From Caryophanales bacterium (lineage in GTDB: Bacteria; Bacillota; Bacilli; Paenibacillales; CANHCR01), in contig CANHCR010000013.1 in assembly GCA_947459205.1 (NCBI GenBank), positions 1 to 56,013 of the forward strand: a stretch of DNA of 56,013 nt, given 5' to 3'. Shown here piece after piece: positions 1 through 56,013 of the stretch. Made by a program: the position numbers and the translations under genes. Numbering within the stretch: position 1 is the first letter of the stretch; the number at the start of each line of letters is the position of its first letter. The notes beneath the pieces were generated by a model that saw only the letters and a list, made by a program, of their open reading frames with translations, did not search any database and was not told the origin of the DNA.

Positions 1-3000
1 CGAATGTATCCCGAAATGATAACAACAAATATGTCGAATTTAAAATTCCGAAAGCGCACTTGGGGTTGACGAGTGCGAAGACGGTTCAGTACGTTGCATC
101 TTTATCTTTCGAAGATGAGGCGAACGCTGACTCGATGTGGGCTTCCGTGCCTTCGGATAGTTTTTCGAATGGCAACGGATTCGACCGAGATTTTAGCACG
201 TTTTACGAATTTGATTTGACAGCTGAACAATCTGCGGCGGCTGCGCAAGTTTATAACTACGGTTTAAAAGTGAACGCTGTCACTGCGAACAGTGTCAGTT
301 TGGGATTTTCCGCATCAAGTGGAGCAACTTCCGTAACCATTCAACAATCAACTGATCAAGGCGTCACTTGGAACAATGCGATAGTATCTGGCGCGCTATT
401 TGCTACGTCTACATCAGCGACGGTAACAAGTTTGAATGCTTCGACTTCATATAAGTTTAGATTGTTGGTAAGCGGCGGAACGAATGCTGGTTCTTCTGTC
501 ATCGTGAATGCTAGGACGAATGCTCCGACGACTGACACGACGGCACCGACGATTCCAAGCAACGTGACGACGAGCGAGTTGACGCACAACAGCGTGAAGT
601 TGACGTGGAATGCGTCGACCGACAACGTCGGCGTGACGGGCTACGAGATTTTGCAAAAGGGGACAAAAGTCGGCACGGTAGCGGGTAATGTCAACACGTA
701 TACAGCGACTGGCCTGACAGCGGAAACAGCATACGAGTTTACTGTAGTGGCAGTTGATGCGGAGGGCAACAAGTCGGCGGCAAGCGTAGCGGCGAGTGTG
801 ACGACATCAGCGGCACCGCCAACGAACAAAATCACGATTTACTACAAAAAAGGCTTCGCAACCCCACACGCACACTATCAACCAGAGGGCGGCGCATGGA
901 CGACGGCACCTGGCGTAGCGATGGAAAACAGCGAAGTGGCAGGCTATGCGAAGATTACGATCGACATCGGCACGGCAACGAAAGCAATGGTCGCTTTCAA
1001 CAACGGCACCGATGTGTGGGATAGCAACAGTGGCGCGAACTATTCGTTCAATGTTGGTACTTCGACGTACATTCCGGGTGCGAACGGTGCAGCTGGCACC
1101 ATCACCGCGGGTGCGCCTGACACGTTGGCACCGACTATTCCAAGCAACGTGACGACGAGCGAGTTGACGCATAACAGCGTGAAGTTGACGTGGAATGCGT
1201 CGACCGATAATATCGGCGTGACAGGTTACGAGATTTTGCAGAAGGGGACAAAAGTCGGCACGGTAGCAGGTAATGTCAACACGTATACAGCGACTGGCCT
1301 GACAGCGGAAACAGCATACGAGTTTACTTTGGTGGCAGTCGATGCGGAGGGCAACAAGTCGGCGGCGAGCGTAGCGGCGAGTGTGACGACATCGGCGGCA
1401 CCGCCAACGAACAAAATCACGATTTACTACAAAAAAGGTTTCGCAACTCCGTACGCACACTACCAACCAGAGGGCGGCGCATGGACGACGGCACCTGGCG
1501 TAGCGATGGAAAACAGTGAAGTGGCAGGCTATGCGAAGATTACGATCGACATCGGCACGGCAACGAAAGCAATGGTCGCTTTCAACAACGGCACCGATGT
1601 GTGGGATAGCAATAGTGGCGCGAACTATTCGTTCACTGTTGGTACTTCGACGTACATTCCGGGTGCGAACGGTGCAGCTGGCACCATCACCGCGGGTGCG
1701 CCTGACACAACGGCACCGTCGGCACCAACAGCGCTGACAAGTGAAGAACTGAAAGCAAATGGCTTCAAAGTAACATGGACCGCTTCGACCGATAATGTTG
1801 GCGTGACAGCTTACATCGTCTATTTGAATGGCGTACAAGTAACGATGGTAAACCAAACACAGTATATTTTCACCGGACTTGCGGATTACACTGATTACAG
1901 CGTCACCATTAAAGCACTTGATGCCGAAAACAACGTATCCGCCGTTAGCGATAGTCTGACTGTTAAGACGCTGGACGGTATCTCGCCGAGTGAAGTGACA
2001 GGGATTGTTGCCTCTGACATCACGGCAAATAGCATGAAGATTAAATGGGACGATGCGACCGATAATGTCGGCATCAAACGATACGTCTTATTTTTAAATG
2101 ACGAAAACGGCATTTATGTGAACGGGACAGAGTACAACGCTACTGGTTTGGTGGAATACGGTGTATACAAAATCGAGATCCGTGCGGAAGATACGAGTGG
2201 CAATTTTTCGAGAACAGGTAAGTTACGGACATATCGCACGCTCGATGTAACGCCACCAGCTGTACCGAAATTTTTGCAAACGTCACTCGTTGCCACAAAT
2301 AGTTTTAAAGTCACTTGGAGCGGAGTCAGCGATAATGCAGCGGACCCAATGTACGAAGTGTATTTGAATGACACATTGATCACGACGAATACTTCGTTGT
2401 TCACATTCTACACATTCACCGGGTTGAACGATTTCACGGAATATTCCGTGTATATTAAAGCCAAGGATTCATCAGGAAACATCTCGGCGGCGAGCGACAC
2501 GTTGATTGTAAAAACGAAAGATGCCACGGCGCCGGCAGCACCGACGAACCTCAAAATTTCGGAGGCAAAGGCGGATCAGCTAACTGTATCTTGGAGCGCG
2601 GCAACAGACAACGACGGCATCAGTGGCTATGAAGTGTATGTGAACGGGACATTAAGAGCTACGAGCGTTGAATCGACATATGTGGTAACAGGGCTTCAAA
2701 ATTTTACGGAATATACAATTACCGTGAAAGCGAAGGACAACAATAATAATCTATCTGCTTTGAGCGATTCGATTGTTGGTAAGACACTCGATTCTGCTGT
2801 GCCAACGACGCCAACAGGCTTAACGGCATCTGAGATCACTGGGAGCGGGTTCAAAGTGACATGGACTGCCTCATCAGATAACAACGCTGTTGTGGCATAT
2901 GATGTTTGGATTGACGGTAGCCTTTTTGACACCGTGACAGATACAACGATTACGTTGAGCGGACTGGATTCATTTACGGAGTACAAATTGAATGTGGCGG

Positions 3001-6000
3001 CAAAAGATGCAGACGGCAATACGTCCGCTGCGTCTCAAGATTTCAAGGTAAAAACGGCCGACATCACTGCACCGACAGCCCCTCAACAATTAGAGACTGC
3101 GGCAGTGAGCAAATCAGGGTTTCGATTCACTTGGGCGGCTTCTACTGACAGCGATGCAGTAAAAGAGTATAAGCTGTATTTGAACGGTTTATATATCGAA
3201 ACGGTAACAGCTACATCCTACACGTTTACTGGACTGAGTGGCGGCACAACATACAAGGCACAAGTTTCTGCCATTGATCGCTCGAGCAATGAATCGGATC
3301 GTTCTGTTGAAAGCAGTGTAACGACCGTCGAAACGACAGCACCTGCTATTCCTGCTAATCTTTCTGCATCAAACGTGACAGAGAGTGGTTTTGAGCTAAC
3401 ATGGACAGCGTCTACTGACGACTCAGGAATCAAAGAATACAACGTTTATTTGAATGGTTTGCTCGTCGCAACGACAAGTGATACTTTTTACACGTTCGGT
3501 TCACTCGAAGGATTTACAGCCTATACCGTGTCGCTGAAGACCGTCGATATCAATGACAATTCGTCTGCGTTCAGTGACGAGTTGATTGTGAAGACATTGG
3601 ATAGCGTATCTCCAAGCGCACCTACAAACCTTCAAGTGGAAGAAAATGGCTCCGGCCGCTTTACGATTTCATGGACCGCTGCGACCGATAATGACATGGT
3701 GGATGCTTACGATATTTATTTAGACGGAAACTATCTTGCTACAGCGACTGAAACTGAGTTCGAAATTAGCGGTTTGCAAGAATTTACGACTTACGCCGTT
3801 CGAATTAAAGCGGTTGATGCGAGTGGAAACGTTTCCGATGAAAGCGAAGAATTACAGAACCGCACCAATGATGTGAGCGAACCGACGAAACCGAGCGGTT
3901 TCATGGCGACCACTGTTCAAGCAAACAACATCACAGTATCATGGACTGCGTCTGACGATAACGATCGTGCACTCAGTTATCAAGTGTTCGTGGACAACAA
4001 ACTCGTGGCTACCGTTACCGGAACAACCTATGAGTTGATAGGATTAACGAACTTCACGACGTATCAGATTACATTGATTGCCAAGGATAGCAGCGGTAAT
4101 GCTTCAGCGACAAGTGATGAATTGTCTGTCAAGACGCTAGACAATAGTGCACCTTCTGTTCCTAGTAACTTGAATCTTGCTGAGATTACTGCAAATAGTG
4201 CAACACTCGCTTGGTCGGCATCAACAGATAATGATAAAGTCGCTAAATATGAAATCTATGTCAATGGAGTGTTGCTTGATTCAGTCGCAAATACTCAATA
4301 TGCCTTGAGTGGTTTGCAAGAGTTTACTTCGTACGAAATTACGGTAAAAGCAGTCGATGCGAGCAACAATTCATCACTGCCGAGCGCTTCCATATCGCTG
4401 AAAACGTTGGATGCAACGGCGCCGTCCACTCCGTCTGGATTGCAAAGTAGCGACGTGAAAACGAATCAGTTTACGATTTCGTGGAGCGCCTCCACTGATA
4501 ACGATCAAGTAAAAAGTTACGATGTATTTGTAGATGGATTGTTGGTAGGTAGCGTAACTGGAACATCCTTTACCATGCCAAACGCTGCTCAGTGGACAGA
4601 GTATAAAGTAACAGTTCAAGCAAAAGATGCTGCAGGTAATCTGTCGGTAGCTAGTGAAGTGTTTACTGTCAAAACGTTGGACGGGCTTACTCCTACGGTA
4701 CCGAGCGGACTTGCACAGACTAATGTGACAGCAACAAGCGTTAAGATTTCTTGGAGCGCCTCCGCTGACAACGTTGGCGTCAAGGAGTACGAAATTTATC
4801 GTGACGGTTCCTTGCTCGGCAAATCCGCAGAAACCGAATTCACGGTGACGGCTTTGAATGAATTCACATCCTATTCGGTTCAGGTGTTAGCAGTCGATGC
4901 TGCGGGCAACAAGTCTGCTTTGAGCGCTGCATTTAGCGCCAAAACTTCGGATGTGACAGCACCGTCGGTGCCGAGCGGATTCACACTGACGCAACGTTCT
5001 GCAAGTGGATTTACAGTGACTTGGCAAACTTCGACGGATCTCGCTTCTGTGAAACATTACGAAGTGTTCAATAATGGAGTCTCCGTCGCAAAAGTTGTTC
5101 AACCTGTGTTCACATTGACTGGCCTAAAGGATTATTCGAAACATAGCCTTACCGTCAGCGCAGTAGACGAATTCAACAATCAATCGGCATTGAGCGCGCC
5201 TTTTGTTGTCACCACACTTGATGTGACTGCGCCGACCGTGCCTGGCAATTTGCTTGCATCAGCAGTTACTGCTAGCGGATTTATTGTCAACTGGAGTGCT
5301 TCGAATGATAACCAAGGTGTTGCCGCGTATGAAGTATATGTGAATGATCTATTGCGTCAAAAAGTTACGAAGACTAGCTTTACTGCTAGCGGATTTAAGT
5401 CTGGACTCACCTACAAGGTAACGGTCAGAGCCATCGATGCTAACGGAAATGTTTCGGCGTTCAGCAAAGCGTTGCTCGTGAAATTGCCTGACAAATCGGC
5501 ACCGACAGTTCCGATGAATGTTACGTTAAAAATGTTGACGGGTGCTGCCAATGGCTTGTCAGTTACATGGGGAGCTTCGACAGACAATGTCGCTGTCACT
5601 GGATATGAAATCTACAGAAACGGTACACTTGTTGGCAAATCATCGACTAGAAACTTTATCATGAGAGGCATGACGACAGCAGATGTCGTGACGGTCACGA
5701 TTCGCGCTTATGATGCAGCAGGCAACAAATCTGCTGCTAGTAAAGCGGTCAAATCACCACAAACGATTCGTGTGGTCGGTAAACAAATGTATGTTAATTT
5801 TAAATTGCTCAATCTAGGAACGAATGGTGCACCGGTTGTTCGCAATAACGAAACGATGGCGCCTCACAAACCGTTGTTGGAAGCACTTGGATTCACTCTG
5901 AAGACGGAAAATGCAGGCAAGACGATAATTGCTACGAAAACTGGCTTGCAAATGAAGTTGACACAAGGCAATGTGGTCGCCTTGATGAACGGGAAAACGA

Positions 6001-6101
6001 GAAAAACGATGAATGTGGCCCCGACAGTCATTAATGGACAACTGATGATTTCCGTGAATTTCATTGCAAAAGATTTCAGATATACGCTCGTGAGAAATTA
6101 A
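1..6101 (+). CDS. Giant secreted multi-FN3 protein with two CBM25-like modules (5' partial)
   Basis: The frame is open to the left edge (first full codon at position 3), so the true start lies upstream and the TTG at 60 is not a credible start. The visible part, over 2,030 residues, carries about 18 fibronectin type III domains of roughly 90 residues, most opening with a D-x-x-x-P-x-x-P linker. FN3 domains 2 and 3 are each followed by a carbohydrate-binding module resembling CBM25/26 (ITIYYKKGF start, Trp-rich). The last 110 residues look like a copper amine oxidase N-terminal-like (stalk) domain. The first 60 residues resemble the end of a beta-rich domain seen in secreted glycan enzymes. 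This architecture suggests an extracellular polysaccharide-binding or degrading protein; any catalytic domain would lie upstream of the window. No hydrophobic anchor is visible at the C-terminus. Confidence -1.
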   Translation, partial: NVSRNDNNKYVEFKIPKAHLGLTSAKTVQYVASLSFEDEANADSMWASVPSDSFSNGNGFDRDFSTFYEFDLTAEQSAAAAQVYNYGLKVNAVTANSVSLGFSASSGATSVTIQQSTDQGVTWNNAIVSGALFATSTSATVTSLNASTSYKFRLLVSGGTNAGSSVIVNARTNAPTTDTTAPTIPSNVTTSELTHNSVKLTWNASTDNVGVTGYEILQKGTKVGTVAGNVNTYTATGLTAETAYEFTVVAVDAEGNKSAASVAASVTTSAAPPTNKITIYYKKGFATPHAHYQPEGGAWTTAPGVAMENSEVAGYAKITIDIGTATKAMVAFNNGTDVWDSNSGANYSFNVGTSTYIPGANGAAGTITAGAPDTLAPTIPSNVTTSELTHNSVKLTWNASTDNIGVTGYEILQKGTKVGTVAGNVNTYTATGLTAETAYEFTLVAVDAEGNKSAASVAASVTTSAAPPTNKITIYYKKGFATPYAHYQPEGGAWTTAPGVAMENSEVAGYAKITIDIGTATKAMVAFNNGTDVWDSNSGANYSFTVGTSTYIPGANGAAGTITAGAPDTTAPSAPTALTSEELKANGFKVTWTASTDNVGVTAYIVYLNGVQVTMVNQTQYIFTGLADYTDYSVTIKALDAENNVSAVSDSLTVKTLDGISPSEVTGIVASDITANSMKIKWDDATDNVGIKRYVLFLNDENGIYVNGTEYNATGLVEYGVYKIEIRAEDTSGNFSRTGKLRTYRTLDVTPPAVPKFLQTSLVATNSFKVTWSGVSDNAADPMYEVYLNDTLITTNTSLFTFYTFTGLNDFTEYSVYIKAKDSSGNISAASDTLIVKTKDATAPAAPTNLKISEAKADQLTVSWSAATDNDGISGYEVYVNGTLRATSVESTYVVTGLQNFTEYTITVKAKDNNNNLSALSDSIVGKTLDSAVPTTPTGLTASEITGSGFKVTWTASSDNNAVVAYDVWIDGSLFDTVTDTTITLSGLDSFTEYKLNVAAKDADGNTSAASQDFKVKTADITAPTAPQQLETAAVSKSGFRFTWAASTDSDAVKEYKLYLNGLYIETVTATSYTFTGLSGGTTYKAQVSAIDRSSNESDRSVESSVTTVETTAPAIPANLSASNVTESGFELTWTASTDDSGIKEYNVYLNGLLVATTSDTFYTFGSLEGFTAYTVSLKTVDINDNSSAFSDELIVKTLDSVSPSAPTNLQVEENGSGRFTISWTAATDNDMVDAYDIYLDGNYLATATETEFEISGLQEFTTYAVRIKAVDASGNVSDESEELQNRTNDVSEPTKPSGFMATTVQANNITVSWTASDDNDRALSYQVFVDNKLVATVTGTTYELIGLTNFTTYQITLIAKDSSGNASATSDELSVKTLDNSAPSVPSNLNLAEITANSATLAWSASTDNDKVAKYEIYVNGVLLDSVANTQYALSGLQEFTSYEITVKAVDASNNSSLPSASISLKTLDATAPSTPSGLQSSDVKTNQFTISWSASTDNDQVKSYDVFVDGLLVGSVTGTSFTMPNAAQWTEYKVTVQAKDAAGNLSVASEVFTVKTLDGLTPTVPSGLAQTNVTATSVKISWSASADNVGVKEYEIYRDGSLLGKSAETEFTVTALNEFTSYSVQVLAVDAAGNKSALSAAFSAKTSDVTAPSVPSGFTLTQRSASGFTVTWQTSTDLASVKHYEVFNNGVSVAKVVQPVFTLTGLKDYSKHSLTVSAVDEFNNQSALSAPFVVTTLDVTAPTVPGNLLASAVTASGFIVNWSASNDNQGVAAYEVYVNDLLRQKVTKTSFTASGFKSGLTYKVTVRAIDANGNVSAFSKALLVKLPDKSAPTVPMNVTLKMLTGAANGLSVTWGASTDNVAVTGYEIYRNGTLVGKSSTRNFIMRGMTTADVVTVTIRAYDAAGNKSAASKAVKSPQTIRVVGKQMYVNFKLLNLGTNGAPVVRNNETMAPHKPLLEALGFTLKTENAGKTIIATKTGLQMKLTQGNVVALMNGKTRKTMNVAPTVINGQLMISVNFIAKDFRYTLVRN
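546..1715 (+). repeat. Two near-identical 585-bp tandem units (FN3 + CBM25)
   Basis: Unit 1 (about 546-1130) and unit 2 (about 1131-1715) align without gaps at a 585-bp (195-codon) period and differ by scattered, mostly synonymous substitutions. Each encodes one FN3 domain plus one CBM25-like module. The other FN3 domains of the gene are far more diverged, so this looks like a recent internal duplication or a gene-converted pair. Confidence -1.
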
Positions 6102-6159
6102 ATGTTATTTCCCGGGTAATTGCAAAAATCGCCAAATCATTCGGAAAGTGGGATGAATC

Positions 6160-7092
6160 ATGTCGGAAGTTGTCGTTGTACCGAAAAAAAACAAAAAACG
6201 TTTATGGCTATGGATTACCTCAATTTCAGTGGTGCTCATTGTCATCGCCTGTTTTGCCTTATCCGCCTATGTCGGCTGGAATTTGACGCATCCTGAACGT
6301 GAAACGATTTTTGAGACGCCGAAAAAATATGGGCTTGAATATAAGGATATTTCCTTTAAAAGTCGTTTGGACAAGGTAGAGTTGAAGGGCTGGTTTATTC
6401 CGGCCCCTTCATACAACGGAGTGACCATCGTAGTCGCGCACGGATACGGCAAAAATCGACTGCAAGATGATGTGCCCGTCATGAAATTGGCGCAATCGTT
6501 GTCCGGCAAAGGATACAATATGGTTGTCTTTGATTTCCGCAATAGCGGTGAATCGGGCGGTGATCTGACGTCAGTCGGTCAGTACGAGAAGTATGATTTG
6601 CTAGGCGCAATCGATTGGGCGGGTAAAAATACGGAGGGCAAAATCGCGTTGTTCGGCTATTCAATGGGGGCAGCCACATCGTTAGTCACGGCAGCCGAGG
6701 CTCCTGAAGTAGGTGCGGTAGTTGCAGATAGTCCGTTCAACAATCTTGAGGATTATTTGAGTGAGAATCTATCGGTTTGGTCTGGATTGCCGGAATTTCC
6801 GTTCACACCGCTCATCATGATGATGATTCCGCCGGCTACCGGTACGGATCCAAGTCAGGTTAATCCGATGAAAGCGCTTGAGCAAATTTATCCCCGTCCG
6901 ATACTGTTCATACACGGAAAAGGCGATCAATCGATCCCGTTCAAAAACAGCGTAAGTATGGCGGCGAAATATCCTGATACTTTTGAGTTAATGCTAGTTG
7001 ATAAAGCTGATCATGTGAAAAGTTATATCACAAACCCTGATGCATATGTCTCGCGCGTCGATCAGTTTTTACAAAAAACACTTGGGAATTGA
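6160..7092 (+). CDS. Membrane-anchored alpha/beta hydrolase
   Basis: A 310-residue protein with a positively charged N-terminus and one membrane segment at about 14-37, followed by an alpha/beta hydrolase domain that probably faces outside. The nucleophile elbow GYSMG places Ser168. Asp256 (GKGDQSIP) and His285 (KADHVKSY) fit the rest of the triad, and HGYG near residue 94 fits the oxyanion region. The family (BAAT/AcylT-like, YfhR/Bem46-like) contains esterases and peptidases of mostly unknown substrate. The ATG at 6160 follows a purine-rich GGAAAGTGGGA site. It lies 6 bp before the M23 peptidase gene on the same strand, so the two are probably co-transcribed. Confidence -1.
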   Translation: MSEVVVVPKKNKKRLWLWITSISVVLIVIACFALSAYVGWNLTHPERETIFETPKKYGLEYKDISFKSRLDKVELKGWFIPAPSYNGVTIVVAHGYGKNRLQDDVPVMKLAQSLSGKGYNMVVFDFRNSGESGGDLTSVGQYEKYDLLGAIDWAGKNTEGKIALFGYSMGAATSLVTAAEAPEVGAVVADSPFNNLEDYLSENLSVWSGLPEFPFTPLIMMMIPPATGTDPSQVNPMKALEQIYPRPILFIHGKGDQSIPFKNSVSMAAKYPDTFELMLVDKADHVKSYITNPDAYVSRVDQFLQKTLGN

Positions 7093-7098
7093 GTCGAT

Positions 7099-8205
7099 AT
7101 GGCGAAACTATCGAAAAGCAAGAAAATTCGGCGATTGCTATTTTTGTTGATTGTGCTAGGACTGCTGATTTACGGGATCGTTACGATTGTTGGGGTTGTG
7201 TTAAAGAGCGCCGATGATGAGACATCAGATTCAGCACCGTTGACAGATCAAACGCTCAAGTTCAATGAATTAGCGATAGGGAACGCGAACTATGTACGTT
7301 TTCGCGACGTCGTCAAACAGTTTTCACTTCAGGCAAACGCACGTTATGATGAACCTGAAGGTACTGTTATCATCAAGCATAACAACACAACGTGCGAAAT
7401 GATGGTGGGGCAGACACAATTGGCGAAGAACGGCATTTTTCTGCCGGTTGATGCAATGCCTTATGTTGATCCGAATAGCGGTGAAATATCGCTGAACCAT
7501 GCAGCGTTGCAACATTGTCTTGGGGTTGTTGCTGACGAGGGGAAGTTTGTACTGCAAACGAAGCCTGCTAGCGTGCAGCCAGAGAGTGTTTTTAATGAAC
7601 AGAAACAAATCGAGATCGCGAATGTCGATGCCTCACAATTAACGGAATACATGACGTTTCTCGATAACCCGATACCTGGTGCGCAGTTATCTACGCGTGA
7701 CAACCATCTTCCAGGAGCGCCGCGAACGTATCGCAACGGCACCCACGAAGGGATCGATTTTTACAACGATTATACGAACGTGTCGATTGATCGCAATACG
7801 CGCGTGCTTTCGGTTGCAGATGGTGTCGTTGTTCGTGTCGATCGTGAGTATAAAGAGATGAGTGTCAAACAACGAAATCGTCTGCTTGCGATTGCAGCTG
7901 ATGCGAAGCAAACACCGGCTTATATTTTGGACAAAATGCGCGGGCGCTCGGTTTGGGTGCAGTATGAGAAGGGAATTATGGTTCGCTACTGCCACATGGG
8001 TGAATTGAACCCAGCACTGCGCATCGGCTTTGAGTTGAAGCGCGGTGAATGGATTGGCAATGTAGGGAATTCAGGTACCGATGAAGGCGCGTCTGGCGGT
8101 GACGGAGAGTTGCACCTCCATATGGATGTGTTGCTGTACGGCGAATTATTTTGGGAACATTTGTCGAAAAATGAAATACGATCGCTACTCGCAAAAATAT
8201 TTTGA
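7099..8205 (+). CDS. Membrane-anchored M23 family metallopeptidase
   Basis: A 368-residue protein with an N-terminal membrane segment (about 11-35), a region at about 50-155 that resembles a copper amine oxidase N-terminal-like domain, and a C-terminal LytM/M23 domain (about 205-355). The zinc ligands are visible: His216 and Asp220 (THEGIDF), then His339-x-His341 (HLHMDV), plus His299 (YCHM) as the likely catalytic histidine. This points to a zinc endopeptidase acting on peptidoglycan cross-bridges at the outer face of the membrane. It sits immediately downstream of the alpha/beta hydrolase gene. The ribosome binding site is weak, consistent with translational coupling. Confidence -1.
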   Translation: MAKLSKSKKIRRLLFLLIVLGLLIYGIVTIVGVVLKSADDETSDSAPLTDQTLKFNELAIGNANYVRFRDVVKQFSLQANARYDEPEGTVIIKHNNTTCEMMVGQTQLAKNGIFLPVDAMPYVDPNSGEISLNHAALQHCLGVVADEGKFVLQTKPASVQPESVFNEQKQIEIANVDASQLTEYMTFLDNPIPGAQLSTRDNHLPGAPRTYRNGTHEGIDFYNDYTNVSIDRNTRVLSVADGVVVRVDREYKEMSVKQRNRLLAIAADAKQTPAYILDKMRGRSVWVQYEKGIMVRYCHMGELNPALRIGFELKRGEWIGNVGNSGTDEGASGGDGELHLHMDVLLYGELFWEHLSKNEIRSLLAKIF

Positions 8206-8230
8206 CCAAACCGTTTGTTCATGTTAGCAT
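8202..8230 (+). promoter_or_regulatory. Likely sigma-A promoter for the DUF1292 gene
   Basis: TTGACC (8202-8207), a 17-bp spacer, then TAGCAT (8225-8230, 4 of 6 consensus). It overlaps the stop codon of the M23 gene. Moderate match only. Confidence -1.
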
Positions 8231-8269
8231 GATTGTTGTCAGCAAATACAGTGAAACGAGGAATGCGTC

Positions 8270-8557
8270 ATGAGCAACCGTGAGAACGACGATTTGGAAT
8301 TGGAAGACGATATTATTGAGGTCGAAGACGAGTTTGGCAATGTTCGTGAAATGATGATTAGTGTCACGTTCGAGGCGACGTACGAAGGCAAAGAAAAGGT
8401 GTATGCGGTGTTGATCGACCGTAATGATTTGAACGGGGAAGCGGTTATCGTCATTTACGAAGAGTCTGAAGAAGGCGAGATTTCGCTCGAGAACATCGAA
8501 GACGATGGCGAGTGGGATTACGTGCTTGAAGTGTTCGATCAATTGGAAACGGAATAA
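8270..8557 (+). CDS. DUF1292 family protein (YrzB-like)
   Basis: A 95-residue, strongly acidic protein. Its stretches of Asp and Glu and the pattern ENIEDDGEWDYV near the C-terminus match the DUF1292 family, common in Bacillota (Bacillus subtilis YrzB is about this size). No biochemical role is established for the family and no motif here suggests a catalytic function. The start follows GAGGAA with good spacing. It has its own probable promoter and is followed by a strong terminator, so it is probably monocistronic. Confidence -1.
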   Translation: MSNRENDDLELEDDIIEVEDEFGNVREMMISVTFEATYEGKEKVYAVLIDRNDLNGEAVIVIYEESEEGEISLENIEDDGEWDYVLEVFDQLETE

Positions 8558-8568
8558 TATGAAAATAG

Positions 8569-8616
8569 AAATGCCTTCCCAGAAGTCGTTCGTGACTTGA
8601 TTGGGAAGGCATTTTT
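8569..8616 (+). terminator. Rho-independent terminator after the DUF1292 gene
   Basis: A 13-bp perfect stem, AAATGCCTTCCCA (8569-8581) with TGGGAAGGCATTT (8602-8614), capped by a second AAGTC/GACTT pairing and followed by a T-rich run. It also lies downstream of the convergent gene at 8646-9065 and may serve both. Confidence -1.
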
Positions 8617-8645
8617 GTCGTTTGTCGGTGGTCTGATGCGCTTAG

Positions 8646-9065
8646 TTACTTACGCGGGTTGTAGTAAATGACGCGGCCATTGAATAAATGTAATTCGGCT
8701 TTATATGTTCTGGCGAGAAATTTGCAAAATTCATTGCCTTTCGCCTTGTCACCGTGGGTGCTGTCGTCTGGCAGTGTCACTTGAATATACCCTTGCTCTT
8801 CGCTACCTTCGGCTGGTACATTTACGCCGAACAAGATGTATTTGTACAATTGATCTTGCCCTTTGAGGTAAAACCATTTGCCCTCTGCTTCCGCTTTTTG
8901 TTCGAATGAATAGGGGAAGGCAACCTCGGCATACTCCCAACCTAACTGCTGACCTGTCTTTTCGACCTGATTTTTGTAATAAGTCAGTTTTTCTTTAAGT
9001 TCGTCCAGCGATACTGCTGTTACGGCGGAACCGGTTACAAATTTAATGTAAGCGCTTTGGCTCAT
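8646..9065 (-). CDS. DUF1885-like small protein
   Basis: A 139-residue soluble protein with no signal peptide or membrane segment. The N-terminal pattern (MSQSAYIKFV, then SLDELKEKLTYYK and GWEYAEVAFPY) resembles what I recall of the DUF1885 family of Bacillales; this is from memory and should be confirmed. No function is known. The ATG at 9065 follows AGGAGT at good distance, and a clear promoter lies just upstream. It is transcribed towards the DUF1292 gene and away from the decarboxylase gene's end. Confidence -1.
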   Translation of the reverse strand: MSQSAYIKFVTGSAVTAVSLDELKEKLTYYKNQVEKTGQQLGWEYAEVAFPYSFEQKAEAEGKWFYLKGQDQLYKYILFGVNVPAEGSEEQGYIQVTLPDDSTHGDKAKGNEFCKFLARTYKAELHLFNGRVIYYNPRK

Positions 9066-9100
9066 ACAACGTACACTCCTATTCGAAATAAACTATGTTT

Positions 9101-9129
9101 ATGATAGCATGCACAACATTTGATGACAA
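9101..9129 (-). promoter_or_regulatory. Sigma-A promoter for the DUF1885-like gene
   Basis: Read on the minus strand: TTGTCA, 17-bp spacer, TATCAT preceded by TGC (extended -10). The site lies 36-64 bp upstream of the ATG at 9065. Confidence -1.
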
Positions 9130-9132
9130 CCG

Positions 9133-10638
9133 TTAGTCAATCGCTTCTGTTTCGACAATCACTTTAATCTGCTGAATCGAACGGTCCTCTGGACCTTTCA
9201 CTGGCAAACCAATATTGACATGTTCCATGATGTAGTTGATGTTCTCTTGGGAAATGACTTCGCCTGGCAATAAAATCGGGATGCCTGGCGGATATACATA
9301 AATGAATTCAGCGATAATCCGCCCCGCCGACTCGGTAAATGGTATCACTTCCGTATCGGCATAAAAAGCTTCGCGCGGTGTTATCGATAGGTGCGGAATC
9401 TCCGGGATTTTGACAATCAACTCATGCTCCGGTAGCACGTCGTGATGTTCGTCAGATAAGCGTTGAAGAGCTTCTAAGAGTATGCCGACCGTTTGTTCGC
9501 TGTCGGCAGGCGTCAGCAAGCAGAGAATGTTGTACATGTCACTCAACTCGACCTCGATGCGGTAATGGTCGCGCAGCCAATTTTCTACTTCGTAGCCGGT
9601 AATCCCTAATTTGCGAACATGAATCGTCAACTTTGTCGGATCGTATGCATAGGCCGCTTCTGTACCAAGGATGTCCTCGCCGAAGCAATATAGCCCGTCG
9701 ATCTCATTGATTCGACGACGCACATCATTGGCTAGCGAAACGGTTTTGGCAGCCATTTGGTGACCGTTCAGCGCCAATTCTTTGCGTGCAGCATCGAGTG
9801 ATGCGAGCAGTAGGTAGGAGGTTGAAGTTGTTGTCAGCATGCTGATGATGGTTTGCACCCGTTGCGGATTGACGAGTCCGGCGCGCACATTCAAAATCGA
9901 ACTTTGCGTCATCGACCCACCCAGTTTGTGAACACTGGTCGCGGCCATATCAGCCCCGGCTTGCATCGCAGAAAGTGGCAATTCATCGTGAAAATGTATG
10001 AGTGCCCCGTGCGCCTCGTCAACGAGCACAGGGATGTTATAGGAGTGTACGAGTTCGACCAATTCTTTCAAATTGGTGCTGACGCCAAAATAAGTAGGAT
10101 TGATGACCAAAACCGCTTTGACATCTTTATGGCGTTGCAATGCTTTTTGAATCGAACGTAACGTAATACCGTGGTCAATCCCCAAATTTCCATCGCGAAC
10201 GGGGGCGACAAATACTGGCTTTGCGCCGGCGAAAATAATCGACGACATCACCGATTTATGGACGTTGCGTGGCACGATGATTTTATCGCCTGGGGAGCAA
10301 ACGCTCATGATCATCGTCATGATGGCCGTACTTGTACCTTGGACGGAAAAATAAGTGTAGTCTGCACCGAATGCTTGCGCAGCCAATTTTTGTGCGTCCT
10401 CGATTACGCCGAGCGGTTGATGGAGATCGTCGAGAGGCGCGATGTTAATTAGATCAATCGAGAGCGCGTTATCGCCGATAAAATGGCGAAACTCCGACTC
10501 CATGCCAGCGCCTTTTTTGTGACCCGGAATATGAAACTGCACAGGCTCTTTGGCTGCATGTTCTCTAAGGGCATTAAACAGTGGCGTCTGCTGCTGGGCT
10601 TTTAAATATTGTTCATTTTCTGTATAAGTAATGGTCAT
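9133..10638 (-). CDS. PLP-dependent arginine/lysine/ornithine decarboxylase
   Basis: A fold-type I PLP enzyme of about 501 residues from the Orn/Lys/Arg decarboxylase family (Bacillus SpeA/YaaO type, about 480-490 residues). The Schiff-base lysine lies in the pattern SVHKLGGS (Lys238). The aspartate that contacts the pyridine nitrogen is in VDEAHGA, and the N-terminus has the family pattern HIPGHKKG. It probably makes agmatine, cadaverine or putrescine; substrate cannot be told from motifs. The start is set at 10638 because GAGAGGA lies at the right distance there. A longer frame from a TTG at 10731 would run through the apparent promoter. It diverges from an MFS exporter gene. Confidence -1.
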   Translation of the reverse strand: MTITYTENEQYLKAQQQTPLFNALREHAAKEPVQFHIPGHKKGAGMESEFRHFIGDNALSIDLINIAPLDDLHQPLGVIEDAQKLAAQAFGADYTYFSVQGTSTAIMTMIMSVCSPGDKIIVPRNVHKSVMSSIIFAGAKPVFVAPVRDGNLGIDHGITLRSIQKALQRHKDVKAVLVINPTYFGVSTNLKELVELVHSYNIPVLVDEAHGALIHFHDELPLSAMQAGADMAATSVHKLGGSMTQSSILNVRAGLVNPQRVQTIISMLTTTSTSYLLLASLDAARKELALNGHQMAAKTVSLANDVRRRINEIDGLYCFGEDILGTEAAYAYDPTKLTIHVRKLGITGYEVENWLRDHYRIEVELSDMYNILCLLTPADSEQTVGILLEALQRLSDEHHDVLPEHELIVKIPEIPHLSITPREAFYADTEVIPFTESAGRIIAEFIYVYPPGIPILLPGEVISQENINYIMEHVNIGLPVKGPEDRSIQQIKVIVETEAID

Positions 10639-10674
10639 TGCTTTCATTCCTCTCAATCTCAACAGTCTTATAGA

Positions 10675-10703
10675 AGTATAGCAAAAACGAACGCCGAATT
10701 CAT
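10675..10703 (-). promoter_or_regulatory. Extended -10 promoter for the decarboxylase gene
   Basis: Minus strand TGCTATACT gives an extended -10 (TATACT over 10675-10680). The -35 (ATGAAT, 17 bp upstream) is weak. It lies inside the longest possible reading frame of the decarboxylase, which supports the shorter start at 10638. Confidence -1.
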
Positions 10704-10769
10704 CTACTGCCGACGTGATTTTAACTGTCAAGTATGATAGGATGGATGCAGACAGGGAGGTTCAACGCA

Positions 10770-11981
10770 ATGAACAAACAAAAAGGCACCATCATGTTGA
10801 TGGTGATGCTCATGTTTATCGGATTTGGTATCGTCATTCCTGTATTGCCGCACGTTGTAACAGATGAACTGGGGTTTGCCGATTTTCATGTACAGGTGAT
10901 GTTGGCTGTATATTCGTTGGCGTCGTTTATCGTATCGCCGCTTTGGGGGGCGCTTTCGGAGCGGATCGGTCGTAAACCGGTCATGATGACGGGAATGATT
11001 GGGTTCAGTATTAGTTTTCTCGTCTTTGGCCTGGCAGTCGCGTTGCAGAACAACGATGCTATCAGTTCGGAGTTGAGTCTGGTGCTGATGTACGTTTCGC
11101 GGACGTTGAGCGGCTTATTTTCGGGAGCAACGATTGCGGTGTCGATGGCATATATGGCGGACATTACGAGTGATGAGGAACGGACAAAAGGCATGGGACT
11201 GATCGGCATGTCGATTGGGCTCGGTTTCATTTTTGGCCCGGCGATTGGTGGCTTGCTGACGATTGGCGGCTCCTACTCGTTGCCGTTTTTCGTCTCGGCG
11301 GGCTTGTCATTTTTGACGATGCTTGCGGCTGCTGCATATGTGAGAGAATCATTGACGAAGGAAGCGCGCGAGAAGGCACTTGCGGAGCGGGCGACAGCTT
11401 CATCTCGTTGGACAGCGTTTCAAGGTTCATCGAGATATTTGTTCATCATCGCGTTTCTTGCTACCTTCATTTTGGCTGGACTCGAGGGCACGCTGCAGTT
11501 GTTCCAAATGGAGAAAATCGGCGTCACCCCTGCGCAAATGGGTTTCATGTTTTTATTAAGCGGAATTGCCGGTGCGCTCATGCAGGGCGGATTCATCCAG
11601 CGATATGTAAAAAAGGGTGATGAGGTTCGCTACATGACGATTGGTTTCATTCTCTCTGGAGTAGCACTAGTCTTGTTATTGTTTAGTCAAAGTGTGTTTG
11701 ATGCCGCGGTCTATTTGTGTCTATTCGGAATTGGTAACTCGCTCATTCGCCCCTGTGTAACTTCGCTCATAACACAAAAAGCGACGGTTGGCCACGGCAT
11801 CTCTACTGGGCTTAGTGCATCCTTCGACAGTTTGGGTCGTGTGCTCGGACCATTGTTTGCGGGCATGCTGTTCGGCCTTGATATCAGTTTGCCGTTTGTC
11901 GTAGGAGCGGTAATGAGTGTGTTGGCGGTCGCGGTTGTCATGATGTTTGTGCGAGTAGAAAAAATTCATTTGCGAAACTGA
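10770..11981 (+). CDS. MFS efflux transporter (drug:H+ antiporter type)
   Basis: A 403-residue major facilitator with about 12 membrane segments. The motif-A loop between TM2 and TM3 reads GALSERIGRKPVMM, and a glycine-rich TM5 (GPAIGG) fits antiporter motif C. Both are typical of the DHA1 group that includes NorA, Blt and TetA. ATG 10770 is preferred over 10734 because GGGAGG sits 9 bp upstream of it. The gene diverges from an amino-acid decarboxylase gene. Bacillus Blt exports spermidine, so polyamine or amine export is a reasonable guess, but drug efflux is equally compatible. Confidence -1.
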   Translation: MNKQKGTIMLMVMLMFIGFGIVIPVLPHVVTDELGFADFHVQVMLAVYSLASFIVSPLWGALSERIGRKPVMMTGMIGFSISFLVFGLAVALQNNDAISSELSLVLMYVSRTLSGLFSGATIAVSMAYMADITSDEERTKGMGLIGMSIGLGFIFGPAIGGLLTIGGSYSLPFFVSAGLSFLTMLAAAAYVRESLTKEAREKALAERATASSRWTAFQGSSRYLFIIAFLATFILAGLEGTLQLFQMEKIGVTPAQMGFMFLLSGIAGALMQGGFIQRYVKKGDEVRYMTIGFILSGVALVLLLFSQSVFDAAVYLCLFGIGNSLIRPCVTSLITQKATVGHGISTGLSASFDSLGRVLGPLFAGMLFGLDISLPFVVGAVMSVLAVAVVMMFVRVEKIHLRN

Positions 11982-11999
11982 CCATTTTTTTATATGATG
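11971..11999 (+). promoter_or_regulatory. Sigma-A promoter for the lipoprotein gene at 12043
   Basis: TTGCGA (11971-11976), 17-bp spacer, TATGAT (11994-11999). It overlaps the last codons of the MFS gene, so the lipoprotein gene is probably transcribed independently. Confidence -1.
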
Positions 12000-12042
12000 A
12001 ATTCAGCGTTAAAAATTTGATGATGAAAAAGGGGAGTATGGG

Positions 12043-12480
12043 ATGAAGGCAACATTGCAAAAAGGATTGAAAATGAGTTTGTTGTTGCTTTTGATGATGA
12101 CATTCGTAGTTGTATTGGCAGCTTGCGGTTCATCAGAGAAAGAAGCGGCGACTGAGAAGGAGTCGACAGAACAAGCGGCTGACAACACGGAAGCGAACAA
12201 AAAGCTTGTCGGCACATGGTCTGGCACAGATGCTGATGGCAATGCTGTGAAAGCAGTATTCAATGAAGATGGCAGTGTAACCGTGAATGATGGTACGAAA
12301 TTGTACTATAGTGTAGTACCGGATTCCAATCCGTTGAGTTTCCTTTTGACGAATGAAGTGCTTACAAAAGAAAATGAAGCAAGTGCTACCTTAGCATATG
12401 ATCTTGTATTGAATAGCGACACTGAAATTGTCTTGAATGATTTGAACACTTACAAATCATCGACATTGACGAAACAATAA
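12043..12480 (+). CDS. Small lipoprotein with lipocalin-like/DUF5640-like domain
   Basis: A 145-residue precursor. Residues 1-28 form a lipoprotein signal with lipobox LAAC, so the mature protein starts at Cys28 and is anchored to the outer face of the membrane. A charged Glu/Lys/Ala linker follows, then a beta-rich domain starting LVGTWSG and FNEDGSVTV, as in small lipocalin-like families such as DUF5640. No ligand can be inferred. GGGGAG precedes the ATG at 12043. It has its own promoter and terminator and so is probably monocistronic. Confidence -1.
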   Translation: MKATLQKGLKMSLLLLLMMTFVVVLAACGSSEKEAATEKESTEQAADNTEANKKLVGTWSGTDADGNAVKAVFNEDGSVTVNDGTKLYYSVVPDSNPLSFLLTNEVLTKENEASATLAYDLVLNSDTEIVLNDLNTYKSSTLTKQ

Positions 12481-12498
12481 GATTTATCAAGCATAGAC

Positions 12499-12533
12499 GG
12501 GGCTAACTTCATCTTATGGAGTTAGTCCTTTTT
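12499..12533 (+). terminator. Rho-independent terminator after the lipoprotein gene
   Basis: A 9-bp stem, GGGCTAACT with AGTTAGTCC (one G-U pair), followed by TTTTT. Confidence -1.
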
Positions 12534-12564
12534 AATTATTTTTCAACTCCTATGCTAGATTCTG

Positions 12565-12573
12565 TGCTATAAT
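12565..12573 (+). promoter_or_regulatory. Extended -10 promoter for the 505-residue protein gene
   Basis: TGCTATAAT (12565-12573) is a perfect extended -10. The -35 region is weak (TTCAAC-like). It lies about 30 bp upstream of the ATG at 12605. Confidence -1.
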
Positions 12574-12604
12574 ACTAGCAATTCTATTCAAACGAGGTGA
12601 ACAA

Positions 12605-14122
12605 ATGTCGCAGCAATTATCGGAACTTTACGCGCAATTCGAATCAGGGGAAGTTACTGCTGATTTTTGTAAATTGCGCTGTGCTGATATGATCACGGTC
12701 GAACGTCAACAAGCGGATGGAGGACATCCAACGGAACCTGATTCAATTAAGGTTTGGTTGCAATTCAATGAGCGCAATCTTATTGCTGACGTTGGTACGC
12801 TGGACGGTTTGATTTTATCGGCGTTTCACAATCACTTTCAAGCATTACGCGAACGTCACACTGAGCCAGAGAAAGCACGGCAAGCGCAACTGACATTTGA
12901 TGCATTTGTCGATGTTTTGAGCGAACATAAAACGGTTTGGGCGACATTTATCAAAACGTTGTTCGAACAACAAAAAAACGTGCTTGATTTGTTACTTGCG
13001 TTCCGTTTTATTACACTCAAACGTGGCGGTAATTTGTTGTATGAGTTGAATCGTTGGAATCTCGAAGATACGTTCAAAATGCAATTATTCATAGACTTGC
13101 TAGATTTGATTCGCCCACGCGTGCGCCCTGTGTTAAGCAAGTGGATTGGTGAGAATGAGCAAACGGAAAATCGTTACAAAATTTGGAGTGAGTTAAATGA
13201 GATTACTGAGCTTACCTTCGGCGATCAAATGGCCAAATATGTTGATGAGTTGCGCTATTCGGTCATTCAGCCGATACTAGACGGCAGCAAGTTTCAAACG
13301 TGGGAGGCGCGTGATTATGCGATCTATTCTGCAGAATGGTTGCGGAGCAGTGACGCGCGCTGGAAGAACATGTACTTCCGTCGCTTGGCTGATAAGGTGA
13401 AAGCGGAGATTGAGTTGTCGGGCCTGTTGATCTCGCCAGAGAAAGTTGTCCAGTGGTTTCGTACATATGAGGAAAAAGTGAAGGGCGTATATGACGGCGA
13501 GTCGAGTTGGGTGAAAGCGATTCAAGCCCGGGTGCAGTCCTATTTTCTTTTTGAAGATTCGCTGAATGATATCAGTTTGAAACGAATCAAGTGGGTAGCT
13601 TCGCAGACTGAACATGATTTTGCTGATGATGATCGAGCGTCTGAAATTTTGCAAAAGTATGCGATTGTTTGCAAATTGAATCAAGTCTACGGCTTTTTAG
13701 AGGAGGGGAGCGGCGCTCCGAATCCAGAGGAGATTTACAAACCGAAGCAAGACGAAGAGTTGCGTAAAACGATTCAACAACACATTAAGAATCAAGTGTT
13801 GTCGAGAAAAGTCGAATTGACGAAACACCGGAGAATCGTTGCGTTAGCGTTTTTTCATAACGGGAAGTATGACGTTAAATCGATGTTTCACTTTGTCAAT
13901 GAAAACAAAAAGAACAACCGCGAATATTTGAATTTTATTACGTGGTTATACGGTGATAAAACGATTATCGGTGCACTTGATACGTCGGCGCAGCGTGATT
14001 TGAAGAGTCAGATTGAATGGTATATTGAGATGGAAGTCGTTCCTGATCTCGACCCCACTTCGCTCAAAATTTTGTTAGAATGTGAGCACGATCATATTCG
14101 GAAAATTGCACAAGGTGAATAG
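12605..14122 (+). CDS. Unrecognised 505-residue cytoplasmic protein
   Basis: I do not recognise this family. It has no signal peptide, membrane segment, nucleotide-binding motif or cysteine cluster. It looks mostly alpha-helical, with many charged residues and recurring aromatic positions, and could be a helical-repeat protein. The ATG at 12605 follows GAGGTGA with good spacing and an extended -10 promoter. A strong terminator follows the stop codon, so the gene is a single transcription unit. Base composition is similar to its neighbours, giving no sign of recent transfer. Confidence -1.
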   Translation: MSQQLSELYAQFESGEVTADFCKLRCADMITVERQQADGGHPTEPDSIKVWLQFNERNLIADVGTLDGLILSAFHNHFQALRERHTEPEKARQAQLTFDAFVDVLSEHKTVWATFIKTLFEQQKNVLDLLLAFRFITLKRGGNLLYELNRWNLEDTFKMQLFIDLLDLIRPRVRPVLSKWIGENEQTENRYKIWSELNEITELTFGDQMAKYVDELRYSVIQPILDGSKFQTWEARDYAIYSAEWLRSSDARWKNMYFRRLADKVKAEIELSGLLISPEKVVQWFRTYEEKVKGVYDGESSWVKAIQARVQSYFLFEDSLNDISLKRIKWVASQTEHDFADDDRASEILQKYAIVCKLNQVYGFLEEGSGAPNPEEIYKPKQDEELRKTIQQHIKNQVLSRKVELTKHRRIVALAFFHNGKYDVKSMFHFVNENKKNNREYLNFITWLYGDKTIIGALDTSAQRDLKSQIEWYIEMEVVPDLDPTSLKILLECEHDHIRKIAQGE

Positions 14123-14125
14123 CAG

Positions 14126-14158
14126 AAACTCCGCCCGAATCATGGGGCGGAGTTTTTT
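14126..14158 (+). terminator. Terminator shared by converging genes
   Basis: A perfect 11-bp stem, AAACTCCGCCC (14126-14136) with GGGCGGAGTTT (14145-14155), followed by a T run. It terminates the 505-residue protein gene. The stop codon and last codons of the photolyase gene on the other strand lie inside the hairpin. Confidence -1.
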
Positions 14159-15510
14159 GCTTTTTCGAGGATGACTTTATATGTGTCGATGGAGCGCTGA
14201 CGACTCTCTTTCAAATCGACGAGGGCATTCGCTTGTTCGAGATGGATTTGTTCTTGTGATAGGTGGCGTAGTTCGGGCAACCATTTGCGTAAATACTGAC
14301 CTTGCACGTCGAAACGCTGCGATTGTGTGACAGGGTTCATCACGCGGAAGTAAGGAGCGCCATCATAGCCGAGCGAACTACTCCATAGCCAACCGCCGCG
14401 ATTGAGTGCGTTATCGTAATCTAGCAGTTTTCTGCGGAAATGTCGTTCGCCGAGCGTGAACGGACAGAGCAAGTTTTTCGTCAGAAACATCGCCGTCACC
14501 ATCCGCAAGCGATTGTGCATATGTCCGGTCTCATTTAGTTCGCGCATCGCAGCGTCGATAATCGGAATCCCGGTTTCGCCGCAAGCCCAACGTTCGTAGT
14601 GCTCATCACTCAACAGACTGAAGTCGTAGTTGTTCTCGAAAGCAAAATAGTCTGGCGTCATCACCGATTGATAGATGTAAAAGTCACGCCACGCCAACTG
14701 ACGAATCCAAGCATCACTGCCGCTCACTCGCTCAATCAAGGCGGTCTCATACACTTCACGCGCTGAGATGGCGCCCGTATTCAAAAAAAGACTGATACGA
14801 CTGGTGCTGTCATAGTGATAGAAATCACGCGCTTCTTTGTAATGTTCGACCTGCGTCTCGAGAAAAGTTGCGATTTTTTTGCGCGGTGCATCGGCTGCAA
14901 GCGCTAATTTACGATGTTCTGCTACTGGATAAATTTGCGGATTGGCGGCAAATTGCGAACGTATGACCTCGTTCAACTCATGAACATCGAGATCTGCAAT
15001 CGATTCGTTATAGACGACTGGCGGATGCAGTTGCAAAAAATCACTCCATTTGCGATAAAATGGCGTGAATACTTTGTAAGTGTCGGGTTTGCCGCTAAAA
15101 CGTTGAAACGCTCGCGGATGAACGAGTGAGAGGTCGTCGAAGGCACGCACATGAAGTCCGAGTTGACGTGCTGTTTCGTTCATCGCCAAGTCTCTTTTGT
15201 GAGCATAAGGCGTGCTGTCGGTATGGTACACAAGTTCATGAATATTGTGATGTTTCTTAATCGTTTCGATGATTCGGTTGACGTCACCTTGTAGGATGTG
15301 TAACGTTTTGCCGTAATAATCATACTGATGTTCGAGTGCTTCCAATCTCTGTAGAAACGCGCGACCGCTTGGCTCATCGTGGCGACCGTCATCTAGCAAA
15401 TTTTCATCGAGAATAAATAGATGAATGGAAGGCGCACGATGTTGCGACATGTGTGTAAAAGCAGGCAAATCACTCGCGCGCAGATCTTTGCGATGAATAA
15501 ATAAGTACAT
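14140..15510 (-). CDS. phr: Class I deoxyribodipyrimidine (CPD) photolyase
   Basis: A 456-residue photolyase that uses FADH- and light to split cyclobutane pyrimidine dimers. The N-terminal Rossmann antenna domain starts MYLFIHRKDLR. The C-terminal FAD domain carries the family patterns WRDFYIYQ, ETGIPIIDAAMREL, MHNRLRM, DYDNALNRGGW and the CPD-type WLWSS...AP end. The ATG at 15510 follows AAGGAGG with ideal spacing. It is downstream of a small membrane protein gene (26-bp gap) in a unit divergent from a CarH/LitR-type regulator, which strongly suggests light-induced expression. Its 3' end runs into the terminator of the opposing gene. Confidence -1.
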   Translation of the reverse strand: MYLFIHRKDLRASDLPAFTHMSQHRAPSIHLFILDENLLDDGRHDEPSGRAFLQRLEALEHQYDYYGKTLHILQGDVNRIIETIKKHHNIHELVYHTDSTPYAHKRDLAMNETARQLGLHVRAFDDLSLVHPRAFQRFSGKPDTYKVFTPFYRKWSDFLQLHPPVVYNESIADLDVHELNEVIRSQFAANPQIYPVAEHRKLALAADAPRKKIATFLETQVEHYKEARDFYHYDSTSRISLFLNTGAISAREVYETALIERVSGSDAWIRQLAWRDFYIYQSVMTPDYFAFENNYDFSLLSDEHYERWACGETGIPIIDAAMRELNETGHMHNRLRMVTAMFLTKNLLCPFTLGERHFRRKLLDYDNALNRGGWLWSSSLGYDGAPYFRVMNPVTQSQRFDVQGQYLRKWLPELRHLSQEQIHLEQANALVDLKESRQRSIDTYKVILEKAKNSAP

Positions 15511-15536
15511 ACTGCGTACCTCCTTAAGATTCGAAC

Positions 15537-15962
15537 TTAAGATTCAGAATGTTTGACGAGCAGCAACGCCAGCACCCAACCGTAGAGCAAGTGTGCGCTT
15601 AACCACCACATCCATGCCTGAGCGTCTGTGATTTCCGGGGTGCGGTCGGACATTACGGTCGAAGGGAATAGCAAAATGCCAATGATCAGAGCGAACATCA
15701 CGATGATGGCAATGGAGCGCTCTCGTCTTGGCGAGCGTGGAATGATGAATTTGGCGATGAACCAGCTGAGCAAAACGGCAATCACCATATGCATGCTGAG
15801 TTCTAGCCACTCGATGCCGGTTGCGGCGCGGGCGAGCGGGATGTAATCGACATTGAGCAATAACGTGTAAACTTTAATTTGTGTCATCGATTCAACAACA
15901 CGTAAAAACCCTGCCATGATGAGACCGCTGATGATGCCAGCCCAAAAAATTTTCATGCTCAT
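15537..15962 (-). CDS. Small four-helix integral membrane protein
   Basis: About 141 residues with four predicted membrane segments, near residues 3-20, 40-70, 80-100 and 115-138. I do not recognise a named family with confidence; it loosely resembles small YagU/DUF1440-like membrane proteins. GGAGGT precedes the ATG at 15962; a frame extension to 16019 would run into the operator region and lacks a ribosome binding site. It is the first gene of the photolyase unit and faces the B12-dependent regulator, so it is probably part of the light response, but nothing in the sequence reveals its activity. Confidence -1.
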   Translation of the reverse strand: MSMKIFWAGIISGLIMAGFLRVVESMTQIKVYTLLLNVDYIPLARAATGIEWLELSMHMVIAVLLSWFIAKFIIPRSPRRERSIAIIVMFALIIGILLFPSTVMSDRTPEITDAQAWMWWLSAHLLYGWVLALLLVKHSES

Positions 15963-15978
15963 AGTGACCTCCGATTGA

Positions 15979-16061
15979 TGTATATACTTTTGAAAAAAAA
16001 TGTATATCGCACTGTACATTTATTGTATAAGTATTGTATAATTATTTCGGTGTTTTGTACA
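15979..16061. promoter_or_regulatory. Predicted CarH/LitR operator: TGTAYA repeats on an 11-bp grid
   Basis: Six direct copies of TGTA(T/C)A start at 15979, 16001, 16013, 16024, 16035 and 16056. The spacings are 22, 12, 11, 11 and 21 bp, close to one or two helical turns. The array lies between the regulator gene and the divergent membrane-protein/photolyase unit. From memory, Thermus CarH binds 11-bp direct repeats with a TACA core, which fits. The repeats overlap the probable regulator promoter. Confidence -1.
16013..16042 (+). promoter_or_regulatory. Probable promoter of the CarH/LitR-type gene, within its operator
   Basis: TATAAT (16037-16042) preceded at 18 bp by TGTACA (16013-16018, 4 of 6 match to TTGACA). 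Both boxes overlap the direct repeats, as expected for an autorepressed gene. Confidence -1.
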
Positions 16062-16084
16062 GTTGAAAAGAGAGGCGGATCGAG

Positions 16085-16978
16085 ATGCACGTCTACAACA
16101 TCAAAATGGTGTCAAAACTTGTAGGGATTCCGACAGTTACGATACGTGCTTGGGAAAAAAGATACGAAGTTGTCACGCCGCAACGAACGCATAGCGGTCA
16201 TCGTCTCTATTCGGATCAAGACATTGAAGACTTGTTGTGGTTGAAAAAACAAATCGACGAGAACGGTTTGACTATCAGTCAGGCGATCAAGCGTTTGCGT
16301 CAGATGAGAGAGTCGCTAGACAAGAAAGTTTCGATTGCCGTAGAACAAAGTGCTTATCAGGGATACGCCGAGCAAATCTATCAGGCACTTGTTAACTTTC
16401 GCAGCGATCAGGCGAACCATTTGATCGACTTGGTATTTTCGATGTTTCATTACGAGGAAGTTTTCCATAAAATTTTGGCGCCGATTTTGCAAAAAGTTGG
16501 TGAGGATTGGGAACGTGATGAGGTGAATGTCACGCAAGAACATTACATCACGAATTTGCTCGTCAATCGGTTTTATCAGTTTTTCCGGATTCATCCGACG
16601 AATCCCATGCTTCCTAAAGTATTGGCGTTTTGTCCGTCCGGCGAACAACATTTTGTTGGACTGCTGTTGTTCACATTATATTTGCGAAAACATGGTGTCG
16701 ATGTTATTTTTCTCGGTGCAGACACGCCGGTGGAAACGCTCATGCCTGTGATTATTGAGAAAAAAATTAATGTGATAGCGATGTCCACTTCTGACGCAGC
16801 ACTACTTGAGCCGATTTATGAGTGGGTTCGCCAGCATAAGTATCAACTGTATCACATATCGATGGTGGTTGGTGGTAGTTGTCATCTCGAGGTGCCAGAA
16901 GATGTGCCGATTCATTTTTTGGGCGGTGATGTCGAACGGTGGAAAACATGGTTTGAAGATACAATCCGTCCGCTTTAA
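16085..16978 (+). CDS. litR: CarH/LitR-type B12-dependent light-sensing MerR repressor
   Basis: A 297-residue protein with a MerR-type winged helix (about 1-72), a four-helix cap domain (about 90-170) and a cobalamin-binding Rossmann domain (about 176-297). The cap carries the CarH signature W-x9-E-H (Trp142, Glu152, His153). GEQH places His189 where CarH has its lower cobalt ligand; Trp-to-His spacing is 47 here against 46 in Thermus CarH as I recall it. Such proteins bind DNA as adenosylcobalamin tetramers in the dark and are released by light. The gene diverges from the photolyase unit across a repeat array that fits this family, and is followed after 44 bp by an RND exporter gene. Confidence -1.
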   Translation: MHVYNIKMVSKLVGIPTVTIRAWEKRYEVVTPQRTHSGHRLYSDQDIEDLLWLKKQIDENGLTISQAIKRLRQMRESLDKKVSIAVEQSAYQGYAEQIYQALVNFRSDQANHLIDLVFSMFHYEEVFHKILAPILQKVGEDWERDEVNVTQEHYITNLLVNRFYQFFRIHPTNPMLPKVLAFCPSGEQHFVGLLLFTLYLRKHGVDVIFLGADTPVETLMPVIIEKKINVIAMSTSDAALLEPIYEWVRQHKYQLYHISMVVGGSCHLEVPEDVPIHFLGGDVERWKTWFEDTIRPL

Positions 16979-17022
16979 GCGAACAGTTGATCAAAATTTA
17001 TTGAAAAACGAGGGAACCAGCG

Positions 17023-20000
17023 ATGAACTTTCTAATTAAATTCAGTCTCAAAAATCCAATCGCAATCATCATCCTATCCATCATGCTGATGGTTGTAGGA
17101 GCGCTGTCATTTTCTAGTCTTAAAGTTGACTTGTTGCCGAACATCGAATTTCCGCAAGTGACGGTGCAAGGAATTTATCCCGGTGCATCGCCGCAGGACG
17201 TGAATGACAAGGTGACGGTACCTTTAGAGGATAAGTTAAAAGAACTGACTTCAGTCTCAAAAGTACAAAGTCAGTCGATGGAGAGCGTATCGTTCATCTC
17301 CTTGGAGTTTCCACTTGGTACGGATATGGATGAAGTCGCACAAAAGTTGAATGAGTTAGTGAAGGAAACCAAATTGCCAGAGGAAGTGACGATTGAGCAG
17401 CAACGGTTCTCATTCGGTACGTTCCCGATTCTGAATTTAGCGTTGTTCGGAAAAGGCGATACGGAAATAAATAGTCTTGTCGAGAATGAGTTGCAACCTG
17501 AACTTGAGCGAATTCCAGGAGTCAGCAGTATCGCCATTGGTGGCACATATACGGAATTGCTCGAAATCACGGTGAATAAGCAGAAAGCTGCTCAATACGG
17601 GATCACGCTAAACTCCATCAAGACAAAAATTGATTCGTTATTTTTCTCGTTCCCTGCAGGAACAATCGTCCAGAATAAGATTGCCGTGCCCGTTCGAATT
17701 GAGGAGAAGGTGCAATTTCTTGACGAGTTGAAGAAGATTAAATTTGAAAGCGCGACTTTAGGTGCGCCGAGCGGGTTTGGTGGCGTAGCGCCTGCACCTC
17801 AGTCCGCAAATTCGATTGCATTGGGTGATTTGGCCACTTTTAATGAAATCAAAGAAAAAGATCAGTTGATTCGCTACAATCAAAAGACCGCAGTCGCATT
17901 GACAGTGACAAAGAAACAAGATGCGAATACGGTAGAAGTTGCGGACAGTGTGATGGCTGTACTCGATAAGTATAGCAAAAAAATGGAATACAAATTGGTG
18001 TTTGACCAAGCTGAGGGCATCAAACAGTCGGTCAACAGTTTGCTCAAAGAAGGACTATTCGGCGCATTATTCGCATCGTTAGCAGTGTTGCTGTTCTTGC
18101 GCCGTTGGTTGGCGACGTTTATTGCGATTTTGTCGATTCCGTTGTCGCTATTGGTAGCTAGCATTTTGCTTGCTCGATACGGCATCACGCTCAATATCAT
18201 GACGCTCGGCGGAATGGCAGTTGCCGTTGGCCGTGTCGTTGATGATAGCATTGTCGTTATCGAAAATATTTATCGAAGGTATGCCAAGAGCGATGAGTCG
18301 GTGAGTAAATCGGAACTGACGGCGGTAGCGACAAAAGAAATGTTGTCGGCCATCACTTCTTCGACGATTACGACGATTGTCGTATTTTTACCACTTGGAC
18401 TCGTTGGCGGAATTACCGGTGAATTTTTCTTGCCGTTTGCGCTTACGATTGTGTTTGCTTTGCTTGCCTCACTTATTGTTTCGATTACGATTGTTCCGGT
18501 GCTTGCACAATATGCGTTCCGTAAACTTAATAGTGTAGAAGTAGAAAAAGAATCGAAACTTCAAGTGTGGTACGGCAAACTGATTTCTTGGTCGTTGCGC
18601 CGTAAAGTATTGGTCTTACTGCTCTCGTTTGTTTTGCTCATTTCATCTTTTGGACTTGTACCATTACTTGGGTTTACGTTTATCCCGAACGAAGAACAAC
18701 GTTTGCTGATTGTCGGTGCAGAGATGCCGACTTCGACAACGCTCGACAAGATGAACGAGATGTCGAGTGATTTAGAGAAACAAATGATTGAAAATTCAAA
18801 GGTCAAAAATGTATTCGCCAGTATCGGCGCACGTGATTTTGCGATGGGCGTACGACGAACGAATCTTGCTCAATACTTTGTCGAATTGAAGGATACTGCA
18901 GTCGTAAAAACAGAAGTAAAAAATATGCAGAAGCAATTAGAGTCGATGATGGCTTCCAAGTATCCAGATGGGGTGGTCAATGTCCAAGAAGCACCTTCTG
19001 GCGGACCGCCGTCGAACAACAACATTGATGTCAATCTTTATTCTTCGGATGCGGATTCACTCGCCAAAGCGGCATCGATGGTCGAGAAGTTGATGGTAGA
19101 GAATGATAAACTGAAATATGTTAGTAACAATTTGCAAGAAAAGCAGAAGCAGCTAGTTATAAAAATTGACCCGCAAAAAGCAAATGACGCTGGTGTTTCT
19201 GGCTTTGCAGTTCTCGGTGTAATCGGTGATCAAACAAGAGCAGTTGATGCTGGTACGTTGACGTTAGATGGCAAACAGTCGAAGGTTCAACTAGCTTACG
19301 ATCAATCTTTAACTGGCAAAGGACAAATTGAGGCGCTAAAGGTTTTTGGTAAAAACGGACCGTTGCCTCTTACAGCAGTTGCGAAAGTTGAAGAAACGGA
19401 AGCCATCACCAATATACAAAAATTGGACGGCAAGCAATATGCGCAAGTGACAGCACAAGTGAATGATGCCAATACTCGAGCGGTATCGACGGAAGTCATT
19501 GCAGCGGTTGAAAAACTTAAACTGCCGGCAGGAGTCAGTTTAAATGCTGGCAGCGGAAGTGATGAAACGTTACAGACGTTTATCGATTTGCTCGTCGCAA
19601 TGCTTGTCGCCATCGGACTTGTTTACATCGTCATGCTTGTTACATTCGGCAAAGCACGCACACCGTTTGTCATCTTGTCTTCTCTGTTGTTCATTCCGGT
19701 CGGGGCATTGCTTGGCTTGTTCATCACCTCCGAACCGTTGTCACTTAGCGCAATGATTGGTGTTTTGATGCTCATCGGAATTGTCGTCACGAATGCGATT
19801 GTATACGTTGACCGCGTTGGGCAAAATCGCGATCGTGGACTGGAACTTGAGGAGAGTTTGGTCGAAGCTGGAAAAACACGTTTGCGTCCGATCCTAATGA
19901 CCGCTTTTGCTACGATTTGTGCCTTGTTGCCACTCGCTTTCACTGCTAGCGAAGGGAATCTAATATCAAAAGGATTGGCAGTCGTGGTCATCGGTGGGTT

Positions 20001-20091
20001 GACGACTTCTACGCTGTTGACATTAGTTATTGTACCGATTTTCTACGCAATCTTTTTCCGGAAAGATGGTAAAGTTAAAACACAAGCATAG
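17023..20091 (+). CDS. RND family exporter (AcrB/SwrC-like)
   Basis: A 1,022-residue RND permease with the usual two-fold layout: a membrane helix, a large external loop, six helices, then a repeat of the same plan. The proton-relay aspartates appear in TM4 (GRVVDDSIVVIEN). The second half carries GIVVTNAIVYVD. It is close in size to Gram-positive SwrC/YerP exporters of lipopeptides and other amphiphiles. No membrane-fusion or outer-membrane partner is present, as expected in a Gram-positive organism. The ATG follows GAGGGAA. It lies 44 bp after the light-sensing regulator gene with no visible terminator between, so the two may share a transcript. Confidence -1.
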   Translation: MNFLIKFSLKNPIAIIILSIMLMVVGALSFSSLKVDLLPNIEFPQVTVQGIYPGASPQDVNDKVTVPLEDKLKELTSVSKVQSQSMESVSFISLEFPLGTDMDEVAQKLNELVKETKLPEEVTIEQQRFSFGTFPILNLALFGKGDTEINSLVENELQPELERIPGVSSIAIGGTYTELLEITVNKQKAAQYGITLNSIKTKIDSLFFSFPAGTIVQNKIAVPVRIEEKVQFLDELKKIKFESATLGAPSGFGGVAPAPQSANSIALGDLATFNEIKEKDQLIRYNQKTAVALTVTKKQDANTVEVADSVMAVLDKYSKKMEYKLVFDQAEGIKQSVNSLLKEGLFGALFASLAVLLFLRRWLATFIAILSIPLSLLVASILLARYGITLNIMTLGGMAVAVGRVVDDSIVVIENIYRRYAKSDESVSKSELTAVATKEMLSAITSSTITTIVVFLPLGLVGGITGEFFLPFALTIVFALLASLIVSITIVPVLAQYAFRKLNSVEVEKESKLQVWYGKLISWSLRRKVLVLLLSFVLLISSFGLVPLLGFTFIPNEEQRLLIVGAEMPTSTTLDKMNEMSSDLEKQMIENSKVKNVFASIGARDFAMGVRRTNLAQYFVELKDTAVVKTEVKNMQKQLESMMASKYPDGVVNVQEAPSGGPPSNNNIDVNLYSSDADSLAKAASMVEKLMVENDKLKYVSNNLQEKQKQLVIKIDPQKANDAGVSGFAVLGVIGDQTRAVDAGTLTLDGKQSKVQLAYDQSLTGKGQIEALKVFGKNGPLPLTAVAKVEETEAITNIQKLDGKQYAQVTAQVNDANTRAVSTEVIAAVEKLKLPAGVSLNAGSGSDETLQTFIDLLVAMLVAIGLVYIVMLVTFGKARTPFVILSSLLFIPVGALLGLFITSEPLSLSAMIGVLMLIGIVVTNAIVYVDRVGQNRDRGLELEESLVEAGKTRLRPILMTAFATICALLPLAFTASEGNLISKGLAVVVIGGLTTSTLLTLVIVPIFYAIFFRKDGKVKTQA

Positions 20092-20111
20092 TATTAAGAA
20101 TGAATCTGCTG

Positions 20112-20144
20112 AACTGTCTCTCGATTTTGAGAGGCAGTTTTTTG
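20112..20144 (+). terminator. Rho-independent terminator after the RND gene
   Basis: An 11-bp stem, AACTGTCTCTC with GAGAGGCAGTT (one G-U pair), followed by a T run. Confidence -1.
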
Positions 20145-20183
20145 TTTAATTCTGAACATATTGTGAACGTATAAACAGATTGG

Positions 20184-20212
20184 TTGGAAATGGTTGTAAT
20201 TCAATCTATAAT
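20184..20212 (+). promoter_or_regulatory. Promoter of the Tad/Flp pilus operon
   Basis: TTGGAA (20184-20189), 17-bp spacer, perfect TATAAT (20207-20212), about 50 bp upstream of the first gene. It is the only strong promoter I see ahead of the operon. Confidence -1.
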
Positions 20213-20262
20213 GACGGAAGAGAAGTTTTACAATTAATTACAGAAGTGTTATAGGGGTTTGT

Positions 20263-21384
20263 ATGATGTTCAGTGACAAAACAACAATTTGTTTCATCAT
20301 TAAAGATTCGAATTATTTGCAACATATTTTGCATTTTGTGCGCAATTCTGAACTTTTTCAGGGTTTGCATCTTCGTGCGTTCACACGTTTCCCTAACCAA
20401 ATTGAATTAAAAGGCGTCGATATTTTGGTCGTATGCGAGGAACTTTCGAGGGAACTTGGGGAAATAGATCTAGAAATTCCATGTTTTAGGTTGTCCACTG
20501 ATAAAAACGTGTCGATTACAGAAGGGTTAATTTTCCAATACCAACCGTTGCATAAAATGTTTCGTGAGTTGCTTGATCATTATCTTGCTGGTTCTCAACT
20601 CAAATTACTGAGAAACGAGGACGATGCTGTACCAAGTTTTATTTCTGTGTATTCCTTAGCTGGAGGTAGCGGGAAAACAACAGTTGCAAGTGATATGGCC
20701 GAATTGATAGCTGGTCGAGGGCAAAACGTACTTTACCTCAATTTAGAAGATGTTCCTTCTCCAATTTGGAATCTCGATAGTCAGTTCGAGGGTCCGACAT
20801 TGTCCGAATATTTGTATCGTGTTGACATAGACAAGACAGATCAAATGTATTGGACAGGTAAGCAACATCCACAACGAAAGTTTTACTTTTTACAGCCGCA
20901 AGTTCAATTCCGAGAGATGAATCGGATGGAAAAACAACAATTTGATTCATTAGTCGATAGCATTAAGAAACAACAGTTTTTTGATTATGTCATCATCGAC
21001 ATGTCAAGTCAATTAAGCCCGCTAACTTTTGATTGCATGAATGCGAGCGATCATATTTGTTGGTTGCTAACGGACGAACAATCCCATCTTGGGAAAATGG
21101 AGATGTTACTTTCCTATGCGAAACAAACTGAATTGATGGAGGAGTGGTCATGGCTTGGCAAATGCAGCTTCGTTTTGAACAAATATATCGGTTATTTTAT
21201 AAATGCGTATCTCAATGAAACCTACGACTTATGTACATACTTGCCGTATGTTTCCGCTTGGAGTCATCCAAATAATCATGCACGGCGATTGATGGATGAG
21301 GCGCAATTTGCACAAGCAATCAGTACTTTGTTCGATGAACGCTTTGCAAAGCGGACTGCGATTAAATTAGATGGTAGATTTTGA
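20263..21384 (+). CDS. TadZ/CpaE-like pilus assembly ATPase
   Basis: A 373-residue protein with an N-terminal receiver-like domain (about 1-115) and a ParA/MinD-type ATPase domain. A deviant Walker A, GGSGKTT, lies at about 134-140, and the Asp-rich strand FDYVIIDMSS fits Walker B. TadZ/CpaE proteins help position Tad pilus machines. It is the first gene of the operon and overlaps the CpaF/TadA ATPase gene by 14 bp. The region is AT-richer than genes to either side. Confidence -1.
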   Translation: MMFSDKTTICFIIKDSNYLQHILHFVRNSELFQGLHLRAFTRFPNQIELKGVDILVVCEELSRELGEIDLEIPCFRLSTDKNVSITEGLIFQYQPLHKMFRELLDHYLAGSQLKLLRNEDDAVPSFISVYSLAGGSGKTTVASDMAELIAGRGQNVLYLNLEDVPSPIWNLDSQFEGPTLSEYLYRVDIDKTDQMYWTGKQHPQRKFYFLQPQVQFREMNRMEKQQFDSLVDSIKKQQFFDYVIIDMSSQLSPLTFDCMNASDHICWLLTDEQSHLGKMEMLLSYAKQTELMEEWSWLGKCSFVLNKYIGYFINAYLNETYDLCTYLPYVSAWSHPNNHARRLMDEAQFAQAISTLFDERFAKRTAIKLDGRF

Positions 21385-22549
21385 TTTATACAAGCAATTG
21401 AGGGCGTCTGTATTTGATGCGTTGAATCGACAACCAGAGATGAATGATAACGATGTGTTGTCAGCAATCGAATCGATTGTATTTCGCGATGCGAGGTTCC
21501 TGATTGCCAAAGAAAAAAGAATGATGATTGAGCGGTTGTTTTTCTCATTCCGCGGCCTAGATGTCATTCAACCGCTAGTAGATGATGATTCAATTAGTGA
21601 GATTATGATTAACCGATTTGACGAGATTTATATCGAACGCTCCGGAAATATTACAAAAACCGATATTTGCTTTGATGATCAGCAGAAGTTGGAAGATTTA
21701 ATCCAAATGATTGTCTCTAAAATGAATCGATCAGTGAATGAGCGGACGCCAATTGTCGATGCACGGTGGAATCATCATATTCGCATCAACGTCGTATTTC
21801 CGCCGATTTCACTGAATGGACCGGTGATGACGATGCGAAAATTGCCGAAGCAATCGCTTGGTTTTCACTATTTATTGGAGAATGGTGGTATCAACGAAGA
21901 GGCTGCGCAATTGATGTCAAAACTTGTGCAGTCAAGAAGTAACATTATGATCAGCGGTGGCACGAGTTCTGGGAAAACAACTTTTTTAAACGCATTGACT
22001 GATTGCATTGATGTTACTGAACGGATTATCACGATTGAGGATTGCGCGGAATTAAACATCCGTACGATTCCGAATGTTGTTCGGTTAGAAACTAGAAACG
22101 TTAACTTGGATGGAAAAGGCGAAGTATCCATTTCAGATTTAATTCGTACCTCTCTTCGAATGAGACCAGATCGAATTATTGTCGGTGAAGTGCGCGGCGC
22201 CGAAGCATTCTACATGTTACAGGCAATGAACACTGGTCATGACGGTTCGATCTGCACGGCTCATGCAAATAGTAGTTCGGATATGCTGACTCGGTTAGAG
22301 ACGATGGTGCTTTCTGGTATTGATTTTCCGTTGCGGGCCGTTCGTCAAATGATTTGCTCAGCAATTGATATTGTCGTGCATATGAGGCACTGGAATGGGC
22401 GAAGAGTGGTTGCAGAGATTTGTGAAGTTACAGGAATCGAGTGCGAAGAGATTCAGTTGAATCCACTCTTTGAATGGAAAAATGGTGCATTAGTAGCGAC
22501 AGGCAATCAATTAAAAAAACAGCGGAATCTAACCGTCCATGCTGGTTAA
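21371..22549 (+). CDS. tadA: TadA/CpaF family pilus secretion ATPase
   Basis: A 392-residue hexameric secretion ATPase of the CpaF/TadA branch. Walker A GGTSSGKT lies at about 196-203. Conserved strands include MTMRKL, the His-box region GHDGSICTAHANS and the Walker B region PDRIIVGEVRGAEA. It powers assembly of Flp-type pili from the cytoplasmic face. Start at 21371 overlaps the preceding gene, and its stop overlaps tadB by 11 bp, so translation is probably coupled through the block. Confidence -1.
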   Translation: MVDFDLYKQLRASVFDALNRQPEMNDNDVLSAIESIVFRDARFLIAKEKRMMIERLFFSFRGLDVIQPLVDDDSISEIMINRFDEIYIERSGNITKTDICFDDQQKLEDLIQMIVSKMNRSVNERTPIVDARWNHHIRINVVFPPISLNGPVMTMRKLPKQSLGFHYLLENGGINEEAAQLMSKLVQSRSNIMISGGTSSGKTTFLNALTDCIDVTERIITIEDCAELNIRTIPNVVRLETRNVNLDGKGEVSISDLIRTSLRMRPDRIIVGEVRGAEAFYMLQAMNTGHDGSICTAHANSSSDMLTRLETMVLSGIDFPLRAVRQMICSAIDIVVHMRHWNGRRVVAEICEVTGIECEEIQLNPLFEWKNGALVATGNQLKKQRNLTVHAG

Positions 22550-23252
22550 ATTTTTTCGATATTTTGTCACTATATTTTGTTTAACGTTGCTATGCGAACT
22601 GTTTTTTGATCGCATGTGGTTGATTAGTTTCACTTGGCCGGCAGCCTATTTTATCGTCAAAAAATGGAGTGAAACGCAACTTGCTGCGAAGCGACGTATG
22701 GTTCGCGATCAATTTAAAATGTTTTTGTATAGTCTCTCGACATCACTAAGTGCGGGTAAATCGTTAGAAAATTCGTTGCAAGATGTTCAACTAGATTTAA
22801 GCCGCTATTATCCCGCAGATTCTGATTTGTTTATAATTGAACTGCTAAAATTAAACATAAAATTGCAGAACGGATTAACTGTTGAACATGCAATGGTTCA
22901 ATTCGCTGAACAGTTCGATAGTCTTGAGATTCAGAAGTTTTGTCATTTGATTCGTTCCGTGAAGCGCCAAAGCGGCGACCTGTTGTCAGTGATTCGTACG
23001 GCATCTCAAGTGATTGCCGAAAAAATTGAAGTAGAGCAAGAAATTCAGGTGATCACAGCACAAAAAAAGTTTGAAAGTAGAGTGATGATGTTGATTCCGG
23101 TTATTTTTTTAGCGTTAATGAAATCGACTTCTGCTGAGTACATGTATGTTTTGTATTATTCGACAAGTGGCATCATCATCATGTTGATTGCGCTCTTCGT
23201 CTTTCTTTTTTCCGCACATAATTTAAATAAAAACATGAGCATTGAATTATGA
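22539..23252 (+). CDS. tadB: TadB-like inner membrane platform protein
   Basis: A 237-residue T2SSF-domain membrane protein with two hydrophobic segments near the N-terminus (about 7-35) and two at the C-terminus. The cytoplasmic T2SSF core includes SLSTSLSAGKSLENSL. TadB and TadC form the platform that couples the ATPase to pilin insertion. It overlaps tadA by 11 bp and tadC by ATGA. Confidence -1.
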   Translation: MLVKFFRYFVTIFCLTLLCELFFDRMWLISFTWPAAYFIVKKWSETQLAAKRRMVRDQFKMFLYSLSTSLSAGKSLENSLQDVQLDLSRYYPADSDLFIIELLKLNIKLQNGLTVEHAMVQFAEQFDSLEIQKFCHLIRSVKRQSGDLLSVIRTASQVIAEKIEVEQEIQVITAQKKFESRVMMLIPVIFLALMKSTSAEYMYVLYYSTSGIIIMLIALFVFLFSAHNLNKNMSIEL

Positions 23253-23947
23253 ATTGGTTGTCAACAGTCGCACTTTCTTTCACATTAAAATTCATCGAAC
23301 TTTACGGCGAACAAGAAGGGTTTTCTCATTATTTTGGCTGGTTACGGACGATGATTCGGATGATTTCAATCATTATAGTGATTTTTATTATTGTAAGTTT
23401 GATTTTTAGCAATTTCGAATATTTTATTTTTGGTTTATTGATTGCCATCATCGTTCCGATTGTCATGGTTCAAAAGCTCAATGAACAATTGAAAAAGCGA
23501 AAACTAATGATACTTGCTGAGTTGCCTGAGTGGGTAAACCGATTGATTATTCGTTTATGCGCTGGCGATTCTCTAAGATTCGCTGTCGAAAATAGTTTGC
23601 TCGGAGATCCGGATAGCTATCAAAATCCGTTGAATGACGAGTTGCGGCAATTGGTCTCACAGTTAAAAAACAATCAGTCTCTACACATTGGACTGGAGTC
23701 ATTAAATAGACGGCTTAAGTTGATTGAAGTGTCAAAAATCACATCGATTTTATTGCTTCATTTGCAACGCGGAGGAGACGAACTTATTCAAACATTGCGA
23801 GATTTTAACCAATCTCTATGGCTCCTAAAAAAGACACTTGTTCGCACACGAGGCGAGGAAGCATCAACTCGCGCGTTATTTCCAATGCTTCTCATCTTTC
23901 TAGTGATGTTGTTGATCATCGGATTTCCTGCCGTACAATCCTTATAA
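23249..23947 (+). CDS. tadC: TadC-like inner membrane platform protein
   Basis: A 232-residue second T2SSF-domain protein with membrane segments at about 35-75 and a C-terminal hydrophobic tail. The core LPEWVNRLIIRLCAGDS and a helical LLHLQRGGDELIQTLRDF region match the TadB/TadC family. Its start overlaps the tadB stop as ATGA, indicating coupled translation. The pilin gene follows 17 bp after its stop. Confidence -1.
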   Translation: MNWLSTVALSFTLKFIELYGEQEGFSHYFGWLRTMIRMISIIIVIFIIVSLIFSNFEYFIFGLLIAIIVPIVMVQKLNEQLKKRKLMILAELPEWVNRLIIRLCAGDSLRFAVENSLLGDPDSYQNPLNDELRQLVSQLKNNQSLHIGLESLNRRLKLIEVSKITSILLLHLQRGGDELIQTLRDFNQSLWLLKKTLVRTRGEEASTRALFPMLLIFLVMLLIIGFPAVQSL

Positions 23948-23964
23948 AATAGATGGGGGATAAA

Positions 23965-24183
23965 ATGTATAAATCATTATCTGTGAAACATTTGATGAAA
24001 GACGAAACTGCGCTTGGTACGCTTGAAATATTATTGATTGTCGCCGTTCTCGTTGCCCTTGCTTTAGTCTTTCGAAAATATATTTTGAATTGGTTTCAAA
24101 CGTTAATGTCAGAAGCTGATTCATCCATCCATAGTACAAAAAATGACATGGATTCTCTGAAAAAGATGGTCCCAAAAAAATAG
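23965..24183 (+). CDS. Flp1-like type IVb pilin
   Basis: A 72-residue protein with a short charged leader, the pattern ETALGTLEILLIV and one long hydrophobic helix, then a small hydrophilic tail. The Gly-x-x-Glu ahead of the helix is where a prepilin peptidase would act, and length and layout match Flp1-like pilins. It is the likely major subunit of the Tad pilus. The ATG at 23965 is chosen over 23953 because the GGGGG ribosome binding site lies between them. The next gene encodes the matching peptidase. Confidence -1.
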   Translation: MYKSLSVKHLMKDETALGTLEILLIVAVLVALALVFRKYILNWFQTLMSEADSSIHSTKNDMDSLKKMVPKK

Positions 24184-24198
24184 TTTTGTAGGTGATTT

Positions 24199-24618
24199 AT
24201 GATTGTATCTTTTATTGTATTACAAATTTTGCTTGTCATCGCATTGATTTATGACATCCATTCGCAAATCATACCGAATCTTTTGAATGGAATCATATTA
24301 TTGACTGGTTTATTGTTTAACATTTATTTTAGCCAATGGTCAGGTGTTTTCGATTCCGTATTGGGTATCATCACTGGGCTTGGATTGACTTTCATTCTTT
24401 ATATTTGGCGTGCTATTGCTGCTGGCGATGTGAAACTGTTTGCTGCTATCGGTGCTTATTTAGGAATTGAGCAGATCTCGATTTTACTGGTCACTTCCAT
24501 CTTTATTGCAGGCGCAATTGCCATCTTGTATTGGTTAAGCAATCGCACACTTAAAGACAAGACAATGCCCTTTATGTATGCCGTTTTTCCAGCAGCTTTG
24601 TTTGTCGTTTGGATATAG
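24199..24618 (+). CDS. A24 family prepilin peptidase (TadV/CpaA-like)
   Basis: A 139-residue polytopic aspartyl protease of the short A24 type. The two catalytic aspartates fit YDIHSQIIPN (Asp19) and the GDVKL motif (near residue 76). There is no N-methylation domain, as in TadV/CpaA. It would process the Flp1-like pilin and the TadE-like pseudopilins encoded around it. GTAGGTGA precedes the ATG. The stop codon lies 2 bp before the next ATG. Confidence -1.
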   Translation: MIVSFIVLQILLVIALIYDIHSQIIPNLLNGIILLTGLLFNIYFSQWSGVFDSVLGIITGLGLTFILYIWRAIAAGDVKLFAAIGAYLGIEQISILLVTSIFIAGAIAILYWLSNRTLKDKTMPFMYAVFPAALFVVWI

Positions 24619-24620
24619 AG

Positions 24621-26246
24621 ATGGACCAGCAAACGGGTTCGATTTCTCTCTTTTTTTCAATCGTGATGGCACCGCTATTGTTGTTTATGGCTTGCTGTGT
24701 TGATATCGTACAAGTTTCTTTAGCAAAAAAAGAATTAGCAATCGTCTCTGATTCGGTCAATCGTTCAGTTTTGGCTGGGTTTGATTCCAACGTGCAGGCA
24801 TATGGCCTTTACGGATATGATGCAACGGATCGTCAAATATTTCATCAGTATCTAAAGTTGTTTCGATTACAACTTGGAAAATCTCCTTCAGTTCATTGGA
24901 CACACCATGAGAATTTAGGCGACTACAATCAAATGAAACTGCAAATTTTGAAGGAAATGAAGTGGCGTGCTCCGATTGCATGGATGAAACAAATGATGAA
25001 GCCTTTTCAGACGCTTGATTCTAACACGAATCCAGTTAAACCAGGACAAATCGTGGATCTCACTTCACAAATGGAATCGTTGCTCAACAAAAAGACATTG
25101 ACTTTAGCATTGATTCGCACAAGTTTGCAAGAATTACGTGTGGAGTGGAACAACACTAGACAATTAGTTGACAGTAAATTTCAAGAACTGTTAGCCCAAT
25201 TGCAATCATTGGCAGAGATAGAACAACTGCTACGTAATGTTAGTGGAATCTTGATTCCTGCGACAAAACAAAATCCATCTCTCGTACAACCAATCATAGA
25301 TGAATTACAACTTATCATACAAAACAAAATTTATGATGTAGATGCATGGTTTGAAAAAACAGATCACTATATCTTGCAAATGGCTAGCGCTGCAAATCAA
25401 TCCAATAGTAACGAGCAACGAAGCGACATTAACAAAACATTAAATCAATTTAACCTGCTTTTCAATGAAAACTGTAGGGGTACTCATAAAAATTATGATC
25501 GACTAAAAAAACTGTTCATACAACCAGAACAATCGAAAGAAGTCGATTCATTACCGTCTAATGTGAGTCAGTTGATGGATAAACTGAAACAATCAAAAGC
25601 AATGTTGTCGACGTTATCCGAAATTGTACAACAACCACTAACATCCACTCGTGATCGTCTTTTGATTTCCGAATTTGTCTTGCAAAAATTTAACCATAAA
25701 TTATCTTATCTCAAACAATCGACAGAACGATCAATGCCGGAATCGCATACGTTACGGAATCAAGAAATCGAATATATTTTGTCCGGATATTATTCTTGTG
25801 AGGCGAACGATAAAGCAACTATAGCTAAACTATATTTGATTCGAGTCATTTTAAGATTAACAGAATTTGTAGTTCGGCCTGAGTTAAATGCTAGTTTTGC
25901 CGCAAACCCGCTAACATTCGTACTCGCCGGATTGAGTTATGCTTCTGCAAAAGCAGGCGTCGATATTGCCCATCTGCTTGCTGGACGTTTTGTGCCATTG
26001 ATCGAATTCTCTTTATCATCAGTTAAACCAATCATGATGTCATATGAAGATCACCTTCGATTACTATTGTGGACTTTGCCAAATCGCACCCAAATGAAGA
26101 GGATTCAAGGTCTGATTGAGTTTAACACTGGAAAGAAAATGAGTGACTTAACTGTAGGACTTTCTATGAAGTCATCAGTGGTGGCGGATACAATCATTTA
26201 TCCATTCAATAGAGTATTTGCACAGTCAACGTATCTATATGAATAA
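24621..26246 (+). CDS. Large TadG/TadE-like pilus-associated protein
   Basis: About 541 residues with one N-terminal hydrophobic segment (about 7-28, following QQTGSISLFF), then a long, mostly helical, probably extracellular region. The N-terminus resembles Tad-locus pseudopilins of the TadE/TadG type, but the C-terminal part is unfamiliar and has no VWA motif. The ATG at 24621 is preferred to a TTG at 24609. Coding is noticeably AT-rich and rich in Gln, Lys and Ser. Its 3' end overlaps the next gene by 8 bp. Confidence -1.
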   Translation: MDQQTGSISLFFSIVMAPLLLFMACCVDIVQVSLAKKELAIVSDSVNRSVLAGFDSNVQAYGLYGYDATDRQIFHQYLKLFRLQLGKSPSVHWTHHENLGDYNQMKLQILKEMKWRAPIAWMKQMMKPFQTLDSNTNPVKPGQIVDLTSQMESLLNKKTLTLALIRTSLQELRVEWNNTRQLVDSKFQELLAQLQSLAEIEQLLRNVSGILIPATKQNPSLVQPIIDELQLIIQNKIYDVDAWFEKTDHYILQMASAANQSNSNEQRSDINKTLNQFNLLFNENCRGTHKNYDRLKKLFIQPEQSKEVDSLPSNVSQLMDKLKQSKAMLSTLSEIVQQPLTSTRDRLLISEFVLQKFNHKLSYLKQSTERSMPESHTLRNQEIEYILSGYYSCEANDKATIAKLYLIRVILRLTEFVVRPELNASFAANPLTFVLAGLSYASAKAGVDIAHLLAGRFVPLIEFSLSSVKPIMMSYEDHLRLLLWTLPNRTQMKRIQGLIEFNTGKKMSDLTVGLSMKSSVVADTIIYPFNRVFAQSTYLYE

Positions 26247-27036
26247 TCGCGGATCGATTACACTTGAGGCTTCAATCATTTTGCCGTTTATTATTCTCAT
26301 CTTTTACTCTTCGTTCTTTACAATCATGCTGTTAAAAGCAGATTTTGCACTACGTGTTACAGTAACGAAAGCGATATATCAAATGGCTTACTATTCATAT
26401 CCACTTGAAATTGCCAACCAATCGTTCGTTGCTCAATGGATACCGAGTATTCCAGATTTTTTACCGATCATTCAGCAAACAAAAAAAGATGCAGGACAGA
26501 GAGCGTTGAGAAAAGTTTTGACTCCATATGTACGTCAACAAATCCCGAAAGGAACATTACGTGCCAATTTATTAAAGGTGGAGAACGTCGTTATTCCGAG
26601 TATGTCTGGAAATACAGATCCGTTTATCCACATAACTGTATCCTATTCGATCCCACTAAAACTTCCGTTTCGGAAAAAATTGATTCAAATCAAAAAAACG
26701 GCCATTGAAAGGGCATGGTTTGGTAGTTCGGCAATGATTTCGCTGAACGCAAATCAACAAGTACAAATCGTTTCGGTGACACCAAACCCGGTTAAGCGCG
26801 GAAAGAGTGCCATTATACGAGCCAAGGTAAGACCGCACGCAGCAGCAAAAATAAAAATATTTTACAAATCAGGTTCAAGCATTGCGAAGGGGCTGGTAGA
26901 GAAAAAGGCGGACTCAACAGGTGAAGTTGCTTGGAGATGGAACGTTGGCGGTAATACAACACCTGGTCAATGGACGATTGAAGTTTACTCGGATGGAGTA
27001 CAAGATAACATTTTATTTGAGGTGAAAACAAAATAA
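26239..27036 (+). CDS. TadE-like pseudopilin with C-terminal Ig-like domain
   Basis: About 265 residues. The N-terminus NNRGSITLEASIILPF is a classic TadE-like prepilin segment with Glu five residues after the cleavage glycine, followed by a long hydrophobic helix. The last 90 residues (from about VSVTPNPVKRGKS) look like a small beta-sandwich, Ig-like domain, which is unusual for TadE. The ATG at 26239 overlaps the stop of the previous gene in ATGAATAA; a TTG at 26218 is a poorer start. It may be a minor, tip-located subunit. Confidence -1.
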   Translation: MNNRGSITLEASIILPFIILIFYSSFFTIMLLKADFALRVTVTKAIYQMAYYSYPLEIANQSFVAQWIPSIPDFLPIIQQTKKDAGQRALRKVLTPYVRQQIPKGTLRANLLKVENVVIPSMSGNTDPFIHITVSYSIPLKLPFRKKLIQIKKTAIERAWFGSSAMISLNANQQVQIVSVTPNPVKRGKSAIIRAKVRPHAAAKIKIFYKSGSSIAKGLVEKKADSTGEVAWRWNVGGNTTPGQWTIEVYSDGVQDNILFEVKTK

Positions 27037-27296
27037 TGTATCCGACAATCTGCAACATCTGGATGAATGAGAAGGGTTCTTTTTCGTTAGAAACAGCGAT
27101 TATCATGCCAATTGTTTGTTCTTTTCTTTTGATAACACTCATTATTTTTGTTCGCTTTACGGATGATGCGGCGCATTGGATCCAAACATCAAAAGATACA
27201 GATAAACTAATCGTTCCAGTAAAACTCATTCGCACCATTGATTTGGCGCAGACAAATATAGAGGCATTTATTCATTCTAAAAATCAAACGAGGTAA
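27036..27296 (+). CDS. Small TadE-like pseudopilin
   Basis: An 86-residue protein whose N-terminal region NEKGSFSLETAIIMPIV has the Gly-(x)4-Glu prepilin pattern and a hydrophobic helix, with a short hydrophilic tail. It is a second TadE-like minor subunit. The ATG overlaps the stop of the previous gene by one base (TAATG), so translation is coupled. Two base pairs separate its stop from the next start. Confidence -1.
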   Translation: MYPTICNIWMNEKGSFSLETAIIMPIVCSFLLITLIIFVRFTDDAAHWIQTSKDTDKLIVPVKLIRTIDLAQTNIEAFIHSKNQTR

Positions 27297-27298
27297 CT

Positions 27299-28231
27299 AT
27301 GAAAAATAAGATTGCATACTTTAGCTTGATTGTTTTATGTATTTTCATTTTTATTAACGCTCAATCCATTGCCGCTAATCAAGAAAAAAAGTGGTCAATC
27401 AAGTTAAATGGCAAAAGCATTCGGTTAAGCGACAATCTTCTTTTAAACAAGAGTAATCAACGAATTTATGTGCCGCTTCGAGACATTCATCAACACATGG
27501 GCGCTACTGTTCATGCTGATGTGAAGTCAAAAACAATATATTTAACGAATACACCTTTTGATTCTTTATCAACCCGAGAAGTTGACGCATGGGGAAGATT
27601 GGTCAGAAATCAGCGACTTCCGCAAAACGCAAAAGACTTTCCGTATCTTCTGAAAAAATACGATAACGAATTTTATGAGTTGAAGTATGTAGATGGAAAT
27701 CGCGAACGATTTCTCAGTCCTCGCGACATCTATGCGCAGCGGCCAGCGATTTCTAAGCAGTATCTTGATCGCATGATGGATGCACTTAAAGAGCATTATA
27801 TGATGATTCTTAATGCAGATTATAAACAAATGACTGATCCTGATGATTGGGCGATACGTTTATTTTCATTGCGTTCCCAAGGTGTCAATCAGACTGAGGC
27901 GATTGCTTCAAACAAACGCTATGCGAAGTGGGTCATTGCGAATCAAATTCGCATGAAAGGAGAATTTGATCCTGAACCATCGATGATTTATTTCTCTGGC
28001 AACGAATATTATGTTAGATGCTCCTTTTCAATCGAAGTTTTAGCGTTTCGCGAGAACAAAAATGTGCTACATGACATCGCCTATGATTGGAACAAATTTG
28101 AAAAAAATCGAGTGTATAAAGGTTTTGCAGACATTGCACTTGATAAAAAACATGATGGGAAATGGGAATCTCCAGTACGAGTTAGCATCGATTCCAGTCT
28201 ATTTTTGAACAGTAAGATTAAGAAAATATGA
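27299..28231 (+). CDS. Secreted protein with copper-amine-oxidase-like N-terminal domain
   Basis: A 310-residue protein with a signal peptide (about 1-25, ending near ANQ). Residues 33-85 form a stalk domain resembling the copper amine oxidase N-terminal-like family (IKLNGK, IYVPLRDI, TIYLTN). The remaining 220 residues are unrecognised. It is transcribed within the pilus operon and overlaps the next gene by ATGA, so a role on the cell surface with the pilus is likely but unproven. Confidence -1.
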   Translation: MKNKIAYFSLIVLCIFIFINAQSIAANQEKKWSIKLNGKSIRLSDNLLLNKSNQRIYVPLRDIHQHMGATVHADVKSKTIYLTNTPFDSLSTREVDAWGRLVRNQRLPQNAKDFPYLLKKYDNEFYELKYVDGNRERFLSPRDIYAQRPAISKQYLDRMMDALKEHYMMILNADYKQMTDPDDWAIRLFSLRSQGVNQTEAIASNKRYAKWVIANQIRMKGEFDPEPSMIYFSGNEYYVRCSFSIEVLAFRENKNVLHDIAYDWNKFEKNRVYKGFADIALDKKHDGKWESPVRVSIDSSLFLNSKIKKI

Positions 28232-30912
28232 TTTTCAAAACGATTCTATTTACGGTTTCACTTTTTATCTGCACATTCATTAGCGCAACAGCCACATTGC
28301 AGTTCCAAATGAATGAAGGTCGCCTAGAACTTAAAACGACAGATATAGCGGCAGTGACAGACACCAAATATGTTACGACCGCTTGGGTTGTTCATGGGGA
28401 ACCTCGGTATGGCCGTCCAACTAACGGCCAACATTCCTTGGTAGTCAATATCGCAAAATCATATTCATTTCCCGAAAATCCTTCTCCCGGCTCACTAGTT
28501 ACATCATTTTTTGAAATGGATGAAGCAGAAATGACCCGTGCACTGATTCATGCTGGTGTAGGTAACATCAATCAACATTCCGTTTTTTATATAAGTGGCG
28601 TGTTTCAAATTGTTGAGAATGGTATAAAATCAGCGCGTAAATACGAGTCATTAACCGAAATTAGAAATGCTCGGAATTGGCACAATCCAAACGTCTTTAC
28701 TCAGTATTATGATATTAAAGTTACGTTGGATAGTGCTTTTTACCCATTAAAAATCACGTATCAAAACGATTTAGGCGAGATCATGCGCTCCGAAATCGTC
28801 GCAAATTATAAAGCGGGAGATTTGATTCAACAAAAAATAGATGAAGTTTATTCGTTCGCAGGCGATGATTATCGCATTTTAAATTCCTATGCGGTTTCTC
28901 AAAATAATCCGCAAAAGCAACAATGGGTTGCCGATCAATCGGTACTAGTTCGAAATCTAACGATGCCCCTCGGTTGGTTTGAAATCGTCGCCGTTTACCG
29001 CAAAGTAGACGATGGCCAGGTAACGGCTATCATTGGATCTAATGTTCCAGGAAATGAACGATATGATGTAGAAAAGGCTATACCCGCAGGCAAACCGCTG
29101 TATGTAACGATAAAAGCGCAACCTTTCCGTATTCAGCATAAATTCAAACATATAAAAGGGACATTTAATCATCAAATCCAAGTGAAGAGAAAGATTCAGC
29201 GTAATTGGGAAGAGTGGCGTGAGGGCAAGTGGGTAAAACATACGACAACGGACGAACGATTCGAAACAATTAATGTACCGATGGATTATTCGTATTGGAG
29301 AATGGAACAATTGCAAGTTTTCAAACTTCATGGCGCAACCATTACCAATCAGTTTTTTCATCAAAAAACTCAATCAATTCTGCTTACGCAAGCAGAAAAA
29401 GATCATCTTCCGTCTCCCTTGATTCAGAAAGTTGCTCATACTCAGCATGTATTGTTTCCGAATCCACAAACAATTGTAATGAGTCCAGAGTACATACACG
29501 GTGCTAGACAAGGACAACCAAACATCCCGTCACTAACGAATCAACAAATATCTAAGTTTGCATTGCCCCAGTTGAAAGTGCGTAATGATCGATTACGAAT
29601 TGATGGGCAAATAATTATGGATGATGTGTGGCACGTTCAACACTCTAAGGACCCAAAGACGGTGCGTTCAAGTTTTAAAAACCATGTGATTACAATCTCA
29701 AAAAGTGGAATTCAAAGTAATGAAGCGGCAACTAATGCTGTCTATGCTAGTACCGGATTCGCTGACTATCGTTCGATTGACATGAGCGGAAAAATATCCT
29801 TAATGAAAGTGAATGTCACGTCAATCAATTCACTCGCAGTGCATACTCCGCTGATTATATCGATGAATGTGAATACTGAACGTAAATGGATACAAATTAT
29901 TAATCCAACAAACCCTCTGAATTATCTCGTTTTAGGCAAACCCTTTCACTTGCATCTTTCAAATACTGGAGATCATATTGATGCAAAGGGGTATCAAAAC
30001 ATTCATACTAACGAATTTGTCGAAAAGAGAGAAATCCGGTTTTCGTTCGATGTAATGTACGATGGCAAGGTTTTAGCACAGCATAAATGGTACCAGTTGC
30101 CTGCTCGCGACAATTCATTTTCATTTGTTTTACTTGTGAAATCTAAAGCAGGCGGTGGGATAATTGAGATTAGAGATTATAGTAGAGCATGCGCAAACTT
30201 GAGTTGCAAGTTTCAACAAAAAGCGAATTTGAGTCGTAGCCATGGTGGCGTTTCTCAACTTATAAAAGTCGAAAAAATCGGCACAATTTCTAAATTTCGA
30301 ATCTCATCAATTGGCGGATATGTTGCTCCTGATGATCGTCATTGGGCAGCGAGACATTTGCCGGTGTACCCGTATCATTATGTCAAAACTTCGCCAACAC
30401 TCATATATCAGCTTCAAACGATCGGAAACTACCATCAGACAGATAGTTGTGTTCGGATCAAGCGGAGATATTTTCACATCAATCGAGATGGGAAGAATCG
30501 CCAAGAAGTTGACTTGTATTTGAAACAGTTTGATAATGAAATCAAAGGGTATCGTTTACAAAAACTATTACCTGTCGAGGAAGTGCTAGGCTCTAAAAAA
30601 AGATTCTATGTAAGTCCCGACCAAACGATTCAAATGTGGAAAAGTCGATTCAGCCTTCCGAATGAACTAGTGTTGTTTTCTCGTTCTACGAGGGAAATGA
30701 TTAGTATATCCGGCTCGCTCATCGTCCATTTCGACTTGTTTGCTGAAGCACTGTGCAATCAACCAAGGACAAATTCACAATTGAGATATAATAATCAACC
30801 GTATGCAAATCAGTGGTCGAATGAAGGCTATGATGGTCTCGGATATGATGGAGACATTGCCGTTTATCGTTGGAATTCGAATACAAAGAAAACATATTTT
30901 ATAACGAATTGA
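28228..30912 (+). CDS. Large secreted protein of the Tad locus, family uncertain
   Basis: An 894-residue protein with an N-terminal signal (about 1-22). The rest is beta-rich and hydrophilic with no recognised catalytic motif; conserved-looking patterns include GEPRYGRPTNG and a cysteine pair near residue 655. It loosely recalls DUF5704 proteins of Bacillales, but I cannot confirm that. It overlaps the preceding secreted protein gene by ATGA. Its size and position make it a candidate pilus-associated adhesin or surface factor. Confidence -1.
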   Translation: MIFKTILFTVSLFICTFISATATLQFQMNEGRLELKTTDIAAVTDTKYVTTAWVVHGEPRYGRPTNGQHSLVVNIAKSYSFPENPSPGSLVTSFFEMDEAEMTRALIHAGVGNINQHSVFYISGVFQIVENGIKSARKYESLTEIRNARNWHNPNVFTQYYDIKVTLDSAFYPLKITYQNDLGEIMRSEIVANYKAGDLIQQKIDEVYSFAGDDYRILNSYAVSQNNPQKQQWVADQSVLVRNLTMPLGWFEIVAVYRKVDDGQVTAIIGSNVPGNERYDVEKAIPAGKPLYVTIKAQPFRIQHKFKHIKGTFNHQIQVKRKIQRNWEEWREGKWVKHTTTDERFETINVPMDYSYWRMEQLQVFKLHGATITNQFFHQKTQSILLTQAEKDHLPSPLIQKVAHTQHVLFPNPQTIVMSPEYIHGARQGQPNIPSLTNQQISKFALPQLKVRNDRLRIDGQIIMDDVWHVQHSKDPKTVRSSFKNHVITISKSGIQSNEAATNAVYASTGFADYRSIDMSGKISLMKVNVTSINSLAVHTPLIISMNVNTERKWIQIINPTNPLNYLVLGKPFHLHLSNTGDHIDAKGYQNIHTNEFVEKREIRFSFDVMYDGKVLAQHKWYQLPARDNSFSFVLLVKSKAGGGIIEIRDYSRACANLSCKFQQKANLSRSHGGVSQLIKVEKIGTISKFRISSIGGYVAPDDRHWAARHLPVYPYHYVKTSPTLIYQLQTIGNYHQTDSCVRIKRRYFHINRDGKNRQEVDLYLKQFDNEIKGYRLQKLLPVEEVLGSKKRFYVSPDQTIQMWKSRFSLPNELVLFSRSTREMISISGSLIVHFDLFAEALCNQPRTNSQLRYNNQPYANQWSNEGYDGLGYDGDIAVYRWNSNTKKTYFITN

Positions 30913-30921
30913 GGTTGTCAC

Positions 30922-31323
30922 ATGGAGAACGAAAACAGGCAAATCGTTTTCTTTGATGGAGACTGTGGGTTTTGTAATTGGTCAGTTCAATGGATTATTA
31001 AGCGTGATGAAAAAAGACATTTTTGCTTTGCGTCATTACAATCCTTATATGCCGAGCAAAATTTAGCTGGCAAAATAAATAGCCGACAAATTGACTCGCT
31101 TGTACTGTTATCAAATGGGCATGTGTACATTTATTCGGAGGCGGTGTTGAATATATGTCGCCAATTACCTTATCCATACAAGTTGATGTTTGTTTTCGGT
31201 TACATTCCAAAATTTATTCGAGACTATTTCTATCGATGGATTGCACGTAATCGAAAAAAGATAATGAACAACAACCATCAATGTACCATATTAAATGCTG
31301 ACGAAAGATCACGGTTTTTGTGA
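30922..31323 (+). CDS. DCC family (DUF393) thiol-disulfide oxidoreductase-like protein
   Basis: A 133-residue protein beginning with the family signature FFDGDCGFCN (Asp13-x-Cys15-x-x-Cys18), which also gives the family its name. Members are predicted thioredoxin-like redox proteins of unclear substrate. The pattern FRDYFYRWIARNRK near the C-terminus fits. It starts 9 bp after the large secreted protein gene with GAGG upstream, so it is probably on the end of the pilus transcript. Confidence -1.
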   Translation: MENENRQIVFFDGDCGFCNWSVQWIIKRDEKRHFCFASLQSLYAEQNLAGKINSRQIDSLVLLSNGHVYIYSEAVLNICRQLPYPYKLMFVFGYIPKFIRDYFYRWIARNRKKIMNNNHQCTILNADERSRFL

Positions 31324-31333
31324 TAATTACGAG

Positions 31334-31816
31334 ATGAAACGATATATTAAAACGCCAATTGGCATCTTGCAACCTTACTTTCTTCATGAATCATTGATTG
31401 GCTTGCGGTGGTCAGAGGAAACCGAATTTCAATATAAGGATTATAGCCCGCGAGAGCAACGGATGATGGATGAAATGGAATCTCAACTAAACGAATATTT
31501 CGCTGGTCAACGCAGTGTGTTTCAAATTGATATCACTATTTCCGGCACTGAATTTCAGAACAAAGTTTGGAATGCATTGCGAACTATTCCTTATGGAGAA
31601 ACGCGGACATATCAAGAAATTGCCGAACAGATCAATGCTCCGAGAGCTGCAAGAGCGGTTGGGCAAGCGAATCGCTGCAATCCATTCTCCATAATTATTC
31701 CTTGTCATCGTGTGCTTGGAGTGAATGGTAAGTTGACAGGATATATGGGCAGTAGTGAATCTGGTTTGAATATGAAACGCTTTTTATTAGATTTGGAACA
31801 AAGTCAATGCAAGTAA
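31334..31816 (+). CDS. ogt: Methylated-DNA-protein-cysteine methyltransferase
   Basis: A 160-residue O6-alkylguanine-DNA alkyltransferase that removes alkyl groups from guanine by transfer to its own cysteine. The active site IPCHRV places Cys124, and the DNA-binding wing (PYGETRTYQEIA) and RAVGQANRCNP arginine-finger region are present. The ATG at 31334 is the best start; the longer frame overlaps the previous gene and has no ribosome binding site. It follows the DCC protein by 10 bp and has a DNA repair role unrelated to pili. Confidence -1.
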   Translation: MKRYIKTPIGILQPYFLHESLIGLRWSEETEFQYKDYSPREQRMMDEMESQLNEYFAGQRSVFQIDITISGTEFQNKVWNALRTIPYGETRTYQEIAEQINAPRAARAVGQANRCNPFSIIIPCHRVLGVNGKLTGYMGSSESGLNMKRFLLDLEQSQCK

Positions 31817-31837
31817 TTGTTAAGCCTATGAGTAAAA

Positions 31838-31867
31838 TTGACATCGTCCAAGCACAAAATATATAAT
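31838..31867 (+). promoter_or_regulatory. Strong sigma-A promoter for ilvD
   Basis: Perfect TTGACA (31838-31843), 18-bp spacer, perfect TATAAT (31862-31867). It leaves a leader of about 130 nt before ilvD. Confidence -1.
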
Positions 31868-31896
31868 ATTTCTATGTTTAATGATTGAATAAAAGT

Positions 31897-31966
31897 GCCG
31901 GTGAGTGGGCGAAAAACAGCAGTCTAAGTGATTTTGCTGTGCTGCTGACTGACCGGCTTTCTTTTC
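31897..31966 (+). promoter_or_regulatory. Structured ilvD leader, possible attenuator
   Basis: The leader can form an outer stem GCCGGT (31897-31902) with ACCGGC (31952-31957) and inner CAGCAG/CTGCTG pairing, followed by CTTTCTTTT. It looks like a terminator-type hairpin between promoter and gene. No T-box signature is seen. Confidence -1.
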
Positions 31967-32007
31967 ATCAATAAGAACAAAAAAATCGAAACGGAGCGAT
32001 GGACTGC

Positions 32008-33705
32008 ATGTCAAATGAGAACAAGCCAAAAAAAGATTTGCGTATTCGCAGCAAAGTCATGACTGAAGGATTTCAGCGAACACCGAATCGTGCAATGTTA
32101 CGTACTGTAGGATTAACTGACGAAGATTTTCAAAAACCTTTGATTGGTGTTGCTAGTAACTGGGCAGAAATTACGCCTTGTAATATGCACTTAAATACGC
32201 TTGCGATTGAAGCTCGTTTGGGTGTTAGAGAGGGTGGCGGCGCTCCACTAATTTTTAACACAATTACGGTATCTGACGGGATTTCGATGGGTCATGAGGG
32301 GATGTTTTTCTCTTTGCCGTCTCGTGAAGTCATTGCCGATTCGATTGAAACAGTCGCTGGCGCACAACGTTTGGACGGCCTCGTGGCGATTGGCGGATGT
32401 GACAAAAACATGCCAGGCTGTATGATGGCAATCGCTCGTCTAAATATTCCTGCAGTATTTGTTTACGGTGGTACAATTCGCCCAGGTCGCGTGGACAATA
32501 AAGATGTTGATATTGTGTCGGCGTTTGAAGCGGTGGGTAGATACAATCGCGGTGACATGAACAAAGAAGATTTGTATCGAATGGAGTGCAATGCTTGCCC
32601 AGGTCCAGGTTCTTGCGGTGGGATGTATACGGCCAACACAATGGCATCCGCGATTGAAGCGATGGGGATGAGTTTGCCAGGAAGTTCGTCGAATCCAGCG
32701 GAGTCGACTGAGAAATCTGTAGACACTAAGGATGCAGGGAAAGCAGTTGTGCAATTGCTCGAACTTGATATTTATCCTAAAGATATCATGACTAAAGAAG
32801 CATTTGAAAATGCGATTACGCTTGTCATGGCGCTTGGCGGTTCGACCAATGCGTTTTTGCACTTGATTGCAATTGCTGAGACAATCGGCGTGCATTTGGA
32901 TTATAGTGACTTCGAACGAATTCGCAAACGCACTCCGTTTATCGGTGACCTCAAGCCAAGCGGCAGATACGTTATGGAAGATTTGAGTAATGTAGGTGGC
33001 GTTCCAGGCGTAATGAAAATGTTACTTGACGCAGGACTATTACATGGTAATTGTTTGACTGTTACAGGAAAAACGATTGCAGAGAACTTGGCAGACGTAC
33101 CTCCACTCAAAGAAGGACAAGATGTAGTGCGTCCGATTGACAATCCAATCAAAAAGCAGGGTTCTTTGGTAGTGTTGAATGGGAATCTTGCTCCTGAAGG
33201 TGCGGTAGCGAAAATGTCAGGTTTGAAGGTGACGAAAATCACGGGACCTGCACGTGTATACGATTCCGAACAATTGGCTATGGATGCTTTGCTCGCAGAT
33301 GAAATCAAAGCGGGAGATGTGATTGTTATTCGTTATGTCGGACCGAAGGGTGGTCCAGGTATGCCGGAGATGCTCTCAGTGACTTCTGCGGTAATTGGTA
33401 AAGGACTAGGAAATGATGTTGCTTTGTTGACTGACGGTCGTTTTTCGGGCGGTACGCACGGTTTCGTAGTCGGACACGTTGCACCTGAAGCTCAAGTCGG
33501 GGGTCCAATTGCCTTGGTTCAAGACGGCGATTTGATTACAATTGACAGTGAGACGCAATCGTTGCATGTACACGTTTCGGACGAGGAATTGGCTAAGCGC
33601 CGCGAAACTTGGCAACCGAAAGAGCCTCGTTATCCATATGGGATTCTTTATAAATATGCGAAGTTGGTATCTTCAGCATCACGTGGTGCTTTGACAGATC
33701 GCTAA
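32008..33705 (+). CDS. ilvD: Dihydroxy-acid dehydratase
   Basis: An iron-sulfur dehydratase of about 565 residues for the third common step of valine, leucine and isoleucine synthesis, also feeding pantothenate. Cluster ligands appear in [10 protein letters not shown] and [11 protein letters not shown]; other family patterns are [24 protein letters not shown] and [16 protein letters not shown]. The start is uncertain: ATG 31999 is only 2 nt from GGAG, whereas 32008 is 11 nt from it, so 32008 is preferred. It stands alone between a strong promoter with a folded leader and a strong terminator. No other ilv or leu gene is in the window. Confidence -1.
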
Positions 33706-33711
33706 TAATAC

Positions 33712-33749
33712 AAACGGCTTTCATCAATCATGATGAAAGCCGTTTTTTT
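33712..33749 (+). terminator. Rho-independent terminator after ilvD
   Basis: A long stem, AAACGGCTTTCATCA with TGATGAAAGCCGTTT, and seven or more T residues. Confidence -1.
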
Positions 33750-33759
33750 GAGGAATAAA

Positions 33760-33803
33760 GGAATTTGTTTGCTTGTAGCGAATTATCTTTTTAAACAAAT
33801 TCC
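33760..33803. repeat. Perfect 11-bp inverted repeat ahead of yjbQ
   Basis: GGAATTTGTTT (33760-33770) and AAACAAATTCC (33793-33803) form a perfect inverted repeat around a 22-bp centre, ending 4 bp before the AGGAG ribosome binding site of yjbQ. No T run follows, so it is more like an operator or a translational hairpin than a terminator. Confidence -1.
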
Positions 33804-33820
33804 TGATAGGAGTGATATGG

Positions 33821-34222
33821 ATGGTTTATTCTTTTCAAATTCGAACGTCTCAACACGATGTTATGGTCAATATTACTCACCAAATTGAATCGCAGTTGCA
33901 AAAAAGTCAAGTGAAAGAAGGCTTGCTTGTTGTGTATTGCACACATACTACGGCTGGTATTATGGTGAACGAGAATGCTGATCCAGATGTGAAACATGAT
34001 TTGCTTGTGCGTCTGGATGAAATGATTCCATGGAAGCATCCCAAAGACCGACATGCGGAGGGGAATACGGCGGCACATTTGAAAGCTGTTTTTGTGGGAA
34101 ATTCGCAAACAATTCCGATTCATGACGGGAATTTAATGTTGGGTCGTTGGCAAGGAATTTATTTTTGCGAATTTGACGGTCCGCGCGAGCGCACGGTACA
34201 CATTAAAATGATAGCGGGCTAG
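33821..34222 (+). CDS. yjbQ: YjbQ/UPF0047 family protein
   Basis: A 133-residue protein of the YjbQ family (UPF0047), annotated in databases as secondary thiamine-phosphate synthase. The family histidines are seen in CTHTTAGI and HAEGNTAAHLK, with the end GPRERTVHIKM. Members are small beta-rich trimers, and a true physiological role is not firmly settled. The start at 33821 is chosen because AGGAG lies 8 bp upstream; a GTG at 33812 would overlap that site. It follows ilvD's terminator and an 11-bp inverted repeat. Confidence -1.
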   Translation: MVYSFQIRTSQHDVMVNITHQIESQLQKSQVKEGLLVVYCTHTTAGIMVNENADPDVKHDLLVRLDEMIPWKHPKDRHAEGNTAAHLKAVFVGNSQTIPIHDGNLMLGRWQGIYFCEFDGPRERTVHIKMIAG

Positions 34223-34237
34223 TCATCTGATTGATAA

Positions 34238-34273
34238 TAAAAAACGGGACTCTGATGATGTACAGAGTCCCGT
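34238..34273 (-). terminator. Terminator for the guanylate-kinase-like gene
   Basis: A perfect 11-bp stem, ACGGGACTCTG (34244-34254) with CAGAGTCCCGT (34263-34273). On the minus strand it is followed directly by TTTTT. It may also act for yjbQ on the plus strand, where the T run is offset. Confidence -1.
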
Positions 34274-34300
34274 AACGTATTTTTTGCATGCTATATTCGA

Positions 34301-34888
34301 TCAATCTTTTTCGAGTAAGTTCCGATTTAAGTAAGGTTCGATGATTTGTGTGATTGCAAACGCGGTATGTGCGGAGTCGCGATTTTCAAACGAATACATG
34401 CATCGATTTTTATAGGCACTTTCTTGACCATAGAAGGCAACATGTCGGTCGATGAGATCTTGTGATGAACCAGCGGCTTTCTGGCGTTCGACGATGACGT
34501 TGACATCACAGTGGAGGAAAATTGTAACCACTTGCTCGCCGTAAAGTTCTTTTAGTTTGTCGCAACCTTCAGCATTGACCACTGCATAACATACTCCTGA
34601 CTCTTCCATGCTTTGCTGCAATTCTGTAGCCTTGATGCCATACTTGACGCCACCAATTTGTACAGCCTCAAGAAACACACCGTTTTCCTCGTCATGCGTG
34701 AATTGCTCCATTGAGATATAATGGTAATCAAGACCAATGATTTCACCAGTGCGTGCTTTGCGAGTTGTGTAAGACACTACTTTGGGGATGCCGAGCGTTT
34801 CGCCGACCATGTCGGACACCGTCTTTCTTCCCGAACCATCTGGACCTGTAAATACAAATATGTAGCCTTTTTTATCGTTTGATTCCAT
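34301..34888 (-). CDS. Guanylate-kinase-like protein with altered P-loop
   Basis: A 195-residue protein with the guanylate kinase layout: P-loop, then SYTTRKARTGEIIGLDYHYIS (the GMP-binding region of GMPKs has SYTTRxxRxGE-x-x-G-x-DY), and a lid-like middle. The P-loop reads GPDGSGRKT, with Arg21 where kinases have the essential Lys and a Lys one position later. The C-terminal half diverges from true GMP kinases. It may be an altered-specificity kinase or a non-catalytic paralogue; the housekeeping gmk would lie elsewhere. ATG 34888 is used since GAGGTGA precedes it. It diverges from a DHFR-like gene. Confidence -1.
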   Translation of the reverse strand: MESNDKKGYIFVFTGPDGSGRKTVSDMVGETLGIPKVVSYTTRKARTGEIIGLDYHYISMEQFTHDEENGVFLEAVQIGGVKYGIKATELQQSMEESGVCYAVVNAEGCDKLKELYGEQVVTIFLHCDVNVIVERQKAAGSSQDLIDRHVAFYGQESAYKNRCMYSFENRDSAHTAFAITQIIEPYLNRNLLEKD

Positions 34889-34964
34889 CGTAATCACCTC
34901 TACGTATATAGTCGCATGAAATGAAAAAATCTGTCAATCACTATTTTTGAATGGATGTGTCAAA

Positions 34965-35495
34965 ATGGGTAAAATTATATTGTTTATCGCATCAAGTATC
35001 GACGGATATATCGCCGATTCAGAAGATGGACTTGAGTGGTTGATACATACTAAGGGTGAGGGCGACAATGGTTTTGACGCCATGTATAATCGGATTTCAT
35101 CGATTGTGATGGGGCGCAAAACCTATGATATCGTATGCGACTTAGTCGGACATTATCCCCATGCGGATAAACAATCCTATATTTTTAGTCATTCGCAATC
35201 TTCGCTAAATCCAGCAATACAGTTCGTTTCGGGAGATGTCGCAACATGGCTGAACGGATCGGGTGTTTTAGAAAAAGGTGACGTTTGGCTTGTTGGTGGC
35301 GCTACATTAGTGAAACAATTTTTGGAGTCGGATTTAATCGACGAACTGATACTCACGATTGCTCCGCTACACCTTGGATCAGGCGTGCCGCTTCATTTGC
35401 CGTTCCAAAACGCTTTATTGTGGGAGTTAGTAAGAGTTGATCGTTCCGGACAATTTGCGCAACTTGAATATCACCGATTGCGTAATACGGAGTAG
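34965..35495 (+). CDS. DHFR-like (RibD C-terminal domain) reductase
   Basis: About 176 residues, of the YyaP/YwjB-like branch of the dihydrofolate reductase/RibD C-terminal fold. Family patterns are SSIDGYIAD near the N-terminus, IVMGRKTYD, and DVWLVGGATLVKQFL for NADPH binding. True DHFR function is not implied; many members are uncharacterised reductases. The ATG at 34965 follows GGATGTG. It is 33 bp upstream of a cytochrome P450 gene on the same strand, so it could belong to that unit. Confidence -1.
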   Translation: MGKIILFIASSIDGYIADSEDGLEWLIHTKGEGDNGFDAMYNRISSIVMGRKTYDIVCDLVGHYPHADKQSYIFSHSQSSLNPAIQFVSGDVATWLNGSGVLEKGDVWLVGGATLVKQFLESDLIDELILTIAPLHLGSGVPLHLPFQNALLWELVRVDRSGQFAQLEYHRLRNTE

Positions 35496-35528
35496 TGCCA
35501 TTCGCGTTAATGACTGGGGAGGAACAGC

Positions 35529-36854
35529 ATGAGCAACATTACAATAAGTCCTAAATCGATTGTCGATAACTTTCTGACGTTTCAAAAAGATACGTTACAA
35601 TTTTTGCTCGATGCGATGCCGCTAGGCGATGTCGTACTATTCAAAACCGGTAATTTCAAACCATCTTATGTCATCAATTCGCCTGAATATATCCAAGAAA
35701 TTCTTGTATCCAAAGACGGTGCGTTTTGCAAAGGTCGATCGTCGAATGTTTTACGCAGAACGATCGGAGACGGATTGTTGACGACTGAAGGCTCCGACCA
35801 TCAAAGGCAACGAACGCTGATGATGCCGGTTTTTTACAAAGAGCGAATCAAGCGTTATGGTCAAATCATGATCGAAGAGTCGGAAAAAATGGTCGCACGC
35901 TGGTCGGATGGGGAAGTCATCTGCTTAAATAGTGAAATGATGAAATTGACGCTCTCCATCATTACCCGGACGATGTTCGGTGAAGAAATTAGCGAAGAAC
36001 GTAAACAAGAGGTAGCGGATGCGGTGAATGAGACGATTGCGCGCTCTTCCAAACTTTTGTATTCACCATTGCAAATGCCAATGACTATTCCGACGCCAGG
36101 CAATGTAAGGCATAAGCGTGCACTTCGTACGCTCGACGAATTGGTCGATGAGGTGTTGGATTCATCTCGAGATGATCTAAAAAGCAACGACGAAACGATG
36201 ATCGGGTTGCTATCTGCGATACGTGACGGTGATGGAGAACCGCTACCACGCAAAGAAATACGCGATCAAATGATGACGATGTTAATCGCTGGACATGAAA
36301 CGACTGCCAATGCACTTAGCTGGGTTTGGTTTTTGCTCGCTGAAAATCCGACAGTATTTGATAAAATTCGCCATGAGTCGGAACGTGTCGAATGGAATGC
36401 AGATACGTCTCCAATGGAGACATTCCGTGCGCTCACGTATACTCAACAATCGATTCAAGAAACGTTGCGCTTATATCCACCTGCTTGGTTGATTTTGCGA
36501 GAAGCAAATGAGGATGTGTCGATACTTGGCGATACGTTCGTCAAAGGTAGTTCGTTGCTTATCAGTCCATACGCATTGCATCGAAACAGCGATGTGTTTA
36601 CTGACCCGCTCACTTTTAACCCCGATCGTTTTGTATCTGGAAAAACGTATCCGCGTTTTGCTTATTTCCCGTTTGGCGGAGGTTCGCGAAGTTGTATCGG
36701 CTCTACATTCGCAATGATGGAAGCGACACTCATCGTTTCTGTGATGGCAGCACATGTTCGTCTTGAGCGCGTGGACGACAAGACTCCTGAACCGGAAACG
36801 TCCGTATCGTTGCGTATGAAACAGAATATTTCGGTGCGAGTGAGGTTCCACTGA
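35529..36854 (+). CDS. Cytochrome P450
   Basis: A 441-residue soluble P450. The heme-thiolate loop FPFGGGSRSCIG places Cys389. The I-helix oxygen-activation pattern AGHETT and the K-helix ETLR (Glu-x-x-Arg) are intact, so it should be active. No membrane anchor or fused reductase is present; electron donors must be encoded elsewhere. The layout is reminiscent of bacterial fatty-acid or terpenoid/carotenoid hydroxylases but the substrate cannot be told. GGGGAGGA precedes the ATG. Its stop is one base from the start of an iron-sulfur photolyase gene, so they are almost certainly co-transcribed. Confidence -1.
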   Translation: MSNITISPKSIVDNFLTFQKDTLQFLLDAMPLGDVVLFKTGNFKPSYVINSPEYIQEILVSKDGAFCKGRSSNVLRRTIGDGLLTTEGSDHQRQRTLMMPVFYKERIKRYGQIMIEESEKMVARWSDGEVICLNSEMMKLTLSIITRTMFGEEISEERKQEVADAVNETIARSSKLLYSPLQMPMTIPTPGNVRHKRALRTLDELVDEVLDSSRDDLKSNDETMIGLLSAIRDGDGEPLPRKEIRDQMMTMLIAGHETTANALSWVWFLLAENPTVFDKIRHESERVEWNADTSPMETFRALTYTQQSIQETLRLYPPAWLILREANEDVSILGDTFVKGSSLLISPYALHRNSDVFTDPLTFNPDRFVSGKTYPRFAYFPFGGGSRSCIGSTFAMMEATLIVSVMAAHVRLERVDDKTPEPETSVSLRMKQNISVRVRFH

Positions 36855-36855
36855 G

Positions 36856-38394
36856 ATGCGGGTGCTTTGGTTGCAAGATATACATCTCAACCAGTCGTGG
36901 CTCGAGACATGTGCTCTCTGTCGACAAACGGACATCCTTTTTTTAACTGAAACACGCGAACGATATACGCAACAAGCGTTTCATAAGCAAAAAATCGTCT
37001 TCCACCTGTCGGCACAGCGACATTATGTCGAAAAACTTCGCCTTGCAGGATATAACGTAGTGGTGGAAGTAGGGGAAACGTTCGCGACGTGTCTGCAAAC
37101 TTTTACGGACACTAAGTTATCCGTTGCGCTCGAACAGACGAAATGGACAGTGGTGCTTCCGACAGACTACGGGTGGCGACAATCGCTGCAGAATGCTTGC
37201 GCGAGCGTTGGAGTGGAGGCGCAGTCTGAATTCATTGAAGATGACTTCTTGTATCTCGTTCCGCGAGAACGATGGCCGCAACTATTACCACAACAAAAAA
37301 AGTGGAAAATGGAACCCTTGTATCAGCGGTTGCGCAGCCAATTTCATGTGTTGATGGACGGCGAACAACCCGTCGGCGGTCAGTGGAATTATGATGCACA
37401 AAATAGAAAGCCGGCGAATGAGCGCGTTGCATTTATCGATGCCTTGCAGTTTGCGAGCGATGATATAACGAACGCGGTCATTGCAGAAGTAGAGTCGGAA
37501 TACAGCAATCATCCCGGTCACTTAACCACATTTCAATGGCCGGTTACGAGCGAAGATGCGGAACTTGCACTGCAACATTTCATCGAAAATCGTTTGCCCG
37601 ATTTTGGTACTTACCAGGATGCGATGATTAGCGGCAATCCGTATATGGCGCATTCCTTGCTCTCAGTCACGATTAATGTGGGTTTGCTTTCTCCGATGGA
37701 TGTCGTGGCTGCGGCCGAAATTGCATATCGAAGTGGACAGGTTGGGCTTGCGTCAGCAGAGGGCTTCATCCGGCAAATTCTAGGTTGGCGCGAATATGTA
37801 CGCGGCGTATACATTTGCGCTAGCGAAGATTACAAACAACATAATCATTTTGCTTATCAAAGACCGCTGCCTGCATTCTATTGGGATGCTCATACAGAGA
37901 TGAACTGCATGCGCACGGTTGTCGGGGAGTTGCTTGATAGCGGTTACTCTCACCACATTCAGCGGTTGATGGTGCTGTGCAATTTCGCCGTGTTGACTGG
38001 TATACGCCCGCAGGAAGTGAACGATTGGTTTCATCAAATGTATGTTGATTCGCAAGATTGGGTCGTAACACCGAATGTCATCGGCATGGGTTTGCATGCA
38101 GACGGCGGTCTGATGGCAACCAAACCTTATGTAAGCAGTGCGCAATACATTAAAAAAATGAGCAATTATTGCAGTGGTTGCAAATACAACGCAGACAGCC
38201 GCACAGGCGAAAACGCCTGTCCGTTCAATGCACTGTATTGGTCGTTCATTGCCAATCAAGAGGATACGTTACGAAAAAACCATCGGATGCAGATGATGAT
38301 TGGCACTTGGCGCAAATTTTCAGATGAAGAACGTGCAAATATTTTGAACCAACAAAAAATGTTGTTGGAAATGCTCGAAAAAGGTCAAATTTAA
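36856..38394 (+). CDS. Iron-sulfur bacterial photolyase/cryptochrome (FeS-BCP, PhrB-like)
   Basis: A 512-residue member of the FeS-BCP group, bacterial (6-4) photolyases and cryptochromes that bind FAD, a lumazine antenna and a [4Fe-4S] cluster. Four cysteines at 351, 439, 442 and 455 match, with a one-residue shift, the cluster ligands I recall for Agrobacterium PhrB (350, 438, 441, 454). The active-site region GYSHHIQRLM has His366 and His367, and LGWREYVRG and NPYMAHSLLS are family patterns. It likely repairs (6-4) photoproducts, complementing the CPD photolyase at 14140; a light-sensor role is possible. It is translationally close-coupled to the P450 (1-bp gap). Confidence -1.
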   Translation: MRVLWLQDIHLNQSWLETCALCRQTDILFLTETRERYTQQAFHKQKIVFHLSAQRHYVEKLRLAGYNVVVEVGETFATCLQTFTDTKLSVALEQTKWTVVLPTDYGWRQSLQNACASVGVEAQSEFIEDDFLYLVPRERWPQLLPQQKKWKMEPLYQRLRSQFHVLMDGEQPVGGQWNYDAQNRKPANERVAFIDALQFASDDITNAVIAEVESEYSNHPGHLTTFQWPVTSEDAELALQHFIENRLPDFGTYQDAMISGNPYMAHSLLSVTINVGLLSPMDVVAAAEIAYRSGQVGLASAEGFIRQILGWREYVRGVYICASEDYKQHNHFAYQRPLPAFYWDAHTEMNCMRTVVGELLDSGYSHHIQRLMVLCNFAVLTGIRPQEVNDWFHQMYVDSQDWVVTPNVIGMGLHADGGLMATKPYVSSAQYIKKMSNYCSGCKYNADSRTGENACPFNALYWSFIANQEDTLRKNHRMQMMIGTWRKFSDEERANILNQQKMLLEMLEKGQI

Positions 38395-38432
38395 GCGGGA
38401 AATGACGATAAAAATATAGGGTGATGGAATTG

Positions 38433-39440
38433 ATGATTGGCACAGAATTTAGAACAGTGTTTGGTGAGGGTGTAGAAGGCTACTCGAAAGCGCTATCCCT
38501 AACTTATATGATTTCTGCTGAGTTTCGCGATAAATTTGTGAAATTGCTTAACTCGAAGCATCAAAATGAAAAAATCGCGCAATGGCTGACGGCTGATGTG
38601 GAGAGCGTCGATTTGAAGCATGAGTTTAACAAAGGTGAGCAAATCGATTTGCTGATTACGATTAACAGCAAGCAGGGGCGGTTACTGCTTGGGATCGAAA
38701 ACAAGAAGACGAGCGGACTGCAAACGGAGCAATTGCAACGTTACAAGGAACAGTTGGAAGCTCGCGGCAAGTATGTGCTTGTGTTCCTCGCACCGAAAAA
38801 GTTTTTGTCCGACGAAAAAGAAAAAACAATTGACCTTGTCAATGGCGTTTTTATTGAGCTCAATTACAGTGAACTGCATCAAATGATTCACGAACTTGCG
38901 AGTTCGGAACATTCGATGGAAGCGAAATTTTTTGCGGATTTGCACAAACATTTGTCGAAAATTGTCCATCGAAAAGTGTATCAATCGGCTCGGAAAAAAA
39001 TAGACGAAATATTACGGCGAACCAAAACAGAGGGCGACACAGACATTGAATCTGATCATTCTGTCCATCCAAACTACCGTATGGTTGAACGAAAAATTGG
39101 CGGGTTCGATTGCAATTACGGCTTTCGTTTTTGCAATAATATGTATTACGAAGCGCCATTACTTAATGGGGAACCGGAAGTCATCATCTATTTAAAAGAC
39201 AAACAGACAAATGCCGCACAATCGATTCAGTACAACCAGAAAGTCAAGTTATTTTACGACAAGTATCGACAAAAACTGATGGATGAATTTGATTGCGAAG
39301 TCAATTTCTACTCGCCTGAGCAAACGCGCGAGTGTCGATTGTCGATCCGTCGTTCACTTTTTAACTATCGCGGCAAAAAGTTGGACGAAGTCGTAAACTG
39401 GCTTAATGCAACGATGCACTTTATCGAAGTTTCTCAATAA
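38433..39440 (+). CDS. PD-(D/E)XK nuclease superfamily protein
   Basis: About 335 residues with an N-terminal PD-(D/E)XK domain like the PDDEXK_4 group. Asp72 (EQIDLLI) and Glu89-Asn-Lys91 (GIENKK) fit the D...E-x-K metal site, and Q100-x3-Y104 (QLQRY) matches the group's extra motif. The C-terminal half is unrecognised. No methylase or other restriction partner is adjacent. The ATG at 38433 is chosen because AGGGTGA lies at the proper distance. It converges with the SDR-like gene and the two overlap by 20 bp. Confidence -1.
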   Translation: MIGTEFRTVFGEGVEGYSKALSLTYMISAEFRDKFVKLLNSKHQNEKIAQWLTADVESVDLKHEFNKGEQIDLLITINSKQGRLLLGIENKKTSGLQTEQLQRYKEQLEARGKYVLVFLAPKKFLSDEKEKTIDLVNGVFIELNYSELHQMIHELASSEHSMEAKFFADLHKHLSKIVHRKVYQSARKKIDEILRRTKTEGDTDIESDHSVHPNYRMVERKIGGFDCNYGFRFCNNMYYEAPLLNGEPEVIIYLKDKQTNAAQSIQYNQKVKLFYDKYRQKLMDEFDCEVNFYSPEQTRECRLSIRRSLFNYRGKKLDEVVNWLNATMHFIEVSQ

Positions 39441-40134
39441 AATCAAACATTTGACGATTTTCTAGGACAGTAACGGAACAATCGTTGCTGTCTTTTTCTG
39501 TAACCGCTCGTGTTGCTATCGCAAACATGGACTTAGCGACTTGTTCGGCATGAATCGGTTTGTACTTCTTCATCGCCCCGACCATTGCAAAGCGAAAGCA
39601 GGAGGTGATGAGAATCGACAATTTCTCTGCGAGGCGAAATTCACGTCGGTTTCCTAGCAAAAGCGAAGGTCGAAAAATCGAAAGCCGCGGAATCTTCAAT
39701 GCACGTAACTGTTGTTCGACGATGCCCTTCATTCGCGAATAAAACACTCTACTATTCGGGTCGCTACCAATCGCCGTGACGATCAGAAAATGCTCCATCC
39801 CGCGTTGTTTCATCCTCCTTGCGACGATAAGCGGCAATTCGACATCGACATAGCGAAAAGCCTCCTGCGACCCAGCACGTTTGATGGTCGTACCGAGACA
39901 ACAGAACACATCCGTCGCATTTACATCAGCAAGCGCGTCCTCGACCGCGTTCGAGTCATTCAAATCGCAAACGATCACTTTTAATTTAGGATGCTCAACT
40001 GGCAGCGCACTTCGCGTCAGCGCGATGACCTGCGAATACTCGTGCCGAACCAATGAAATCTTAAGTAACTCCGTTCCGACAAGCCCACTCGCGCCGATTA
40101 CCAGCGCCCGTTTTTCATCGATATTGACCGACAT
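39421..40134 (-). CDS. Atypical SDR / NAD(P)-binding protein
   Basis: A 237-residue protein with the dinucleotide-binding motif GASGLVG (residues 14-20) and the family patterns CCLGTTIKRAGS and FYSRMKG, as in YraR/HTATIP2-like atypical short-chain dehydrogenases. Such proteins bind NADPH; catalytic activity is uncertain. The start at 40134 follows AGAGGAG at 8 bp. A longer frame to 40287 would run through promoter sequences of the opposite gene. It converges and overlaps with the nuclease-like gene and diverges from the MpsC-like gene. Confidence -1.
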   Translation of the reverse strand: MSVNIDEKRALVIGASGLVGTELLKISLVRHEYSQVIALTRSALPVEHPKLKVIVCDLNDSNAVEDALADVNATDVFCCLGTTIKRAGSQEAFRYVDVELPLIVARRMKQRGMEHFLIVTAIGSDPNSRVFYSRMKGIVEQQLRALKIPRLSIFRPSLLLGNRREFRLAEKLSILITSCFRFAMVGAMKKYKPIHAEQVAKSMFAIATRAVTEKDSNDCSVTVLENRQMFDFIEKLR

Positions 40135-40148
40135 CGCAACCGCTCCTC

Positions 40149-40176
40149 TTGACATTTTTTTCTGAACATCTATAAT
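40149..40176 (+). promoter_or_regulatory. Strong promoter for the MpsC/DUF2294 gene
   Basis: Perfect TTGACA (40149-40154), 16-bp spacer, perfect TATAAT (40171-40176), giving a leader of about 90 nt before the GTG at 40275. Confidence -1.
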
Positions 40177-40274
40177 TAACGAAAGATTATCGAAGACATT
40201 GACATGTCTAGTGATACGTTTCAGCAATCGATTGCGTTTCGCGCTTTTGATTGAAGGGACAAACGGAGGTTGCT

Positions 40275-40637
40275 GTGACGAAACCAACGAAGGGCGAACT
40301 CGAAGACAAAATCAGTCGCGCACTGACGCAATGGGAGAAAGAGTACCTCGGACGGGGACCGCTTTCTGTCAAGACGGACATTGTGCGTAACATGATTATT
40401 GTACTCCTCAAAGGGATTCTCACGCCAGCCGAAAAACATTTAGCTACATCTCTAGACGGCATGCTATCAATCAAACGAATTCGTGCAGATTTGATCGAAT
40501 CAGGCAACGACCAACTGAAACAAATCATGCAAGATATCACCGGTTTTTCTGTGCTCAGTTTCCATACGGATGTTAGCACGCGAACGGGTGAGCGAATTAT
40601 CGTTTTTATCATGAATGACCATTTCGATTTTCTCTAA
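40275..40637 (+). CDS. MpsC/DUF2294 family protein
   Basis: A 120-residue protein of the DUF2294 family, now called MpsC after the Staphylococcus aureus mpsABC locus, where MpsAB belongs to a cation-coupled inorganic carbon transporter. Family patterns are GRGPLSVKTD, LTPAEKHLA and the ERIIVFIM end. Function of MpsC itself is unknown. It is assigned a GTG start at 40275 because GGAGGT sits just upstream; a TTG at 40251 has no site. It is followed by an SbtA-type bicarbonate transporter, which makes a link to inorganic carbon uptake more likely. Confidence -1.
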   Translation: MTKPTKGELEDKISRALTQWEKEYLGRGPLSVKTDIVRNMIIVLLKGILTPAEKHLATSLDGMLSIKRIRADLIESGNDQLKQIMQDITGFSVLSFHTDVSTRTGERIIVFIMNDHFDFL

Positions 40638-40647
40638 CCATTTTGAT

Positions 40648-40653
40648 TATACT
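40648..40653 (+). promoter_or_regulatory. Possible -10 box for the sbtA leader
   Basis: TATACT lies 11 bp after the MpsC gene stop; no good -35 is seen. If used, it would start a leader of about 130 nt that contains three small hairpins and then the terminator at 40710. Weak evidence by itself. Confidence -1.
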
Positions 40654-40709
40654 GGCAGGTCATAGAATGACTGATGATCGATTCCTTCATCACAGTCTGT
40701 CGATGACAC

Positions 40710-40754
40710 ACCGGGAACAACCGCTCTCGAATCGGCTGTTTCCGGTTTTTTTTA
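40710..40754 (+). terminator. Strong terminator immediately upstream of sbtA
   Basis: A 10-bp stem, ACCGGGAACA with TGTTTCCGGT (one G-U), an inner CCG/CGG pairing, and eight T residues. Its end is only about 27 bp from the sbtA ribosome binding site with no promoter visible between, so it either ends the MpsC transcript or acts as an attenuator for sbtA. Confidence -1.
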
Positions 40755-40789
40755 TTTATGTTTTTGTTCATAGAGAAGGGGAGATTATC

Positions 40790-41767
40790 ATGCAAGACAT
40801 TATTTTGCAAAACCTTGTGTCACCGGCTGTTCTGTTTTTCGTACTCGGATTGTTGGCGGCGCTTGTTAAGTCCGACTTGAAATTCCCGAAAGCGCTCAGT
40901 GAGTCGCTTAGTATTTATTTGCTTGCGGCCATCGGACTCAAAGGCGGAATTGAGATGTCGAAACATTCATTCGCAACGATTGCCTGGCCGACGGTCGGCA
41001 CCATCGTACTCGGTTGTCTCGTTCCCATATTAACATTTTTACTCTGTCGTTGGCTGGTGATTGATCGAAAAAACTCGGCCGCGTTAGCTGCCACATATGG
41101 TTCGGTCAGCATTGTCACATTCGGCGCAGCGGTCCAATTTTTACAAAGCGAAGGCATTCCGTTTGAAAGTTATATGACGGCGATGGTCGTCATTCTCGAA
41201 ACGCCGGCCATTCTCATCTCACTTATCATTTTGCGCACACTCGAAAGCCGCGAAGAAAACGAACGCCGTCAGCGGATGATTGACCCGGAAGTCTTAAAGG
41301 AAAGTTTCTTCGGCAAAAGCATCATTCTCATGGTCGGTGGCATGCTTGTTGGTTTGATTGCGGGTACGTCAGCTGTTCCTGTGGTGAAACCATTGTTCAT
41401 TGACCTTTATCCGAGCGTACTTGTCATCTTTTTGCTTGGCATGGGGCTGGTTGCCGGCGAACGGCTTAAAGAAATCGGCGCATATGGTGTGAAATTAATT
41501 TTACTCGCGGTTGTCATGCCGCTCCTATGGGGTACTTTAGGACTGGTCATCGGCTATTGGTGCGGACTTTCAACGGGTGGCATGATGATCATGGGTGTCT
41601 TGGGTGCCAGCGCGTCATATATCGCTGCGCCTGCTGCGATCAAAACGTCAATTCCTGACGCCAACCCGTCGATTTACATCGGCATGTCGCTGGGCATCAC
41701 ATTCCCTTTCAATCTCATTTTCGGAATTCCGCTTTATTTGGAAATTTCCAAGTACATTCACGGATAA
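40790..41767 (+). CDS. sbtA: SbtA-type sodium-dependent bicarbonate transporter
   Basis: A 325-residue membrane protein with about ten membrane segments, of the SbtA/DUF897 family of Na+-dependent bicarbonate permeases known from cyanobacteria and widespread elsewhere. Typical patterns are AAIGLKGG, ATYGSVSIVTF, AVQFL and GASASYIAAPAA. The ATG at 40790 follows AAGGGGAG; the longer frame from 40643 runs through the upstream terminator. No SbtB-like PII gene is adjacent. It follows an MpsC-like gene on the same strand, separated by a structured leader. Confidence -1.
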   Translation: MQDIILQNLVSPAVLFFVLGLLAALVKSDLKFPKALSESLSIYLLAAIGLKGGIEMSKHSFATIAWPTVGTIVLGCLVPILTFLLCRWLVIDRKNSAALAATYGSVSIVTFGAAVQFLQSEGIPFESYMTAMVVILETPAILISLIILRTLESREENERRQRMIDPEVLKESFFGKSIILMVGGMLVGLIAGTSAVPVVKPLFIDLYPSVLVIFLLGMGLVAGERLKEIGAYGVKLILLAVVMPLLWGTLGLVIGYWCGLSTGGMMIMGVLGASASYIAAPAAIKTSIPDANPSIYIGMSLGITFPFNLIFGIPLYLEISKYIHG

Positions 41768-41788
41768 TCATCGAATCACGAATGGGTC

Positions 41789-41816
41789 AAAAAACGGGCA
41801 AGCACGCCCGTTTTTT
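41789..41816 (+). terminator. Terminator after sbtA
   Basis: An 11-bp stem, AAAAAACGGGC with GCCCGTTTTTT, short loop, in a position fitting Rho-independent termination; symmetrical enough to work on both strands. Confidence -1.
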
Positions 41817-41847
41817 ATGTTATCATCAAAGTAAGTGAGGTGATGAC

Positions 41848-42873
41848 ATGAACAAATTCGTATTCCTGTCGATTGTGCTATGCTTGTTCGTGCTCAGCGC
41901 ATGTAAAGACATTTCGCAAAATGCGCCGCTGAAGTTGAAATCGATCGATTCAAGTTTTGATGCAAGCGCCTTTGTTCCGTTAGAGCAAACAGCCATCTCA
42001 GCTGATTGGACGATTCGGCGATATGAACAAGTCATTGACGCGGGCGGTGAGTCCGTTCGTTTTCCTGTTGTGCTTTTTGAGACAGAAATCGATTGGGATG
42101 GCAACGGAACTGAAGATCGCATTGAAATACGCTACGACGATGAGTTACGCAATCATTGGGAAGTCTATCAATCGCTGCTGATGAAAGAATTGCTTAAAAG
42201 TCGACACGATCCCAGCGATGATCCGGTGCAGCCAGACCGACCGGCAGATGGCCCATGCCAAGTATGTACGGTCAGTTTCTCCGTCAACGGCGACGATGCT
42301 GATCCCATGATTTTGCCGTCATTAGCGCTTGATGATACGTTGAGTCGTTCCTATTTTTATAAAGCGAATCACAAATCTAAACAGTTGTCATTTGCATTGC
42401 GCGACGATGGACCGAGTGCGGATGCAAAATACTACTTGTTCAGCCGGGCGCCAGGCAAATGGCACTACGTTGGCACATTGCCATTCCGCGACCGCCTCTA
42501 TGTTGACGGCAACGGCAATTATATTAGCAGTTGGCAAATGACGCACATGCAGCCCTATTATGTTTTCGGATGGTATGACAAAAACCTTCGCCATCAGCGG
42601 CTTGAAGGCCGCCTGTCCGCGTACGATGCCACTTGTGCTGATAGCGAGATTCCTGCTTTTTTCAAAGAAGAGCGGCGATCTGACAAATCGCAACCGATGG
42701 TCATGTATTTCGCCGAACAATATGCCCTCAAGCAACCGCTCTCATGCCAAGTGACACAAATTTTGTTTTATGAGTGGGAAGACGCCGACGGTAAGCGAAT
42801 CCAACCCGCTGAATATTACGTAGAGCTTGAAGATGGACGAAAAGGTTACCTTGCTTACTTCGACGCTGATTGA
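41848..42873 (+). CDS. Uncharacterised lipoprotein
   Basis: A 341-residue precursor with a lipoprotein signal (lipobox LSAC, Cys19). The mature part is beta-rich and includes DWDGNGTEDRIEI, a calcium-loop-like pattern seen in FG-GAP/VCBS repeats, and a second YVDGNGNYIS. Two close cysteines (CQVC) lie in the middle. No function can be assigned. GAGGTGATG precedes the ATG. It is convergent with the antiporter gene and the two overlap by 19 bp. Confidence -1.
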   Translation: MNKFVFLSIVLCLFVLSACKDISQNAPLKLKSIDSSFDASAFVPLEQTAISADWTIRRYEQVIDAGGESVRFPVVLFETEIDWDGNGTEDRIEIRYDDELRNHWEVYQSLLMKELLKSRHDPSDDPVQPDRPADGPCQVCTVSFSVNGDDADPMILPSLALDDTLSRSYFYKANHKSKQLSFALRDDGPSADAKYYLFSRAPGKWHYVGTLPFRDRLYVDGNGNYISSWQMTHMQPYYVFGWYDKNLRHQRLEGRLSAYDATCADSEIPAFFKEERRSDKSQPMVMYFAEQYALKQPLSCQVTQILFYEWEDADGKRIQPAEYYVELEDGRKGYLAYFDAD

Positions 42874-44000
42874 CGCGGCGATAACCATTTTAAAAGTGGC
42901 GGTGTAACAACGGTTGAAACGACAACGGCGATGACGACAGCCGTGAAATATTGTTGTGCCAACAAGCCGGATGTGAGTCCGATGGAGGCGATTATTAGTG
43001 CGATTTCACCACGCGAAATCATGCCCGCCCCGATGAAGAGCGATGAACGAGTGTTGAAGCGACTCAATTTTGCACCAACGCCAGAACCAATCCATTTGCT
43101 GATGATGGCGACGAAGCATAATAACAATGTAAATATCAGATGTTCGGATATGCCCTCGAATGAAACGTTCAACCCGATGCTAACGAAAAACACCGGAACA
43201 AATACAGTATAGGCGATCGGTTCGAGTTTACGCTCGACTTCTTTGTGAAATGCGGTTTGTGAGATGGCGACACCGGCGATGAATGCGCCGATAATGCCAG
43301 CTACGCCCATCGATTCAGCAAACCAGGCGAAGACAAAACATAGCACGATGCCGGCTTTGATGACGGGTTCATTCGTTTTGACAAGCGACAGTTTGCGCAT
43401 TAGCCATGGAACAATTTTCCATACGGCGATAATCGCACCCGCAAAGAAGAGCACTTTTTTGCCGATCAGCAGTCCCAGATTGACATCTCCGCCACCAATG
43501 AAACTCATCACGACGGCGAGCAAAATCACGACGGCGATATCATCGACGAGCGCGGCACCGAGCACTGTCGCACTTTCGCGACTCTTAAGTTGGCCGAGTT
43601 CCTTAAACGTTTGTACGGAGATACTGACCGATGTCGCTGACAATAGCAAACCGATGAACATCGCTTCATTATTCGTCATCCCGGCCATTATGCCTAAGCC
43701 ATAGCCGCCCGCGAACGGTAAAATAATGCCGCCAAGCGCCACAGCGACCGATGCATTGCGATTTTTCTTCAATTGTTCCAAGTCTGTTTCCAAACCTGCG
43801 AAAAACATGAGCAACAAGACGCCGATCATGCTGAACGTGTCGATCAATTCCGACGGTTCAATCCAGTTTAACGCTGCCGGACCAATTAATATCCCGACTA
43901 ACAACGTCCCTAAAACAGAAGGTTGCCCTAACCTGATGGAAAGGTCGCCGGCAAGTTTGGTGGCGATGATGATAATGATGAGTTGCGTGATAAATTCCAT
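42855..44000 (-). CDS. CPA2 family cation:proton antiporter
   Basis: A 381-residue polytopic protein with about 12-13 membrane segments, of the monovalent cation:proton antiporter-2 family (KefB/NapA/GerN-like). Patterns include AGLETDLEQLKKN near TM3-4 and LVDDIAVVILLAVV, holding the Asp-Asp pair of the transport site; FFVSIGLNV and ISRGEIALI are also typical. No C-terminal RCK/TrkA-N domain is present. It exchanges Na+ or K+ for H+. AAGGAGG precedes the ATG. Its leader contains a terminator-like hairpin. Confidence -1.
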   Translation of the reverse strand: MEFITQLIIIIIATKLAGDLSIRLGQPSVLGTLLVGILIGPAALNWIEPSELIDTFSMIGVLLLMFFAGLETDLEQLKKNRNASVAVALGGIILPFAGGYGLGIMAGMTNNEAMFIGLLLSATSVSISVQTFKELGQLKSRESATVLGAALVDDIAVVILLAVVMSFIGGGDVNLGLLIGKKVLFFAGAIIAVWKIVPWLMRKLSLVKTNEPVIKAGIVLCFVFAWFAESMGVAGIIGAFIAGVAISQTAFHKEVERKLEPIAYTVFVPVFFVSIGLNVSFEGISEHLIFTLLLCFVAIISKWIGSGVGAKLSRFNTRSSLFIGAGMISRGEIALIIASIGLTSGLLAQQYFTAVVIAVVVSTVVTPPLLKWLSPRQSASK

Positions 44001-44018
44001 TTTTTACCTCCTTGACAC

Positions 44019-44045
44019 GAAAAAGAGCCCGTCGATGACAGGCTC
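44019..44045 (-). terminator. Terminator-like hairpin in the antiporter leader
   Basis: On the minus strand GAGCC-T-GTC-atc-GAC-G-GGCTC is followed by TTTTTC, 19-45 bp upstream of the antiporter start. It sits between a probable promoter and the ribosome binding site, as in attenuators. Confidence -1.
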
Positions 44046-44063
44046 CTCCAAGTGTTTACGTTG

Positions 44064-44092
44064 TATTTAATTCTAAATTTATTTTACATCAA
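44064..44092 (-). promoter_or_regulatory. Probable promoter for the antiporter gene
   Basis: Minus strand TTGATG, 17-bp spacer, TAAATA. It would give a leader of about 60 nt that includes the hairpin at 44019-44045. Confidence -1.
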
Positions 44093-44141
44093 AATGTTGG
44101 CGATGACAAATCGACCGCTCGATAAAGGAGTGCATCATCAC

Positions 44142-46136
44142 ATGACCGAACCTTCAATACCCGCTAATCGTTTGATTGATGAGTCATCACCCTACTTGCA
44201 ACAGCATGCTTACAACCCAGTTGACTGGTACCCTTGGTGTGATGACGCGTTTGCGCGCGCGATGAGCGAGGGGAAAGCGGTGTTTCTTAGTATCGGATAT
44301 AGCACATGCCACTGGTGCCATGTTATGGAACGCGAGTCGTTTGCCGATGAACAAGTTTCGGCACTGCTAAACGCCGATTATATTTGCATCAAAGTGGACC
44401 GAGAAGAACGACCGGATATCGACCACCTCTACATGGAAGTGTGCCGTTTATTGACCGGTAGTGGTGGTTGGCCGCTGAACGTGTGGTTAACACCTGACAA
44501 AATTCCGTTTTATGCGGGCACCTATTTTCCGAAACAAAAGACGTATCACAAAATCGGACTGCTTGAGTTATTACCGCAATTGAGCGGCAAGTGGAAGCAA
44601 GATCCAATGCGTGTGCAGGCGATAGGCAATCAGATTATGGAAGAGTGTGCCAAGCAACGTCAATCTACGGATAAAAATGACGACATGGAAGAGTTGGTTA
44701 CTACCTCGCTACTTGGCTATGAGCGGACATTTGATCGCACATACGGCGGATTCGGCAAAGCGCCCAAATTCCCTTTGCCAGTCAATCTGATGTGGCTGCT
44801 TCGCTGTTCTCATCGTGACGGTGATGAAAAAGCGCTCGAGATGGCGGAACTCACATTGCGCCGTATGGTGCGCGGCGGCATGTACGATCATGTGGGTCAC
44901 GGATTTTGTCGTTACTCAACGGACGAGAAGTGGCTCATTCCGCATTTTGAAAAAATGTTATATGACAATGCGTTGCTGGTGATGGCTTACACGGAAGCGT
45001 ACCAAGTGACCAAAAAGGATCGCTATCGAGAAATTGCCGAACAGGTTTGTCGCTTTGTGTTGCGTGAGTTGGAAACTCCCAATGGCGGGTTTTACTGTGC
45101 CTTGGATGCTGAGACGGAAGGGGTGGAAGGGCGCTTTTATGTTTGGACAAAGCAAGAACTTGAGTTGATTCTCGGTGAAAAGGACGCAATGCTCTACGCG
45201 GATGTTTATCAATTTACAGCTGATGCCACGTTTGCTGGCGGATACGTACCGAATCTGTTGATGTTCGATGTCGAACAATATGCCCGCACCAACAAATATG
45301 ACGTAACGGTGTTGAATAAGCGACTCGAAGCGTGCCGCCAACGTTTGTTACAGGCGCGAGACTGCCGAACGCGCCCCCATCGCGATGAGAAAATACTCGT
45401 TTCATGGAACAGTTTGATGATTGTCGCGCTCTGCAAGGCGGCGCGCGCATTCCAAAATCACGAGTGGTTGGATGTTGCGTTGCGTGCGCTCGATCGAATC
45501 GAGAGTGAAGCGGATTTTTGCGAACGAAGACAGCGATTGTTTCTTGATGATTGCGCCTATTTGACTTGGGCATATGTTGAGTTGTATGAAACGTCTGGTG
45601 ACGCAACATTTTTGCAACGTGCGATGAGCCGATGCGAGCACACGATTCGTAAATATTGGGATGAGCAGGCGGGAGGCTTCTTTTTCTCTGCACATGATGC
45701 AGAACGATTACCGCTTCGTCTCAAAAAATGGCATGACGGTGCACTGCCATCAGGCAACTCCGTCGCTCTTTATACGATGGTGAAATTGTCGCGGATGAGC
45801 AAAACGCATGATTTGTCGAACCTCATCGAACGATTGATTCGTTGCGGATTCGACATTCACCGACAACAACCGACAATGTGTGCGATGTATTTATTGGCTG
45901 TCGATTTGTGGCGACAACCGCCACTCGATATTGAAATCAACGGCACGGAAGACGACGAACAGGCAATGGGAGCGGTTCGATATTTGCAATCGCTATATTT
46001 ACCGACAGCACATATCGTGCGTCGTCATGATGAGCAGACATTCTCGGTTACCATTTGTGATGCATTTCAATGTTTACCGCCATTGAAAAGTTTAACAGAA
46101 CTCGAAAAATGGTATGCGCAACGCGCTTTAACATGA
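44142..46136 (+). CDS. yyaL: YyaL/DUF255 thioredoxin-domain protein
   Basis: A 664-residue protein of the DUF255/SSP411 (spermatogenesis-associated protein 20-like) family. Residues 1-165 are a thioredoxin-like domain starting [16 protein letters not shown], with the Cys-x-x-Cys pair in STCHWCHVM (Cys56, Cys59). The rest is an alpha/alpha-barrel-like domain ([35 protein letters not shown]). Function is not established. ATG 44142 is preferred because AAGGAG lies upstream and homologous N-termini start there; the longer frame from 44052 is not supported. It heads a tight four-gene operon. Confidence -1.
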
Positions 46137-46167
46137 TAAAATATGAACAGTGAATGGAGGAAACGAG

Positions 46168-46722
46168 TTGACACAAATTCGAGACTACCCGCAACCATAT
46201 GTCGAATATTTGATTGAGTTTCATGGCACTCGTGACTATTTTGAATGCCATGAGATTATGGAAGAGTTTTGGAAAGAAAATATCGAAGATGAGCACCGTC
46301 ATATATGGCTGGGTTTGATTCAAATCGCGGTTGGTTTATACCATCATCGGACGGGCAATGTGAACGGTGCCTTGAAAATGATGTCAGGCGCATTGAAGCA
46401 ATTGTCGAAAATGGATGCTTCGAAATTAGCGATAGATCGAGAGTCGTTATTAGCCTTAATCAGTGATCGTATCGCACAATTGTCCGCCACTTCGATAGAG
46501 AATTCAGTAGCATATACGGACTTCGATTTACCGCTTACAGACGAAGGGCTCATTCGTCATTGCCAATCGCTTTGTTCCGAACGCCAATTGCACTGGTGCG
46601 CACCTAGCGATGTCAATAACCGTGAACTCATTTATAGACACACCTTGCGCGATCGAAGTGATGTCATTGCTGCGAGACATGCAGCTTACCAAGCAAAACA
46701 CTCATTGGAGGGTTCGAAATGA
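46168..46722 (+). CDS. DUF309 family protein (TTG start)
   Basis: A 184-residue protein carrying the DUF309 signature FECHEIMEEFWK plus HRHIWLGLIQIAVGLYHHRTGN. The family is widespread in Bacillota and is of unknown function. TTG 46168 is the likely start because GGAGG lies 7 bp before it; a GTG at 46150 would overlap the site and no ATG is available. It overlaps the next gene by ATGA and follows yyaL by about 30 bp. Confidence -1.
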   Translation: MTQIRDYPQPYVEYLIEFHGTRDYFECHEIMEEFWKENIEDEHRHIWLGLIQIAVGLYHHRTGNVNGALKMMSGALKQLSKMDASKLAIDRESLLALISDRIAQLSATSIENSVAYTDFDLPLTDEGLIRHCQSLCSERQLHWCAPSDVNNRELIYRHTLRDRSDVIAARHAAYQAKHSLEGSK

Positions 46723-47501
46723 AAGCACATGAAATTGATTACGTGATTCACGGTGCAGAGATGCAGTTTATCGAGATTGGCCTTGATCCACAGGAAAGCG
46801 TGATTGCTGAGGCCGGAGCGATGATGATGATGGATCAGCATATTGAAATGGAAACAATCTTTGGTGACGGCAACGAACAAGGTGGCTTTCTCGGAAAGTT
46901 TTTCAGCGCAGGCAAACGTCTGGTCACTGGAGAAAGTTTGTTCATGACCGTATTCTCTAACAACGGCACGATGAAACAGAACGTATCATTCGCTGCGCCT
47001 TATCCTGGTCATATTATTCCGCTTGACTTGCACGCGCTTGGCGGCAAAATTATTTGTCAGAAAGATTCGTTTTTGTGCGCAGCCAAAGGTGTATCCATCG
47101 GCATCGAGTTCAATAAAAAAATTGGCACTGGTCTGTTCGGCGGTGAAGGGTTCATCATGCAGAAACTTGAAGGTGACGGACTGGCTTTTGCTCATGCTGG
47201 GGGCACAATCGTCGAAAAAACACTCAGTGCCGGCGAAACGTTGCGGATTGACACCGGTTGTCTAGTCGCATTCACGATGGACGTGCAGTATTCGATTGAA
47301 TTTGTGAAAAAAGTGAAGACTGCGCTATTCGGCGGCGAAGGCTTGTTCTATGCGAAACTGCAAGGCCCTGGAAAAGTGTGGATTCAGTCGCTACCGTTCA
47401 ACAAATTCGCAGACCGCGTCATCTCTGCGAGCAAATACGGAAACAAAGATAGTGGCAGCATCTTGGGCGGTATCGCTGATGGAATTGGTGGCAATTTGTG
47501 A
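46719..47501 (+). CDS. AIM24/TIGR00266 family protein
   Basis: A 260-residue beta-rich protein of the AIM24 family (TIGR00266), with the duplicated pattern LFGGEGF / LFGGEGLFY and the N-terminal EAGAMMMMD. Bacterial members are of unknown function; the mitochondrial relative helps cristae organisation. Here the start overlaps the DUF309 stop (ATGA) and the stop overlaps the start of cvfC (TGATG), indicating tight coupling. Confidence -1.
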   Translation: MKAHEIDYVIHGAEMQFIEIGLDPQESVIAEAGAMMMMDQHIEMETIFGDGNEQGGFLGKFFSAGKRLVTGESLFMTVFSNNGTMKQNVSFAAPYPGHIIPLDLHALGGKIICQKDSFLCAAKGVSIGIEFNKKIGTGLFGGEGFIMQKLEGDGLAFAHAGGTIVEKTLSAGETLRIDTGCLVAFTMDVQYSIEFVKKVKTALFGGEGLFYAKLQGPGKVWIQSLPFNKFADRVISASKYGNKDSGSILGGIADGIGGNL

Positions 47502-48586
47502 TGCACATCGTTTCCTTCGAACCTACGCCCAGTCCGAATGTGATGAAGTTAAATTTGCAATCGCCAATAGTCGATGGTCAACGTTTTGAGTTTTCTAATG
47601 AAACTGCGGATGAGGCGCCTGAATGGTTGCGCCCTTTGCTTCTCATCGCTGGCGTTCGTTCTGTCTATGCGGCTGCTGATTTCATTGCGCTCGAACGGAA
47701 TAATGGTGTCGATTGGCGTCAAATTCTTATTCATGTGCCCGGAATTAGTGCTGTAGATTTGGATACGCATAATTATGCGAATCAGGAAACGAGCGAGCAA
47801 GAATTTATCGTATATGTGCAAAAAATGACCGACATTCCGATGCAGGTGAAATTGGTCGGAGAGAGCGGTGAGTATCGGTATGCGATGCCCGATGTGTTTA
47901 TGCAGGCGGCGGTTCATGTCAGCAAGCAATCGAGCAACGTCATCACGGAACGCATTTGGCATGAAGCTGGCAGTCGTTATGGTCATGCCGCGGAACTTGG
48001 CCCCATCGTTGTTGCAGAACAAGCGGCGATTCATGCTTATTTGGTCGAATCGACGGAATTCCAGAATCAAAGTGATGATAGCGACAGGGACACGCCACCT
48101 TTGATGGATTGGCAAGCGCGTTATGCAGCGTTGAATGCTGTTGAAGTTTGTGAAGAAAACCTCAATCTTTTCGCGCAAAGTTTACGAGATGAGCATCCGT
48201 CTGTGCGACGCTTGGCAGTTGTCCAACTGGGGGAACTCAAGCAATCGCTGGCATTCAGTTATTTAATCAAAGCGTTGCGCGATCCAGCTATTTCTGTACG
48301 CCGTACGGCGGGTGATACGCTTAGTGATTTAGGCGATTCGATTGCAGTCCCGTATATGATCGAAGCGCTTGCCGATAAACACAAGTTGATGCGCTGGCGG
48401 GCCGCTCGCTTTCTTTATGAGTGCGGGGATGCAAGTGCGATTGCAGCGCTGACCGTTGCATTGGATGATGCCGAATTCGAGGTTAGTTTGCAAGCGAAAC
48501 TCGCACTAGAGCGGATTGTTGGCGGTACGGCTGCGAGTGGTACGATGTGGCAACAGATTGAAAATCGTTCAAAGAATGTTCAATAA
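47501..48586 (+). CDS. cvfC: CvfC-like protein: Nfu N-domain plus HEAT repeats
   Basis: A 361-residue protein with an N-terminal Nfu/NifU N-like domain (SFEPTPSPNVMKLNL, about 1-85), a linker, and C-terminal HEAT-like repeats of PBS-lyase type (VRRLAVVQLGELK, VRRTAGDTLSDLG, MRWRAARFLYECG). This is the layout of 'conserved virulence factor C' proteins of Staphylococcus and YpgR of Bacillus. The Nfu domain lacks the CxxC of true Fe-S scaffolds. Last gene of the yyaL operon; no terminator is obvious after it. Confidence -1.
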   Translation: MHIVSFEPTPSPNVMKLNLQSPIVDGQRFEFSNETADEAPEWLRPLLLIAGVRSVYAAADFIALERNNGVDWRQILIHVPGISAVDLDTHNYANQETSEQEFIVYVQKMTDIPMQVKLVGESGEYRYAMPDVFMQAAVHVSKQSSNVITERIWHEAGSRYGHAAELGPIVVAEQAAIHAYLVESTEFQNQSDDSDRDTPPLMDWQARYAALNAVEVCEENLNLFAQSLRDEHPSVRRLAVVQLGELKQSLAFSYLIKALRDPAISVRRTAGDTLSDLGDSIAVPYMIEALADKHKLMRWRAARFLYECGDASAIAALTVALDDAEFEVSLQAKLALERIVGGTAASGTMWQQIENRSKNVQ

Positions 48587-48668
48587 TTTACAGGAAACGT
48601 GCATGTATTGTGCGTAAAAAAATTGTAAACTTAAATTACGCAAACGTTTTCATAAAGGGGGTGTAAGT

Positions 48669-49466
48669 TTGAATCGATTTTTGTCGACAAGGTGGGTCAT
48701 CGGTTACATTATCGTGATTGTTGTCGCTTTAGCGATTGGGTTGCTGATTTTGTTACAGACAAATCATGATCATGTCATCGTGAACAAAAATCCGAATCCA
48801 TATGGCGACTTGAAACAATCGTTTTCCAATAAATTGCTGTCCGTCGATCGAACGGAACAACTATCCGCTGCGCCGGAGTTGGACGCCGAAGTTAAAAAGA
48901 TTTTGAACGTTCTCAATAACCATGTGATTCCGCCCAACAAAGTATTCTCTTTTGAAGACTGGTTTGACGAACAAAAAATGACCGTCAGCGAGAAAGCGAA
49001 GTCTGCAGTTGCAGGCATGATTTATGAGATTTCTGTTCGCACTGCGATGGAGACGGGTGAGCGTTATACTCATTTGATTTTGCCGAAATTTTCAAAGTCG
49101 GGATTCGATGTGGAAGTCCGCAACGGTCAGAAAAACTTAACCGTGCGCAATCCGTATCGCTATTCCATACAATTGCGATCTGGTGCAAACATAGCGCTCG
49201 ATGTTTACACGAATGCCGAGCGAGTAACGTTACCCAAAATCTCTATTGAAAATAAAGCAATTCCGTTCGAAAAAGTCTTGCTTGCGGATCGCCGTGGTAG
49301 CGGTACGAATTTGCCGCAAGGTGCTGTGAATGGTTCAATCGTGAAAGTATTTAGCGTGATTGATAGTGGAGAGAAACAACTCGTTTCGCGCGATTTTTAT
49401 CCAGCACAGGCGCAAGTCGTAATAAAAGGTGCGGCAAGCGAAACTGCACCTGAGGCAACGGAGTAG
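48669..49466 (+). CDS. VanW-like membrane-anchored protein, first gene of the pilus operon
   Basis: A 265-residue protein with a TTG start at 48669 preceded by GGGGGTG. A membrane segment lies at about 10-30. The external part carries a VanW-like domain: NHVIPPNKVFSF, a GxDxxV-like strand (SGFDVEVRNG), then NLTVRNPYRYSIQL. VanW domains are seen in peptidoglycan-associated proteins, with no known reaction. It precedes pilB by 10 bp and is probably co-transcribed, which could place it at the cell-wall passage for the pilus. Low confidence on function. Confidence -1.
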   Translation: MNRFLSTRWVIGYIIVIVVALAIGLLILLQTNHDHVIVNKNPNPYGDLKQSFSNKLLSVDRTEQLSAAPELDAEVKKILNVLNNHVIPPNKVFSFEDWFDEQKMTVSEKAKSAVAGMIYEISVRTAMETGERYTHLILPKFSKSGFDVEVRNGQKNLTVRNPYRYSIQLRSGANIALDVYTNAERVTLPKISIENKAIPFEKVLLADRRGSGTNLPQGAVNGSIVKVFSVIDSGEKQLVSRDFYPAQAQVVIKGAASETAPEATE

Positions 49467-49476
49467 GGGGGTACAT

Positions 49477-51174
49477 ATGCGACTCGGAGATCTTTTGATT
49501 GCAAATGATTTGCTTAAACCAGATCAACTAAAACGCGCCATCAACATCCAAAAAACGAGTAAAAAGAAATTAGGAGACATCCTGATTTCCGAGGGGATGA
49601 TTAGCGAATCTCAGTTGATTGATGTATTAAAGATTCAACTTGGTTTTCCGGTCATTCAATTGACTGAATCGAATATCGATGTGCTCGCTGTGCAATTGAT
49701 TCAAGAGTCTGTTGCTCGCAAACATTCACTCATTCCATTCGCTCTCGATCAGCAGAAATTGAAGTGTGCGATGGTCGATCCACTCAATTACGACGCGATT
49801 GAAGAAATTGCCTTAATTACTGGCTATCCAGTGGAACCATTTTTGGCAACACGCACAGAAATTGAAATGGCAATTGCTCGTTTGTTTTCAGTTCAAGAGC
49901 AGCAAGTTGGTCCGTTTTCTGTACTGAACGAGCAGAACGATGAAAAACTCGATGATTTTGATAGCAGTCCAGACACGCCAATTATCAAATTCGTCAATCA
50001 AATGATTTTGTCTGCCGTCCAGCAGCGTGCATCTGATATTCATATCGAAGCGTTAGAGAAACAAGTATTAATTCGCTATCGTGTAGATGGTGCACTTCGC
50101 ACGGAGAAGACCCTTTCTAAAGACATGCAAGACATTCTCATCTCTAGGTTGAAGATCATCGCCAAACTGAACATCGCAGAGAAACGGTTGCCGCAAGATG
50201 GACGCATTCAAGTTGTCGTAGAGCAAAGAAAGGTAGACATACGGATTTCTACGCTCCCGTCGATTTATGGAGAAAGCATCGTTTTGCGGATTTTAGATCA
50301 ATCGATCGGCGTTAAAGAGTTGAATGAACTTGGTTTCACAGAGTTGAATTTGTCTCGTTTCGAAAAGATGTTAAAACGCCCGAATGGCATGATTTTGATA
50401 TCGGGACCTACAGGGAGCGGGAAGACGTCGACGTTATACTCAGCGTTACAACGCGTCAATCGGGAAGAAGTGAAGATTATCACGATTGAAGATCCGGTTG
50501 AGTATCGCATTCACGGTGTGACGCAAATGCAAGTCAATACACAAATCGGTCTAACCTTCGCATCAGGATTACGCTCTTTATTACGACAAGATCCGAATAT
50601 CGTGATGGTCGGTGAAATTCGCGATGTGGAGACGGCCGAAATTGCTGTCAGAGCATCATTGACCGGACATCTTGTGTTAAGCACCATTCACACCAATAAC
50701 TCGATCTCGACGCTTAGTCGATTGCTCGATATGGGCATCGAATCCTATTTGTTGGCTTCCTCTTTGAACTGTGTGCTTTCGCAGCGGCTCGTACGCAGAG
50801 TATGCGCAAACTGCCGCTCACAAGTGCAACTGAAACCAGATGAGTATCAAGTGTTCGAGAACTACGGATTGGTTGAAGATTTGCGGTCACACTCGCGCAA
50901 ATATTTCGCCAAGGGTGATGAACTGTTTAGTTCGCGCGGTAAGGGGTGTGCCAAGTGTTACATGACCGGTTATTTCGGACGTATTGCGATCAACGAGGTG
51001 TTGGTCATCGATGATACATTGCGTGCGATGATTGCTCGGCAAAGGCCGCTCGACGAAATGCGTGAATATTTACGAGAGATGCAGTTCAAAACGCTTATGC
51101 ATGATGGTTTGCAGAAGGTGATTCAAGGATATACCACTCTCGAAGAAGTACTCAAAGTCATCGCAGAGGAGTGA
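49477..51174 (+). CDS. pilB: PilB/GspE-type pilus assembly ATPase
   Basis: A 565-residue assembly ATPase. Domains in order: an N-terminal MshEN (T2SSE_N) region (about 1-140), a PAS-like N2 domain, and the RecA-like motor with Walker A GPTGSGKT (310-317), Asp-box and His-box (TGHLVLSTIHTN), and a zinc-binding Cys4 site (CANC...CAKC). It powers type IV pilus extension. ATG 49477 follows a run of G residues at good distance; the longer frame from 49429 overlaps the previous gene. It overlaps nothing but leads directly into pilC. Confidence -1.
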   Translation: MRLGDLLIANDLLKPDQLKRAINIQKTSKKKLGDILISEGMISESQLIDVLKIQLGFPVIQLTESNIDVLAVQLIQESVARKHSLIPFALDQQKLKCAMVDPLNYDAIEEIALITGYPVEPFLATRTEIEMAIARLFSVQEQQVGPFSVLNEQNDEKLDDFDSSPDTPIIKFVNQMILSAVQQRASDIHIEALEKQVLIRYRVDGALRTEKTLSKDMQDILISRLKIIAKLNIAEKRLPQDGRIQVVVEQRKVDIRISTLPSIYGESIVLRILDQSIGVKELNELGFTELNLSRFEKMLKRPNGMILISGPTGSGKTSTLYSALQRVNREEVKIITIEDPVEYRIHGVTQMQVNTQIGLTFASGLRSLLRQDPNIVMVGEIRDVETAEIAVRASLTGHLVLSTIHTNNSISTLSRLLDMGIESYLLASSLNCVLSQRLVRRVCANCRSQVQLKPDEYQVFENYGLVEDLRSHSRKYFAKGDELFSSRGKGCAKCYMTGYFGRIAINEVLVIDDTLRAMIARQRPLDEMREYLREMQFKTLMHDGLQKVIQGYTTLEEVLKVIAEE

Positions 51175-51179
51175 TTCGA

Positions 51180-52391
51180 ATGCCCAATTTTTATTACGAG
51201 GCAATCAATGGCGAAGGCAAAAAAGTAAAAGGCTATCATCGCTCCGGAAATAAGCAGGCTGCCATCCAGGAATTGCGCGCAAAGAATTTGCTGTTGCGAG
51301 AAGTGAAGGAAAAACAACCCAGCATACTCGAACGAGACATTTCTTTTGGTCCACTCGTAAAACCTGAACATTTTGTCTTTTTTTGCAGACAATTTGCGAC
51401 ACTGATTCGTTCCGGTATCGAGATTGAGACTGCACTTTCGATTCTGATTGATCAATCGCCGACCAAACGATTGCGGGAAGCGTTAAGTGAAGTTGCGGAT
51501 CGCATTCGCAACGGTCATTCCTTGTCGAAGTCGTTCGCCGAACATCCGAAAATTTTTCCGGAAATGTTCGTCAACATGATTGCCGCTGCAGAAATTAGCG
51601 GAGGGCTTGAGGACACTTTGCTTCGCTTAGCGATTCATTATGAGAAAGAACATAAAACGGTGAAACAAATCAAATCTGCGCTTGTTTACCCGGTCATCGT
51701 AACGATTGTTGCAATTGGTGTTGTCATTTTCCTTTTGCTAAACGTCGTTCCCGTATTCACGAGCATGTTTTCGGAACAAGGAGCCGAATTACCGCTAGTG
51801 ACCAAAATTGTTGTCGGTGCCAGCGACTTAGTCGTGCAGTTGTGGTGGTTCTTGTTGTTGTTGCCGATTGTCCTGTTTATCGCTATTCGCATGTTTGTTA
51901 GCACTGAACAAGGTCGATATTCTGTGGATTTGCTTAAGTTCCGCATTCCGCTATTCGGCACTGTCTTTCGCAAAGCGGCCATCGCCAGATTGACGCGCAC
52001 GCTGTCGTCCTTGATGACGAGTGCTGTTCCCGTGCTACAGGCGCTCGAATTAACCGAAAAAGTAGTGAACAACCAAGTGTATGTGAAAGTTCTGCGGCAA
52101 GCGAGAATTGCTTTGCAACAAGGTAAGTCGCTTTCGCAACCGCTCGCTGAGAGCAAACAGTTTCCCGCCATCGTCACCCAAATGATACACATTGGCGAGG
52201 AAACCGGACAGATTGATGCGATGCTGGAAAAAGTCTCGGAATCGTTTGAAAATGATGTCGAGCAATCGGTTGATCGGCTCAAGTCAACGATTGAACCGGT
52301 GATGCTGTTGATCGTTTCTGCATTAGTCGGATTTATCGTCATCGCTGTGATGACGCCGATGTTTACCATGTACGAGAACTTCTTATCTTAA
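51180..52391 (+). CDS. pilC: PilC/GspF-type pilus platform protein
   Basis: A 403-residue inner membrane platform protein with two T2SSF repeats (CRQFATLIRSG and LTRTLSSLMTSAVPVLQAL) and three membrane segments around 165-195, 215-235 and 370-395. ATG 51180 lies 5 bp after GAGGAGTGA; the GTG at 51171 overlaps the pilB stop. It couples PilB to pilin insertion. Confidence -1.
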   Translation: MPNFYYEAINGEGKKVKGYHRSGNKQAAIQELRAKNLLLREVKEKQPSILERDISFGPLVKPEHFVFFCRQFATLIRSGIEIETALSILIDQSPTKRLREALSEVADRIRNGHSLSKSFAEHPKIFPEMFVNMIAAAEISGGLEDTLLRLAIHYEKEHKTVKQIKSALVYPVIVTIVAIGVVIFLLLNVVPVFTSMFSEQGAELPLVTKIVVGASDLVVQLWWFLLLLPIVLFIAIRMFVSTEQGRYSVDLLKFRIPLFGTVFRKAAIARLTRTLSSLMTSAVPVLQALELTEKVVNNQVYVKVLRQARIALQQGKSLSQPLAESKQFPAIVTQMIHIGEETGQIDAMLEKVSESFENDVEQSVDRLKSTIEPVMLLIVSALVGFIVIAVMTPMFTMYENFLS

Positions 52392-52413
52392 TCAATTAAC
52401 GAGGAGAATGAAC

Positions 52414-52842
52414 ATGAAATTATTGAAAAATCAAAAAGGTTTAACGCTTATCGAACTGCTTGCTGTCATTGTCATTTTGGGGATCATTGCTGCGATTGCG
52501 ATTCCTTCAGTGAACACAATAATCTCGAATTCGAAAAAGAGTGCTCAAAAAGAAAATGCACGCGCGATGATTGATGCGGCTCGTTATAAAGTAAATAGCG
52601 AGTTTATTTCAACATCTAAAACTTTCACATTGGCAGATTTACAAGATGATAAAGCGAATTATATCGAAAAAATTACTGATCCAAGCGGTGACGGTTATGA
52701 CTCATCGAAATCAAAAGTCATTGCCAAAGAAGAAGATGGATCATTTTCATATAGCGTTTGTCTTGTCGGATCAGAAAACTATATTGGCGATGGCACAACT
52801 TGTATTGAAGAGTCGAAGTTAGATGACTATGAAGTGAAATAA
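52414..52842 (+). CDS. Type IV major pilin
   Basis: A 142-residue pilin precursor with the class III leader KNQKGLTLIELLAVIVILGI, cleavage expected after Gly with methylated aromatic/Leu and Glu5. A long N-terminal helix is followed by a small globular head with two cysteines (VCLVG...TCIEE) that probably form a disulfide. ATG 52414 is preferred over 52408 because GAGGAG sits 7 bp upstream. No prepilin peptidase of the long type is nearby; the short A24 enzyme of the Tad locus may not serve this class. Confidence -1.
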   Translation: MKLLKNQKGLTLIELLAVIVILGIIAAIAIPSVNTIISNSKKSAQKENARAMIDAARYKVNSEFISTSKTFTLADLQDDKANYIEKITDPSGDGYDSSKSKVIAKEEDGSFSYSVCLVGSENYIGDGTTCIEESKLDDYEVK

Positions 52843-52877
52843 TGTATTGAGACGGTTTAAAAGAAAGGAAGTGCGCG

Positions 52878-53888
52878 ATGTTCGGACTTCGTAAGAAAGC
52901 GACTTTCGGTCTGCAAATTTATGATTCAGGCATCAAATTGACTGGTTTGCAATGGCAAAAGGGTGAACCACAGCTTTCCATGTTGCAACATGTGACATTT
53001 GAGAATGCTGTTATACGCAATGGCAAAATCGCAGATGAACCGACGCTCGTCAATTTGTTAAAAGGGTTAAAACAATCTACAGGACTTGGCAAGGCAGATG
53101 TAATATTGTCGATTCCAACAACGAATTTGTTAATGCGGCGTTCGAAAATTGCCTCTTTGTCGACTGCGGAGATGCGGAATTTAATTGATCTCGAAATGCA
53201 TTCCGGCGACAAGATGCCGTTTAAAAATCCGGTGTTTGATTTTGTCAGAACGAATGAAATGAGTTCGGATTCTGCAAACGTTGGTGAGATCGTTACTGAA
53301 TCAGTGGTGAAGCAGGAAGAGGTAATCGTTTTTGCCTCGCCAGAAGAAACAATCAATGCTTATTTGGATGCGTTGAAACTTGCCGACATTTCTGTTGCTG
53401 CCATCGATATTTCACCGTTGGCACAATTCCGTTCGCTTGTTTTTGCCGACCAACAACTGCATCCTGAGCAAACGGACATTCCTGACTTGTTCCTGATGAT
53501 CGATTGTTTTGCAGAAGGTGCAGACATCTCGATTTTCAATGACGGATTGCCAGTATTCATCCGCTCGGTCAGCATTATTGCGAACAACACTTTCGTTTCC
53601 AACCAAGAGCGGACGGAAAACTATGTTGCTACATTGACGACTGAACTATCGAGAATTATGAATTATTACAAGTTCTCGATTTCTTCGGAATTCCGCGATA
53701 TACCTAGGGTTTATGTATCTGGTAGCGAGCATCTTGTTGATGTGTTAGCTGATCCTTTAAGAAATGAACTCAAAGTGGAGTTGCATCCGATTGTGTTTGG
53801 CGTCTATGCTGAATCAGAATTGTCATCAAGTGCGAGAAATGATGTGTTACAGTATTGCAGTGCATTAGGCCTTGCGCTGAAAGGTTAA
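52878..53888 (+). CDS. pilM: PilM-like actin-fold pilus protein
   Basis: A 336-residue cytoplasmic actin-like protein of the PilM family, with the pattern LSIPTTNLLMRR, the EMRNLIDLEMHSGDKMPF segment and a late LFLMIDCFAEGADISI strand. PilM binds the cytoplasmic tail of PilN. AAGGAAG precedes the ATG. It is followed by pilN, pilO in the usual order. Confidence -1.
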   Translation: MFGLRKKATFGLQIYDSGIKLTGLQWQKGEPQLSMLQHVTFENAVIRNGKIADEPTLVNLLKGLKQSTGLGKADVILSIPTTNLLMRRSKIASLSTAEMRNLIDLEMHSGDKMPFKNPVFDFVRTNEMSSDSANVGEIVTESVVKQEEVIVFASPEETINAYLDALKLADISVAAIDISPLAQFRSLVFADQQLHPEQTDIPDLFLMIDCFAEGADISIFNDGLPVFIRSVSIIANNTFVSNQERTENYVATLTTELSRIMNYYKFSISSEFRDIPRVYVSGSEHLVDVLADPLRNELKVELHPIVFGVYAESELSSSARNDVLQYCSALGLALKG

Positions 53889-53906
53889 GAAGGGAGGATG
53901 CTTTGT

Positions 53907-54515
53907 TTGAAACCTCGATATCGTTCGATTGAAATCAACTTATTGCCCAGTGGCGCAGTTTCTTTAACTCGTCTTTATCGTCCGTATATTTATGCGAGTT
54001 CAGTGTTCGTTGCATTATTTTTAATATTCATCGTGATTTCTTTTGTTGCCAATGGCAACAAACAAGCGAGCGAGGATCAGATAGCGGAACTCGATGCTGA
54101 AATTGCACAGTTGCAAGCGAGGATTAGCGAATCGAATTTTTTGGGAAGTGTTAGCGATTATGTTGAACTTCCTAGCAAATTGCGTGCAGTTCAACCCAGC
54201 ACCAATGAACTGTTTGAATCATTTAATGCAACCATGATTGATGGAATGAACGTGCAGACGTTTGAAGTTTCGGATGGGAAACGCGTACGCATTAACGCTT
54301 CATTTGCGTCCGCCGAAATACTCATCACATTTTTAAATAAATTAAAGAAGTCCGATTCATTTGAATTGGTTTCCTCGTCTGGTTTCAACAACGTTCCGAC
54401 CGTATCAGAGGTGTCGAATGCGCAATCTGCCAATAAATTTTCGGCAATGACGCAAGTTTCTTTCGAATTACTATTTGCAGATGAAGAAAATCGTGCTGGA
54501 GGTGGGACTCCATGA
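53907..54515 (+). CDS. pilN: PilN-like pilus membrane protein (probable TTG start)
   Basis: About 202 residues. The N-terminal IEINLLP is the PilM-binding motif of PilN, followed by one membrane helix (about 28-50), a coiled-coil stretch (about 60-80) and a ferredoxin-like fold. TTG 53907 is proposed because GGGAGG lies 9 bp upstream; ATG 53898 touches that site. The stop overlaps the start of pilO (ATGA). Confidence -1.
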   Translation: MKPRYRSIEINLLPSGAVSLTRLYRPYIYASSVFVALFLIFIVISFVANGNKQASEDQIAELDAEIAQLQARISESNFLGSVSDYVELPSKLRAVQPSTNELFESFNATMIDGMNVQTFEVSDGKRVRINASFASAEILITFLNKLKKSDSFELVSSSGFNNVPTVSEVSNAQSANKFSAMTQVSFELLFADEENRAGGGTP

Positions 54516-55150
54516 GAGGCGTGATTGATCGCAAAATTGTTACTTATGCAGTCATTATTGCTTCGTTGCTGTTGTTGCTAGTGTTTCTTTATAGCACGTT
54601 GCCCGCTTTGCAAGGAATGAATGACGCAAAATCAGAGTTAGAGCAAAAGAAAGTTGAGTTGAATGAAAAGAACATATTAGCAGAAAATTTATTGCAGTTT
54701 GGACCACAAGACGAATTCTCGCTTGCCTCCATTCGCAATGATATCCCGGAGCGCCCTGATGTCGAGCATATTCTGCGCGATTTAAAAAGTTTGGAACTAT
54801 TCAGTGGGATTGCTTTTAGCAATTATAATGTCGCAGCAGTTGATAGTGTGAATGGTGACAGTGAGGGAGAAGGAAACGAAGCAAAAATAAATAACAATGC
54901 CGTCGTACCGTTGGAAGTCTCGTTTACGTTTCGCGGCAAACGAGCGCAACTCGTTAGTTTGTTGCGAGAAATTGAATATGTGGAACGAATTTATACGGTA
55001 AGCAAGCTCAATATAACGACGGACGCAAACGTGCCAGTATCATTAGAAAGTCCGAATGAAACGATCAATGGTGCAATGACTTTGACCACTTACTATGTGC
55101 CTGGCCTGCAAAAACATTTTATCGACCCTCGTCCGCTTGATACATTTTAA
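54512..55150 (+). CDS. pilO: PilO-like pilus membrane protein
   Basis: A 212-residue protein with one N-terminal membrane helix (about 12-33), coiled coil (about 35-60) and a C-terminal ferredoxin-like domain, which is the PilO layout. Sequence identity to known PilO is low, so the call rests on position after pilN and on topology. GGAGGTGGG precedes the ATG. It is followed by a gene for a VWA plus FN3 protein. Confidence -1.
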   Translation: MRGVIDRKIVTYAVIIASLLLLLVFLYSTLPALQGMNDAKSELEQKKVELNEKNILAENLLQFGPQDEFSLASIRNDIPERPDVEHILRDLKSLELFSGIAFSNYNVAAVDSVNGDSEGEGNEAKINNNAVVPLEVSFTFRGKRAQLVSLLREIEYVERIYTVSKLNITTDANVPVSLESPNETINGAMTLTTYYVPGLQKHFIDPRPLDTF

Positions 55151-55177
55151 AATAACATGAAAAAAGGAGGAGCATCT

Positions 55178-56013
55178 ATGTCACAAATCAAATCGACAAT
55201 TGCGGTTGTATTGATTTGTGTTTTGCTTTTTCCTGTGATGACAGGTCAAGCGAGTGTCGCTTCTTCTGATTGTTCACAATTACTTTCACTAAGCGTACCG
55301 AACGTTGATACAAACGGAACGAAAGTAATTGAATCAGATAATGCCAAGGAATTACAATTGATGTATGACCTTACGCCTAACCCTGAATCGGCTGTTCAAC
55401 GTGGACCGATGGATGTTGTGCTTATTGCTGAGACAGCAGAAACGATGGCTCAGGATTTTGATGGCAATGAATTACCGGTCAATTCTTCTGATCCGAATCA
55501 GCGCATCAACGCGATGAAAAACTCGCTCAAAAAATTCGTGCAGTTAATGAATAAAAGTAATCTTAACAAATCCGAAAAAGACCGTGTAGCACTCATCAAA
55601 TTCGATACAGCTGCAGAAGTGCGTTCAAATTTCACCGAAAATTATAATGATGTTCTGACGAAAATCGAACAACTGTCTCCGGTCAACCCGCAGGACGAGG
55701 AGAAAATCGGGAAAAACTTCGGTCAAGCTTTTTCGATTGCTACACAAATGATTCGCAACACGCAAAAAAACATTCCGCTTGCTCCGCAAAAACTTTCATT
55801 CAACGGATTAACGGATACCAGTGTAACGATTGAATGGGATTCGTCACTTGATGTCACGAATTTATTGCGCTATGAATTGTATCGAAGTAAAGATTCGATG
55901 TTTAACTACACGAAAATTCTCGAAACGATAGCGACGAGCTATACAGATACAAACATTGTCCCGTCTAGTACATATGATTATTACGTGCTTGCAGTAGATA
56001 AAAATGGCGTGCA
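55178..56013 (+). CDS. Secreted VWA + FN3 protein, possible pilus-associated adhesin (3' partial)
   Basis: The frame is open to the right edge (278 codons visible). A signal peptide (about 1-25, ending near GQA) is followed by a von Willebrand A-like domain (about 60-200; PMDVVLIAETAETM) and the start of an FN3 domain (about 205 onwards: PQKLSFNGLTDTSVTIEWD). The MIDAS position D-x-S-x-S reads E-x-A-x-T, so metal binding is doubtful. AAAAAGGAGG precedes the ATG. Its place as the last visible gene of a pilMNO operon suggests a PilY1-like or other surface partner of the pilus, an inference only. Confidence -1.
   Translation, partial: MSQIKSTIAVVLICVLLFPVMTGQASVASSDCSQLLSLSVPNVDTNGTKVIESDNAKELQLMYDLTPNPESAVQRGPMDVVLIAETAETMAQDFDGNELPVNSSDPNQRINAMKNSLKKFVQLMNKSNLNKSEKDRVALIKFDTAAEVRSNFTENYNDVLTKIEQLSPVNPQDEEKIGKNFGQAFSIATQMIRNTQKNIPLAPQKLSFNGLTDTSVTIEWDSSLDVTNLLRYELYRSKDSMFNYTKILETIATSYTDTNIVPSSTYDYYVLAVDKNGV

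Follow-up and report, generated by a model that had tools for sequence, protein, structure and literature searches.

A six-copy TGTAYA array between a CarH-type regulator gene and a photolyase unit as a predicted light-responsive operator in a Paenibacillales bacterium

The divergent locus and its repeat array

The 56,013-nucleotide stretch of DNA analysed here (the window) contains a 122-bp intergenic region that separates two divergent genes, one starting at position 15962 on the - strand and encoding a membrane protein, the other starting at 16085 on the + strand and encoding a regulator, CarH1. The membrane-protein gene (15537-15962, - strand) is an open reading frame for 141 amino acids, for which no Pfam or NCBIfam match was found. 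It is the first gene of the leftward unit and is followed, 26 bp downstream on the same strand, by phrA (14140-15510, - strand), identified as a DNA photolyase gene by Pfam and NCBIfam. This gene order agrees with a sequence-only reading of the same DNA, which had placed a photolyase unit divergent from the regulator. To the right, carH1 (16085-16978, + strand) is followed after 44 bp by a gene on the same strand for an AcrB/RND-family transporter (17023-20091, + strand; Pfam). The transporter gene is possibly co-transcribed with carH1 and would then be read from the predicted light-controlled carH1 promoter.

A word scan of the window located six copies of TGTAYA on the + strand of the intergenic region, exactly at the starts given by the earlier reading. 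Repeat 1 (TGTATA, 15979-15984) is an outlying copy within the leader of the membrane-protein gene, 22 bp ahead of repeat 2 (TGTATA, 16001-16006). Repeat 3 (TGTACA, 16013-16018) follows at 12 bp, repeats 4 (TGTATA, 16024-16029) and 5 (TGTATA, 16035-16040) at further steps of 11 bp each, and the palindromic repeat 6 (TGTACA, 16056-16061) lies 21 bp past repeat 5. Two intermediate positions on the same strand would be empty slots of the array: TTGAAA (15990-15995), which falls on the 11-bp grid and could count as a pseudo-repeat with a weak match to the word, and TTCGGT (16046-16051). The intervals had been described as close to 11 or 22 bp; they do follow a grid of about 11 bp, but an imperfect one with two empty slots and one 12-bp step.

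Over the whole window TGTAYA occurs 47 times as compared to 40.1 expected; the word is not enriched, and the clustering itself is therefore the special feature. Dinucleotide shuffling of the 122-bp intergenic region (50,000 rounds) never gave more than three copies, nor a chain of three copies at 10-12 bp. A CarH operator can be defined as three or more 11-bp direct repeats of the TnnACA type in tandem, pseudo-repeats included; with four contiguous copies (steps of 12, 11 and 11 bp) and two outliers, the array agrees with this definition.

The repeats coincide with promoter-like elements. A consensus scan gave a pair for carH1 that consists of TGTACA at 16013 (repeat 3, the best -35-like hexamer of this promoter), a spacer of 18 bp and the -10-like hexamer TATAAT (16037-16042, + strand), which lies inside repeat 5. 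On the - strand, repeat 6 resembles a -35 hexamer and TACAAT lies 17 bp from it; this pair is a possible candidate for the divergent promoter. The proposed overlap of the repeats with the promoter boxes of the regulator is thus present at repeats 3 and 5 as a consensus match only, at a density near chance (three matches found, 1.3 expected). A -10-like element is also contained in the unit TGTATAAT, which would suit a view of the cluster as plain AT-rich promoter sequence to which no regulator binds. We regard this as hardly credible, as it is contradicted by the shuffles, by the genome-wide rarity of the array (no match to reversed-pattern controls) and by its conservation across families at functionally coherent genes (see below).

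Two CarH paralogues and the supply of cobalamin

CarH1 is composed of a MerR helix-turn-helix, a four-helix and a Rossmann B12-binding domain, and its matches to PF13411, PF02607 and PF02310 are all above the Pfam cut-offs. The closest PDB chains are those of Thermus CarH (3whp and 5c8d, E about 1e-28 to 2e-28). In the alignment W142, E152, H153 and the histidine of EQHFVG correspond to Trp131, Glu141, His142 and His177 of the Thermus protein, respectively; the equivalent of His177 is the cobalt ligand within the ExHxxG motif, and the W-x9-EH residues that contact the adenosyl group are also kept. The roles of Trp131, Glu141 and His177 in Thermus CarH have been reported (PMC10442372). Both halves of the CarH signature that had been noticed next to the array, W142-x9-E152-H153 and GEQHFVG, are present. 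The best NCBIfam match is the CarH equivalog NF052513, with 140 bits and below the cut-off of 400, a value so high that it suggests a narrow model group; membership is therefore claimed for the broader CarH/class I LitR family. Assignment of CarH1 as a CarH/LitR class I relative is supported, and its dependence on AdoCbl and light is predicted.

In Thermus CarH, His132 becomes the upper ligand after light, and this ligand is reported to drive disassembly of the tetramer. CarH1 has Glu at this position, as do nearly all Bacilli CarH homologues in the tree and alignment, including one from Priestia. The Glu was considered as evidence against a CarH assignment and set aside, since most Bacilli homologues share it. 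A His132 equivalent is probably not a defining feature of the family outside Thermus, and the step after illumination may differ from that in Thermus in CarH1 or the Bacilli CarH group.

The genome harbors a second CarH gene, carH2 (G000:C21, L031:4742-5659). Its product retains the B12-site residues (ETHHIG and W-x9-EH) and has His at the position of Thermus His132, in contrast to the Glu of CarH1. The two proteins are 39% identical and both fall in a Paenibacillaceae-type clade, on separate branches with weak to moderate support. A recent duplication was considered and found unsupported in view of this identity and the separate branches, whose support is weak.

Cobalamin supply is indicated by a riboswitch at C1:26351 (117 bits), which precedes an ABC transporter gene and cobT/cobU/cbiB/cobS-like genes, the latter named by reading their sequences without a family search, and by a cob(I)alamin adenosyltransferase gene near the riboswitch (C1:34102). 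Because riboswitch, cob genes and adenosyltransferase are all present, AdoCbl can probably be made or salvaged by this organism.

Alternatively, the array could serve not a photoreceptor but a B12-independent regulator of the MerR/LitR type, either CarA-like or of class II. Class II LitR proteins of Pseudomonas (PplR1/PmlR2) bind the word T(G/A)TACA, and their light-induced targets include photolyase and folE genes (PMC9758184). The reverse complement of TGTAYA, TRTACA, satisfies both this word and TnnACA. Across the Pseudomonas group (PplR1-3 and PmlR1/2) the word and the targets, namely photolyase, folE and an FAD-dependent oxidoreductase, resemble what is found here, and in one CarH copy of a relative (G011) the His ligand is lost (EYQQVG). 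However, the B12 site is incomplete in class II proteins, and PmlR2 responds to a LOV photoreceptor, whereas both CarH1 and CarH2 keep the ExHxxG and W...EH residues and both B12 domains, including PF02310, the Rossmann domain that class II LitR lacks. With genes for AdoCbl supply present as well, a B12-independent regulator is very improbable.

Arrays elsewhere in the genome and in relatives

The 2.5-Mb genome was surveyed by pattern searches and by inspection of the stretches around the matches. Three TGTAYA copies at 10-12 bp occur at four loci, as compared to none for the reversed control pattern. Apart from the array in the window (15979-16061, between carH1 and the membrane-protein/photolyase unit), such exact triples lie upstream of carH2 (G000:C21:34659, three copies) and at two divided loci. 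At C6:38537 the triple separates the glutathione peroxidase gene from a crtI-crtN-crtB operon that has another carotenoid gene, and at C55:9511 it separates folE from the gene for a crtD-like oxidase. With strict 11-bp spacing and at most three mismatches, 32 matches were obtained, against 3 for the control pattern. Near-perfect arrays precede a cupredoxin gene (C18:19290) and separate an ICMT-family/crtI pair from an aldehyde dehydrogenase gene (C6:36524); weaker ones lie upstream of the genes for an ABC1/UbiB-type kinase (C53:8474) and a second photolyase (C53:12022). About eight sites, that of the window included, and the coherent functions of the adjoining genes point to a light- and oxidation-defence regulon with two CarH proteins.

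Weak matches on C41, C49 and at C18:32507 were taken as chance, as was a two-copy match inside a cob gene (C1:30181). A match on C66 could be either a regulon site or due to chance. On C67, two back-to-back TGTATA pairs with 11-bp spacing (L062:2911-2970, G000:C67) precede the gene for a large secreted repeat-type surface protein; they may be a further regulon site or a chance occurrence.

The array word is shared by all sites, so the DNA cannot separate targets of CarH1 from those of CarH2. The operator might accordingly be used mainly by CarH2 or jointly by both paralogues, the adjacent CarH1 not being the main or sole regulator. CarH2 retains every residue of the B12 site, its own gene is preceded by the same array in three copies, and in Myxococcus two proteins of the CarH family are known to act on a single promoter (PMC9304148). 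On the other hand, carH1 divergently adjoins the array, and the arrays at both carH genes fit self-control. On balance a leading or shared role of CarH2 deserves serious consideration, at clearly less than even probability.

A second question is how much of the array in the window acts as operator. That only the four-copy core (16001-16040) does so, binding one tetramer as in B. megaterium CarH, with the copies at 15979 and 16056 arising by chance or being related to the promoter, comes close to an even chance. The core copies are contiguous, all other perfect sites in the genome consist of three contiguous copies, the slots at 15990 and 16046 match the word poorly, and copy 16056 can be explained as a mere -35-like hexamer. 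Shuffling of the flanks around the core, however, gave a copy on the left in about 1.7% and on the right in 0.5% of cases; for both flanks together the probability is about 8e-5, or 6e-6 if the copies have to lie on the helical grid. Moreover, extra copies two to three turns past the core are found at carH2 (TGTTCA at +22 bp) and at folE/crtD (TATATA and TGTACA), so the outlying copies of the window are not unique. These copies could accommodate a second oligomer on eight slots or provide weak or minor contacts. The sequence-only reading had suggested that more than one tetramer could bind, one for each divergent promoter, which is a conjecture at this stage. An unlikely elaboration is an operator of about 88 bp with eight slots (DR-dr-DR-DR-DR-DR-dr-DR), on which two CarH oligomers, possibly one each of CarH1 and CarH2, would sit over two overlapping divergent promoters; the paralogues, differing in post-light chemistry, would then jointly tune the regulon of about eight sites.

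Conservation in relatives was examined at two levels. Exact TGTANA triples are present in 89 of 300 genomes sampled from the order; many of them are TGTATAATGAGTGTAAATAATTTGTATA-like arrays, and those that could be placed lie upstream of carH. A scored scan covered 80 named homologue loci. Triples with a score of 13 or more out of 15 were 49-fold denser in the 330 bp preceding carH (39 in 26.4 kb) than elsewhere (20 in 660 kb), a strict chain scan having missed most of these arrays. Loss of the repeat spacing in relatives, which had been named as an argument against an operator, was not seen; 11-bp arrays occur upstream of carH across Paenibacillus and its neighbours. In Paenibacillus a second array is commonly found ahead of an adjacent crtI-crtN-crtB operon, and an array precedes folE-carH-carH in G011 and folE-carH-gpx in G019, operons which thus join genes that carry separate arrays in the genome of the window.

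Homologues of the 141-amino-acid membrane protein are found in 34 of 101 related genomes, in some cases in divergent orientation to crtI or crtD and accompanied by CarH-type arrays. In two other families the array lies about 70-130 bp upstream of the membrane-protein gene, which is located beside crtI in G001 and beside a crtD-like gene in G011. This uncharacterised family is predicted to be a likely light-induced partner of the carotenoid genes. None of 27 photolyase homologues in other genomes has an array upstream; control of the photolyase is therefore deduced from its position downstream of the membrane-protein gene, through which it seems to have joined the regulon here.

Two further observations concern the relatives. 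Many triples are of the TGTAAA type, for example TGTAAAATTTATGTAAA, with 11-bp spacing in Paenibacillus-like genomes, and seemingly represent a separate conserved repeat. In G011 two CarH-like genes are arranged in tandem, the first (L004:1501-2385) without the cobalt-ligating His (EYQQVG) and the second (L004:2496-3398) with it (EHHQIG); by analogy, this pair is a possible independent Firmicutes counterpart of Myxococcus CarA/CarH.

Predicted light switch and comparison with known operators

Because the array is rare, the B12-site residues are retained, arrays are shared genome-wide and conserved in relatives, and genes for AdoCbl supply are present, we consider it highly likely that a repressor of the class I LitR/CarH type uses the array as its operator. 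CarH binding, dark repression, release by light and the stoichiometry on the six copies are inferred from these comparisons. In the dark, AdoCbl-bound oligomers of CarH1, of CarH2 or of both would attach to the 11-bp TGTAYA/TRTACA tandem repeats and occupy the four-repeat core including TGTACA(18)TATAAT. Bound CarH would occlude two overlapping promoters, that of carH1 to the right and that of the membrane-protein/photolyase unit to the left, so that neither is transcribed. On illumination the Co-C bond of AdoCbl would be cleaved, upon which the CarH oligomer would fall apart or lose affinity. Its release would induce carH1, the photolyase unit and the other members of the regulon, among them glutathione peroxidase, the carotenoid genes, carH2 and folE.

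The locus would be a well-supported new case of an established kind of light switch in bacteria, with an unusually long array. It is distinguished by the length of the array, by two complete CarH proteins that share it and by the breadth of the predicted regulon, in which one operator word links carotenoid genes, two photolyases, folE, glutathione peroxidase, the ABC1 kinase and the cupredoxin. In the literature searched we found no study of CarH in this Paenibacillales lineage, for which a light regulon is predicted here. A natural long operator combined with a pair of CarH paralogues offers a direct test case for CarH stoichiometry and spacing tolerance (three, four, five or more slots).

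The known CarH direct repeat is 11 bp long, nnnnTnnACAn, and occurs three times for Thermus CarH, four times or three times plus a pseudo-repeat for B. megaterium CarH, and as a five-slot mix in Myxococcus (PMC9304148). The six copies here do exceed the three and four copies of the Thermus and B. megaterium arrays, as the sequence-only reading had proposed; its statement that Thermus CarH binds 11-bp direct repeats was correct, but the core is TnnACA and not TACA (PMC9304148). CarH/LitR of Thermus thermophilus shares the MerR and B12 domains and the Trp131, Glu141, His142 and His177 equivalents with CarH1, and its operator also consists of 11-bp direct TnnACA repeats. These overlap promoter elements in Thermus, whereas the promoter boxes in the present array are consensus matches near chance density. 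The differences lie in the number of repeats (three in Thermus, four core and two outlying copies here), in the Glu of CarH1 in place of His132 and in the two CarH paralogues of the present genome.

Similar to the Pcrt operator of Myxococcus xanthus, a five-slot grid with pseudo-repeats (DR1-dr2-DR3-DR4-dr5), the present grid contains slots of lower quality, and two family members acting on one promoter in M. xanthus find a parallel in the two CarH proteins of this genome. M. xanthus CarA, however, is B12-independent and antagonised by CarS, whereas CarH1 and CarH2 keep the B12 site.

Bacillus (Priestia) megaterium CarH/LitR is another Firmicute CarH with tandem 11-bp repeats, which in that species overlap promoter boxes (the boxes in the present array being consensus matches), with four repeats, or three and a pseudo-repeat, versus six exact copies and a photolyase unit in the window. 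A Priestia homologue in the tree has Glu after the Trp, as does CarH1; within the family, the B. megaterium type falls in another clade, which has good support. Relative to carH, the repeats of Priestia aryabhattai (L108) lie on the opposite strand, unlike here. The same opposite orientation is seen in the other Bacillaceae homologues L101, L106 and L133, as compared to most Paenibacillaceae.
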